Positions 1 to 64,000 of a stretch of DNA of 64,000 nt are shown here, one piece after another (the stretch's first letter is position 1; each line of letters starts with the position of its first letter). The translations under genes were made by a program, and so were the position numbers. Below the pieces are notes generated by a model. It was given only the letters and a program-made list of their open reading frames with translations. It had not been told where the DNA came from and did not search any database. Origin of the DNA: Rhea pennata. Taxonomy: Eukaryota; Chordata; Aves; Rheiformes; Rheidae. The stretch lies in NCBI RefSeq assembly GCF_028389875.1, contig NC_084687.1, forward strand, positions 8,158,157 through 8,222,156, given 5' to 3'.

Positions 1-338
1 CATCAGTTCTTTCTTTGCACTACAGCACAGGAGTAAATCTATGTTTGGTATAAGCTACATAATATAAGAGCCAGAGGTACTATGCATCTTGGATTTTTCT
101 TCCTTTCCTCCCCTTATGAAAGGGGAGCCTTTCATAGGTCACAAAGTGTGAAGGACAGTATTATCAAAGTAGCTGAGTACTCTTTTACTTGGAGAATCGA
201 TCTGAAACCTGAATGCACAAGTAAACAATAGTTATTTGCTTGCTGAAAACTGAAATTTGAGGATTCCAACCTACTTTATGCAGTTAACAGAATTATGTAA
301 TGATTTATAAAAGTTTAGTGTTTATCTTATTTTAATAG

Positions 339-401
339 AATAAGATGCTGAAAAAGAAAATTACTGCAGAAAGCAAGAAAGCAAGTATTTATGAAGGGAA
401 G
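339..401 (+). CDS. SYCP1: SYCP1 coding exon (first in window)
   Basis: Acceptor tttaatag, donor gtaggt, 21 codons (NKMLKKKITAESKK...). It matches the mammalian LKKKGTAESK segment, which joins directly to VNKL of the next exon. Confidence 0.88.
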
Positions 402-943
402 GTAGGTTCAAATCATTTCATATAGAAGATAAAGACTGAATATACTTCTTAAATCTCATTAATTAGTGATATTAGGCACATACTTAATTTTTTGTGGAGC
501 TGGGGCACAGCATTCAACATTTTACAAGAATGTGCTTATAATTTCTGGAGGATGCTTACATTCTTAATCATTGCAAATTGGATCATCAGACACTTGCAAG
601 AGATGGACATCATATTTCAAGGAATTCTGTTCCTCTTGAGTACCTTTCTTTTTCAGTTGGTAGACATACTGAAAATTAGTCACTAATACCTTCCTGGTGG
701 GGAAAAAAGGGCAATTAAATATATTTTTTTCATTTTAGACAGTTTTTGTTCTGCACTGATAAGTCTGATTAGAATACTGTGTCCAATTTTGGGTACCACA
801 CTTCAAGAAAGATGTGGACTTTTTTGAGTGCATTTGAATGAGATGCTTAAAGGAAAAATTATAATCAAAGTACATTCTTGGTAGGAAAACATGATCATAA
901 AAGACTTTAAATATTAAATAGATTGCTAAGAGAGGAAATAATC

Positions 944-975
<32 letters not shown>

Positions 976-3900
976 CAGCACTTGGGATGACTTGGTCAGG
1001 AATAGATAGTGGGTAAGAGATCTTTTGAGGTCTCTTTCGGGTGCATTTGCTTAACTTTCTACACAGGTTTGTGTTTGGGAACATTTCCCATGCAAAAATA
1101 TTAGAAGGTGATGACATCAAAGGTCTTAATCTGGCTCAACACGGAAATAGAGCTTGGGGCAACATGTAAATCCCAAGCAGGATTTACACCTATAAAGCTC
1201 TCCTCTGAAGATTCCAAGCTTGTTTGCGTGTTTAATTCCCTCAATTTCCTAGTAAAAGAAAAAGCAGCCAAGGACAGGCTTGCAATTAAGCAAAATATAG
1301 TGTAGAGCACACAGATATTAAGCAGTGCGTGTATTCCCCAAGCTCTTCCTATTTATTTCATATCAAATTCTTGTTAATATTAGCAGCTGAAAGGATTCCC
1401 TTTTTTTTTTTTTTTTTAAGAATTAAATAAAAATTATGAAATTAAACTATTGCAGCTAAACTATTTCTCCATTTCTTAATTTAAACAAAAGTTTTAATTA
1501 TAAACATACTACAGTCATACTGCTGCTAAGGCTTAGGGGGCTGTGCATTATGCCTCATTTTCTGACTTTGCGTTCCATGACAGTCATACTAAAGGGCCTT
1601 TTCTACAAAAGGTAGGATACTAGCAGATTGCTAATAGATGATTCCTTTATATTGGAATGATTCTTTTGTGCTTAACTAGTTCTAGGGCTGCTTTATTGAC
1701 TGGGATGCACAGAACTAGTATGGGCTATTTTTCCTACTATACTGCTTCTGTAGTTGCCATGAGTGTTTTCTAACTCACTTCAGGCAAAAGTGCTCTCATG
1801 CTGCTCATGAGAGAACCTGAATGTTAAATAAGAAACAGTGCAGTCACATACCTGGAAAGCACAGTGCAATTCTGCTCTGAAGTAAGACATTTTTTAAAAA
1901 AAAAAAAAAGGAAAAAAAAAAGTCCTGAACAACTAACAGCAATAATTCTGCATTCTGAAAAGGTGAATAAATTACAGTTAGAGGTGGAGAATATGAATAA
2001 ACAACACAAGGAAGCAATTGACATGTATCAAAAAGAAATTGAAGACAAAAAACTAACTGAAAATAAACTTCTTGAAGAGGTGAGTTGTTAAAATTTACTG
2101 CAGCTTTTAATTAGTTTTTGATGTAGGATATCTTATCAAATGCTTGCTATATTTTTATGAAGCTAATTATAGACCAGACTCGTGGCATGTGTATAGCAGT
2201 CTTACAGACATGGATGGAACTTACTGTGCATGCTTGTGAGCAAAGTTCTACAGCACTGCCTTAAATTGAAAGACTTTTTTGTCCTTAAAGATAAGGACCT
2301 AACTAAATCTTTCTATCAGGATATTGTCCACAGAAATTCTATTCTTGGAACAAATAAACTGTAAGCAAATAGCCTTATAACTTTCCTAATATTCATGTTT
2401 TCATGCCTACAACTTTTGATGATGATGTCAAAAAATGCTAGGTCAGAGCCCTTGAATTGCCACTTAGTCACTCCTTACTGCTTGTGGTTCAACTTTGCAC
2501 TTGTCTGCCACAGAGGAATGGATATACTTTTAATCTAGATTTTACTTGCGTATCTTAACATGGTGTATAAAAGATGGAGAATGTTAAAAGGATCTTTTAA
2601 AGTAAATAAACACTGTGTAAGCAGACTGTACATAGTATCCACCAGGAAAGGAAGAAATGAAATTAAGATTTTGTTAGCATATTATTCTTAATTGCTCATG
2701 AATTAGAAGAAACTTGTTACTGACAGGTAGAAAAAATGAGGTTGCTGGCTGAGGGAGCAACAGTAACACAAAAAGAAACCGATATCCGATGTCAACACAA
2801 GATTGCTGAAATGGTAGCACTTATGGAAAAGCACAAGGTAGGAGATTTTACCAATTTTTGTGATCAGTAGTGTGTAATATCATGTTAAGTAAAAACTTCT
2901 CAAAACCAGAGTATTGCAAATTAGTCTTGGAGAGTGCATTTTTCAAATGTTATATTTGGGCTGAATAAAGGAATATATAAGTTTGTGTTTGGCAGGATTT
3001 GTGTATATTCAGGCTTCCTTTGATACTTTCCTCATGCAATATTCTTCAGTATTGGCTTGGGCCTGTTTTTATGAGGACTTTTGGCAGTTTGATGTAACTT
3101 ATTTTAATTGACTCATTTTACTACTCTATTGCAGTAGATTCAGCAGATACCATTAGGAAAAATAACATGGCTGACGTGTGGGTGTTTTTGTGTGGGTGTT
3201 TTTGTTTGTTTGTTTGTTTTGCTTGAACACTTAGCACTGGAGATAAGCATTCTCTGTCACACCACAAAATAACACTAGTTTTACGTTCTATTGCGCATTT
3301 TGTGCAGAGATCTAAATGTTTGCTCATAGTGCTTTCTGAAGCTCCAAAGTAGTTTTATCTGAAAAAGAGTGGAATTTTAAGATCAGATGTGTCTGTAATT
3401 ATAACATTAAGTCAAATAACCTCTTTTTTTTTTTTTAACACAGCACCAGTATGATAAAGTGGTTGAAGAAAAAGATACAGAATTAAAACTTTTTAAGATA
3501 AAGGAGCATGAGCAGTCATCAGAAAAAAGATTCTTGGTAAGATACACACTTCAGCAGTGAGTAGCTTCATTAAGGGGCTGCTGTCGTGCTCTATTGTGAC
3601 AGAGTAATATATTATAAATATTATATTAGAATTCTTCCTGTTTAATGCTTGCTTTTCTTTCTTCTTATTTTATTGTTTAAGCATTTACTTAGTGGGACTG
3701 AATAGTAGTGAAGATCAGCTGATCAACTTCCATGTACTGTATTTACTTTAATGTGTGTGCCAAAATATCAGATGTTTCTAAAAATAAATGGAAGTTGCTG
3801 AACTGCTCTATCTTCCTTTCCTGATAGTGCATATGTTCTAACCATACCACCTGGTTAAGTAATCTTTGTATTAGTTTCCTTTCTTTCACCTTCTCACAAG

Positions 3901-6751
3901 TATTAAAAGTTCTTTCATTGAATAGTTCTGATTAAGTAACTGTTTCTTAATAGTATGTGAGCTCTTTTTGAAAAACAAACCTAAACAAAAACTCCAAGCC
4001 TAGAGCTGTGTTCTCTTCTTTCCATTTTTCCTTTCTGGGAGGCTTAGCTTTTGAGAAGTTCTAAGAGCCAACATCCCCTCAAGACTCTAAAAATGTAGTT
4101 CTACAATGTCTACCTAAAAGTTGGTATCTTTCTGACATTTCTCTTCACAGAAGTTGAATTATTCTGAAAGTGAATTGTAAGTACCTCTAAGCTTTAAGTC
4201 CTAACTTTATGGGTAAGTTAGCTGTATTGAGCAGATGGAATTTTGTTTGTTTTTCATGAATATTCTTATGAATTAATGGTTTATTAGGTCTGCTTTCTAT
4301 TTTTCAGGTTAAGAATAGTTAACCTTTCCATTATCTGATTGTTTTTAGGAAAATGAGTTGTCATGTTTGAAAAGTGAACTGTCATCCCTTAAGGAACAGC
4401 TTAAAGCAGAAATTGAAGAGAAGGTATTTTTTGTTAATATAGCACTGTGTAACATGCTTTGCTGGGTCTTCTGCACTATAAAAATGACAGCTGTGAAATG
4501 TATCTTTGTACAGTGTTCTGTAATTATGCTGAGCTCATGTTCAACAGCTAAATTCAAGTAAAATAATTACTCTGTGTGACATAACTCTTTTTTTTTTAAG
4601 GAGAATCTTGCAAAAGAACTCCCCCAAAATACAGTTTCTGAAAAAGAAAAGAAACATAAGGTAGTTTAATTTAATCAGATGATAGAATTTGACATCTGTA
4701 TGTATGCAATCTGATTGGAGTTTCATGTTAAATAATATTCAGTGGACAAAAGACATCATTTGCTCTTAACTAAACCTTTTTGAATTTTAGAAAATACAGA
4801 CTCACTTTTCTGGGACTCCTAAACCTCATTTAGATCTGGACTCTGCATCTATAAATCCAAAAAAAACACTGTCTTCAAATTTTATTCCTATAAAAGTCAA
4901 TGTAATGGAAAATAAAGAAAGGTCTCCTTCAGCATCTGCAAGTACCTTGTGCAGTCCATCATTAAAGGTTTGTAACTTGTAGTATGGTAATGAATTGTTC
5001 TTGCTTCATTTTTTGACTGTATTTTTTTAAAAATTCTCTAGGGGTGCTTTATTTTTCTTTGTGATAAATAGGGATTCAAAAGGTAGATAGCCACAAGAAG
5101 ACGTGCATTCTTCAGTGATACTAGAAAACAACTTATGAAAGGCTCCAATGGTGTTCCATTTTTCTTTCTCAGTTGCTTCATTTGTCTTCCCTGATCAGTA
5201 AAATGGGACTAACAATACCTGTTTTAGATGTACTGTTAATTTAATAACATCTGTAGTGTTTTTTCTTAATCTTAGAAGAAACTGTTGTCTGTCTGTAAAA
5301 GGCATGTTTTTCCCTTATGAAACAGAAAATAGTTTGTGTAGCTGTAAAAATTATCAATGTATTTCTGACTGCTTTGTCATAACTATAAAGCCTTATGCTT
5401 CTACCTTGTCAGAAGCTCACATGCAGTGTTTAATCAGAACAAAAGAATAGGTCATTTCTTTTTCCTTTTTTTGCTAGAAGTTATATTTTTATCAGTTTGC
5501 AACATTAAATTTTTAGAAAGGATAAAACAAAAATCTTGTTCTGCATTGCTGTCAGTGGCTTACTGAAAGCTGCTTACTGCAGGTTTGGTTACATTCTGGT
5601 TTTAATGACTACAGTTCAGAATAAGAACTGAATATATGCACGTGAGATAAGAGGATGGATACAGTGTGCCATAAAACTCAGTTCTTCTGAGACTTCCTGT
5701 TCGTTCTTGTTTGGCAATAAAAGTGTGTGTGTGTGTGTGTGTGTATACACGCATATAGATAGTATTTCTTGATTTTGTTTGGATCTTTGCTTCATGTTTT
5801 GAAGGGGAAAATCATAGTTTCAGTGCATCTCTTCAGTGTCTACTTGGATACTCGGTCTGTAAACTGAGTTACAGGTTTAGGTTTACATTCTAGAAGTGCC
5901 ACTGGAAATGGAATTTTAAATACCGTATTTTTTTTTCCTAGACATACATTGTAAAGACTCCCCCAGTACATAAGCTGCAAAGTGAAAGTACAAATCTGCC
6001 TTCAGAAGAGTGCATGAGGAAAAAGCAAAAAGTGCTTCTGCAGCTGGATGCTCAGTCAGATAGCTCTGAACACAGTGACCTCTTGGTAAAAATCTGAAAC
6101 AAACAGTGTGCTTAATGACTTGTTATATACATTGCTATATCTAATAACATAAGAAAGATGTGGGGTTCTATGTACAAGACAAAATGTACATATATCCTTT
6201 TATTTCATTGGCTCTTTCTGGAGTAACGTTTGTGTACTAAATTAGTAACTATCACAAATGAAGTACTGCTCTGTAAAAACATAAATTCATTTTCATAATG
6301 AATTTCTACACTGTTTTTGTTGAACTGTTGAGGTTTCATAATAATATTTTAACATTTTTAATGCTCTATTTCTAAGGGGAATGAAAAGAGATTTCTGAAT
6401 ATTGTATGATTAAGTAATTTTCTTTTTAATTTAAGAGCATAGTCTCAGAGGAAGAAATCTTTAAAAATTTGTACAAAGATTATCCTCAAACTTCACAGTT
6501 GCGTGCTATGACACCAAAAAAGGTATCTTAGCTTTTCTTAAGATCAAACTGAACATTTAATCAAATTTACTATAGAAATTAATTGATGATGTTGGTTGTC
6601 GTCTTAGAATCCAGAAACAACAAGCCTAAAAACTCCGGGCTCTGCACTGAAAATTACAACTATGAGAAAAATGCGAGAGGCTGAGTGGACTGCAGTTTCT
6701 AAAATGGACAGGAAAAGAAAAATGAAAGAAGCTGAAAAACTCTTTGCTTGA
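339..6751 (+). CDS. SYCP1: Synaptonemal complex protein 1, C-terminal part (10 exons)
   Basis: SYCP1 forms the transverse filaments that zip homologous chromosome axes together in meiotic prophase. The N-terminus lies outside the window. Ten coding exons remain: 339-401, 1963-2079, 2727-2837, 3444-3536, 4349-4423, 4601-4660, 4791-4967, 5942-6085, 6436-6522 and 6608-6751, together 356 codons plus TGA. All have AG/GT borders. The product follows the mammalian protein in order: end of the long coiled coil (TYQKEIEDKK-like, then RCQHKIAEMVALMEKHK), a Ser/Thr-rich linker, a VKTP motif, SDSSE, VSEEE, and a basic C-terminus with RKMRE, KMDRK and EAEKLF. All nine internal introns are phase 0. The homology assignment is very secure. 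Boundaries are inferred from consensus and reading frame. Confidence 0.96.
755..1045 (+). mobile_element. Ancient CR1-type LINE relic in a SYCP1 intron
   Basis: The stretch gaatactgtgtccaatttt, followed by the 'caccacacttcaagaaagatgtgga' type phrase and later 'cttggtcaggaatag', follows the 3' half of an old amniote CR1 LINE in the plus sense. It is badly eroded, has no open frame, and is interrupted by the T26 run at 944-969. Confidence 0.55.
944..969. repeat. Homopolymer T26
   Basis: Uninterrupted run of 26 T within the first SYCP1 intron of the window. Confidence 0.95.
1963..2079 (+). CDS. SYCP1: SYCP1 coding exon
   Basis: Starts VNKLQLEVE after ...ctgaaaag and ends KLLEE before gtgagt, 39 codons. 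The A-rich tract at 1894-1922 just upstream is also open in this frame. It is treated as intron because the previous exon (339-401) supplies the residues that precede VNKL. Confidence 0.9.
2727..2837 (+). CDS. SYCP1: SYCP1 coding exon
   Basis: Acceptor ttactgacag, donor gtagga, 37 codons. Contains the very conserved RCQHKIAEMVALMEKHK coiled-coil block. Confidence 0.95.
3444..3536 (+). CDS. SYCP1: SYCP1 coding exon
   Basis: Acceptor after a T-run (ttaacacag), donor gtaaga, 31 codons beginning HQYDKVVEEKD and ending SEKRFL. This matches the mammalian HQYDKIIEERD segment. Confidence 0.94.
4349..4423 (+). CDS. SYCP1: SYCP1 coding exon
   Basis: Acceptor gtttttag, donor gtattt, 25 codons (ENELSCLKSELSSLKEQLK...). 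Equivalent to mammalian ELSNLKAELLSVKKQLE. End of the coiled coil. Confidence 0.92.
4601..4660 (+). CDS. SYCP1: SYCP1 coding exon
   Basis: Acceptor ttttttaag, donor gtagtt, 20 codons (ENLAKELPQNTVSEKEKKHK). Lysine-rich, matching the mammalian KENTATLKEKKDKK stretch. Confidence 0.88.
4791..4967 (+). CDS. SYCP1: SYCP1 coding exon
   Basis: Acceptor gaattttag, donor gtttgt, 59 codons starting KIQTHFSGTP. Low-conservation Ser/Thr/Pro linker, anchored by the KTQT-like start and the KLDS-like block. Confidence 0.88.
5723..5744. repeat. (GT)11 microsatellite
   Basis: Eleven GT units in a SYCP1 intron, followed by an AT/CA-rich tail. Confidence 0.95.
5942..6085 (+). CDS. SYCP1: SYCP1 coding exon
   Basis: Acceptor tttttttcctag, donor gtaaaa, 48 codons. 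Contains YIVKTPPV...KLQ and the acidic SDSSEHSDLL, matching mammalian YTVKTP and SDSSETTDLL. Confidence 0.93.
6436..6522 (+). CDS. SYCP1: SYCP1 coding exon
   Basis: Acceptor tttaatttaag, donor gtatct, 29 codons: SIVSEEEIFKNLYKD ... TPKK. Equivalent to mammalian SMVSEEETLKTLYR...TPKK. Confidence 0.93.
6608..6751 (+). CDS. SYCP1: SYCP1 terminal coding exon
   Basis: Acceptor gtcgtcttag, 47 codons then TGA. Ends MDRKRKMKEAEKLFA, nearly identical to the mammalian basic C-terminus. Confidence 0.96.
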   Translation, partial: NPETTSLKTPGSALKITTMRKMREAEWTAVSKMDRKRKMKEAEKLFA

Positions 6752-7262
6752 AATGAACATTACTTGATTAGTAAAACACAATTATTATTTCAGAGTTGGT
6801 ACACTGTTGCATTTTTCTGTCTTTCTTAGTATATGTTCAGTATTCAGGACTTTCATTTCCTTCATATGAATAATCTTGATACATAACTACATCAACCTGC
6901 ACAGTATTTTCTGCATTTCATTCTCTACACTATAAGAAGCCTGGAGACAAAAAATTAGCTCACTTAATTTTGAAATGAGTATAACTACAAAGAAAATTAC
7001 TTTAAAAAGGAAACATGTTTTGTCTGGTTTTGAAGAAAGTCAGTTTGTTCTTCTAAATAATTCGCAAAAGGATATCATTTAATGAGTTAAATGCTGAATC
7101 TTTTAAAATGAACTTTTATTTGAAGTTGTCTTGCTTTCGGTTCATTTTGCATGTTCTTGTCTTTTTTGAACTGCTTTATTTCCAGTAGCCACTACTTCAG
7201 TATGTTAAAACAGTTCTGAAACATTTAAAATTGTATTTTCAATAAAAATTACTAATTTCAGA
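6752..7262 (+). other. SYCP1: SYCP1 3'UTR with poly(A) signal
   Basis: AT-rich untranslated sequence after the stop. An AATAAA hexamer lies at 7241-7246, so cleavage is expected about 15-25 nt later. The downstream end is inferred from that signal. Confidence 0.65.
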
Positions 7263-7265
7263 ACC

Positions 7266-8200
7266 AGTTCAGCTTCATAAGGAATAAGATATGTATACTT
7301 ACATTTTCAGATTGTAAATGCAATTTTGAGATTTCATTAAATGACTTATCTGAAATGTGAAGTGTTCGAATAAATATTGTTGCTTTATGTATTAGATCTA
7401 AACACAGGCCTAACTGGCTAGACATCCTTCCTAAGGACTGGCAGCTTCTGCTGTACAAACATAAAAATCAGTTAGAGCAAAGTAGATACCAGTGTTAATT
7501 CTTGCTTAATCTTGGTTTTGCAACAGCAACAAAAACTTGTTTCAGGCCCTAAAGATAACAGATGACTTACAGGTACATCTATCTAAAAATATTAATAAAA
7601 ATCAAAATCCTGTCTCCATCTGAAGTGGATAACAAAACTTACTTTTCATTGTTTGGATTAGCAATTCTCTGCACAGGCTAATGATTTAGGTTCCTTACGT
7701 CTTATCTGTTGAGCAGTGATATTAATGGTGGTGGTGTTGCTGTATGTGACTGATAAATATTTTCTGGAGGTCTTAAAGAGTGTACTGTTTTTTTCTTCTC
7801 CATATTTTGTAAATGGAATATGCTGTGTAAGTTAACCTTGAGACATTAGAATGGCGTTTTTTAATGGAGAGATGTTTAATACATACATGAAATACTAAGT
7901 TTTTAAAATACATCTACTTAATATTGTAAATCAGACCAAAGGAAGGAGCAAAGGAGCTGCTTATAACACACAAGTTCCAGATGTCTGTTTTTTTCGAGAA
8001 AGATTATTTTACCATAAGTACTATAAAATGATCTCTGTAAACCTCTCCTGATTACCTTAATTATTGTTCATAAAAACATGCACGGAACATCATTCAGAAT
8101 CCCTTATTCTTTGTTTTAGTTTGGGATGTTGCTTACTAATACCTCTTTTTACTTCCATCAAAAATACAATGCATACCTATGAAACAACATATGTGCAGTC
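7266..8200. other. Convergent intergenic gap
   Basis: AT-rich sequence between the SYCP1 poly(A) site and the poly(A) signal of the minus-strand gene at 8.2 kb. I see no coding exon, repeat or RNA gene here. Confidence 0.5.
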
Positions 8201-8205
8201 TGTCA

Positions 8206-8211
8206 TTTATT
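8206..8211 (-). other. Poly(A) signal for the minus-strand membrane-protein gene
   Basis: AATAAA read on the minus strand, 590 nt downstream of the TAG stop at 8800. It is the first canonical hexamer noted in that direction and would give a 3'UTR of about 0.6 kb. Confidence 0.4.
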
Positions 8212-8799
8212 TTAATAGAGACTAATATTTTAAATAAGATCTAAACACTTGCCTGTGATCATTATTTCATTTCAAGATAGCCTATGCCTAATTTTGACAG
8301 TTGCTATTGTTGGCATCTTCAACATGTATGCAGACTTGGCTCCTAGGCTAGTGACTGAGTAATATAAAATTTCAGGCTGTTTGAGTATAATAAAATTTCT
8401 ACTACTTTGTCTTCTCAGCTATGGTTCACATATAAATCCATAAACTATAATTCCATTGTTCAAGTTAAGATTCAGAACTCATATCAAGCCTACCCTACAA
8501 CTTAATTTTGCTGATTCTGGAATATGCGATATTTAAATGACTTAATGCAAAAATATAGTTTAAACCACTGCTGAGTGAGACTTACATGAAAAACAAATGT
8601 TTTCTTTGATATTAACCAAGCATCATTTCCAGGATAGCGGTCTACGTACAGTATCTGACATTTCATTAGAAGAAATGGCAAGAAACTTAAGCAGGGATAA
8701 TTAGAAATGGTACTTTAGCATTAGAACTGCATGTCATAGTTACTGTGAGTGTTGTGGTAATTAAAATGTCTTGAAGGTGGAGAAAAGTCAATTTTCTAT

Positions 8800-8972
8800 C
8801 TAAACAGGTAAATATTCAAGTCTGTGCTGTACACATCTGGATTCAAATTGTAAATAATCAATTTGAACTTCATTATTTTTCAGTGCTGTCATGTCAGGGT
8901 TGTAAATCTGTGGTGCATCATATAGTCCTCTGGATAGCACCTGTGTGTCATGTGGTATATTACATAAATCAT
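8800..8972 (-). CDS. Membrane-protein gene: terminal exon
   Basis: Acceptor ctttgtaattttgcag, then 56 codons and TAG. The open frame begins within two bases of the acceptor, as expected for a real exon. Contains LYDAPQIYNPD and IDYLQF. Confidence 0.55.
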
Positions 8973-11425
8973 CTGCAAAATTACAAAGGTACCATTGTTA
9001 CTATTTTAAGAAAAATTACAGAAAATACAATAATCTAGAAAGGATGCAAAATCATATTTCCCTCATACTATGCATATTTCTGCAAGTGGACTATATAGAC
9101 TAAATAAAAATGAAAAAACTATTTTAGGTATTCATCCACTTTACACAGGAAAAGCAAGTGAAAATTAATGCGTGTGCTTTGGCTTGTGGATCCTTCAGGT
9201 AGCATACACATAAACAAACCCTTTAAATTGAAATCTACTAGTTATCAGCTATTCATTGTAGTGAATATTAATATTTTTACATGTGGAACTTTGTTAAAGT
9301 TTTTAAAGCTGAATTCTGATGGCATTCATAGTATTTGTAACTGGATAGTTCAATTTGCTGCAATTTTTAAAATATATATATTTTCATATATATATACACA
9401 CACTTTCATTAAAAGTATTAGCAAGGTAAGCTTACTTCTAGCTGACTTTTTCTCAAGATTTGAAAATATATTTTAATCTGTGGCAGTAAATGTAGTTATC
9501 AATGAAACTGAGTATTTTTTTTGTTAATGCTATTTTGAAAAATACTTGTGTTTTGACTATTTCCAGTGAAATACATGTTTGTTTCATTTATTTTTCCACT
9601 GGGTTCTTATTTTCCTCATCTATTTTAAAGAGGATATTGCCTTCAGTGTCTAAAGTATTAAATGTCTTATTAGTAAGGATATAATTGGTAATGATTGTGC
9701 AGCTACCAATTTAACTTCTTTCCATGTACTTCCCCGCTCCTCCCACCCCAGCCCTACAAGCACGATCTACAGCAGCTTTGCTAGATGGTGTCTCTATTTC
9801 CACAGTTTATACAAAGTCTGCATAGCATTCCGTTTACATTCTTTTGAGCAACAGCACCCTTTCAGAAGCATCCAGGAATTTTGCCGCATTTAACAGAGCG
9901 GACTTACTGTCAGTGTAAACTACTCCAAGACTTAACCTCCAGGTACCCTCTGAACACGTGCAAGGGCTCTGACAGCGCTGCAGATTCCGTCTGAGACGTT
10001 AGAGCATCTCTGTGCTCTGCTAAGCAGAATCAGAAAGTGGTTCTGTCTCACGCTTTTCATGTTACACATATGGAAATGTAGGTTTGTCTTCACAGAGTAT
10101 GTAATTTAAAAAAATTGAGCCAACCTGTCAGGAGACTTTTTATTCAGTTGATGGTGTGAATAGTGGGCAATTCTTTTTCTGTACTTGTTATGAGTGTATA
10201 TAATAATCATTAGAACTGTAAACACAGTGATGCTGCTGAAAGTAGTAGCCAGAATGGAAGTCCGTAGATGAGCTTCTCCTGCTAAAATAATGTTATTTTG
10301 GAAAAAAAAAAATGCATAAAGCTAAGAAGACAGCAAACTGCACCCTTTAGATTCTAATAAAACAGCATAGAAAGCTTTTGTCAGCACAAATTTAAAAGGA
10401 CAGTTTGAAAATCCAGTGTTCAACCTCCTCAATACCCTACCTACAATATTTTGCCTCAGCAGCAATACAGAATGATACTTCTGATACAGTTTCTTCTTAC
10501 AGAAGTGAATTTTTGAAGATTTGATTTGAGTTTGAATGTTCATTAAGATAAGCGTACAGGTCAAACGCACATGGTCAACACTGAACTGGGTTTCCACTTT
10601 TTGTTAATGACTATTTAGAATGCTGAAGTAGTTGAGGAACTGTAGCTTGCACGTGTAGCTAAAAGGAAGTTTGTTAATACTTGGTTACTTTAAATTAAAG
10701 ATAACATCTGGAAATGGTGGTGTATATTATCGTTTTCCTTTATTATATTGTGAACAGTTCTCCATTTTCTTTTTTGTCAAAATTTTCAAGAAGGGTTGGC
10801 AATACTGTGGCCTACTATTTCTGCTTCCTTTCTTCCTCTCATCTTTATTTACCCTTCATTTAATTCTATATTTCTCTAGTACTTTAAACACCCCCCGCCC
10901 CGGGGAAGCTGATGCCAATTTCCTGCTCTCACCTCTTAAGCTCTCCAGCAGAATGGTATGTACTGCTCATGATATTCAATAGTATCTGTTATACTTGAGC
11001 TCAGTATTGGAAAAAATTAAAAATGTAGTTAGGCTTTGTGAACTGCTTTGAGGATTTGTAGCTCTGAAAATGCAAACTATGAGCAAAAGCAAACTTGATT
11101 TTTTATTGCCATCAAGTTCTTAACACAGTTGGACCTCTATATCTCGTCTTCACCTAAAATAAACAAGTCAGGCCTCAGCAGTTTAAGGGAATGTGGCTGC
11201 AATACTTAATGACACACACCTGCAGCCTGCATTATATGATTTGAAGTCAGACCTCTACTGGTGATGGTTGGTGGGGTTGTGAAAAGATGATCAGTTGGTT
11301 CCAGCATTTCTAATGTTTGATTTATAGTTCTATTAGATGATAAAAATTTATGTGGTGGAGTCGCAGCAGGTTTGAATCTTGTGATATATGAAGACTTGTC
11401 AGTGTTTGAACTTGGGTGGTGAATG
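8800..11425 (-). CDS. Unrecognised single-pass membrane protein, C-terminal four exons
   Basis: I do not recognise this gene. Four minus-strand exons join in frame: 11220-11425, 10125-10278, 9908-9990 and 8800-8972 (TAG at 8800). Intron phases are 1, 2 and 1 in turn. The chain reads: a 68-residue Ser/Thr/Pro-rich stalk with NRT and NQT glycosylation sequons; a hydrophobic helix (ILATTFSSITVFTVLMII) followed by the stop-transfer HNKYRKR; a Cys-containing segment (RCQSPCTC); then a tail with VVYTDN, LYDAPQIYNPD and IDYLQF tyrosine motifs ending LEYLPV. This is the layout of a type I surface receptor or sialomucin. The ectodomain and signal peptide were not located. It lies tail-to-tail with SYCP1. 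Seen: splice sites and frames. Inferred: topology and that it is expressed. The 9908-9990 exon is the weakest link. Confidence 0.55.
9908..9990 (-). CDS. Membrane-protein gene: juxtamembrane exon (tentative)
   Basis: Acceptor gctctaacgtctcag, donor ACA|gtaagt, 27 whole codons. Chosen because it is open in the required phase (2 in, 1 out). Without it the transmembrane exon would run into a TGA directly after splicing to the last exon. Confidence 0.42.
10125..10278 (-). CDS. Membrane-protein gene: transmembrane exon
   Basis: Acceptor cattattttagcag, donor GACAG|gttggc, 50 whole codons. Encodes EAHLRTS, about 20 hydrophobic residues, then THNKYRKR, the classic single-pass anchor with positive residues on the cytoplasmic side. 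It is the strongest of the four exons. Confidence 0.62.
11220..11425 (-). CDS. Membrane-protein gene: stalk exon
   Basis: Donor GCAG|gtgtgt at its low end; chosen acceptor ...catcaaacag. 68 whole codons, 23 of them Ser or Thr, many Pro, and two N-glycosylation sequons. The frame stays open about 11 codons further upstream, so the acceptor is uncertain. Confidence 0.5.
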
Positions 11426-13189
11426 CTGTTTGATGCAAGGTGTGCCAAATGTGATGTGGTTATTGAAGGAGAGAAATCTCATATTTTATATTTTACTTAA
11501 AAAAAAAAAAAAAAGTAAGCACTGCTAGAACTTAATGCTGCAGTACAGGCTTGTCATATCCAAGTGCTTCTGGAGCTAATTACTTCCAAATGGCATTAAA
11601 AAAATTCTTCTGTTTAGAAACAGCAATATCAGAGAGTTCAAGGTAGAATGAAGAAAGCAAGAACAAATCAAGAAAATGACACTACAGAACTCGCCTCGGC
11701 TGACAAACGTGGTAGTTTGCTGACGGCAGGTAGTACAGAGAAACAGATCTGGTGTCTTAACGCATACCTGTTTATTTGGACCCTGGAATATGCTCCTGGA
11801 GGGCTGAGAGAAATGCAGGAGTGTCTCTATGGTGGCCAATGAAGCTGCACTGGAGTTTGAGACTAGTCAGGGTAACTGTGCTAAGTTGAGCTTACCTGTT
11901 TGAATCTGGCTGTACAGTATTACCAAAGGTGAGTGTTACATATCGGTAGCTGCTGATCTTATTTTACAGTGGCTTTTACAAGTATTTTTTTCAGAATCAG
12001 ATGCTGCTTGGGAAGAATCCCTATATACAGTTTTCTTCAAATGTGCGGAGGGAAGCTACTACAGGCTTCTTGGTTAAAAATATATATTAAAAAAAATCCT
12101 CTTATATGTACAATATACAAAAATAAATGTACAAAATTATTATAATATGACAACTATTCTTAAAACAAATAACATTTCCATTACATTTCTAAGCCCAAAG
12201 GATTAACAAAAATGCTACAGTATTTCAATTACCATAATAATAAAAAGACATCCCACAGTATAAATAACAGCATTACTGTCATTCTTGACTTCCTAGAGGC
12301 TTTTCTTTCCTGTGATACCCAAGTTTTTAATGTAGTTTGCCTTGCTTCTGTCAGGAGCATCCTGCAGGGTCAGGTTAAGGAGGAAAAACAGTCTCCCTTT
12401 CTACTTTCTTTGAGCCATTTTAATTTTTTGTTGGAATCCAGAAATGGCTTCCTTGCTGGAAAGCATTTACTTTTGCAGGCTTCCCAGTTGTAACTGTGGT
12501 GGACGCTTTTCTTTTTCAGGTGAGCATGTGAGATTGCCTAAGAGAGGAATGCGTTTTGTGCTAAGAGCAGCATCTGACAGGGCTTCCTGCCCAAAGCCCG
12601 AAAGGAGAAACAGAAGCATATCCCAGGGTTTGTACTGAGCAGATCAACAGCTTAAATGCTGATCCAAGAAGTCTCTATTGTACATGCTTTGCGTCAAGCC
12701 TCCATGCAGATCTTCATTGGTAAAAATTGTGTCTGACTACCTATTGCCTGCCTATGTTCATGGGAGATTGCTAGTCAAATCAGGAGAATACTACTGTTCA
12801 CTTAGAAACTGAAATTGGTGACTTTTTAGCGAAATGGGTCTCCCTTTCTACAGCAGCTACTCCTTTTTCCCCTGACCACAGTAGATAAGGGCATTTGAAG
12901 GAGGGTTAAGGACAGGCAGGAGGACTGTGGTTCTCCTCCCCTGAGATACACCTTTTGCTGAGATTGTGGAATCATTTATTTCTGAGCAGGTCTTAAGGAT
13001 TAGATGCCTTCCAGGCATTTCTGTAAGATCCAAGGGTGTTGCCTTGTCTTTGGTGCCTGTTAGTGCCCTGGGATCCCTGTCCCTAGTCTTGGTACTGCTA
13101 TCTGATGCTACAGAGTTTCATGCGGCAGAGTCTGATTACCATTAGGAGTTAAATTTGGTAGTGTGATAGCTCAGACAAGCTAGTGCTGC

Positions 13190-14413
13190 AATGGATGGAT
13201 ACAGCCCCTTTCGGGAGGATGGGCTGGGAAGGTGAGGAGGCGAAGTTGCCCTTTATGCGGGAGAGCAGGTGGAATGCAGTGGAGCTCTGTCTAGGGTCAG
13301 AGGATGAACAACTTGAGAGCTTTGGATGACTAGAAGAAGCCTTGGGTTTACAGGCTCTCGTCCTGGATGTTGCTTAGGTATATATATCTTAGTAATGCTT
13401 TCAATGTTATCTCCCATAACATCCTTTGAGACAGGCTGATGGAGTACTGGCTGGATATGGGGATGATGAAGTAGATTGAAAACTGGTTGAACTACCAGGC
13501 TTAAAGGGTTGTGATCAGCAGCATGAGGCCTCACTGGAGGCCAGTCCCTAGTGGTGTACCCCAGGCGTCAATACTGGGTCCAGTGCTAATTGACATCTTT
13601 ATTAATGACCTAAATTGGTGGAACAGGGTGCACTCTCAGCTAGTTTGCAGATGATACAGAACTGTGAGGAGTGATTGAGGGCCAGAGGTTGTGCTGCTGT
13701 TCAGAGGGACCATGACAGGCTGGAGACATGGGAAAAAGGACTCTCATGAAGTTCACCAAAAGGAAATGTATCTGAGTAGGAATAATCCCGTACACCAGGC
13801 CAAACGGCTGGAAAGCAGCTCTGCAGGAAAGGCGCTGGGGTCCTGGTGGGCAAGAGAATGAACACGAGGCAGGAATGTGTCACTGTGGCAAGAAAGGCCA
13901 GCAGGTTGAGAGAGTTGATCCTTTCCCTTTACCTAGTTTTGGTGAGGCCACACCTGATACACTATTTCCTTTCTGGGCAGCCCAATACAAGAAAGACATG
14001 GACGTACTGGAGCAAGTCTAGTGAAGAGCCACAAAGATGATTAAGGCATTGGAGCATATGATAAATGAGGAGAGAGAGTGCCTGTATTGTTTAGGGCGCA
14101 GAGGAGGAGGTCCAGGGGTATTAATATGTATAAGCACCTGATAGGGGAGAGTAAAGAAAACGGAATCGGGCTCTTCTCAGTGGTCTCCAGCAAAAGGAAA
14201 AGAGGCAATGGGTATGAACTGAAATAAAAGAAATTTTGCTTAAACACAGGAAACTATTTTATGGGTGACTGAACACAGGAACAGGTTGCCCAGAGAGGCT
14301 GTGGAGTCTCAGTCCTTGGAGATGATAAAAACCTGATCAGATGCAGTCCCGAGCAAGCTGCTTTGAGTAGGGGGATTGGACTAGATGATCTTCAAAGGTC
14401 CCTCCAACCTTAG
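13190..14413 (+). mobile_element. CR1 LINE fragment, plus sense, internally deleted
   Basis: Starts in a piece like the CR1 ORF2 endonuclease region (gaagttgccctttatg), jumps by internal deletion near 13.33-13.39 kb to the reverse-transcriptase C-terminal region (ggtgtaccccaggcgtcaat), and continues through the 3' region to the typical end (ggattggactagatgatctt). Several frameshifts and stops mean it is dead. All ORFs inside it are remnants or shadows. Confidence 0.9.
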
Positions 14414-14739
14414 TCTTTTTTAACGTTCTTACAACCTTCTTTAAGAATGTCACCTAACACATTTGGAATACTGTGTTGTCCACAATCACATTCATCTACC
14501 AGTTACTTTCCTCTTTTCTTCAGAGTCCCAGTAGTGTTTGCAGTTCTGTGCCCGAGAAGAAACCAAGGAATGCTCCTATGTAAGCCATGAACAGAGAAGG
14601 AGAAAAGAATGTGCTTGTCCTACAAATACTGCTTAAGCAAAAAGGTCTAGAGGCCAAAAGCTATATATATCTGCAATGTAACTATATGCAGTGAATAACT
14701 AATCTTGAACAACACAAATGACCTACTTTTTTCCTAACC

Positions 14740-15010
14740 TTTCCTTTTTGGTTCATGTCACTCCAACTTTTCTTCATTTGTACTCCATTTGTGGCCTAAC
14801 CAGTGCCAAATGGAGTAGGATTATCTTTTATGCGCTACAGACAACTTTTGTGTTTATACATTTGGGTATGATGTTTACATTCTTTCTAACAACATGACTC
14901 ACATTCATCTTATGATTCACTGTAATCTCTAAATGCTTTTCTGCACAACTACTAACCACTGAGTTGCAGCCCTATGTTTGTGCACATGATTATACATACC
15001 TGTCAGCCTT
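14740..15010 (-). mobile_element. Old CR1-type LINE relic, antisense
   Basis: The plus strand reads as the complement of CR1 ORF2 3' sequence: an 'aaccagtgccaaatggagtaggattatc' type phrase, then 'catgactcacattcatctta' and 'aatgcttttctgcac'. Strongly diverged. The 125-codon minus-strand frame at 14929-15306 starts from this relic. Confidence 0.6.
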
Positions 15011-16904
15011 GGTAGGATATCGTCTGAATTTAATCCTTCATTCTTTATAGTACTTTTATTGTACTGCAGAATGCTTCTGGCTTGCATTTGTGGGGGGGGG
15101 TTTGTTTTATTTTGTTCTAATTTGTAAATATTATCTTCATTATAGAGATTGTATATCTTACAACAACAGGAGCTGAAATATCTTGCACTTTCAAAAGAAA
15201 TGTAATCAAATACAAAGTGGTCTATCATATGAGCCACATTAACAAGTAAGATTGTGAAGTATTTTCGGACTATAAATGGAGATTGTTGGCATATGATACG
15301 CAACAAGGAGAATCGCTCTTTAAATCTGTGCTTGATAAGGAAATGCTGCAGCTAATCCTAGGGAAGAAAGGAGAGCAGTCATCTGTGAATCTACAAGTTT
15401 GAGACATGAAAGCTATGTTTCAATCAGTTACAGAGAGACCTGAAAAAGACAGATTAGTTTTGAAGATTCAGCAGACACAATCTGTTTAAATGCAAAACCT
15501 GGTGACAAAAACCTTGTTCCTATGGCAACATGTTTGCTTTCATCTCTAGAGTTCTGCAACTGGATGGAATTGGAAATAATTCCTCTACTAGAATCCTAAT
15601 CTTGTAGGAATCTGATAGTTTTTGTCTGCTTTTATTAGTATATCTTCCAATTGCAGCATTGTTTGCAAGCATGGAGAGGTTCTCATTTTAATACCCAGAA
15701 TGCTATATGCAGTGGAAACAAGACCTTCCCACACTACTCTATGGGTTAACCTGTTCATAAGCTCTACAAAGTTGTCATTCTGTTATCATACTAACAGAAC
15801 AAGTGAGCAGGAATATCTTAAGCAATGATCAAGGAAAGAGAATTGTATTAAGTTATTTTTTACATAATACTTCAGGCATGTACTGAATCTCTCTGACCCT
15901 TTGTAATTTCAGAGATTCCTGGGTAATGAACTCAAGAATTTTGATTGCTGTATTCTGTTTACAGATATCAGTTAAAAAACTTCTTGTAGAACATCAGCTT
16001 ACTGCTTTTCACTTAATGAAAGTGTAAATAACTGATGTCAGTGAATGGATTAGTTTAGTTAACAGAAAGGTTAAAGATAAATAATTAACAGTGTAACTGG
16101 CTGTTCCAGAACACAGCTACAAAGCTGGTGGCTGTAAAAGCACATTAAAAATGTGTATTACTGAATAGCCTGCAGGTCAGCAGGAGGGTAACTAAAGAAA
16201 TGGGTTGATAAGCATCAGATATTTAACTATGAATTTAGGAAACTGTATGAATGAAGCCTTGTGCGTTAACAGGGAGCCACACTGGACTTTGCTGTCAGTC
16301 TTTGTCTTGCTGCTCCTGGTATGTATGGGGATCTTGCTGTCATCAGGTGTATAGAGAGTCATCTCCTGCAGTCATATCCAGAAGAACAGCCAGGGAAAAG
16401 CTTTTCTACCAAACTGATTACTGGAGAAATCTGAATATGTATAGCACTTAATGAAATTTAGTGCATTTCTGACATGGGCAGGCTGAGCTGATGGCAGCAA
16501 AGAAGAGGCAGTAGCAAAGAGGTTTCCAGGTCCATGTTAGCGTGGAGCTAGCCTGAGTGGTAGGAACAATATACAAATTAGTCTACAGGTTCACTCAGGC
16601 TAATTTATCACACTTCCAGTTAAATGAATTTTCATTCTTTATACTTGATCAGATATCTTTGTAATGCACTGTAGTGCGTTCAGAGGCTGAGTAAAAAGCC
16701 AGCAGAGTAAACTGAGTTGCAATGAATAAATGCAATTCTGAAATTATATTGCCAGTATTCAGCATACACCACACCGGACTCTGCTCTAATTCTGCATGAC
16801 AGTAGGGCTCTGGACAGACAGAACTAAGGACAGTGCATCTATGTAGTTGTCTTAACAACCAAATTTGCAATCACCTCAAAGAATGAAATCAGGTTTGTGT
16901 GACA

Positions 16905-17600
16905 TGACCTATTTTATGTAACACCATCTTGACTGGCATTAATTATGTTCTCATCCTTTAATTTTTTATTGCTCAAATCCTGTATCAACTTTCTGTTATT
17001 TTACCTGATTTAGCAGGCATAGATGTCAGGCTAGCTGGCTGAGAGTTACATGTCAACTTTCTCTTTAAATATTGGTATAATATTAGCACTCTTAGTAATG
17101 TTTTGAAATTTCCTCAGTATTCCAAGACTCATTAAAATTAGCATTAGTTAGCAAATCATTAGCTTAGGAGTGTTGACTTTAAAATATTTATTCCTTAGGT
17201 ATTTATTTATATTTATGTTAGTATTTATATATAGAATCAGTATATTTATAAGGAATATTTATTCCTTATGTATTACCCATAAAAATATTTAATAAATTGT
17301 ATATGCCAATCAGATGCCAGCTCTTCAAATGCAGCAAGATTTACTAAAGACTGCACTTCTTCTGCCTCAGTAACTTTGTCATCTAGTAATGTCCCTTGAC
17401 ATTACTGTTGGCCTTTCCTGTGACAGAAATATCTCTCTCCCTCGTTTCTAGCTTCTCATACAAATTTTCTACGTTTTCCCACTTCTAATAGTGATTGTTT
17501 TCCCATTATTTCATTGCTACATATAGCTTTTGGTGTTATGTTCTCCTTTCCATCTTTGCTATGATAGTTTCATTTAGCCTGGGACACAAACCTGTGTGCA
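16905..17600 (-). mobile_element. Ancient LINE reverse-transcriptase relic, antisense
   Basis: On the minus strand 17022-17038 encodes PASLTS, the RT motif normally written YRPxSLTS, and surrounding fragments also fit an old CR1/L2-like LINE ORF2. Many stops and indels. The upstream (higher-coordinate) boundary is a guess. Confidence 0.5.
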
Positions 17601-18583
17601 GCAGTCTGGAAAAACAGAAAAATGGGGCCTAATACCCAAGAACTAGCTAAACACCAATCAGGAGTGACTGGATCACTCTTCAGCAGTCCAAAATGGCCAT
17701 GTTTATCAGCCACAGCTCAATTTTGTCATATTTCTCATGGCCACGTGAATCAGGAATACGGTTGTCCTCCATAAGACATGTATCGGATCGAAGTTCAAAT
17801 GGCAGCTCAGTGACCAGGGAGTTGTCTGAGATTGTGTTAGCAGAGCTGTAAGGAAGAAGCATAGTGAGAAGCTGACTGGATGCTGATGAAGCAGCAGAGG
17901 ACAGTGGCCTTGTGCTGAACAAATACAAGATACGCATGCCAGCTCAACTGTTTTTTTCTCACTTTTGCTCTTCCTCAGGTGTCCATCCAAGCCTTCAGCA
18001 CAAAAGTTTTTTTCCCCATCTCTGGACGTTCTGGTTTCACCAGTTGTCTGTGCAATATTCTGCTTCTCATTGTGGTATAAGAAGTGGTTTCTTAAAGTTT
18101 TACCCCTACCAGTTAATGTTTCAGTTATTTCTTACTTCAATATTTGGATAGTAGGTTCAAGACCAAATAATTTCTCTGAATGTTTTGTTTGAGTAGATAA
18201 GTCAGGCTGTTCCTAGGTCAACTGTGGAGCAATTGGTTTGACTTGAGGTTTGTTATTTTATATGTATACTACTACGTTTCTCAGTTGTGTCTGCCTCGTA
18301 ACAGGCAAACTGAGTGAGCTAGACTTTATTAATTTTCCCCAAACAAGAAGGTAGAATTAGTTATTTGTGATTCATGATGACTCTGTTTCTGTGCTAGCCT
18401 CCCTGTCATGACACTACTGTTCTATGTAGCAATTAAACTCATGAATGGTACCTTTTTAAAAGCAGTGGTTAATTTAAAAGCCTGGGGAGAGAATGACTTA
18501 AAATAATTAGATTTCCAGATCCAATTTCCAGGTTAGGATATTATGGACACATTTGTTCCTATCACATTTGCTTTATGGTTCAG

Positions 18584-18650
18584 TATGAATTTTCAATAGA
18601 TGACTTTGCGATAAGAAAGCAGCAATTCAGATGCAATTATATAAACAGTA
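18584..18650 (+). promoter_or_regulatory. TSHB: TSHB pituitary promoter
   Basis: In order: a Pit-1-like site ATGAATTTTCAATAGATG (18585-18602), a GATA site GATAAG (18610-18615), and the TATA box in GATGCAATTATATAAACAG (TATATAAA at 18638-18645). The order and much of the wording agree with the mammalian TSHB promoter, where POU1F1 (Pit-1) and GATA2 act together in thyrotrophs. Transcription should start about 25-30 nt downstream, near 18670, giving a short noncoding exon 1. I could not fix that exon's donor. Confidence 0.82.
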
Positions 18651-19448
18651 AGATCAACCTGGAATTAGCCAGGAGAGTATAAAGCACAGACAGAGCTTGT
18701 GCTGGGTCACTGCCTCTCTCAGCTCAAGGCAGAATCAAGTTCCTGTAATAGGGAAGAATTCAGCTGACAAGAGGTTGGTCTTTCCAGACTTGCACTGTTG
18801 CAGCTACAGGGTAAACTGGACTATGTAATGGCTTTTGCTATGGGAAACTAGCAGCTGGAAGAGACTAGAGGGTGATGTCCAGGTGTTTCTAGACACTGTC
18901 ATTTACAGTTTGTAGTTTAGAGGCTGTAGAGTAGACCCTGGAATTACCTTTGAGCTAATCAAAGCTTTGTTCTTGGGATGCCCCAGCAGGTCTGGGAAAG
19001 GAAGTCGGCATATCAGAGAGAAAAAGTGGGGATTCGTTGATTTGAACTCTTTGCTAGTGTTCTTTATTGTCACTTGCTTGAATCTATTATTTAATTTTTG
19101 GCAATGTTCCCATCTCTTCATGCTGCTAAGCCAGCTGGGAAATAAAATATACAGTGATGTATCTGATATGTACAGCTGTTTCTTTTTCTCTCTCAAACAT
19201 TTTATAAGATGTTTGAAAATACTTCTCTGCAGAAAACCATTGAGTTTTTTTAGCTTCTCTGGTTAATTCTGGAGCTCATGTGCTCTGATCTGTCACATTT
19301 TCAGATCCTTTTTCAGAGAAAGATAGGAAAACCTCATGTTATTTTTCTGTGTCAATATTTTATCACTCATTAGTGAAAAGTTCTACATAATATGATTTAG
19401 TGGGAACAGGTGAACATGTGATATTGACCTAATGTTGTTGGCCTGTTC

Positions 19449-19532
19449 GTCCTTTTTTTTGTTTGTTTTGTTTTGTTTGTTTTGTTCTTTTTTTTTTTTG
19501 TTTGTTTGTTTTTTTTGTTTGTTTTTTTGTTT
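19449..19532. repeat. T/G simple repeat (TTTG/TTTTG)
   Basis: Low-complexity array of T-runs broken by single G, just upstream of TSHB coding exon 1. Confidence 0.9.
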
Positions 19533-19733
19533 CCCTGTTCAGTACTTGGTACTGTTTCAATTCAAGGTCTGAGATTAGAAAACATGTATCAGGCTCCAGC
19601 TAGAAAAAATGCTAAGCTTATTTCTGCTCTGATAACTGTTCTTGTCAAATTCTGAGAAAAAGGTTGGAAGAAACATTTAGATTTACTTAGTTTTTTTTTT
19701 TTTCCCCCTTTTTTTTCCCTTCCTCCATCTAGC

Positions 19734-19895
19734 ATGAATCCCTTCTTTCTGCTGTCTCTCCTCTTTGGCCTGACTTTTGGTCAAACAGCATCACTTTGTG
19801 CTCCTTCTGAGTACATAATCCATGTGGAGAAAAAAGAATGCACCTACTGCCTGGCCATCAACACCACCATCTGCGCTGGATTTTGCATGACACGG
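19734..19895 (+). CDS. TSHB: TSHB first coding exon
   Basis: 54 codons from the initiator ATG to CMTR. The exon opens at 19733 after an unusually long pyrimidine tract (19690-19730) and ends before gtacaa. Confidence 0.97.
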
Positions 19896-20878
19896 GTACA
19901 AGGTGTTACTCTGTTTTAGGCAGGTGTTTCTGTAACGGCCATCACTGTAAAACAAATGCCTATCCTCACTTGTTTGCATTAGAAAATTGTGTAGAAATTG
20001 TCCTAATCTATGGAATTTGTCATAGATAGAAAAATCACATTCCCATGTTTTCAACTTAGCTTATTATGAAGGTAAGGATGAGAAATGCCAAGATTTCTTA
20101 ACCAAGAGGTTTACAATGTCAATGGAGGGTCTCTGTGGGGTCAGGATGGAGTAAGTGAGAAGCAGATATTTAAAATTATTCTCTTATTTAATGTAAATTA
20201 CTTGCATAACTTCTCCTCCCACAGATTTGCCACGTGGTAAAAGCAATGAACCACTGTGGTGACAGCTAGCTATGAAGAATGGAGAATATCTCACATACAG
20301 GCATGCCAAAGACTGTGTCTGAATTTCACTGTTGAACATAGCATTTTAAATATCATCTTGGTCAGTAGGTTGCCAATACAGATTACAAAGCTCTCTGAGC
20401 CAAGCAGTTGACTAGTTACAACCACAAAAGCAAGGTGAACATCTCTGCAAGAGTAATGAATTCCAATCACATGCAGATTCAAAATGACAGGTCTGAACAG
20501 AAGTACGCTGGAAATTCCAGAAATAGTCTGAGAGGGAAGAGGCTTGCTTTCCATATACTAGAGAAAATGCTGAAGGGAGTTTTTTGTTATTCATGTGTGC
20601 TTAGGTGAAACAATGCATTTCTCTTTCCTTTGTAGGACAGCAATGGCAAGAAACTGCTCCTCAAAAGTTCTCTGTCCCAGAATGTGTGCACATATAAAGA
20701 GATGTTGTATCAAACAGCACTGATTCCGGGCTGTCCTCTTCACACCATCTCTTATTATTCTTATCCTGTGGCTGTGAGCTGCAAGTGTGGAAAATGTAAC
20801 ACTGATTACAGTGACTGTGTTCATGAAAAGGTTAGGACAAACTATTGCACTAAACCACAAAAGTTCTGTAACATGTGA
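19734..20878 (+). CDS. TSHB: Thyroid-stimulating hormone beta subunit precursor
   Basis: Secreted beta subunit that pairs with the common alpha subunit to form thyrotropin, made in pituitary thyrotrophs. Two coding exons, 19734-19895 and 20636-20878, encode 134 residues, the same length as the chicken protein. Residues 1-20 are a signal peptide; the mature chain begins LCAPSEY. N43-T-T is the glycosylation sequon. CAGFC at 47-51 is the bird form of the glycoprotein-hormone CAGYC motif, and [14 protein letters not shown] forms the cystine-knot and seat-belt start. It ends in CNM, as in chicken, in place of the longer mammalian tail, leaving one extra Cys. The 740-nt intron falls after CMTR, the conserved position. 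The ATG lies one base inside the exon, as in other TSHB genes. Confidence 0.98.
20636..20878 (+). CDS. TSHB: TSHB terminal coding exon
   Basis: Acceptor ttcctttgtag, then [18 protein letters not shown] to TGA. 80 codons plus stop. Confidence 0.97.
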
Positions 20879-20932
20879 GCTTCCAATAGAATATGGTAGA
20901 AATGTACTGCTGTCTGCTCACAACTAAACATA

Positions 20933-20938
20933 AATAAA
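20933..20938 (+). other. TSHB: TSHB poly(A) signal
   Basis: AATAAA 55 nt after the stop, followed by a GT/T-rich stretch. The very short 3'UTR is typical of TSHB. Confidence 0.8.
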
Positions 20939-20959
20939 AGTATTTCACAACAGGTTTGC

Positions 20960-23900
20960 AACTCGGTGTGCACAAAGTTTTATTCTAAAGATGGATCACT
21001 AGAGTTACTTTAATGAACTGGATAACCAGTGGCATGCGAAAAAAGCAGAATCACAGGATCCCATGTTTGTATATAGAATCCACTTGTAATTTACTTGGGA
21101 GAGGGGAAATAATTACATGTATGTGTTAGCCTTTGCTCATAAATGCTAGGTTTTATGTGAAGAGATGCTCAGAGATAAAACACTTGGTATATTTAAGAAT
21201 TAAAGGCAACACACAGTCTTATTGTTGAACATTTTAATTAGATTTTTGCATACTCTTACAGCCTTCACATTAGCAACTGCATTTTATCAGATGTGTAATA
21301 CTGGCTTTTTCTGAAGACTCTAGCTTAAGCATAGTCAAATTGGGCTAACACATTTAGTCAAATATCTACGCTACACTTCTGCATCATCACTAGTGTTGTG
21401 CAGACTTGTGATGATCAGTATTGCTAGGAGCACTTCCAATGTTTCTCTGCGTTAGTGGAGTACGCCTTTTTTCTGTTGTAGTACTTTGTTTAAATTTTTT
21501 TTTTCTCTGAGCATTGAAGATGATCAGTGAAATTTCAGATCCTGACACACCTCTCTGAGAGGTGGGTGTAATACCATCAAAGTCCAAGTGAAACTCAAAA
21601 CTCTCTTTCCCTGCCCCCGACAGGTCAGCTGGCCCATGCTAAGGGTGAAAGTGAACTGAGCCCCATCCTATCTGCTGAACGTGTACCAGTGAGAAGTACT
21701 TACCCAAGAATAAGAAAATAAATGTAAGCTAATCAAACGTTTGGGTTTTTTCCCCCCTAAGTCTGTTATTGCTGCTGTGAGTGCTACAGTTGCTTTAGAG
21801 CTGATGGCTCAGCAGCAAGCTCTGATGATAACAAACTAACCACTGGGAGTGGGAGCCGGTTTCCAACTAGTTCAACAGATTTCAACACAAGGTGGAAGAG
21901 TGTATAGCATCCAGTGACAGAGTTGCAACAGGAACGGTGAAAAGGCACTTTGGTTAAAGTGTCTCTGCCCAAGTAAATGTGACCTCTGCTAAACCAAAAG
22001 CACCGTAGGCAAGCTGGCAGGACTACAGAGAGACATAAATGGGGCTAACCAAAAATAAATAGAATTCTCCATACTTTCTTAAATGAGGATTAAGATTATC
22101 ATTCTGCATGTCTTAACAAATACAGCCAGAAAAATCTGGTGTGTAAATGAATGAAATGCTAGCAAAAGGATTTTAATAATCTAAAATTAAACTATTTCAT
22201 AACGAGGAATTTGAAGCTCTGTACAGATGCACTAAGAGGTTCCAATATCTATAAAGTAAAATGTTTAGGTCATGCATGCCACTAATGTGTTTAATTACTA
22301 CTGAGAACTTTGTCTTTTATCACCCCCCCCCCCTCGCAGCCATGTGTTTAGCCTTCTACGGTCGGTTACATCATTATAGCTCTCCTCAGTTGTTCTGTGA
22401 CTGCAAATGTGTCTTCATGAAAAATAATTTTCACTGTTAAAGAGGAGTATTAAGTGGAACATATTTATCAGTGGAGATCCACATCTACAAAGCAGTGTGC
22501 GTCTTCTCTCAGTTATCCAGAACAAGACTGGCTTTGTTTTGGCACGTAACATCCTGAGAGACAGGAAGATGAAGACATGCTGTGCCCAGCTTGAATCCCT
22601 GTCTATTCTCAAAGATGGACACTGTGCCTGCCTAGAATTAACCTGCTGAGAACCCTCGGAGCCACTGCTCATTTAGCTGTTGGTACTAGGTCTGATACTA
22701 GACTCTTTTGATGTTTATTTTTCTGTACAGCAACAGTGATACCCAAAGAAGGCAAAAATTTATCACATAGCCACTAACATACTCCTACTTTACTCGGAAT
22801 TAATGGGAAATTTCAGTTTTGTTTGTGTGGGATTGCAATCCTTTATGTCTACTGTATACTTTTTGACCTTTTAAAATTCTCTGGTATGTTAACTGCAAGC
22901 ATCAATATTCCTTATTGGGAAAAGCCTTGCTGTGCTGGTGAATGCCAGTTAGACCTTAAAACAGTCTATCAAGAGTTACTCGATTAGTTTCTATGGAGCA
23001 GCATGAAATGCTATTCCATAGTTAAGCACAGAGACAACTAGAGAACTATTGTAAAAAGTCTTTTACCATTTCAGGGGTTGACAGAGCAGCCAGAGCCAGC
23101 TATATAACCAACTAGGAAAAAATAAACAAGACAGGACTTTTTTTTCTGTAAGTTTCTATACCATTTTGTGTGCAAACAATGGGAAATGGATGGCAGAAAA
23201 ATGAATGTTCTGAGAAAAGCGTATGTTATGCTTACATGGCATTCTGTAGCCAACAGATGAAAAATATTGAAGTGGAAATAAGAACAACTCTGTTACTATC
23301 TTGGCAAGACAGTCCTTTAAGGCCCTGCGGGTGCAGGAACTTAGTTGCTATGAGTGCATCATTCTCCCTGGCTTGACAGCATGCACTTCAGTTTGCAGTG
23401 GGGTGATAGCTACGAACTTTCAACCAGGTGTTGAATGGTAGAGATACTGCGAGCAATCACAAGGATGCAGAAATGAAACCAAGTAATCCATTTCCTGACA
23501 CTGTCTCCTGGAATTCCAGTTGTTCTTCATCACTCTGAGTAAGGATGAAGCTGGACATATTTGATGTTCTTGCCACAACCACAGCAGTACTGCCTTTCAC
23601 TCAAGCAATCTTATATTAAAACCAGCAAGTTACTAGCACTTGGCCCTCTCTCACCCCTTCCTCATCTGAAGGTTTCTCTCCATTCTTCCCCCTCCATGGC
23701 CTGCATGCTGCATTAAGTGAGCTACATCAAATATAGCTCTCAAGCAATCAAAACTACAACTTGAAACAAAGCTAACTGCCTCAATACTGCTTTAAAATTT
23801 TACATAAAAGTATAAAAATTACTTTCTAGCACAGACCCAAAATGCATTAATATTTAGAAAAAAAACACTTAAAACACGAAATCTATGAGGATGATGGATA

Positions 23901-25700
23901 AATATTCAATTACTTGCTTTCCCAGCTACCTGAAACTGAATTTTCTACATCTCTGGGAGAAGTAGTAGTGCCAAGGCACTATGTCCTGCCACCATCTCTC
24001 TACATAGTGTAACCCCTTTCTAAAACAAAGGGAGGAGAGATTAGGGAATGGTAATATTATTCTTCTTTTGTAGCATAAATGCAAGGAGAAAATAACTTAC
24101 TTTGCCAAGCTTGTCACATGTAACCTTATTCCCATGTACAGGAACAAACTCTAAAAGGTAATTTCTGCCTACTGACATACTAATTACCCAGCTCTAATCC
24201 TACTCTATATTGCATCAGTTACATCCATAGCAGCACCTGTTTGTGCCATTATCATCTATTAAACAGGTTAAATAATTTCAACTCCATTCAAAGCACGAGA
24301 ACCGAATTTTAATAAATCTGCCTGGAAGCATCTTTTTTGAGCAACAAGATGAGTTTTTAATTTGATTACCAAGCTTCGTATGCTTTGCATTTCAATCAGC
24401 TGAGTAACTATGGATAAGAAATTGCCAATGCGTGGCAAACGATCAGATTCCTGGTTAATACTACATACTGTGTTATAAATTCATTGCTACTTGTTTTTAT
24501 AAAATTCTACTAACTTTTTTTAAATTTAAATATTGCATTCAGAAAGGCTATTGAATTTAAATCAAAGCAATTAAACAAATTTAATCAAGCTGAAAATCAG
24601 ACTGACATACACAAAATATGAATTATTTGAAATATTACAAAAGGAACAGTCTCATCTCTGGCTAAGAAGTGCCTGAAATAGTCATTTGCAGTCAGTTTGA
24701 CCAGGGTCAATTTAACTGCAGCACCTAAAAATATTACTGAGTTGCAAAGTATGTTTTTCTCTATTTATGCCTTTTTTCCCCTTTAGAATTACTATTGTAG
24801 CTCCTTAAGAAATGATAATCCAAGTTTTGAAATAGTAAATAAAGGAACCAGAATGCCAGTATGTGTATTTTACAAATATGAAATTTTATTTTCTTATAAA
24901 ATTTTGCTTTCAGTGTTTAGTGTCATGAACAGTTCTGGACTCTCATACTCTAATCCAAACACTTTGACTGCAGCAAAGCCTCTGTGAAAGACCAAGGGAA
25001 TCTGCTAGAACGTAACAGCAAAATCTTTGTCCAGGACAACTGTAAGTAAGATGACAGCATCTGCATGCTTGTCAGTGATTCTAGACAGGTATGAACTGTA
25101 ATCATCTTTTCTATAACTTGGTGGTATACAAGATGTCTCTGCAGGCAAGGTTTGAAAACTCAAATTCTCCCAAAACCTTTGTTTTAATTTAATAGAAAAT
25201 GAAAAGGATTCTACAGAAACAGTGGGAACTCCACTTCTGCAAGGTTTGTCACTTACATGCATAGTTTAAACAATGCGTTTGTGGCTGGATGTACACGAGA
25301 CCGTTTCCTCTACAACTGTTGCACCAACAGAGATTAGTCAATTAAAGTTTACAGCAGACCACTTTGGAGAGGAGCCTTCTTCCTCCAACACAACTATGAA
25401 ATCCATGTAGTGACAGCATGTGAAAGAACTCTGGGCCTTCTGAACAGCTACAGCATAGTTATAACATGAATTACTCCTCTACTTTGTGAAAAGCACGGAG
25501 AATGATGGAAAGGTTTGGGGAGCCATCCAGCAAAATGCAGCAACAACGTTACCTGCTCAGTGGAAAAGGAACAACAGAAAATTTTCAGCTTTAGAATCAG
25601 AGAGTGCCTTTGCAATAAGCACAAGCATTTAAAAGGGTATTTAGCACAGAAAAGGCGCCTTGCCACGCAGCAACATGTAGACTTCGAAGGAAAAAAAAAA
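20960..25700. other. TSHB-to-CpG-island intergenic stretch
   Basis: AT-rich sequence with no recognised gene. Two minus-strand open frames sit behind acceptor-like sites (21390-21638 and 25005-25262) and are treated as findings only. A C11 run lies at 22324-22334. I see no clear transposon. Confidence 0.4.
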
Positions 25701-25704
25701 TAGA

Positions 25705-26480
25705 GAAAGGACGCAGGCCCAGCGTGCCGAAGCGTTCCCGCCGCAGTGGCCTCGGCACCGGGGCGCGCAAGCCCGAACCGGCAAGCGACTGCCGGGGTGA
25801 AACCCACGCAGGATCACCGGGAAACCCCAGCGGGGCCTCGCGCCCCTTGCAACACGGGTCAAGCGCCTCTTGGGGACCCGGCGGCAAGGCAAGCTGCTTG
25901 TCTGCGGCCGCTCTGCCCGGGGAGCCCGACACCCTCACCACTTCGGAACGGGACCGCGCTCCGCGGACAGCGACCGCGTCGCCGCTGCCGCCGCACCCCC
26001 TCCCACAGCCGGCCTTAACGTCAGCGCCGCCGCGCGCGCGCGCGCGCGCTCCCACCCTCCTTCGCGCTGAGGGCAAAGCACCGCCCGCCCCGCGAGTAGC
26101 CAATAGGGAGCGAGCGTCGTCTCGCGCAGCAATTTCCGCCCCCCCTCCTCCCCCGCCGCGCGAATAGCCAATAGAGAGCGAGGCTCGCCCCTCTCCCCGC
26201 CCCCGGGGCGGGATCTCCCCGGCGCGCGGGGCTCTGAGGCGAGCGGAGGCGGCGTTGCGGCTGCCGTGCGGCCCGGGCGAGGCCTGCTTCTGTGCTCGGG
26301 CAGCCGGCCCCATCGCTGAGGCGGGCGGGCTGCGCGAGGGACGGCGGCTGCGGCTGTGCCGCCGGACTCCCGGGACCCTGCACTGGGCGGCCTGAGCGGG
26401 AGAAGACAGAGGTGAGGCGGGGGCGGCGCGGCGCGGTGGCGAACGCGGGGAGCTGGTGTGGGTGACGGATTCGGACGGCG
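25705..26480. promoter_or_regulatory. Orphan CpG island promoter
   Basis: Abrupt GC- and CpG-rich block in AT-rich surroundings. It holds two copies of TAGCCAATAG(G/A)GAGCGAG (26097-26114 and 26165-26182), i.e. CCAAT boxes in the same flank 68 nt apart; GC boxes (ccgcccgcc, ccccgccccc); a CRE-like aacgtcag; and a (CG)n run at 26031-26049. The CCAAT orientation and the donor at 26411 favour plus-strand transcription, though such islands are often bidirectional. Long GC-rich open frames across it are compositional. Confidence 0.75.
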
Positions 26481-26995
26481 TAAGGACAAGGTCCCTCTGC
26501 TAATCTTCCATTTCAGGTTATTTTTATTAGAATGTTGTTTCAAATTCAACACAGAAAAACTGATAAAACTCCCCTTCAGAACATACCACGCTAAAGGGAA
26601 GTAAGAACTGATTTCAGCGTCAGAACGAGTGTCAGTCCCATTTTTTTCTTTCACAGCTGTCATAGAGATAATGCTGCTACAGACTGCAGTCATAAACAGA
26701 TATCCCGGTTCTGTCTAAAATCAGAATTTGCGCTATACCAGTGAGTTTGCTGTAATGGAAATGTCTTCTGTATTGCAGAAGATTGGCATGGGCAGAGCAC
26801 CAACAGAGAGGAAGAACTAAGATTGACAAGCTTTACTTATCTACATTTTCTATGAACAGCATCTGATGCTGTTAATCACTAGTTTCCAAAGATAGCATTT
26901 GAAGGTTTAAAATAACTCGATTTCTTTTTCATTACATATGAAATATATTTTGCTACAAAACTAGAGGTGTCAGGCTAAATAAAAGCAAAATATGC
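26230..26995 (+). ncRNA. Candidate two-exon noncoding transcript from the CpG island
   Basis: First exon from about 26.23 kb to 26411, ending CAGAG|gtgagg. A possible second exon opens at 26779 after ttctgtattgcag, and AATAAA lies at 26978-26983. No convincing reading frame crosses the junction, so it is called noncoding. Splicing and expression are inference. It could instead be the 5' end of a longer transcript, or the island may drive the minus strand. Confidence 0.3.
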
Positions 26996-26999
26996 ATGT

Positions 27000-29900
27000 T
27001 TAATGTAGAGATATTGCAGAGCTGTGCTCCATCAGTTCCTGTTCAATCTCTGCAGGATATCAAAACTGGCTGAGGTTTTCCTGTAACAAATGAAGCTCTT
27101 ACTGAAATCAATTACTTAGGAAGAACTAGACAAGGAAAACAAGAATAACAATGTTAAGGAAATAATACAGGCATTAGCTCTTTACATTGTTATCTTTAGA
27201 ACAAATTGGTTGGCAGGCTAAGAAGAAAATGTGTATGGTGTTTTTTTATAATTGTCCTCCGGACGGTTTTGTTCCCTTTCCTCTGAAATGGGTACTAGGG
27301 ACAAGGCTAGGTGGGTACTAATACGGCAGCTACAGTTTATCTGGAGCATGCATGTATTGGAGGGCATGAGTTTGCTAATTAAGTACTGACATCTAGATCA
27401 ACTCCATCATCTGGAGCGTGAACTGTATTTGAGGAAGTTTACATCCTGGTTTGGATTTAGTTCCCTTTGACTAGCTTTCTTACTGAACACCCATGGAATA
27501 GTTCCCTCTTGGAAATGGTTCTGTATTGCTGGCAAAAACCAAAGATTTTTGCGGTATCAGAGTTGAAAGAAAAGAGCAGTTTCACAATAAACTGTAGGCA
27601 CTCTGTGTCCAGTTCTGATAGCCATAACCCAGCTTGTGACACCTGACCATTAAATAGGGCTGCTCCATCTAGTTAATGAAAATTTGAAAGAGCTGTTAAC
27701 TAGCTATGATCGCAAAGTAACGGGAAAACATTCTTACAGTTATGATAGTAAAAAATTTCTGTTTCTTGATTAGTTTAAAAAAAGACCTTCAAATTCTACG
27801 ATGATGTAGAGAAAATTGCTAAACAGTACTGCCAGTACCTTATGTGCCTTACAACAGCATGAAACAACAAAACAGGCTGTATTTCTGACTTCTGTTCAAG
27901 GTACTAGTAGATGTCTAACGTTGGTTTTCAGCTTAATATATACCAGTAATCTAGAGAACTAAACCAGTAACTAGTATTATTCTGTTCCTGATACGCAGCA
28001 CAGATACCCATTTACCCAAAAAGGAGCAAAACCCAGAGTATGAGCAACAATTATGCTCAGAAAAACAAATGTGCTGTTCAGGGAAAAAAAAATTTCACTA
28101 GAAAGTAGGATGTTCAAGTTTGAATTGCCTGTTTTCAAAAGGCACTTAGATATTTTTATTCTTCTTGGGGTAGGGGCAAGGAAGGAAGAGAAGTTTCTGC
28201 AAACAGTCTTTGTATTCAGTGCATCTCAAAAGCAGGAGTGGGCATATTCCAACTTGCTCAGGAAGCAGTAAGCATGTAAAGAAGCAACCTTCAGTCATCT
28301 CATTACTTGCTGATGCTACAAACTCGAGGAATTAAAACCTAATGGTATGCATAGACCTCTTTCTAAAAATACTGCCATTGCATGTGGGATCTGTGCGTAT
28401 GTGAGGAGATAAGCTTAGCTACAAAACCTTTCTGCCATTTTAGGGCAGTTATCTTGGAACCTGAATCATGTGCCTGCCTATTACACCTGGTGGCATGGAA
28501 TGCTGCCTTGCTCTGAATGGCAAAAATGATGCAGGTGCTACTGTATACAAGTTTCTACTTTCTGTCTGTCTTACCTTGAAAGAAAATACCCTAACTGAAC
28601 ACTACTGGATTTATTGTTTAGGGCAGAGCAGTTTTAGGGGCAGTTTCAAGTGTCTCTGAGACCCAGGGAATTGCTTTGACTAAGTCAGTAGTTATCTGCT
28701 GTGAGAAACTTACATTTTAGTGTCAGCTTGAGACCCCCAAGGATTTACTGCCAGTGTCATTTTCCCAACTGAGACTGTTATAGGAGCAGATAGCGGATCA
28801 AGGCCAGATTTCCTGGTCAGATGCTTTCAGAGTAAGATCCCAGGCTTTATCTTTACATGACATGTGTAGCTTATCTGCTTTGAACAGAGGGATGCAAATC
28901 TAACTCTTCTTTGGTGCTTGAAAGGTGTCTTCCTTTCACCTAGGGACCTGAAGCTAAGCCTGAAATTGCGTACTTGGCAGTGCCTCCTGCATACTCAGCT
29001 GTTCTTCCATTAGTGCACAGCTGTCTTGCTGTTACTGGATAGTTAGCAGTTTGTGGCTGAACAATTTGCAAAGAGAAAGGAGATCCATGTAAAAGAAAGC
29101 AAGATGCGTCAATTAAATAGGACACATGAAACAGCAGCATGCTTTTCAGTACTGAAGTAGCAGAAAAGTGATAGGGGTTTGTGTTTCTTTAGGAACAGGA
29201 GAGATGAACATCGCAAAGGATGATTATTCCTTACAAACATGTGCACTGGAAAGGACACATTTTCTGAAGTTGCATTTCTTCCATTATGTTTCAGTGGCGT
29301 AAAGACTCCGTGACTCGTAAATGCATGGTCCTATTAGAAGTCATGGACCATTTCACTGATTTGTATAATTTAGTTAACTCTTCCCCAACATACCCACTCT
29401 CTTAATATGGAACATAAGAGAATCTAATCACAACTGCATCAGAAATCTGAACTAGTAGTAATAAGAGAGACATAGCTGCTATGTGGACATTACTAGCATG
29501 GCCTCACTTTGTGAAAACATCTACTTGGGGAAAATTATTCCCTGAAATGGTGAATTACCTGGAAAAAGCCAAAAATTAAGAGATTTTGAGTCCTTGATGT
29601 AATTCATTTTCCCCTTCTAGGGAGAACCTTTCTAGGCTGTTTTAAAAAGATCATTCTCATATGCATAAATATGAAAAATAGAAAAATAAAAAATATAAAA
29701 AACCTATGTAAATGCAAGCCTTGAGGTATTTCAAGAATACAGTGTAATTTTTATATCTGTCATGCAATGTATAACTGGTAGTATGAAAATTTACTTTATG
29801 GCTCTGTAGAAATGTCCTACCTACCTTTTCTGCCTTACACCCACAAGGAAGGGTGAGAGGTTGAGGTAAGAGCCCCATGGAAGCTGTGATAGTCACAGAA

Positions 29901-30303
29901 GCAGAAACAGAGGATATTAAAGTGCTACATGTCTTTCCCTGACTATTTTCACTCTTTAGCTGGCTGCTATAGACCAGTTAGTCAGATTCCATGGGTTATC
30001 TGACAAAGCTGCTGCTTTTCTGGATACAGGCTCCACTCTTGCACTAGCATATATGTACCATTTAGAGAGTCTTGCAGGATAGAGGGACATCTGAATAAAA
30101 ATTTTAGTGGCTCCTTTAACTCACTGATTTTTGTCTCAGGCTAGCTTGGGAAGCTTAAGCACACCTTGCACTGCGATCGTTCACAAATGACTATGTATCT
30201 TGCCAGCTTTTCTCTTCTTTCTCCCTCTTCATTTAGCCTGGAGACACTTGGGCATATTTCTCCCCCAGAACTTTCTGCATCTGCATGAAGGTTGCAGACC
30301 CCC

Positions 30304-30343
<40 letters not shown>

Positions 30344-30430
30344 CAGGCTGTGCATATGGTGAAGTCAAAAGGTCTACTCACATGGATGCAAGTTTGCAGG
30401 AGCAGGCCCTTAGACACTACTTTTACTTAC
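27000..30430. other. Intergenic stretch downstream of TSPAN2
   Basis: No gene or family-level repeat recognised. AT-rich, with only short chance open frames. An A36 run sits near its right end. Confidence 0.4.
30307..30342. repeat. Homopolymer A36
   Basis: 36 consecutive A on the plus strand. The 5' flank is not a recognised retroposon body, so I call it a simple repeat and not a retrocopy tail. Confidence 0.95.
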
Positions 30431-30462
30431 TTATTTATTTATTTATTTTAATGAAGTCCAAT

Positions 30463-30468
30463 TTTATT
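30463..30468 (-). other. TSPAN2: Candidate TSPAN2 poly(A) signal
   Basis: AATAAA on the minus strand, 600 nt after the TSPAN2 stop, followed by further AATAAA copies in a (TTTA)n repeat at 30427-30450. It may be a proximal site; a longer 3'UTR is possible. Confidence 0.45.
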
Positions 30469-31069
30469 AATTCTATTCTCTTTGGGCTTTGGAAAGAATA
30501 GTTACAAAATGGATCATGGGTGTTATTTTTTAAAATGGCATTTGTGCATTTGTGCTATTTTGATTCTTGGCAAGAGGGCTCAGTATGAAAGTTGTGTAAG
30601 CTTATGGATGGCTGCACACTCTAGCATAGTGAGGCCCTGGAAGAATATGCATGCATACATGTGTACACACCATGTATTCCATTTGCACATACTTAACCTA
30701 AACAAAGTATTGAATAGACAAACACCTGTTCATGTGCATATGTATCTGTAAGGAGAGACATGCATGTGCTTATACAATGTCTATAGATGTGTAAACTGCT
30801 AATTGCATGTATTCAAACATTAAAAATCAAATTAGTCTTAGATGCAATCTTTGTTTTTTTTTCATTAAAAAGGACATTTAAAAGCCCTTTTTTGTTCATT
30901 TCAGTTTTCCTATAACTAATGCAATGCACTGGCTCACCTAATGGGATGTTTTTTTCTCAGTATGTTAAAACACTAATTAAAATATATTACAATTATTAAG
31001 TTGGGTAGAAGAGCATTTCTTGTAAAGTTTAGTGTGGGACTCCTGGGACATAGTTGTGCAGCGAGAATT

Positions 31070-31135
31070 TTAGATCATGTCTCTTGTATTACGGATCGCA
31101 CAGCAGAGAACCATGCTGAATATCATGCCAAAGAT
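31070..31135 (-). CDS. TSPAN2: TSPAN2 exon 8 (terminal)
   Basis: Acceptor cttctcttctag. [20 protein letters not shown], then I and TAA. Almost identical to the mammalian C-terminus. Confidence 0.96.
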   Translation of the reverse strand: MFGMIFSMVLCCAIRNTRDMI

Positions 31136-33674
31136 CTAGAAGAGAAGGAATGCAATTTAGGGATCCATTTAAAAAAAGAGTTATAAAACAGTCTGTGTAT
31201 CAGAACAACCTGAAGGCTGTCATTGCTGGGTAGCAGGCAACTGCTTCTGTCTACAAAGCTCAAGACATCTGACAATTAACATGAAAGAGACTTCACTGAT
31301 ACTCAAAGCTAAGACTTTATCTGCCTACACTGATTTCATTGTTCTATATTCTAAATGTTATGGCCAGCATAAAAGGCCCCCCCCTCAAAATTAATATTAT
31401 TAGCCTGAGTTAATACATACTCCATTTGTTAGAAAGAAGGAAAGAAGCATGGAAAAATGTAGTGACACATGTTTGCTGTTAAAAGAGGGTATAATTTCAT
31501 AACTTCTACTGTATCTGAGATGAGAAGGCATAGACGAGATGCTCGTATTTCCCGTGTATCCTTGATGAGCTACCTGATTATCAGAACTTTGTCTCACTTG
31601 TGTTGCTTTGTATTTTTGAGTATACCATCATGTGTTATATAAGTCACACTTCAACTGATCTAGGCTTGCTTAAATTCTCTTTACCCACTCCATACGTAAA
31701 CCCTTCCTCTGCTTTGAAGTACTCACCTAACTCTATGAATCTACTGCTCCTTATACTAGCTAGAAGTGTATTTCTTTACAAATCTTTTGGGTCTCCATGC
31801 TGTTGTTGGTTTCTGAATCTGAACAAGGTCATGGCAGACACAGTCTTGAAATTACTCTCTCTTAAAGCCTGCATTTGATGCAGACTGCCCACTTCTGCCA
31901 GATCCCTGCAGCAGGGTGACATCTATTGGTCACAGCTCCATCATGAAGGAGCAGACCTTGGGAAGACAGCAATACACTCTTGCGGGAGAAGGCGCAGTGT
32001 AAGGAAAATTAGATGCTTTGGTGACATCATTAGATGAATGAGCTACCTTTAACCAAGTGCTGTAAATTTAGGAGAGAAATACTGTTCTGAAAACTGTGCA
32101 GTTTAAATACCATTCCTTTAGCACAATACATACAAAATTGGTAATTGGGGAGAGAACATACTCTCCATTGCTTATGAAATCTAAAGAATGGATCCTCAAA
32201 TGGACAAAAGTATCAATGCTTGCAGTTGTTTTGGAATAGATGAAATGCTGCTGTGGCCTTTTGCTTTTTGGTTCAGTCCATGTACACAGATTTTTCCTAC
32301 TATTACAACAACAAAACGAAATTACCATTAAATATGCCAAAGTGAACCTGAGGACACAAAATGAACCAGTAAACCTGGAAGTCACTCAAATCTGTTTGTA
32401 CAATTGTTAGCAATTCCCAGAGAGAGGACACACTGAAAGTGATAAGAATAGCTGCAGCTTTGAGGAGTCTCACCAACTGCTGCAAAACGTTTTCCACAAA
32501 GCTTTGAGTAAAGGACAGGGTACTGTGCACAAATTTAGATTAAGAGAGTGACAGCATGGATGTACTCACTGTGATGCCAGCAACTGCAATTCCAACAATT
32601 CCAACTAAATGCAGGTTAGCATCAATTACATTCTGGATTTCAACCAGGCAGTTCTATTAAAAACAAAATTAAAATATTTTTACTCCTGGAAAAATATACT
32701 CCAATGAACTCTGTCAACTCTCCTCATAAAGCAACAGATGAATATGAAAAATGCTATTGGACTCACTATCCTAACTTTGGTTTCTATGCCTTGTGTTTTG
32801 TTGGACAATTTTCATAGCACATTCTCTGTACTTTCATGTGCTGTTGTTTATCCCCTGTCTGTCCAGGTTGACAAGTGCAAGTCATCTTACAATCAGTTTA
32901 CCCTAAATTTAAAAACCCTTCTGTGTCAGGCTATGTTAAATCAAAAAGTTTTGCCCTTCAGATTAATGTTGAGCTTGCAAGCAGATTCTGCAAAAGGTAG
33001 AAACAGCAGTACCCTTCTCAGCAACAACAAAGCTTCTAGGTAGGAGATCCTATATATGATTAGGACAGTCAGTTGCCAAATTTCAGCTTTCATGGGGCCT
33101 TTCATTTATGACTTCTATTCTGCTACATCCTTCCCACTTTGTTTTTCAGCTGGTATAATAACTGTCACACCTACCACAGGAGGCTACAAGCAGGCTTCAG
33201 AAATGAGGGGCAGATGTGTCTAATATTACCTCTAACTTACCTTCTACCTCTACTCTAACCCGTATGGCAGTACTGGAATTTGCAAGGTAAAGGAAGTTCT
33301 CCATTTCTTTCACTTACTGAATGTTTCCTTAAATGGTTGACATTAAAAGGTGATCTTTTAAGTAATCAGATGCCAACTGCCTTTTGTTTGAAATACCACA
33401 CCTTTTTATTGGATACTAAGCTCTCAACCCAGTTGGCTCTCTGGGCCATAAAACTCATGTCATCCTGATGCTACCATCTGTGGTATCTTTGTTCCCTGTC
33501 ACCAGGGAAATTTTTTTTAAACTATGACATGTCAATAGGAAAGTCATTAGGAAGAAAACAGAATAGAGGACACTTGCCTTTGGCATCTGGATGTTTTCTG
33601 GACAGGGTAATCCCATTTGTTGTTCCATACTATCTTTACCACAGCACTGGAGCTATAAGAAAGAGAGAAGAGTC

Positions 33675-33706
<32 letters not shown>

Positions 33707-36700
33707 GAAACCATAGGCTTGTTTCATACTGAAAGTGAGTTAATTGTCAACAGTAAATAACTGACAAAGAGAAACAATGTAGATCAAGTCACAGCTTATC
33801 CCCTGTAACAACTGCTACCTTTGTTCCAGTTACAACTGGACCAGGAAGAGAAATTATCAAAAATCAATTTCAAGTGTCTGAAGTCACAGTGAACAGACAA
33901 ATATGTATTGACAAAAACTTCCAGAAGGAATTTTTATCATAGTATCTCATAACAAAGCACTTGGAAATGCAGATCCCTTGACTTGGAAATGCAGATCCCT
34001 GGCTTCCAAGGAAAGAGAAATTGTTAAATGGAGAAAGCAGAAAGTTCAAATAGCACATACAGTAGTATGGGCAACACACAACAGTCAGTTCTGTAACAGA
34101 ACATGCTGGAATCTTTATTTCAGACAGAATGTAGTGCTGGGTTTGGAGACAGTGATAAATCAGAGCGCTTTAGAGGGTTTATTTTTCCTGTTTGCATATC
34201 TCCTACAAAATGCTTGGAATTCCTCTTGGGGTCAGAAATAACAGCCTTGGGAGAAGGACAGAAGGGTCTGAGGTTGTGAAATATTTGTTATAAGGAACGT
34301 GGGAATGCTGCAAGGAGCAACAGAGGTGAGGGGGGCTTGATCTCTGTGGGAGGCAATGTAGACAGAAAAAGAAATCAAGTGGGAATCAGGAAATTACAGG
34401 TTCTAATCTGTTTTAGACACTAACTCTCTGGGTGGCCTGAGCTGGATCACGTTATTATGTGCTTTTGGTTGGTTCTCTGTATTGTGTTGTTAGTGACAGG
34501 ATTTGCCACTTAATATTATTGGTAACATTGTAGAGCCTGGGACACTGGACACATTTTTTTTTTCTCTGACAAATGAAGAGTTGGACTCAGATGTTTCTGT
34601 TCTCTCTGTGTTTTTGAGTATTCTTGGACTTTAAAATCCAAAAGGGCCATAATAGTCACGTCTTTTGTACAAAGACCAGAAGCATTCGCTCAAATTTAAA
34701 AGCCTGGCTGTTTTCACTTTCAAAGCCAGGGATCACTTGGGATCTGAAACCGAGAACTCTGTCATAGCCATCAGGAAACACAGTTATGAGCATCTGGCTT
34801 CAGTTTAAGCATCTTTCTGTTCTATTCTTTCATATGTAGTGGGTGACATACTGAATTTTAAAAGGTACTGTGAAACAGAGAAATAGTACAAGGTATTTAC
34901 GCTCACAACAGCTACTCACAGCTGAGTGGTAGTGATAGATAGTCCCGTTGACCTTTTCTGGGTTTTTCATATAGTCATCATAAATGTCTTCATATATTTT
35001 CTGGGCTTCCTGTATTGCCTGCAGAAATCAGACTTCTCAAGTGAGAGGCAAGTAAGTCTTACCCAAAATCCAGTGCAAAATTCCAGCTTGTCATCGACTT
35101 CCAGAGCAGGAAATTACTTCTGGTAAATTGAGGCAGACATGATAGGAAAGATAGGAGCTTTGAGGACCCAATGGCATTCAGAGGGACTCCGCATAGGGCA
35201 GAAGAATCTACAGATGCTATATTCTGTGTTTTGGCCAAACACTCATTAGTTGGAGAAGTTCACTGCTACAGTTTATCTGTACTTTTCCCAAGCTATGCCC
35301 CCTTATCATATAGTTCTACTTGATGCTTCTCTTGGGCATAATGCTCAATCATATGTATAGATTGTCTTTAATAAAGGGGAGCAGAAACTGCTTCCTGTTT
35401 TGAAATGGGACTTGTGAGAACACAAGCTTTTTGTTGACTACAGATAAGAATGTCAGAGGGTCTTCTTGGGATAATTCTCTTGGAAAGAGTAAAAGTACAC
35501 TGCTACTCACCCCTTTCTTGCCTATAAAGGCAAATACTCCAGCAGTGACCTCAGCAGCAAATATCACCAATAAGCAAGCAAAAAACTGCAGAGGGAGAAG
35601 AGAACTTTATGTTAATTTACTTTGCACAGTGTGCTTTATAGGGACTGCCAGTCAGTCCCTTATCCTTGTCCAGGCCTCAGCAGTGCACGCAGCAACTGAT
35701 GGAGAAAGCTGGTAAGCAGGGTCAGTCAGTAGGATGTCAAGTCAGATTGCTTGTAATATGGAAACAGAGGTGAAGTGGCTCAGATAGCTTCAATGGAGAA
35801 GACAGAATGTAGTTCCTGGAAACACCTCGTAGGATATAAGCAATAGACCTTCTTCATGTATGGAAACTCTGCAATAGCACCATAGCTGGAGATTTTAAAT
35901 TAGCCATTAAAAGGACATGAGACATTTCAGATCTTGGACAGCAAAGATCTTCCCACTAATGACACAAAATACATGCTTTTGGTTGATTTTCCAGCACAGA
36001 CCAGGCCCTTTTACTTACTGCTCCAAGTAAGCACTGAGACTCCCGCGCTGCTCCGCAGCACCCAAAAAGTCCAACTGTGGTCATCAGAACCCCTGCTCCC
36101 ACCAATACATAGAGTCCTATGGAAAATCAGAATCAGACAGGAATTTAAGCAGGTTTCTCTTCCCAGAGCCTGCTATCAATTTTGTCAGAACCACACATTC
36201 ACATCCAAAACAACAACTGAGCCTACCTCTCACAAAGATACACCCCAGATACACTGAAATGCTGTTCTCACCACAAAAGGAGCCCAATGATTTCTTTAGA
36301 ATTCTTGGGAAACCTCATGAAGACCAATGAGAAGGCTTCCACCTCTCAAGTTTCCTGTCCCAAGAGCAGCTCAGGCCAGGAAGAACATACACCAAACCAT
36401 CCAGAACTACTTTATAACTCTTCAGTGAGGAATATAAGGCAAGAAGGTCCAATGTTGCTGCTAGAAGACTTATTTCTGTTGCAAAACCTGGAGCTGAAAA
36501 TGTGCTGTAATGTTACATAGGGACAGAGGTAAGCTACCTGTCAGCAATGCTCAATCAGTTGCCTGGCAGTGTATAACGACATTAGCCAACTTCTTCCTGG
36601 GACTGTGTTGCTGAAAGGACTTGAAGCTACTGGCCAAATGGCCTGTGTGCATGTAGAGAAATTTCATGATATAAAGAAAGCCCAGCAAATTTTAGATCAC

Positions 36701-39700
36701 CAGATTAAATGCATTAAGAGGATAATTAAACTATCTGGGGATGAGACTGCCAGCAAAGACCAGGCCAGAAACAGGTATGGAACATGGGAGATAGCAGTAT
36801 AGCCCTGTACTATACTAGTATGTACTATATACTAGTATATACTAGTGAGTACTGAAGTAACACACCTGAGAACTGAGCTATGTTCAGAACTAGGCAGGAC
36901 AAAGGCTGTAGGGGTAAGACAAATAGCATTCATCTCTGCCACGTGTAATGCTGCTGCAAATACACAAGTCCAGCATTATCTTTTGTTTGGGCTCTGTCTA
37001 GGACAAGAGGAATCTAGAGCACAGAATTCTTCCTTCCTCACTCATAAACTACTTGATCTATGCTTAGGCAATATACACCTTTGCATGTGGCTTCAGCTCC
37101 CATCAGACCACAACAACTGTTTGTACACTGTCTCTGAGTGCAATGCCAGCCAAAGTATCAAAAGCTCTGTGCAGTGCCTTTTAATTCTGCTCTTTGTCTT
37201 GTGTGGGCAGTGCTGAGTACACACAGAGACTTGCCATGCCTAGCTACTGCTAGAAAAATGCGCTACATTTCCCTCCCAAGTCATTAGGAGAGGACAGTGG
37301 AACTACGGACTATGCACACTAGAGGGCACAGTGAGTCCTGCTCTCAGATTTGACCACATACATTTTTTCATGAGAATGTTAATTATTTTCAAATATATAT
37401 ATATTTTTTAATATTATTCTTAAATCTGACCCAAATATTTAGGGTTAACAGAGATGCTAGCAGGCCTTGCCCGGTCCATAACGGGAAATCATACATATGG
37501 CAATTTGCAATGATTGCTAGGAAAATGAAAAAGCAAACAAATTATAAAAATGTGAGTGTAGAGGATCTAGCCAAATATATGCATACAAAATTATATTAAC
37601 TTGCTCAGTGCGTATGGTCATGACTTAATTTGGACTGCCTCGTAGCTGCAGCCTCCTTGAAGAAGGCAGGTTTCTGCCTGGCCATTCATTGCGTACTCCC
37701 TGTCCAGTCACTGGTTATCACCCAAATATGCATCCCACCTCTTGTGATTCTTCTCCCCTCCCCTTCCTCCTTGCCCTGTACCTTTCTTGCAGTGAGGATG
37801 GCCAGTGAAGAACACACTGTGCTAAATACTGATCAAGTAATTTTGATTAATATGGCCTTGCCAGGTCTGAGATGACAGAAAAGTGGGATTTGCTGCTGAA
37901 TGTGTTGATGGATCATATTCTGTATTTTCCAGAATCTTAATATTCAGCACCTGGTGACTCACCAGGACTGAGCACTCTTCAAGCTAATGCTTGTACACAC
38001 ATCCACAGTGCAGCTGCTTTCACAGAAGGAGGGATGCATAAAGGTGTATATGGGTCAGGAATAAAGGTCAGCCTTTGTGGAAGGTGAATTGGAAAAACAC
38101 TAGTTGCAACTTCTCTCAGGTGCAGTACCTCCTGTTCATTTGCCATACACCAGAACTGTCATTTGGAAATCTCCATGGTAACAAATACCATATAATTATG
38201 AAGATGTATCCTGGATGCTTTTTTGCATGTCACTCCCTACTCCAGTCCCCTAATTACTTATTAGGCAACTTGAGAGAGAGAGACTTTTCTATTAAGAAGA
38301 CTTTTCTGGAAGAAGCCTTCCTATTTCTTTTTGTTACTTCTAGCTAGAGAAGACAAAGTTCTTTGAGGCTCAGGGGTGAGACTACTTTGAATTTGCTTGT
38401 CTGAGAAACAGACTGTGCATTTCACTTGCATGACTCATAGCTAAACTGCTACTTCAATCAGAACTTCCCTTTTAAGGCCTGTTACAGGAAGAACTTCTCA
38501 CATCACTCACTAAAAGCAGAATTTGCTTCGAGTCCTGGCCTCTTAGTTGTGCTAGCCAACAGTTTAAAACTACCTCCTTCCATCTCCTGTTCAGGAGAGC
38601 TCATTCCAGAACTTGTCCTCGCTTGGCCTGGGACTAGTAATTCCTGATACTCACAGAACTATTTCTAGCTGGAAAATACTGAGGATACTTAAAAAAAAAA
38701 ACAATCCACAAAACTAAAGGTGTTTTTAAATGTCTACTGTATATACATACACACAACCTTTCACACAGGAAGGAGGCACTTTAAAGGCTGCTTGAAAAAA
38801 ATTCAAAGGGAGCAGCTTACTTCTCATCTTGCACTGAGGATTCTTAGTCCCCAGATCTAGATATGCTCAGCTGGAAAGATGTTCAAGGAATAGATTCAGA
38901 AATGTCCCAGATGGTGTCAATATCTAAGACAGGGAGCTAGGATTCCTTTTCTTAGGGCATGGGGATGTAACTAGCAATGGAGAAATATGCCAAATGTAAG
39001 ACGCATGGAGAAAGTATCATCTGAAATTTTGTAATAGGAATAGACCTAAGCTGAAAAGCAAGGCTCTTTAGAAGAGAAAGAAAAAGAAAAGGATGAGAAT
39101 GGTGCTTTTTATGGCACCCCTTAGAATCACAACTTTACTTAGAGACATTTTCCACTGATAGCAGTCAGTTCAGTCCAGTTAAAATCAGCAAAGAAGCAGA
39201 CAAGTCAGGAGTTTGGTGGTGTTAGTCTCATTCATTGCTATGGGATAGTATCATGTGTCAAAAGTAACTAAACTTCATTAGACCCTATTCCTTCAAAGAA
39301 AGCAGAATGGAAAGCAAAGCTTTAATCATCTCCTGTTCATAACTGCTTCCATCGTAAAATACAAAGCCTTGCCATGGTCTCCAATTTGGCATCCACAGCA
39401 CAGCAGAAAGAGAAACAACAAAGATGCTTACTTAATACTCGCAAAGTGGAACACATTTGTTAGCCAGAAACTCTTACACAAAGAACACTTCTCCACAAGG
39501 CTCAGCATGGTGAAAAGAAGTGTGCAGGTCAGATCAAGGTGGAAAACTTGTTTTGTTGAATGGAATATTTTGAGAAGAGTGTCTAGTTGCAGCTGTTGGT
39601 GCAGCAAGAGTAGAAGAGTACAAGTTAGAAAGGAGCCAATTTTTTGAGGCCCGTTTGAAATTTTTCCTCTTATTTCTTCTTGCCTTTGTTCATTTCCTGA

Positions 39701-42700
39701 TTCCTAATTTTGTCACTGCTTTGGTCTCTATCTGCTAATGAAGAAGAGAGAGGGTTATACAACTTACTAGTATCTAGAGTTTTTTGGCATGCTGTTCTGC
39801 ACACAGAAACAGACACCAAGTGAATAGAGTACCAAGATCAGTCACGCTACTATGTCATTAAAGAGGGCAAACATGGGACCAAAGGCAGAAACCTGTCATG
39901 CATGTGGCTGCCTGCAACTCAGGGAACATAATGCATCTGCATGCAAGTCTCACAAAGCAAGTTAGTCTCAGTCCCTTAGTGCCAACGGGATGAAAAGACA
40001 CTTTCCAAAGAATTAAACTCCATGTGCAAAATGCAACAGAAGATTGGTTGATTTGAGCCAACAAACTGATGACTATGAGGGACACTGGAGAAAGTATGGG
40101 CCTCTATATAAACACAGTGAAATGAAAATGAAGTTTCATAGGAATGAGTTTTTTGAACAAAACCAATTTGTGACCTTTTTTTGTGAAAATCCCTGCTGTT
40201 TATCTGTTTTTTATCTGTGGGAAAATATTCTGGGTTTTGTTTTTAGCTGTGCTAAAACAAACACACAGAGACAGATTTTTGTAAGCTGTGAAGACAAATG
40301 ATCACTTCCATTTTAACAGTATATCAAGTGAGAGAATACTAAACAACATATTGATTTTTCTTCTGGCTGAAAAACAGAGTGTGAGAGGGAGAAAAGCCCA
40401 TACTTCAGCCACTGTTTCAGTTTGCAAACAACAAAGTTGGAAAGCATTAAAGCGGCAGCTTTTCTACACACTCAGTTTTTTTTATTCATCCTATGGGAAA
40501 ATCATTATTTCCTGAAAGGAAAATGTCACATGAGGATATGCCCTGAGAAAATTTCAACAGGAGGGATTCCCACTTTCCCGCAAACTCTGCTTTGTAATTG
40601 TAAGGGGAACAGACAGTTAATCAAGAAGTTGAGTGGCAACTATGCCTGCAAATAGTAAAGAACAGCAAAGTCACAACTGAACAGACATCTTGACTGGACT
40701 CTGTGTTCAAGGCACAGAATTCTTCCATAAGATACTGTTTTCTCTGACTGTGCACACACATACCCTATTGGGATTGGACTTGGAGACAGCAGATCTGCAA
40801 GCGTGAAGGAGCACCCCAAGAAGGATGAAGAGTATTTTGTGTGCCATTTGTGGATGAACAAAACCATTGCACTTAGCACTAAGACAGAATTTCATCATTT
40901 TAGGTTAGGCAGAAGAGAAAGATGGAGTTTTAGAACTACTAACTGCAATATGTCTTTATGTGTATCAGAGTGAGGGAGCAATCAGCCCCATTTTAGAAAA
41001 ATGATGTGTGAAATCTGTAAAGACTCTTATTCTTGCTCTTTATTCTTTAGAGTGATTAAAAACCTATGTCAATGTAACATGCAAGTCTATGCATAACTAA
41101 TCTGAAAGGAAATGCAACTAGTTCAATAGTTTGCCCTATGGCACTTGGACAGAGTAACAGCTATGTCCTTAGACTCACAATCCCTTTCTATTGCCATTGC
41201 AAAGAATTACATGATTGGCAGGGACGTTTACTGCCGATGTTTTATGAACCAGAAAGGAAACATTACAACACAAAGCAGACAGTGAGGAACCTATTAACGT
41301 GAGTGTTAAAACCATTCTTATTTCAGACAAGGTATGAACCATCACCACTGCCACCAGCTACCCTCTGCCAGCTTCTCAGGCTGGTAGAGATCTAAGTTTA
41401 GACTCCAGAATAGAACCCATTCACAGAGCTGTTTTTCTCCAAAATCTCACTCAGAGCTTTGAAATACAAATTCATGTCCAGAGCCAATTGCAAAGAGCAG
41501 GAGGAGACAAAGGCACAGTATCTCTGTCTGGTTTTATTTCACATGGGTTCCTTGTTTACCTGGCTACTACAGTCACTTTTTCCATTTTAAATAGTTATGC
41601 TCTTTCTTTTTTTGGGCTGAGTAACCAGCACTAAACAAACCACTGACTGTTCATATTCCATCACGAAAACAAGCAGCTCTGTTCTTTGCATAAGGGATCC
41701 AGAGGCAGTGATGACAGGAGTCCTAGAACCCAGACATGATTTGAAGAGATTTTCCTGAGGTTGTATGTGAATTACAATCTTTGAGGCAAATGTGTTCCTC
41801 CTTAGAAGAACTGAGGCTCTCAAACCTCAGTTGAGCACCAAGAAACAAGTAGTGCAACTGCACAGTTGGAAAAGATGAGAAACACATGTAGGAGTTGGAA
41901 ATAACTGGCTAGACAGGGCACTAGGGTGACCTGCAGCTGCCTAGAGAAAGGGGTGAGTTATAGAAGTCAAAGAAGGAAATGGCATAACTGTCAGTTCAAC
42001 TGCTGTTGCTTTGCGGAACTGACTGGCTTTTAGGCAGCTGCACACAAAAAGATTGTGTGTGGAGGGGAGAAAGGTGAAGACAATTTACCAAGGAAAAACG
42101 ATAGTTTAAAACACATTACGTTTAAGTGACTCATTAAAAAATTAAATGCCTCCTGATTCTCAGCATATTGCAAACACAAAGCAGTCAGTCTGAGGTAACT
42201 GGACAGATTGTTCTACTTGGTTTAATTAGCTTGTTTTATTAGAACTCTGACTTTGTGATGGCCTTGCCTTATACTCTGCCAGGCAGGATACTGGTTTTAG
42301 GAGCTACTTGCTAGGTCATGTGATCCAGCACAGAAACTGAGGACTTTGCAACAGCTTCCCTTTTGAGTATGGGGTTTTGTTTTTATTTTGTGTTATTTGT
42401 TTAAACTGATTTCCAGTGCAGCAGTTTTTGTTTTCTAGCCAAGAAATTACTATCAGCCTCTTCTATACCTCCCTTCCTTAACCACAGAAGAAGGGACCTG
42501 CACAGAAGATGACAGGAAGAAAGATAGATAAGTTCATTGCTTAAGTCTTAAGTACAGACTAAAAGCCTCTGCAAGGTCCCATACACATGATGGCAGGACT
42601 GCTTGACACACCATTTTTGCTATTGCATGTCTGCGCAGAGGCTACTTTGCCAACAGCTCTTATTTTAAAGGCTGATAGAATTAATGGGGCAATGGACCTT

Positions 42701-45700
42701 GGAGAGAGATTATTGCTGACTGAGAGTATAGTGCTTGACCCCAAAATATGTGAACAGAAGTACAACAACCAAGTACAGGAACAGAGAATTGCAGTTCACG
42801 TAGACTTAACTGCTGGCCAGCTCCTGCTTGTGTGGGCACCTACTACTATGGAGAAAAACTACTAATATCTTTCAGCTTCAGACATGACTTCATATTCTAA
42901 GGCATGCAACATCTAACTGTACCTTTCAAAGCCAGAATTATCACTCGTGCTCTCAAAGACCCCAGGGAAGAGCCACAGCCATCCTGAAACTTTTACCCAC
43001 AACTGGTCTGGCCCTGACGAATGCCTGGACCACAGCTTTGATCAGGGAACTGCAGCAAAGAAAGCATAACATAGGAGAAAGATTGGAACTCTCACTGTGC
43101 AGGAGAAACAATGCTTCAACGCTGACAGCTGTGGGAAAGTCATCCAGGTTGATTCATTCACATTCAGTTGTTTCTGTTACCCTTCATAGTTGTCTTGCAG
43201 GGTACATACATTTCATTGTTTACTGTAATTGGCAGTGATGTGACCAATGGCACTTAACATATTAGGAGCTCACAGAGTTTGTCCTCTGTGTTTTCCATGG
43301 AGCCAAAGCAGATTTTCATCCTCATCCACGAAATGCAAAAAGGGAAGAGGCAGTATCTTGAACTGTTCCTTAAGAAGTCCCTGCATTAGTTTTTTCTTCA
43401 GAAATGCTGAATTTTCACTCAGTAGGTACTCTGTCATCATGTGTGTGCTTTAAGTATTCTTAAATTTACGAAAAAGAACTAATTCAGGACCAATTAACTA
43501 TGAGACCGCAATGCGGACATGTTGGGTTCAAAGAATCACCTCTCTTTCCCTCCTGACAGTTGTATGCTTTCCTGCCCAGTAAAAATTCAGCAGACTCTTG
43601 GCATAGGAATCTCAGGAAAGAGGAAGAATCCAAGGGAATTCCCTTTTTTTCTACAGCTCTTTGCTCCATCTGGTCAGTACAATGTCACAGACAACTCAGA
43701 TGAAAGAGGTGACTGCCCAGCTATTGACCTTTGCTGTAATTATCCTTTCTTTTTTTTTTCCTGAAGAATAGTTGTGAGAGGAATATATGAAATCTACCAG
43801 AGCTGAACTGAAAAGGAATCAGGAAAGCTGCAGTTGCGCCTTAGCACTTTGAAGCACAGGCACAAAAAAACATTATGAGACGTTCCAACATACAAGTACT
43901 GGTATGTCTGCCAATGCAGTGGGAACTTCAAAAGCTAGGGGGCTGGAGGAAGAGAATTTTAGGAGGCTACTCCTTGTATGCAGTTGGAAACTAATCTTCA
44001 GCTCCAGCACGAGCTACACTCAGTAGAGCAGCAGGAGACTGCATGGGACAAAGGGTTCCTGTGGGTAAGTTTAAAAACTGCTAACTGTAGTGAGAAATAT
44101 GGATCACTGAACACAAAACCACAAGCAACAGAAAACTAATGACACGTATGTGCTTGACCTTGGCACTGCTGCATGCAAGTTGTTCTCAAACTGACAGAAA
44201 CATTTCAGTGGCTGGAAAAGATGAACACGCTTGGTTGGCAAGTTGTGGCTAAAACTATTCTAGGGGGCAGAAAGACAGATGGACTGCTGGTAAGGGACAG
44301 GGCTGTTTGGGGAGACTCATTCTGGCCTAATGGAAAATGCAAGGATGTAATTATCAATTATTTTAAACTAAAACAAATGTTCAGATCCGGGGGTGGAGGG
44401 GAGGAGAAAGAAGTAAGTACAAGGAAAAAAAAAAAAAAAAAAAAAAGAAAAGTTGGATACAGCTGACAACTCAATCCAGGTATAAAAAGAACAGAATGTG
44501 CTGCTCTTTGGAATCAAAAAAGGAGATGTTACCTGCAGGATGGTGATCCTGGACAGTGCTTCAGTCTACAAAAGAAACTGCATACAGCTGAAGCTTTTTC
44601 CAAACACTGTGTTGGAGCTGATCGCATTACAGCGGTTTGAGTTATCACAAAGCAGCCACAGAGTTCAGTGAAACATCTGTAGAGATTATTTTGAAATGTA
44701 TGGCCCTGTGTTTATGTCTCCAAGTCATACTGATGATCTGCTTTCTCTTTCAGCCCTCTGGGCAGCTGCTCCTTGTATACTGCAGACTTATTACATATTA
44801 AGAATTGCTATGTAAAATCCTGGCTGTCACCCAGGATGCATGGTACAGAACAAACACAGAGAGTTGAATAAACAAGACTCCTAGAAGCTCCTTGAGAAGG
44901 ACCCAATGGACAAATGTCAAGGGAGACTCAGAATTGGAATCTTCAGAGTTGAAGAACTTGAGCATGACTATCAAGTGCAGCTTTGTCTGCTGCAAAAAGA
45001 AATACTGGCACTGAACTTATCACTGTTCCTTTACCACAGCCTTAGTCAGAGGTCATTAACAGCCTCAAACTTCTAACAGCACTGGCTGCCCCATCAGATG
45101 CTCGGGAGTTACAACAGCATTTAGCAAGATTAGTAATGAGGAAGAGGAGCAGAATTTTTTTGTTTTGTTTTTCTTTAACAAGCACACTCCACTCTGAGTA
45201 CAATGCCTATTATTGGAGAGAGACAAAGTTTGCCGTAGAGTTCAGTCAAGAGTGCAAGTTCAAAAGATCTCATCATATTTATGTCCTGTTCCTTAGCACT
45301 TCCTTTGCTAGTGGTTACATTTTACAGCATACAGCTCTATAAATACCTGTGAGAATCAGCCCAACAATACTTGAGTGGCATGGTATACAACTTAACTTTT
45401 ACAAGAACATACCCTGAGGCTTCCTAGAATGAACATCTCTGAATAGCTTTTGTAATTCCTACTCAGGACTGAAGCCGATTAAACCTTTCAGAGATCTTAA
45501 TACATATGAACCAAAGCAAATCTTATTTGCCCAGCATTACAATCTGTCCTGCAAAGCTGTGAAACAACTGTGGTGCTTATTCATATCACAAGATCTATTA
45601 CTTTATGGCATCTAACAAGCCAACAATGACTGTGAAGGCCAGAACATCCTTCTGTCTTCTTCAGTCTCCTGTGTCAAACATAAAAACATGAGGCAGAGAA

Positions 45701-48700
45701 GAGTTTCAAGATACAGCATATGAATTCAGCAAGCATAAACTGGATCTGGAGATGAAGTGATGGTCCAGCCTACTGCTGAAGTAGCATCTCAGATAAAAGA
45801 GAACAAGTAAACCATGCATTCTAACTCTGGGTCTGTAAAGATGCCACAGGGTATTTTACAGTAACCTGGATGTCCCAGACAAATTTCTGTCTAAATGGTT
45901 TTATTCTGCCTTCTAAGTTCCCACAGAAGCTTTGCTGGACATAATACTCTACCCATCTGTTCCCACAGTATTGTACAGTTTGCTAAATGTTTCTGGCCCT
46001 GTTGCATGTAATAAAAGAGCTTTGGGTTAGGACTGAGGTGTGTCAAGGCAAGGTCTCCTGTGAAGAGAAAGAAGATATTTAAAAAACCGCCCAGCCCAGT
46101 TAATAGTCCTGTGATGGGTAACTGACGGCCATAGGACACCCTGGCTCAACTTCCATTTGAGCAAGCAGTCAGTGCCCCCAGTGCCTGTATTTAATTGTTT
46201 TATGTTCACAGCCAAGATTTTCTCTTCCCTGGAGCTCTCCAGGTACTCCTCTGTCAAGGTGGCTTGATGGACAAGGCAGAACAGGATTCATTAACATTTG
46301 GCATATGCAGATGGCAAAAATGAATATATGAATTGGATTTTATTGGGTGAGTTCATCCTGAAGCATATATATTAAAACAGAAAAAATCCTAAGTCTTATA
46401 ATGTAAAGACAAATTGCAATTGGCAATGGATGGGGCAATGCAGTTGCTGACAGTCCTAGACAGCTGCTGTTTAAAGATATCTATAGACATGTAACATGGC
46501 ATTTCCAGAAGACCCAACTGGAATTCATAGGGAGAAAAATATTTTAAATTTCTGAAATCAGATGTGGCCAATACTACCAGCTCTCTGGGCTTGGGGAGCT
46601 GGCCAATTCCTGCCTAGGCTGGAGGAACAGTTCCTGAGATGACTGAACACTGCAGTTTTACTTCTCAACCATGGAAGGGTTTGCTGTGATTTCCAAAACC
46701 ACACTGAGGGCCTCTGTGTGCAGACACAGAGAGAACTGATGAGCAAAAGTCTTACTGCGGCACTGGTAGTGGAAACATTCAGAAGTGACACTGTCACCAT
46801 TGTTCTGTTGGCTAACAGCTGCACAGAAACTCCGGAAGGATATATTGGTGAGCCCTATTTCACAGCCCTCTCAACTTCTTCAACAGTATCAACAACTTAC
46901 TTACAAAATCGTACTTAAGGATTGGATCAGGTCTGAAAGAAGAGTTCAGTTAGGCCTAAGGAAGCTGATGCTGAGAAATGAGGAAAGCCATCACCCACAT
47001 GATACACAGTGCCACAATACCTGCTTCTGTGCAGTTCAACTCAGGAATTGTTGGCCTTCATTTAATTTAATGTGTAGAGTGTGTTGCATGCCCCAAGATG
47101 AAAAGCAAGTCTGACAGCTACTGTCAACACAAGCACTTTAACTCACCCATGAAGAAATACTCTGGAGATCTTTTGTCTGAAGCAAACTCTGCCATGACCC
47201 CACCAAATCGCAGCCACAGACCAAAGGCAATGACGGCCAATCCTGCTAGCTGGAAAATAAATACACTAGTTAATACTTTAATGTCCACTGGCTGGAGAGC
47301 ATCAAAGAGTGGTCACTGGAACTTTGTACTTTCTTGAAACCCCACAGCTAAGGATTGTGCCATCAGAAAATTCAGGGACCTTTTGCTAGTATTTGATAAC
47401 ACTGATTTCCTAGCATAGAGCAATGTGCATCTTTGCTTCAGCTCAATTCACTGGTGATTTTCAAATCTTATAAATAAGCTCTTTTAGTCATCAAACTTCG
47501 GCCTGAATTGCAATGAGAAATGGAACAGGGTAGGAGGTGAGGGAGTGAGTACACATGAGAACAGAGAAGCTGCAAAACCAGCAGAGTACACTCTTCCCTC
47601 CTTCCTACCCCCCAGAACTGCTCTGCAGCGAGACAGGGTGCAGTAGGCCAGTGCCACTCTAGGCCTGGGCCTGGACTGAAGACAATATTCTGTAGTAAAA
47701 CCTCTGTCCAGGGAAGTGCTGCCTGCCTAGCAGTTGAGCTCTGCTGGCTTGACACACACCAAACTGTTATGACAGAAGTAATTTCACTGACTTTTTTCAA
47801 CCCTCATCACTGTTCTAGGGGTAAATAGCAGCCACTTGGGCTGAGAAGTGCCTTCTCCCCCTGTATGCATCACTGTTCCAGCTCCAGGATCATGAATCAT
47901 AGAATCAGTAAGGTTGGAAGGGACCTCTGGAGATCATCTAGTCCAACCGCCCTGCTCAGCAGGGTCACCTAGAGCCTGTTAGACAGGGTTGCATCCAGGC
48001 GGGCCTTCAATATCTCCAGAGAAGGAGACTCCACAACCTCTCTGGGCAACCTGTTCTAGTGCTCCATCACTCTCACAGTGAAGAAATTCCCCCTCACGTT
48101 CAGGCGGAACTTCCTGTGCTTCAATTTCTGCCCATTGCCTCTTGTCCTGTCACATGGGACAACTGAAAAGAGCTTGTCTCTGTCCCCCTGACACCCTCCC
48201 TTCAGATACTTAAACAACACTGTAACAAACCACAGTAAAATGAGATATATGATGCTGTGGAAGCTGGACCTCTGACTCATCATCACACCAAACTAGAGAT
48301 GACAGTCTGGCCATTTCAGAGTTGCTGCTGCTGTTGAATTGTGAGAAGGGTTCTGTTTAGAGGCTTATCCAGAAAGAAGGGGGAGTCTATATTGCTCTTA
48401 GAGATGTGCTGAAGTTAAGCATGTTTGAACCAATTATGACAGGATAGTTTTCCTATAAATCACTGTGGGACTTACTATCATAACTAGCATGTAAAAGAGC
48501 ATATAGCTGAACAGCTCAGGATCACAGCTTTACTCACTGAATGTGAAAACCAAGTTAAGTTCTGGCTCAGAGAATGAAAGTCCCACCCCAGCCACGATCG
48601 TGGCCTGGGAACTCGCCTGCTACAAGCAGGGGCTCAGCCTTGGGACTGCCAGAGCTCATTAGGCAGGCAGCTCAAGTCCCTTCCTGTCCGGGCTTCTAAG

Positions 48701-50020
48701 TGATTCTGGTAGCTTAGATATGTTTGAAATGAACAGCCAAATCCAATTGAGGGGATGATTTCTTCCTTCTCAGTGTAAATGGAGATAACAAAACACAGTA
48801 ATTGTCACTTCTGTGAGACAACATAACACAAAGCTTTGTCCTTCTCCTGCTGACTTGCAGCTGCAGCTGAGCAACATCATTCTGCTCACAGTGCTTGCAG
48901 CACAGCAGCACTGTGTACTTGGAGCTTGCAGTGCTGTCACCAAAAGGGAAAAGCATTTGGTTTAACTGTGTTTAAAGCCTAAAGGAGACAAAATCCCCAA
49001 ATTGCTTGCTCCAAAAGACTAAATAGGAATATTTTATTACTTTTTTTAAAAAAATAACATAATCAAAAAGCAGGAAGACATTAAAAAACCCCACATTTCT
49101 GATTATTTTTTCGATGTGAAACTGAAAAGTTCACACTTTCCACTGTGAAACTGACAGTGCATGGGGGAAACTGAAAGAGAGAAGTAAGGGATCTTGAATT
49201 AAGTTGTGCTCTGACACTGTGACTGTTAAGAAGGTGTGATAAGTGAGCATAACATTCTCCAATCTCATGAGGATGTTACAATTAATAGAATCAAACAATA
49301 GAAGGGACCTCTGGAGATAACCTGATCCAAACCCCCTGCTTGGGTGGTGTCTGCTAGAGTAGGTTGCCCAGGACTGTGTCCAATAAAACAGTTTCAGTGA
49401 TACATTAGGGCAGCACTCAGCAAAGTGCAGTATTATGCAAGAACTTTGTCTCTCAGGATGAGTTTGTAAAAGTAGAAGCTGTTGGCTCCTTGTTTGGAAT
49501 TACATTGTTAAAAAGCAATTTGATGCTGTGAAGAAGTGGTACTGGGAGATCCTCTAACAGCCTCCTGTTGTTTGAAAATTTATGCTTTTGGGGAAATGGT
49601 CTTTGCTTTAAAAAAAGTTAAGAAAGATGTTGTCTCTGCTCAGTACTGTCCTCTTTATCATAGGAATATGTATTTTCCTAGCAAGAGATGTAGCTTTATA
49701 AAAGAGAGTAGAAGTCAAGAGCACTGGTGGGGTGTTCTTGCAATGCAACCCTAGGTTGCTCCCTTCCGAGGGGCCCGCAGACCTCCTCAAAGCAGGGGGC
49801 AGCGCTGTGAGACTCCCGTGCGGCGGCAGGCCCACGGCACCACGCCGGCTGCAGCCTGCCCGGCGGGTCGGGGCCCCGCGGCAGTCAGGGGCACCTCCCG
49901 CAGGGCCCGCCCCGCCCCGCCCCGCCCCGCCCGGCGCCGCGCGGCGCTCACCCAGAAGGTCAGGTTGAAGATAAAGAGCAGGATCTTGATGCAGCGCATC
50001 CCCTCGCGCCCCGTGCCCAT
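31070..50020 (-). CDS. TSPAN2: Tetraspanin-2, complete coding sequence in eight exons
   Basis: Four-pass membrane scaffold of the tetraspanin family, in mammals prominent in oligodendrocytes. Minus-strand exons: 49952-50020, 47147-47249, 36019-36116, 35511-35585, 34920-35018, 33578-33652, 32570-32653 and 31070-31135. They total 669 nt, 222 residues (human 221). It begins [20 protein letters not shown] (helix 1) and continues with [26 protein letters not shown] and [20 protein letters not shown]. The large loop carries the hallmark CCG (LQCCGK), LPCP, NC and an NGT sequon. Helix 4 ends [16 protein letters not shown]. The start codon sits in a near-perfect Kozak context (gcccgccATGG) inside a CpG island. 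Intron 2 is 9.9 kb long at most sites read (36117-47146 spans 11.0 kb). The intron after exon 6 has a GC donor. Confidence 0.97.
32570..32653 (-). CDS. TSPAN2: TSPAN2 exon 7
   Basis: Acceptor gtttttaatag, donor gtgagt. 28 codons [10 protein letters not shown] ... [15 protein letters not shown]. Last loop cysteine and the start of helix 4. Confidence 0.95.
33578..33652 (-). CDS. TSPAN2: TSPAN2 exon 6, GC donor
   Basis: Acceptor ctttcttatag after a 28-T run. 25 codons [20 protein letters not shown] ending MPK. The donor reads AAG|gcaagt, a consensus GC-AG intron. Using the GT four bases on would break the frame into exon 7. Confidence 0.93.
33675..33702. repeat. Homopolymer A28 (T28 in the TSPAN2 sense)
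   Basis: Lies 22 nt upstream of the TSPAN2 exon 6 acceptor, so it forms that exon's polypyrimidine tract. Confidence 0.95.
33959..34002. repeat. 22-bp tandem duplication
   Basis: Two adjacent copies of acttggaaatgcagatccct plus two bases, in TSPAN2 intron 5. Copies differ by a single base. Confidence 0.9.
34920..35018 (-). CDS. TSPAN2: TSPAN2 exon 5
   Basis: Acceptor gatttctgcag, donor gtgagt. 33 codons [18 protein letters not shown] ... [11 protein letters not shown]. First part of the large extracellular loop, with an N-glycosylation sequon. Confidence 0.95.
35511..35585 (-). CDS. TSPAN2: TSPAN2 exon 4
   Basis: Acceptor ccctctgcag, donor gtgagt. [20 protein letters not shown], then IGKKG. 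Helix 3. Confidence 0.96.
36019..36116 (-). CDS. TSPAN2: TSPAN2 exon 3
   Basis: Acceptor attttccatag, donor gtaagt. [20 protein letters not shown], then [12 protein letters not shown]. Helix 2 and the intracellular cysteine cluster. Confidence 0.96.
36117..47146. other. TSPAN2: TSPAN2 intron 2
   Basis: 11-kb intron. Only short chance open frames and simple repeats seen (A22 near 44425). A small cluster of tactatactagta-type palindromes lies at 36809-36847. No nested gene recognised. Confidence 0.6.
47147..47249 (-). CDS. TSPAN2: TSPAN2 exon 2
   Basis: Acceptor attttccag, donor gtgagt. [17 protein letters not shown] ... SPEYFFM plus one base of the next Gly. Remainder of helix 1 and the small loop. 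Confidence 0.96.
47894..48220 (-). mobile_element. CR1 LINE 3' fragment, antisense
   Basis: The plus strand starts at the CR1 3' end (atcatagaatcagtaaggtt, then ggaagggacctctggagatc) and runs into the 3' part of ORF2. About 330 nt, relatively young-looking, in TSPAN2 intron 1. Confidence 0.93.
49286..49382 (-). mobile_element. CR1 3'-end fragment, antisense
   Basis: Degraded copy recognised by gaagggacctctggagataa and the following ccccctgcttg. In TSPAN2 intron 1. Confidence 0.75.
49952..50020 (-). CDS. TSPAN2: TSPAN2 exon 1 (coding)
   Basis: 23 codons from ATG to TFW, donor gtgagc, the same split point as mammalian NLLFW. A GTG nine bases upstream is in frame but not a start. Confidence 0.96.
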
Positions 50021-50049
50021 GGCGGGCACCCGCTCCAGCAGCAGCTCCC

Positions 50050-50360
50050 AGCGCGGCGCGGGGCGGGGCGGGAGCCGGGAGGCAGGTGCGGGGCTGGAGC
50101 GGGAGCCGGGGGGCGGGGCCGGGGCGGGCCAGGAGGCGGGGCTGCCCCGGCAGCTGGGAGGCAGGGGCGGGGCGGGAGCCGGGAGGGGGCGGGGTCGAGG
50201 CGGGGCCGGGGCGGGGGAGGCGGGGCGGGGCCGGAGCAGGGGCAGCCAGGAGGGGGCGGGGCGGGGCCGGAGCCGGGCCGGGGGAGGCGGGTCAGCAGCT
50301 GGCAGCGGGCGGGGCCGGGCAGGGGGCGAGGCCGGGAGGCGAGGGGAAGGGACGGGGCGC
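50050..50360. repeat. G-rich imperfect minisatellite
   Basis: Irregular repetition of gggcggggc, gggagccggg and ggaggcgggg units on the plus strand, directly upstream of TSPAN2. Many runs of three or more G. Confidence 0.8.
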
Positions 50361-51363
50361 GGTGGGGCTGGCAGCCCTGGGGGCTCTGGGCTGGGTGAGC
50401 CCTGGCGCGGCTGGGGCCGAGCTGGCGGCTCCGTCTTGCAGCGCCCGGGGCAGGTCGTCTCGCCTGGGCGGCGGCGGCGGGGGATGGGGGTGCCGCTGGC
50501 CTCGCAGCAGGCAGAGCGTAGGGGCGGGTGTAGGTGCAGGCCTTGCCAGCCTTTCCTCCCTCTAGACCCAGCTGCATCCCTCTTAGTCTGCTGGTGATGC
50601 AGTGTGCATTTCAGGCCAAGACCTTCAATAAGGCACCCGTGTTTTACATATACTAGAATTTAGAATCATAAGCAAGATGGAAAATTTGGTGTGTGAAGTC
50701 TAATGATAGTGGATAAAGGGCTTTTCTCTTTAAAATTATTTTCCTTGATACCTGTCAACTAAGGACTATTAAAGGGTCATCTTGTTTTTCAAATCTGATT
50801 AAAAAATGCTGATTGTACTCTCAAATCTTAGCTCTTGCTCCTCTTACATTTTTTTCAGCTGATATTTCCTTTCACAGAGTCTTCAGAAGTCAGAGACTGC
50901 AGCTGCCTGCAGGGGTTTGCCAGGAAGCATGATGTGTGAGGTACAGTCTCTTGAGAAGTGAGTTTTCTGTGTTAAAACATTTCCTCTAACTATTTAACAA
51001 ATGAAGCAGTCATTTATGGTTTTGAGCTATACTGAAATAGTTGTACAGTGTTACCTGTTCAGTTTGTTCTTGTGTTCAGTTTGTGTTTGTGTTTTTGTGT
51101 GTTTTTCTCAAGGTGTGTATAGAAACCATGCAAAAAGGCATAGGAAGGGAAGTTGGGTCTCGTGATTTTGAATGCAATTACACTTATCTGGTGCTACCAT
51201 AATATTGACAGATTTAGAGATGGTTTCTATTTTTTCTCACTTTACTGTTTCTTTTTGGCCACTTTAAAGCATAGCAGCTGTTTTGGAAAATCATCCTTTT
51301 GGAAAACTTTGAATTGTAAATCTTCTATTAAGAATCTCTTGTTCCATTACAAATGTAACACAG

Positions 51364-51392
51364 CTTTATTATTTATTTATTTATTTAATTAT
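51364..51392. repeat. (TTTA)n simple repeat
   Basis: Short ttatttatttatttattt tract. Confidence 0.85.
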
Positions 51393-52550
51393 TTTTAAAA
51401 AGAAATATTCAACCTACATTATGGCACAAAGCAAAATTTTGCAATTTCCATTTTGTTATTCTGAGCGATGCTGTGCTAAATGGTACTACCTACCCAAGTC
51501 CATTATATGCCTCCTAAAATAACAAAAACATGAATGCATTTGAATAGACAAAAGAACCTAGTGACAGTGGGCTGTATCAAACATTAGGGTAAGAGTTCAT
51601 TATCCCCTGATACATTTGAAGCAATACAAAACCTAAAAGGGGGAATAGCTCTGCATTAGCTCATGAGGACAAAGTAGGTAGGTGTTGAACAAATCTTTTA
51701 TCACGCTTCTCTCTAATTTTTCTGTACAGCTTAGCAACAGAGCATTTGGCCTTCCTAAATTTTAGGTCTCCTTGCTTACATAAGTCTAGCAGTGAGTGAA
51801 GTCTGACTGAACTAATGCTAAATGCATCAGGAAAGTCTTGTTCTTCCCAGATAGCTGTTTCAACTAGAGTCTCTGATGCTGGATACAGGTTTATGTAGTT
51901 TTAATACCCTACATAGCTTTTTCTTTCTTTTTTTTTTTTTTTTTTCCAGTTGTCGTTCCAGAAGCATTTTTGTTAATATTCCGTTGCATGTGGAAGAGAA
52001 GCATTCATGATGATGAATACATTTGCTTGAAGTCTGGTTCTTTTGACTGTGTTCATGAAGTGTGAGATTACTCTGTGTGGATTTGATTTGATCCTTCTGT
52101 GATTATTTTTTCTCGAAACCGTTTCAGAAGTAGCAATCTAGCCATACCTGCATTGCTCTTTCTCTAAGCTGTGTTCAGAAGGCTATGCCAAGGAAGGCAG
52201 CAAACAGTCTGTGTAGAAAATATTAGCTTATGACCTTCAAGTTCTTGTAGTCCTGGTAGCACAGAAGTCCTCTTAGCCGAAGCAGGCTAAGGGATCATCT
52301 TTAGAAACAATACATTTTAAAGCTCCACACTTTCTCACAGAGTTCTAGGCAGGATCTGGCAAAGTTCGTTCCAAAGAGCCCATACTAAAAGACCGTTTTC
52401 AGTAATGGGAAGAAACTTCCCAATTTGTTTACAGTTTAAAAGTAAAAATCTGGGTTTGAATAAACACTACTTTGCAAATTTCTGTGTTTGTAAATTACAG
52501 TTCAAGTTCTGAGGACAGCAAATGAAATTTGGATTTTAATTTAGCTGTCA

Positions 52551-52680
52551 ATAGAATCGTAGAATCATAGAATTGGTAAGGTTGGAAGGGACCTCTGGAG
52601 ATCATCTAGTCCAACCCTCAAATGAGTGGCCCGTATGGGGATTGAACCCACGACCTTGGCGTTATTAGCACCATGCTCTA
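52551..52680 (-). mobile_element. tRNA-Ile/CR1 composite SINE, 5'-truncated
   Basis: Read on the minus strand, 52680-52625 is the body of a tRNA-Ile (anticodon arm GGTGCTAATAACGCC, anticodon AAT; T-arm with GGTTCAATCCC; acceptor 3' strand GGGCCA). It lacks the first 18 or so bases, including the A box. It joins directly to a CR1 3' end (GGGTTGGACTAGATGATCTC ... ATTCTATGATTCT). This head-plus-tail plan is that of passerine TguSINE1-type SINEs mobilised by CR1. The family name is from memory. Confidence 0.78.
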
Positions 52681-54507
52681 AAATAAATCCATTCAATTCA
52701 GGATGGAGATGAGTAAGGGAAGGCAGAAGACACCTCTGCTTAAATTACTGGGTGGACACTGAACTGGGTCTTGGGAGGGTCACTGTATCTATCGATCCTG
52801 AGCTCTGCCAAATACAGCTCTGCATGACCCAGGGGAGCCCACTTACTTACTCTGTGAGCCTTAGTTTTCTCATCCACTTAGTGTATGTGCCTGAGTCTGA
52901 ATGAATGTACTGGGAGGTGCTATGGGGACATGACCTTTGCTTTGGAGGGGAGAGCTTCTTCCTGCCGAGCTTCATTGGATGCTACCTTAATCGCAACAGA
53001 ACAGGTTCAGACAGAAGAACAAATTTCATCAGGATTGCAGAATCACTCTACAGAAGGTACAAATGAAGATAAGATGAGACAAAATATTCAAAAAGTTAGT
53101 AGCATATATATCGCATCCTTTTTCCCAAACTTCCACGTTAATCATTGCCCTACCAAGTGGGCGTAAGATCAGCACCTGCTTGAATTCCAACAATACTGCT
53201 TTTGACCACCCAGTTCTTACCTTCTCCAGTAAGCACTTTACAACTTCCTTTTGCAGTGCTTCTGCCCTCCATGAGTAGGAAAAGTCATGCATGGTGAGGT
53301 CAGATAGCTAAAAACCTTGCTGACTGCCAGAAAAATTATAGGACTTCAGAAGATCTCTGATAGAACTAGGGAAGTCCAGATTGCAGGACTGGATGTCTCC
53401 TGCTCTTTGTGTTGCTGCTAGCTCCACGCTGATTCCATCCCACTGGCCAGCATTTGAGCCTTGGCCCTAAACCCAAGTTACAACCTGGCCAAGACAAAAG
53501 GTAGGGCAAAAACTAACCAGTGAAGTGAAACCAGAAAAAGGGAAATGCCCTTTCTCAGTATTGACTTCTCTTTGCCTCTCTCTGCAGCCTTCGCTTCAGA
53601 AGTGATGCTAGCAACCAAACAGAAATCATTACTCAGGATTCAGTAGGCCACATACTTTGTTTTATTCTGTTCTCAAGCAGCTATCACGTTAGATGCAGAT
53701 AAATTTGGCACATCACCTCTGTAGTCTTTTGCATTTTGCATGCGGCAGCACCCTCTGCTGGCAGTTGCCGTGTGCTCAAAAAAGCAGATCCTTCCGAAGT
53801 CAGGCAGCAGCAGAAGTGTTGTATCACAGGATCCTCAGCATTTTACAAAGCGAGGAACAAAAGCAGAGGTATGGAGAAATTAAAAGGCACAGCAAAAGAG
53901 AGAAAAAGGGTTTCTGATCTGAAACACTTTACTGTATTGGCATTCTTGAGGTAAGTATTAATACTGTAAAAATGACATGTCCAGTAATCTCACTCCAGAT
54001 ACTCAGATTCCTACCCCAAATCCAATACAGTTGTTGTTCTAAAAGTACCGATTTCTCTCATTCCATTTCACGCTCTCTGCTTTGTTCTGGTAATTGGTGG
54101 CTATGCAACCCTGACATTTATTATAATCGTTTGTGATTTTCAAGATTTTTACTCATGAAGAAATTTCTGAGAAAAACTGCAAAGTGATTAATATATTTAC
54201 CTCATAGAAGATTACAGAACAAAACAATGTGTTTTAAGGAAAAAAGAGGCTCCCTAATATTTTTGTGAATAGGGTTATCAATTTGTGAAGTAAACAGTCA
54301 GTAAATCCACAAGTTATTTCATGAACTATGCTACTTAGTCATTTTTTTGCAAAGATCCACATTTTATTTCCGCCTGGAACATGTCCAGACTTGAAATCCA
54401 TCCACTGTATCTCACTCAGCCTTTGCTGTATATACTAAAGGACTTTCTATCATAAAATGTCTTCTCCCTCACAAGGAGAAGTTCTTGCATACTCTAATGT
54501 GAATGAA

Positions 54508-54600
54508 ATGTGTGTGTATGTGTGCGTACATGTGTGTGTATATATATGTGTGTATGCATGTGTCTATAGGTATACACACACATGCACACATATATATAGT
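54508..54600. repeat. TG/TA/CA-rich microsatellite
   Basis: Imperfect alternating purine-pyrimidine array (gtgtgtatgtgtgcg, then atatatatgtg, then cacacatgcacac). Confidence 0.9.
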
Positions 54601-55345
54601 ATCTTTCTATCTCAAAATTTATTTGCAGTTAGATTTACAATTATGCAGTTCCTGCAGCAAAGACTGTATGACCAACTCTTACTCAGTTTTTCTTGTTGTC
54701 CTTGTCAGTTATCGTTGTCTTCCAAATTGCTCTCTGCTAATTTATTGACCTTTCAGAGATTAGGAGTGCACAGTAATGTTATTTCTTTCTGCTGTTGAAC
54801 CCTTCCCTAAAATGTTTTACAAGCATATACCTGCAATTATTCCAATTCCACGTTTTATGAACAACAGAACTTTCATGTGCATACTTAGCTCTGCATAAAA
54901 TTGTTCAGATTTCCTGGTTTTTTTGCTCCTATTATGCATGCAAAGCTCTCATTCTCTGTTCAAGGTCCAAAATAGCCCTTCAGAGAAGTGCAGGCCAGAG
55001 AATGAGGAAGATTTTTTTAAAGGAAAAAAAAAAAACTTATTTCCCGATTAAGTGTGTGATTTACATGGAACTACAGTTGACTTTAAATTCCAAGGAAGCA
55101 GCCCAGGAACCATAATGGACTCCTGTTGTGTCAGGGACATTTGAACTTGCGTCACCCAGCTGGCATCTGTATTGCTGTTTCCATTTCCACTGAGTAATTG
55201 CGTGAATGCTAGATCTGGCAATACTAAGTTTGTCTCAGAACGCAGCCCAGGAATTGCTCACTGGACTGAAAAGGAGGTCAGAAGGGATTGTGCTTCTCGA
55301 ACTGTCTGAGCAAACAGTCTGCTCCTCTGTTTCCTTCCTCAAGTT

Positions 55346-55371
55346 TTTATTTATTTATTTATTTATTTGCA
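55346..55371. repeat. (TTTA)n simple repeat
   Basis: tttttatttatttatttatt-type tract. Confidence 0.85.
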
Positions 55372-56494
55372 TCAGGAATTTCATGACACATCAATCTCCA
55401 AAGCTTATTCCAGGCTCTTGAGGACAATGTCTGGATACTCTGACAACTGAATCAGCGTGACTTTCTCTGTCTAGGAGTGTCCAAAATTAGTTGTGCTCAA
55501 ATCCTGGCCTGTATTTGGAAGCTACTTTTCAGAAAAAGCATTGAGGTTTGTAGAATCACAGAACTCTGTAAACTACCTCATGTCTGTCACAATCATAGTG
55601 CAAATATTATTTCTCACATCTCCCCTTAATGGCCATATAGGAAATGACAAAAGAGGAATATCTCATACTTTTCTATTTTCTCCAAGTAGAGCAGCTCTCA
55701 GCCTCAGTTTGTCTTTTTGAGTCCCCTCCCAGCTCTTCTCTAAACAAATGATAGGCATTTATCCAATTGCCAGTTACCTAATGTGCTCTCTTTGCAGGTT
55801 CCTTCTGCAGTTAGGGCTGGATTTGTCTTTACTGTGGTGGATTTCCATGTATGGGAGTTGCACACTTTCATTTTGACTCAGCAGCGCTTCTTAGTAAATT
55901 AAGTTAATCTGTAAGGTGCAGATGAGTGCTCCTTACTCTTCACACAAATGACCAACCCATGTGTGAGTTCAGTGATCATGACATGTCTATCGAAAGCCTG
56001 ATCATGACATAGTTTGCAGGTTTATGTAAACAGTCATGGCATGCAAAGATTCTTATGTATGATTGTATGCTATCCTGTGGAAACGTTTCTACTAAATTTT
56101 GCCTAGCCAAAGGAAGAACAGAAAAAAGGTTCTGTTTCACAGCTGAACTGTCTGCTGTCATCTTTAACATAAAGAATGTGCTTCACTCCAGAAAATCAAA
56201 GGAGACAAAAAGATATATAATAGAAGCTAGAACTGGCATGCAAGTTTTTGAAGTGTCCCTTTCATAAGCTTTCACCATAACAACACTTATTCCCAGTGCT
56301 TTCTGGACTTGGGGTAAAATAAAACATGGTCCAGAAAGAAAGCTTTGTCCTCAGTTAATGTTGTCCCTCGACAGTTAGTGACTGCTATGTAAAACAAGTC
56401 TAATTATTTCTGTTACCATTAAGCAGTAGCAGTGTTCTAATACATCTGTGAACTATTTATAACAAAATATAATGAAGGCTCATCATATTGGCCA

Positions 56495-56550
56495 TTGGGT
56501 TGGACTGGATGATCTCCAGAGGTTCCTTCCAACCTCAACCATTCCGTGAA
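56495..56550 (+). mobile_element. CR1 3'-end fragment, plus sense
   Basis: gggttggactggatgatctc, then ccttccaacctcaaccattc. The terminal 56 nt of a CR1 LINE. Confidence 0.88.
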
Positions 56551-59180
56551 ATGCTTTAATCTGGCTTCATGTCCTTGGAAGGATTAGGAGAGTAAGGAGA
56601 TTATTTGTTTCACGGGAAACCTGTGTTAGAGGGTAGTAATATGATACGTCAATCTGAAAAAAATCTAAGAAAAAACAGGCTATCAAAACTCTTGCTCAAG
56701 TTTTAATTAGAAAGAATTTTTCTGGTGCATATGATGGCTAGGATCATCCTCAGCTTATGTAGCTGATTGTGTCAGCATGAAAAATGAGATGTGGAACTAG
56801 TTCTATGATGAGTCATAGGGAGTCCAAAACAGCTATAGTAGTGTAAACTTAGTTGGCCTAGGACTAAGAACCTCCACTGTGGATTTCAGTGTGACCCAAC
56901 AGTGAATTTGAATGTTTAAACCACAGAAGAAAATGGAATTTTCTCATGTACAACCTGATTTAGTGTCACTGAATATAGACTTTTCTTATTTTCGAACCAT
57001 GCTTTAAACACAACACTCCAAACCCTTGCACAGCTTAAAAGTCATGCCACTTTCACAGATATGTGAGGCACATTTTGCAACTAGCATGAGGCCTAGCACA
57101 AAACTGGAAGTTTTTCTGAGAAACTGGGCTACTGGAGTAATCCCAGAACTGTTAAGTCTGTGAGTACGTGTCCTAACTGTGCTTTGTGGTTTACTCTCAT
57201 GTAAATCTGTTCCTCTCTTTAGGAGATAAAACCTAATACATAAAAAAGGACCAGAGTGACAGCAGCTTGTTTCAGTGGCCTGGATTGTTTATTAGAGAAA
57301 GCCTGCGAAAAGCTCTGCTAATGGGTGTCTGCTTTGTGCTGTATGTCAGGATCTGGAGGAGGGTGTGCAGTTCTGCTGCACACTCTGCTGAAGGTAACAG
57401 TTCCTATGCTGTTACTCAATAGCAGAAGTGTTGGGCACTGTGCAGTACTGCAGGCATTCCCAGCTATTCCTAGTAATACCATTGTGGTAATGCTTGGGGA
57501 CCCATATAATTTCATCCTGTCAGCACAAAGGTCCCAAAGGCCCCAGCTCCTGAGCTGCACTGTAGGGTGGAACATGCTGTTGATGCTGTCTTGTTTTGAA
57601 AATTGTCCGAGCCAAATAGGAAAAAGAAACTGTTCCAAAGGGCAGTTGAAAAAGAGAAAGTTACTTAAATTCAAAGTGTATGCCTCAGGATCAAGGAAGT
57701 TTACTAGACAGGTTTTAAACTACACATTTCTGTGGTCCTTCAAGAATGTATCGAGACTGGAATGTGAAATAGGAGAACTGAGTGGTGAAATGTGCCACAT
57801 ATTTTCTGCATTTCACTCTGTTGACATAAAGGACCGTGATGATGTGTAACGTGGTAAGAAATAACAGTTTCACCAGCCAGTTTTGTAAGTCGGGTCAGCT
57901 CCTGGGGAAACACCAAGGGATGTGTTGCCTGGCTTGTTCCCACCAACAGGCTCTGGCTGCAGTTCAGACCTGCCTTCAGCTGGCATGATCCTGCCAGCAA
58001 TGGAAGAAGGAGCATAAGCCAGAGGGATTGGGCAGCATTTGCACGGCTTGCGTCTTGTTATTCTGGTGGATGGGGTAGCTCAGTAAGCATCAAAAGTGCT
58101 TAGAGAGAGAAGTGTCTGCTTATGTGGAACTACTTAAAGCTATGAACTGATGGAGTTAGAGTCATTTTTCCAGTTCACTAGAAAATTACAACAGTGCAAG
58201 ATAATGTGTGAACTGTAGCTAGTACTTAGTATCACTGAGAAATGCTTACTAAAACCCAAGACAGATGGATATATAAACATGTATTGTTTACTGTTTGAAA
58301 GAAAGTAAAATTGTCCTTTTTCTTGGTTAAATAGGAGCAAACAAGGGAACTGAAAGTCAACATGTTCAGTAAACGCATTCTGGCTTTTTTTTAATGTTTC
58401 ACTAATTGCTGGATGGCTTTCATTCAAGAAAGATAGCCTTTAAAACAAACAGTATGCTGGATTTTAAATGTTACATCATTAATAACACTTGGTTAATGTT
58501 ATATCTGGGGGACTACTAATCTGCCTACTAATTACATAAATGCATGGTTTTTTTTCTCCTAGTGCAGCAAAACTGTGCCTGTGTTGTATCAGAAGAATGT
58601 TTGGACAAAGAGAGGTCAAAGATATATAAGAGAATTTTTGGTTTATGTTACAAGGAATCTTCAGTCCACCAAGTTTACGGTAAATGTTCTTACTAATATT
58701 TTGGAAAATTTCTCTGCTATTTAATGCAAGGACAAGCTGCATCATGATAATGGCTTCACCTCCAATAGCTTGATTCAAATTAATCATGCAAAGCAGAGGT
58801 GACGGGAGGATACTTCTTCTTTCCATACATAGAGTATATTTCTCTGCTGAGTATACATTGAATTCAGTGGTTTCCACACATACAAGGTGCCTTCAGAGCG
58901 TGCATACTTCTTAGATCCTCTGGGGACACAGGCAGAGTTTAGATGCCACTCCTCTGACTGGGCAGCTTCTTTAAATGCATTGTGAATGTTGTGGGAACTT
59001 CGTGGTGCAGAGTCTAAGCACGAATTAAATGTAGGTATCCCTGCAGGATGAACTGTTGCTGAGGAACAGAATCTCAGTTACTGACTGATTTGTCTAAGTA
59101 AGTACTCTGAATTTTATTCTGAGTTAGTTATTCTGAGTTTTGTCCCTTTGCCTGGACAAAATAGAAAGGGCAGGTCCAGT

Positions 59181-59228
59181 ATGCACTTCATTCTATTGTG
59201 TAAATATGCGCTTCATTCTATTGTGTAA
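59181..59228. repeat. 25-bp tandem duplication
   Basis: Two copies of atgc(a/g)cttcattctattg plus tgtaa in direct succession, differing at one base. Confidence 0.9.
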
Positions 59229-62200
59229 TATCCTTGGTTAAAATGATAGGGTGCTGAGTTTTGCTTGCATCTTTCATGGAAATTTGCAAGGAAGCAGATG
59301 AACTGAGAAGAGGAGGAATTGTTAAAAGGGATACAACCAAAGCTATTCTTCTTCTATCTATACACAGTGGTTGCATCTGTAAAAACTCCTAGCATGTTAC
59401 AGATGTACAAAATGTCCTTCCACAGCCAATACACTAATTCAGTAACATACACATTCTGATATTTCTGGCAACTCCTAAAGGTGTTCAACTCTCTAGGTAT
59501 CTGTAGAAAAGTCAACTATTTTTAATTTTAGGACTGAAGTCAGGTGCTATTAGTGACTGATAATTTTATCAAGAACTTGACACTAACACCAAAATTCCTT
59601 TTTTTATGCTAAGTCCAGTTTGCCCATGGTTATTGTCATTAATTTTTGTATGCTTAAGTATACAATACTGGGTTTTATAGCCCTCCCCCCTTCCCTAGTT
59701 CTCACTGAACTGTCTAAGAAGAACTCATCAGGGATGGTTTAATTAAAATGGTTGCAGAGTAGAAAAAGAAAATCACTGCAGCACTGGGATTTACTTTTCT
59801 GCGTTAGAGCTATTTTATATGGGTCCTTATTCCAAACGTTACAGAATCTGATTGGCTTTTTCCTTTGCCTGCCTCTCTGAGCATTGTTGCTATGCTTTGG
59901 CTTCAAATTTTCACAATTCACACCAATTCCAGGCATATCAGAAGAGTGAAGAGACAATACCAGAGAAAGCCACTAAGCACAACAGTCATATAAACGAATT
60001 CATCCAGGGCTTACCACTGAAAGCAAGGGAAGGGGAAAAAAAGAGAATTGAATAGTTACCAAAAAAAAAAAAAGGCAAGAACGAGGCATGCTGGGAACTC
60101 CTTTTCACATATACGAAACTAGAAAATAAAAAAGGGAACTTTAGTTTCATACCTAGTTTACTCAGATTTATAAAAAGGTTCTGATGAAGTGAATGTCTAA
60201 GAAGAACCCACATAGGCAAGGAAGAAAAATGCAGCCTGTCTTTACGTAAGTTTAAAAATTATTTAACAATAACGGAGTTTTCTGCTATGGGGTAACCAGG
60301 CTGCGTCTCAATAGATTTCCCCATCATCAGAACACACATTTTACGAAGAGAAATCATGTCCAAAATGTTATCTTCAGAATTAGTCATTAGTTGACTTTTA
60401 ACGATGGTTAAAATTCCTGTGCTGCAAGGATTCACATATTTCTGAGCTGAGAGAAACTACAGGGTGAACAAAAATCCATCTATATAGAGATAGATGATCT
60501 GAGGGGAAGAGACGTTTATGATTGTGAAGGACGTATTAGCACATGGACGCGCGAACTACATAGAAATGACATGTATGCAGTACTTTAGGGAAAGTATATA
60601 GGGATAAGGAAAATAGACATGAAACTGAGAATCTATAGGAAATACACTGATGCAATAGTGCTGTCATAATGTGAATGTGTACAACAGGTGAAAGCTGTCA
60701 GGGAGAGCTGCTGATCCTAGCTACAGCTGCTGCTTCAGACTGGAAAGTTGCCATGGTTTAAAATAGACTTCTAGACTTTCCCAGGTCTTAGAAGTAATAA
60801 GAAAAGCTATTAGGAATGGAATATGATTAAATGGTTAGTACAAATGGGAAAAGAGGTTTTTGAGTTTCATTTTTGAGCTATAAAAAAGAATTTGAGAGAC
60901 ACAGTTACAGTTTAAAGTTGTTTGTATTCAGTTGAGTCAAATGACAGGACTTTTCCTTTGAAATCATTCCACAGCTGGATAGCTCAGGCTGTCCCTTATT
61001 TCTGCTATTCTCACTTCAAGTTTTCCTTTGCTATTTCTTTTCCTACAACAAACATTTCTGAATTCTAGAAGGCTAATACTAGGAAAGTATTCTCCCTATT
61101 TTTAGGCTCTTTCCTTAAGCTCTACTGTCAGCTACCAATAAAGACAGGTGGGCCATTGGTATGAGCAGAACATATATTTGCATATTTGGTGTTTCTTTCA
61201 AGTCAAATTTGAGATTTGACTATTCTGCAAGATGTATCTGAAACAACAGTATTAGTCCATGGCCTTTACTCTCCCCATTTCTACCTTCAGTTTACAAAAG
61301 CAGACCCATTTGCTGCCTGAGTCTGCTAGCTTTAACGATGTACAGACTACTGAAGCTAAGTAAGTGTATGAACAGGAGGCTTATTTCAAAGACTGTGCAC
61401 CCTGTCCAGAACAGCTTCTATCAGAAACGTATCCTGTGAGATGACCGAAGCATGTTTGTTATCCATGCTTTGAATAGCTTTACAAGGGCCAAATTTCACA
61501 GAGCTGAGTCAGCAAAGAAAGTAATTCAAATAGGAAAATAAAAATAATTTGACCATTTCAGAAAATTTTATATGTGGCCAAAAAGCCACAATCCTACTTT
61601 AAAAGTGAAAGTTGTATAGGCTTTAAAAACAAGATGAGTTGGAAGGGAAGAGAAGACCGCTACTAAAAATGCAATAGATTAAAAAATAAAGTTCACTTTG
61701 ATAAATATATATTAAAAGCTTGGAAATAGAAGAAATCTGAAAAGTAAGTCGAAGGACCATAACTTTTTTTCAGATATTGATGCTCTAAAGCCATCTATAT
61801 TGAGAAAGCAAACCCAACAACAGCATCATTTTATAAGCAGATGGAATTGTTAAGAAACATTGGAAAAGGGTTTAGTAAATACTGCTATTTTACCTTTTTG
61901 GGAATAAAACAGTAATATGTCTGTGAAAGTAACTGTAACAATTTTGCAAAAAAATCACTGTCAATTTTTCAGTCAGAGTAGCTGTTCATAGTGGCTTGTG
62001 TTGTAAAATCCCATGGCTCTGTGAGAAACCTTCTAAGCCAAATTGGAATTTATAGCAACATCTCTCAGTTTAGTCTCACAAAAGTGGCAAAAGCATGGAC
62101 TACGTATTCTGAAACTGCGCTAGAGGGCACTTCAGCTGTATCTTCCAGAGCAGTTAAGAATCAGAACAGAATGCTTACTCAGGAGCAGAAGTGGACAGAA

Positions 62201-64000
62201 TCACATGTGGGAATTAATAGGATTTATAGCTATGAGGTTGATAGAACAATTAGTGATTTTCCCCACATGTGATACCCTCCAGGTGTAAATTTTGCTGATT
62301 GCTAGTATGAGTGATGAGAAAGAAACTAAAGATTTCTAGATAGATTGTAATATTTTTTTGTCCTTGTACACAGCTCAACCACAGAAACATGAGATATTTT
62401 TTAAGAGTTTAAAAAAACCCCTTTGGCTTCAGCTAGGGTTAATTGCCCAAAGAGTTGAGTTGCTCTGTGGTGTCTGATCCCACTGGGTTGTTGTTCCAGA
62501 TCTGTCCTGCCAAGTGTAGTGTGATGCCCTCAAAACTATTGGTTATCATGAAAATGAAATCTAACACCCTTTCTCTATAAGATTTGTAATAATAAACTAG
62601 AAAAAGGTAGAAGAAGCAGCCTGAGGGTATTTCTGGCTCTCCAGGAGACCCCAGTACTTGGTAACGTTTCAGAATTTTAGAGGTTTGGATGAAAGGAAAT
62701 ATATTGATCTGGCTCCTCACTTGCAAAACACAGAAGTTTGGGGGAGTTAGAATTTGAGCTTTTGTCTATATCCTGCCACAAGTATTAATTGTTGTTCAGA
62801 AACATGCAACAAAGACAAGATCTTGAGATAAATTACTCCCTGTTTAATTGAGAGACCACAGTTCCAGTCGTAAGTGTTCTGAGTTAATGAGTGAGGTCTT
62901 AACTCAGAAACATGGCTGACTTGTTAAAAATGTTTTTTTGGAATATTTCCTATTTATACTCATCAAGTGTTCTAGGCTTTATCTGAAATTTCCTTTCTTC
63001 AGCAAAACAAAAAGCGTGCTATCATAAAATTCTGAGTTTGGTTTTAATAAAAACCAATACAGTGTGATTCCACATGTATCATTACCATTGTATGGGATTG
63101 CGGACAGTGGCTGCTAACTTGCTAGGAGCATGTATAGGTATTGTAAAGTGAGAGGAGTCCATGATTTCTTATTTTTACTTTCCCTTTATTTTACATCCCC
63201 TTCCCCCTCCCAGGTTAACCTTTTCACTTTCTGCAGTTTTATTTACACAGCAGCTATAGGGAATGAATTTACATTTGAGATCAAGACCTTTCTATTTCTA
63301 CTGAGTGTTGGCATCCTGGCCCTTTGCCCTTGGGGTTGGAATCCTGGCGCAGGCTGGTGCAGAGCGGCCCCTGGCATTTCCTCCCTGCCTGTTTGTAGGA
63401 TGTATTGTTAGCGGGTTGATCTCGCTGACTCCAGATGTTGCTGCAAAGCATAACTGAAAATTTCTAGCAGATGATAGTAATGTATTTGCCAAACAAACGT
63501 TGCTTGAGAATTGGCAGCTGTCACCAGAGAGGGCAGTATTTGACTGGCTGAGTTCCAAACAATGCTCCTTTTGCCCTCGCAGCAAACATTGAGTTGAAGT
63601 TCACAACATCTTTGCTCACAGTTTTCAGCTGATGAAAACTACAAATAAACTGAAGCTAAAAGCTGTAATGAATAATTGAACTTCTGAGCAATTTACAGGA
63701 CTTTTGATGAGTCAAGTTTCATACAAAGGACCTGGGATTTTTCCATCAGTCACCACTCCTTAATTGCATTTACCTTCTGTAAAATACCAACTTCTTCCTT
63801 TTCCCACTCACCCAGTTGTAGTACAACTGGCCAATCTAACCATCTTTCAGTTTGTCTGTTGCCTCTCAAAGTGTCTCTATTCTTCATCCCTCTGTGCCCC
63901 CATCATCCCATCTTCCTCTTTCACATTTTAATACCCAGCTTGTTCTGCTTCCACCATCACCTCTTTGGCACCCCTGTAGCACTGGCTGTAAGAGACTTGG

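Follow-up and report, generated by a model that had tools for sequence, protein, structure and literature searches.

A 64,000-nucleotide window of the Rhea pennata genome (NC_084687.1, positions 8,158,157 to 8,222,156) contains, on the minus strand between SYCP1 and TSHB, a chain of exons that we read, with about even confidence, as a real single-copy gene of five exons (12282-8800), probably avian or sauropsid, whose product would be a small sialomucin-like type I membrane protein of about 221 residues. It is fairly probable that a real gene is present, whether short or long, and we prefer the short closed frame to a longer gene. The gene reading is favored by the in-phase GT-AG exons, the rarity of such chains in simulations, the composition of the stalk, a matching signal-like exon and the single copy, and it is weakened by near-zero codon log-odds, three weak splice sites, an aspartate in the signal core, thresholds set post hoc and the lack of a detected homologue.

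Four of the exons had been proposed in an initial annotation as minus-strand exons with matching phases, and they were found at exactly the junctions given there. When the exons at 11220-11425, 10125-10278, 9908-9990 and 8800-8972 were translated across their splice junctions, they produced one open frame, free of stops until the TAG at 8800-8802 that terminates it. Each of the junctions (11220/10278, 10125/9990 and 9908/8972) is GT-AG, and the phases 1, 2 and 1 are compatible. Exons 2 to 5 thus span about 204 codons without a stop or frameshift, in a window sequence that contains no N; both sequence and phases are directly observed. Exon 2 (11220..11425, donor CAG/GTGTGT) encodes the stalk, exon 3 (10125..10278) the transmembrane helix ILATTFSSITVFTVLMIIIY (10196-10255) followed by a basic stop-transfer, exon 4 (9908..9990) a short cytoplasmic segment, RNLQRCQSPCTCSEGTWRLSLGVVYTDN, and exon 5 (8800..8972) the tail, with YDAP at 8911-8922, IDYLQF at 8845-8862 and LEYLPV at 8803-8820. 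A possible poly(A) signal, ATTAAA, lies 3' of the stop at 8211..8216, and further ATTAAA or AATAAA motifs occur beyond 8211 at 7880-7083; on both counts the assignment is by motif only. The plus strand has an AATAAA at 7241 on the SYCP1 side, and the candidate gene and SYCP1 are arranged tail to tail.

The splice sites differ in quality. Among the minus-strand sites of the window, donor 11220 ranks within the top 0.4% of GTs and acceptor 8972 within the top 2.9% of AGs, while donor 10125 (0.56) and acceptor 9990 (-0.98) both score weakly, and exon 4 is therefore the least certain of the original four. The 5' boundary of the stalk exon is also uncertain. Acceptor 11425 scores -1.11 and is preferred to 11477 (-10.99), a very poor acceptor through which alone the exon could reach that far; acceptor 11495 is stronger (3.19) but would bring an in-frame TGA into the exon.

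The stalk is rich in serine, threonine and proline. With the preferred acceptor, 11425, the stalk has 77 residues, of which these three make up 36%, a proportion reached by 8 of 343 open frames; extending the exon to 11477 lengthens the stalk to 94 residues and raises the proportion to 38%, reached by 2 of the 343. The comparison set consisted of open frames of at least 75 amino acids from the window, the stalk frame among them, and from genomic stretches with a GC content no higher than 0.45. Two N-glycosylation sequons, NRT and NQT, are present. The stalk had been described as Ser/Thr/Pro-rich and N-glycosylatable, and both properties were borne out; it is predicted to be O- and N-glycosylatable and sialomucin-like. 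The single transmembrane helix with its basic stop-transfer likewise held up, with a mean hydropathy of 2.13 over 20 residues, followed by NKYRKR. The tail of 108 residues has seven tyrosines, one YDxP motif (YDAP) and one ITIM-type match, LEYLPV, which forms the last six residues of the chain and fits [ILVST]xYxx[ILV]. Of the tyrosine motifs claimed earlier, YDAP stands, but IDYLQF is only ITIM-like, having phenylalanine at +3, and the strict ITIM is LEYLPV. Such motifs are not rare by themselves: among 824 frame ends of 56 residues, taken from the window and from genomic stretches with a GC content of at most 0.45 and including the tail itself, 106 had an ITIM, 32 had at least four tyrosines plus an ITIM, and four had an ITIM plus YDxP. 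In the predicted product, one helix with a basic cytoplasmic stop-transfer agrees with a type I single-pass membrane protein, the S/T/P-rich ectodomain bearing two sequons with a cell-surface sialomucin, and the ITIM pattern in the tail with an inhibitory ITIM receptor.

An ATG exon that could open the chain lies within 1.5 kb upstream of 11425. This candidate exon 1 (12233..12282, minus strand) encodes the signal-peptide-like sequence MTVMLLFILWDVFLLL plus two bases, has a phase-2 donor (ATG/GTAATT) and joins acceptor 11425 in phase to give a closed frame of 221 residues. The candidate signal peptide MTVMLLFILWDVFLLLC at 12282 joins in phase but carries an aspartate inside its proposed signal core. 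There is an in-frame ATG upstream of this exon, near 12360, and an alternative first exon, beginning MLLFLLSGFGQEALSDAA and also with a phase-2 donor, lies at 12471-12619 on the minus strand. Of 300 simulated upstream regions, 2 contained a comparable phase-2 first exon at the same stringency, 7 at a looser setting and 48 at the loosest; when phase 1 was allowed as well, the counts were 4, 26 and 75. The first exon and 5' end are thus put forward as a proposal rather than a result, and transcription of the gene is likewise predicted from the DNA.

Searches of the 1.27-Gb assembly indicated that the chain has no second copy in its own genome. At the protein level its four exons matched themselves alone, the three matches ranked after them having E values of 7.55, 7.58 and 9.92, and at the DNA level the segments 11220-11460, 9850-10330 and 12180-12900 each gave a single match; as words that are very common are passed over in the DNA search, the single-copy result is strong rather than absolute. 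The initial annotation had asked whether the sequence might be a dispersed repeat, and these single DNA matches, with protein matches below E 7 confined to the chain itself, speak against that. Using Pfam, we found no family match and no Ig-like domain in the chain. A search of PDB sequences found no relative, its sole match being a chalcone isomerase-type protein at E 0.099; no homologue of the chain was found in the viral contigs searched, and Rfam gave no match. In the open-licence literature searched, we found no paper that names a gene in this position or describes a receptor resembling it; genome annotation may already list the gene under a LOC number. The earlier proposal of an unnamed type I membrane-protein gene is partly supported, by its anatomy, by the missing second genome copy and by the want of a family or paper found to name it.

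The possibility that the open-frame chain arose by chance, through free choice of splice sites, was examined with a chain finder that required a stalk frame, a transmembrane exon with a basic stop-transfer and a terminal exon, and allowed a middle exon as well, all in phase and within splice-score limits. The real region passes at the strict, loose and looser settings. Since these limits were set post hoc, with the real values known, the chance figures flatter the chain: among 3000 order-3 Markov simulations of 3.6-kb stretches, none passed at the strict setting and three at the loose one, but 59 (2%) did at the looser setting. The corresponding counts were 0, 0 and 27 of 2000 order-2 simulations of the region itself, 0, 0 and 6 of 100 genomic stretches (GC content of at most 0.45, those of higher GC excluded) and 0, 1 and 3 of 72 stretches taken from the rest of the window; a separate strict run passed none of 400 simulated and none of 60 genomic stretches. 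A chance origin gains from the looser chains in simulated and genomic stretches, from the three weak splice sites and from a near-neutral codon score. The codon log-odds of the four exons were -1.7, 0.2, 4.4 and -0.6 bits, near zero overall, compared with 0.6 to 6.9 for eight of ten SYCP1 and TSHB exons and negative values for the other two; codon-model scoring has little power here, and separated neither the chain nor all of the known exons. The strict and loose counts, the stalk composition and the matching first exon argue in the other direction, and we regard a chance origin as unlikely.

A longer gene, in which diverged upstream exons encode a folded ectodomain and the proposed first exon is wrong, also appears rather unlikely. 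Type I receptors usually have a folded domain, the 5' boundary of the stalk exon is weak, and a CpG island at 25.6-26.7 kb could serve as a promoter. The initial annotation had placed ectodomain exons above 11.4 kb, possibly beyond TSHB, but a Pfam search of the minus strand from 11.4 to 28.2 kb, in 18 pieces of about 1000 residues, gave nothing above the cut-off and a single chance-level match (E 0.17). In control searches with smaller pieces, all below 1000 residues, the TSPAN2 exon was detected in pieces of 56 and 467 residues and TSHB in a piece of 667; pieces of about 5000 residues missed TSPAN2, and those scans were not counted. No minus-strand exon of phase 1-1 with good splice sites was found from 11.5 to 40 kb, an exon search of the minus strand from 11.5 to 26 kb returned three unconvincing candidates, and a genome-wide V-set search, with 150 of 563 candidates scored, placed none in the window among the matches listed. 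In place of the predicted upstream exons, the exon at 12233-12282, with its signal-like sequence, completes a short frame. The absence of a recognizable folded ectodomain, together with the weak sites at 10125 and 9990, could instead point to a recently dead or dying gene whose exons are still open and whose ectodomain is gone; with the stop-free exons 2 to 5 and a compatible first exon set against it, such a pseudogene seems distinctly improbable. We give hardly any credence to a remnant of the transporter gene SLC5A8L, and rejected it. Exon 5 is the best match in the window to the C-terminus of human SLC5A8, with a score of 48 for the ungapped alignment QIYN....YL.F and 1 of 300 shuffles as good, but phmmer gave an E value of 0.69, an equal score was reached in 4 of 6806 control frames, none of 56 genome matches to the sodium-solute-symporter family PF00474 fell in the window, and no symporter match occurred in the Pfam pieces. 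In SLC5A8 the segment that aligns forms an extracellular loop, as opposed to the tail in the candidate protein. Synteny speaks for the remnant: fish are reported to have SLC5A8L in the interval from SYCP1 to TSHB, and in coelacanth it is described as a neighbor of SYCP1, in passages that do not mention TSHB (PMC9309457, PMC4048157).

In our preferred reading, the short five-exon gene, the product would consist of a signal peptide, a glycosylatable stalk of about 70 residues, one transmembrane helix and a tyrosine-rich tail of about 108 residues. Src-family kinases would phosphorylate the tail, after which LEYLPV may recruit SHP-type phosphatases and YDAP may bind adaptors of the Crk/Nck type, as suggested by what is known of these motifs. 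Through such recruitment and binding the protein could act as a modulator of signaling or adhesion without a folded ligand-binding domain. More tentatively, the locus may represent an orphan sauropsid five-exon gene that has no mammalian counterpart and signals through its tyrosine tail and C-terminal ITIM, lacks a folded ectodomain, and either recognizes a glycan-based ligand or acts in cis. If transcribed, it would encode a lineage-restricted surface protein invisible to homology-based annotation; membrane proteins that are short, evolve fast and have tyrosine tails easily escape notice.

Several known families resemble the candidate. Small type I sialomucins of the MUC1, MUC15 or CD164 kind have a short S/T/P-rich ectodomain, one transmembrane helix and a tail with tyrosine motifs, a layout like that predicted here with its glycosylatable ectodomain. 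However, neither the MUC15 tail nor the MUC1 tail gave an alignment clearly above shuffles, with 176 of 300 shuffles as good for MUC15 and 29 of 300 for MUC1. The TIM family combines a mucin-like stalk with a tyrosine tail, as the candidate does, but no IgV domain was found in the candidate. Two chicken TIM genes are described as putative orthologues of TIM1 and TIM4 (PMC4913284). Chicken TREM-B1, an ITIM-bearing inhibitory receptor, resembles the candidate in its type I layout and in having a motif of the ITIM type, but is described as having two V-set Ig domains (PMC4788293); none was recognized in the candidate or, above the cut-off, on the minus strand from 11.4 to 28.2 kb. The sauropsid protein chB6 (Bu-1), an antigen of avian B cells, is described as a heavily glycosylated type I protein whose tail is unlike those of other families (PMC11882424). 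It has in common with the candidate a probable restriction to sauropsids, a type I layout (with glycosylation predicted in the candidate) and the unusual tail, and offers an avian precedent, a key cell marker without a clear mammalian homologue. It is further described as having a pair of Ig-like domains, with CCC as a palmitoylation site and PPMP as an SH3 site (PMC11882424), and its gene is reported to lie near CD2 on chicken chromosome 1 (PMC4031500). We rejected orthology with chB6, as neither the CCC nor the PxxP/PPMP site occurs in the translated tail, and Ig domains and a CD2 neighborhood are likewise not seen.

The placement between SYCP1 and TSHB was confirmed on the TSHB side, with TSHB at about 19.7-20.9 kb on the plus strand; the plus-strand exons below 6.76 kb, recognized by eye, we take to be the 3' exons of SYCP1. 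TSPAN2 lies on the minus strand, where one exon at 35.96-36.13 kb was confirmed as tetraspanin, and its first exon, recognized in the same way, is presumably near 50.0 kb. Within the presumed TSPAN2 intron, a minus-strand open frame at 40764-40847 has a signal-peptide-like start and a phase-0 donor. The plus-strand segment at 13500-14410 has an end that appears to resemble the 3' end of a CR1 LINE. Two open pieces of the plus strand at 15130-15480 resemble a decayed Ig V domain by eye, and this Ig-like appearance (15.15-15.48 kb) was unsupported by the Pfam and PDB-sequence searches. The gene order SYCP1-TSHB-TSPAN2 is reported to be common to fish and mammals (PMC4048157).

A strong CpG island at 25600-26700, between TSHB and TSPAN2, reaches a GC content of 0.77 with a CpG observed/expected ratio of about 1.0-1.1. 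No Pfam match above the cut-off was found on either strand of the island, which is a possible promoter of an unassigned transcript. Elsewhere on the same contig, clusters of V-set exons were seen at 4.31-4.33 Mb and 6.12 Mb. These clusters are consistent with a TREM/PIGR region like that of chicken chromosome 26, where TREM is reported to lie.
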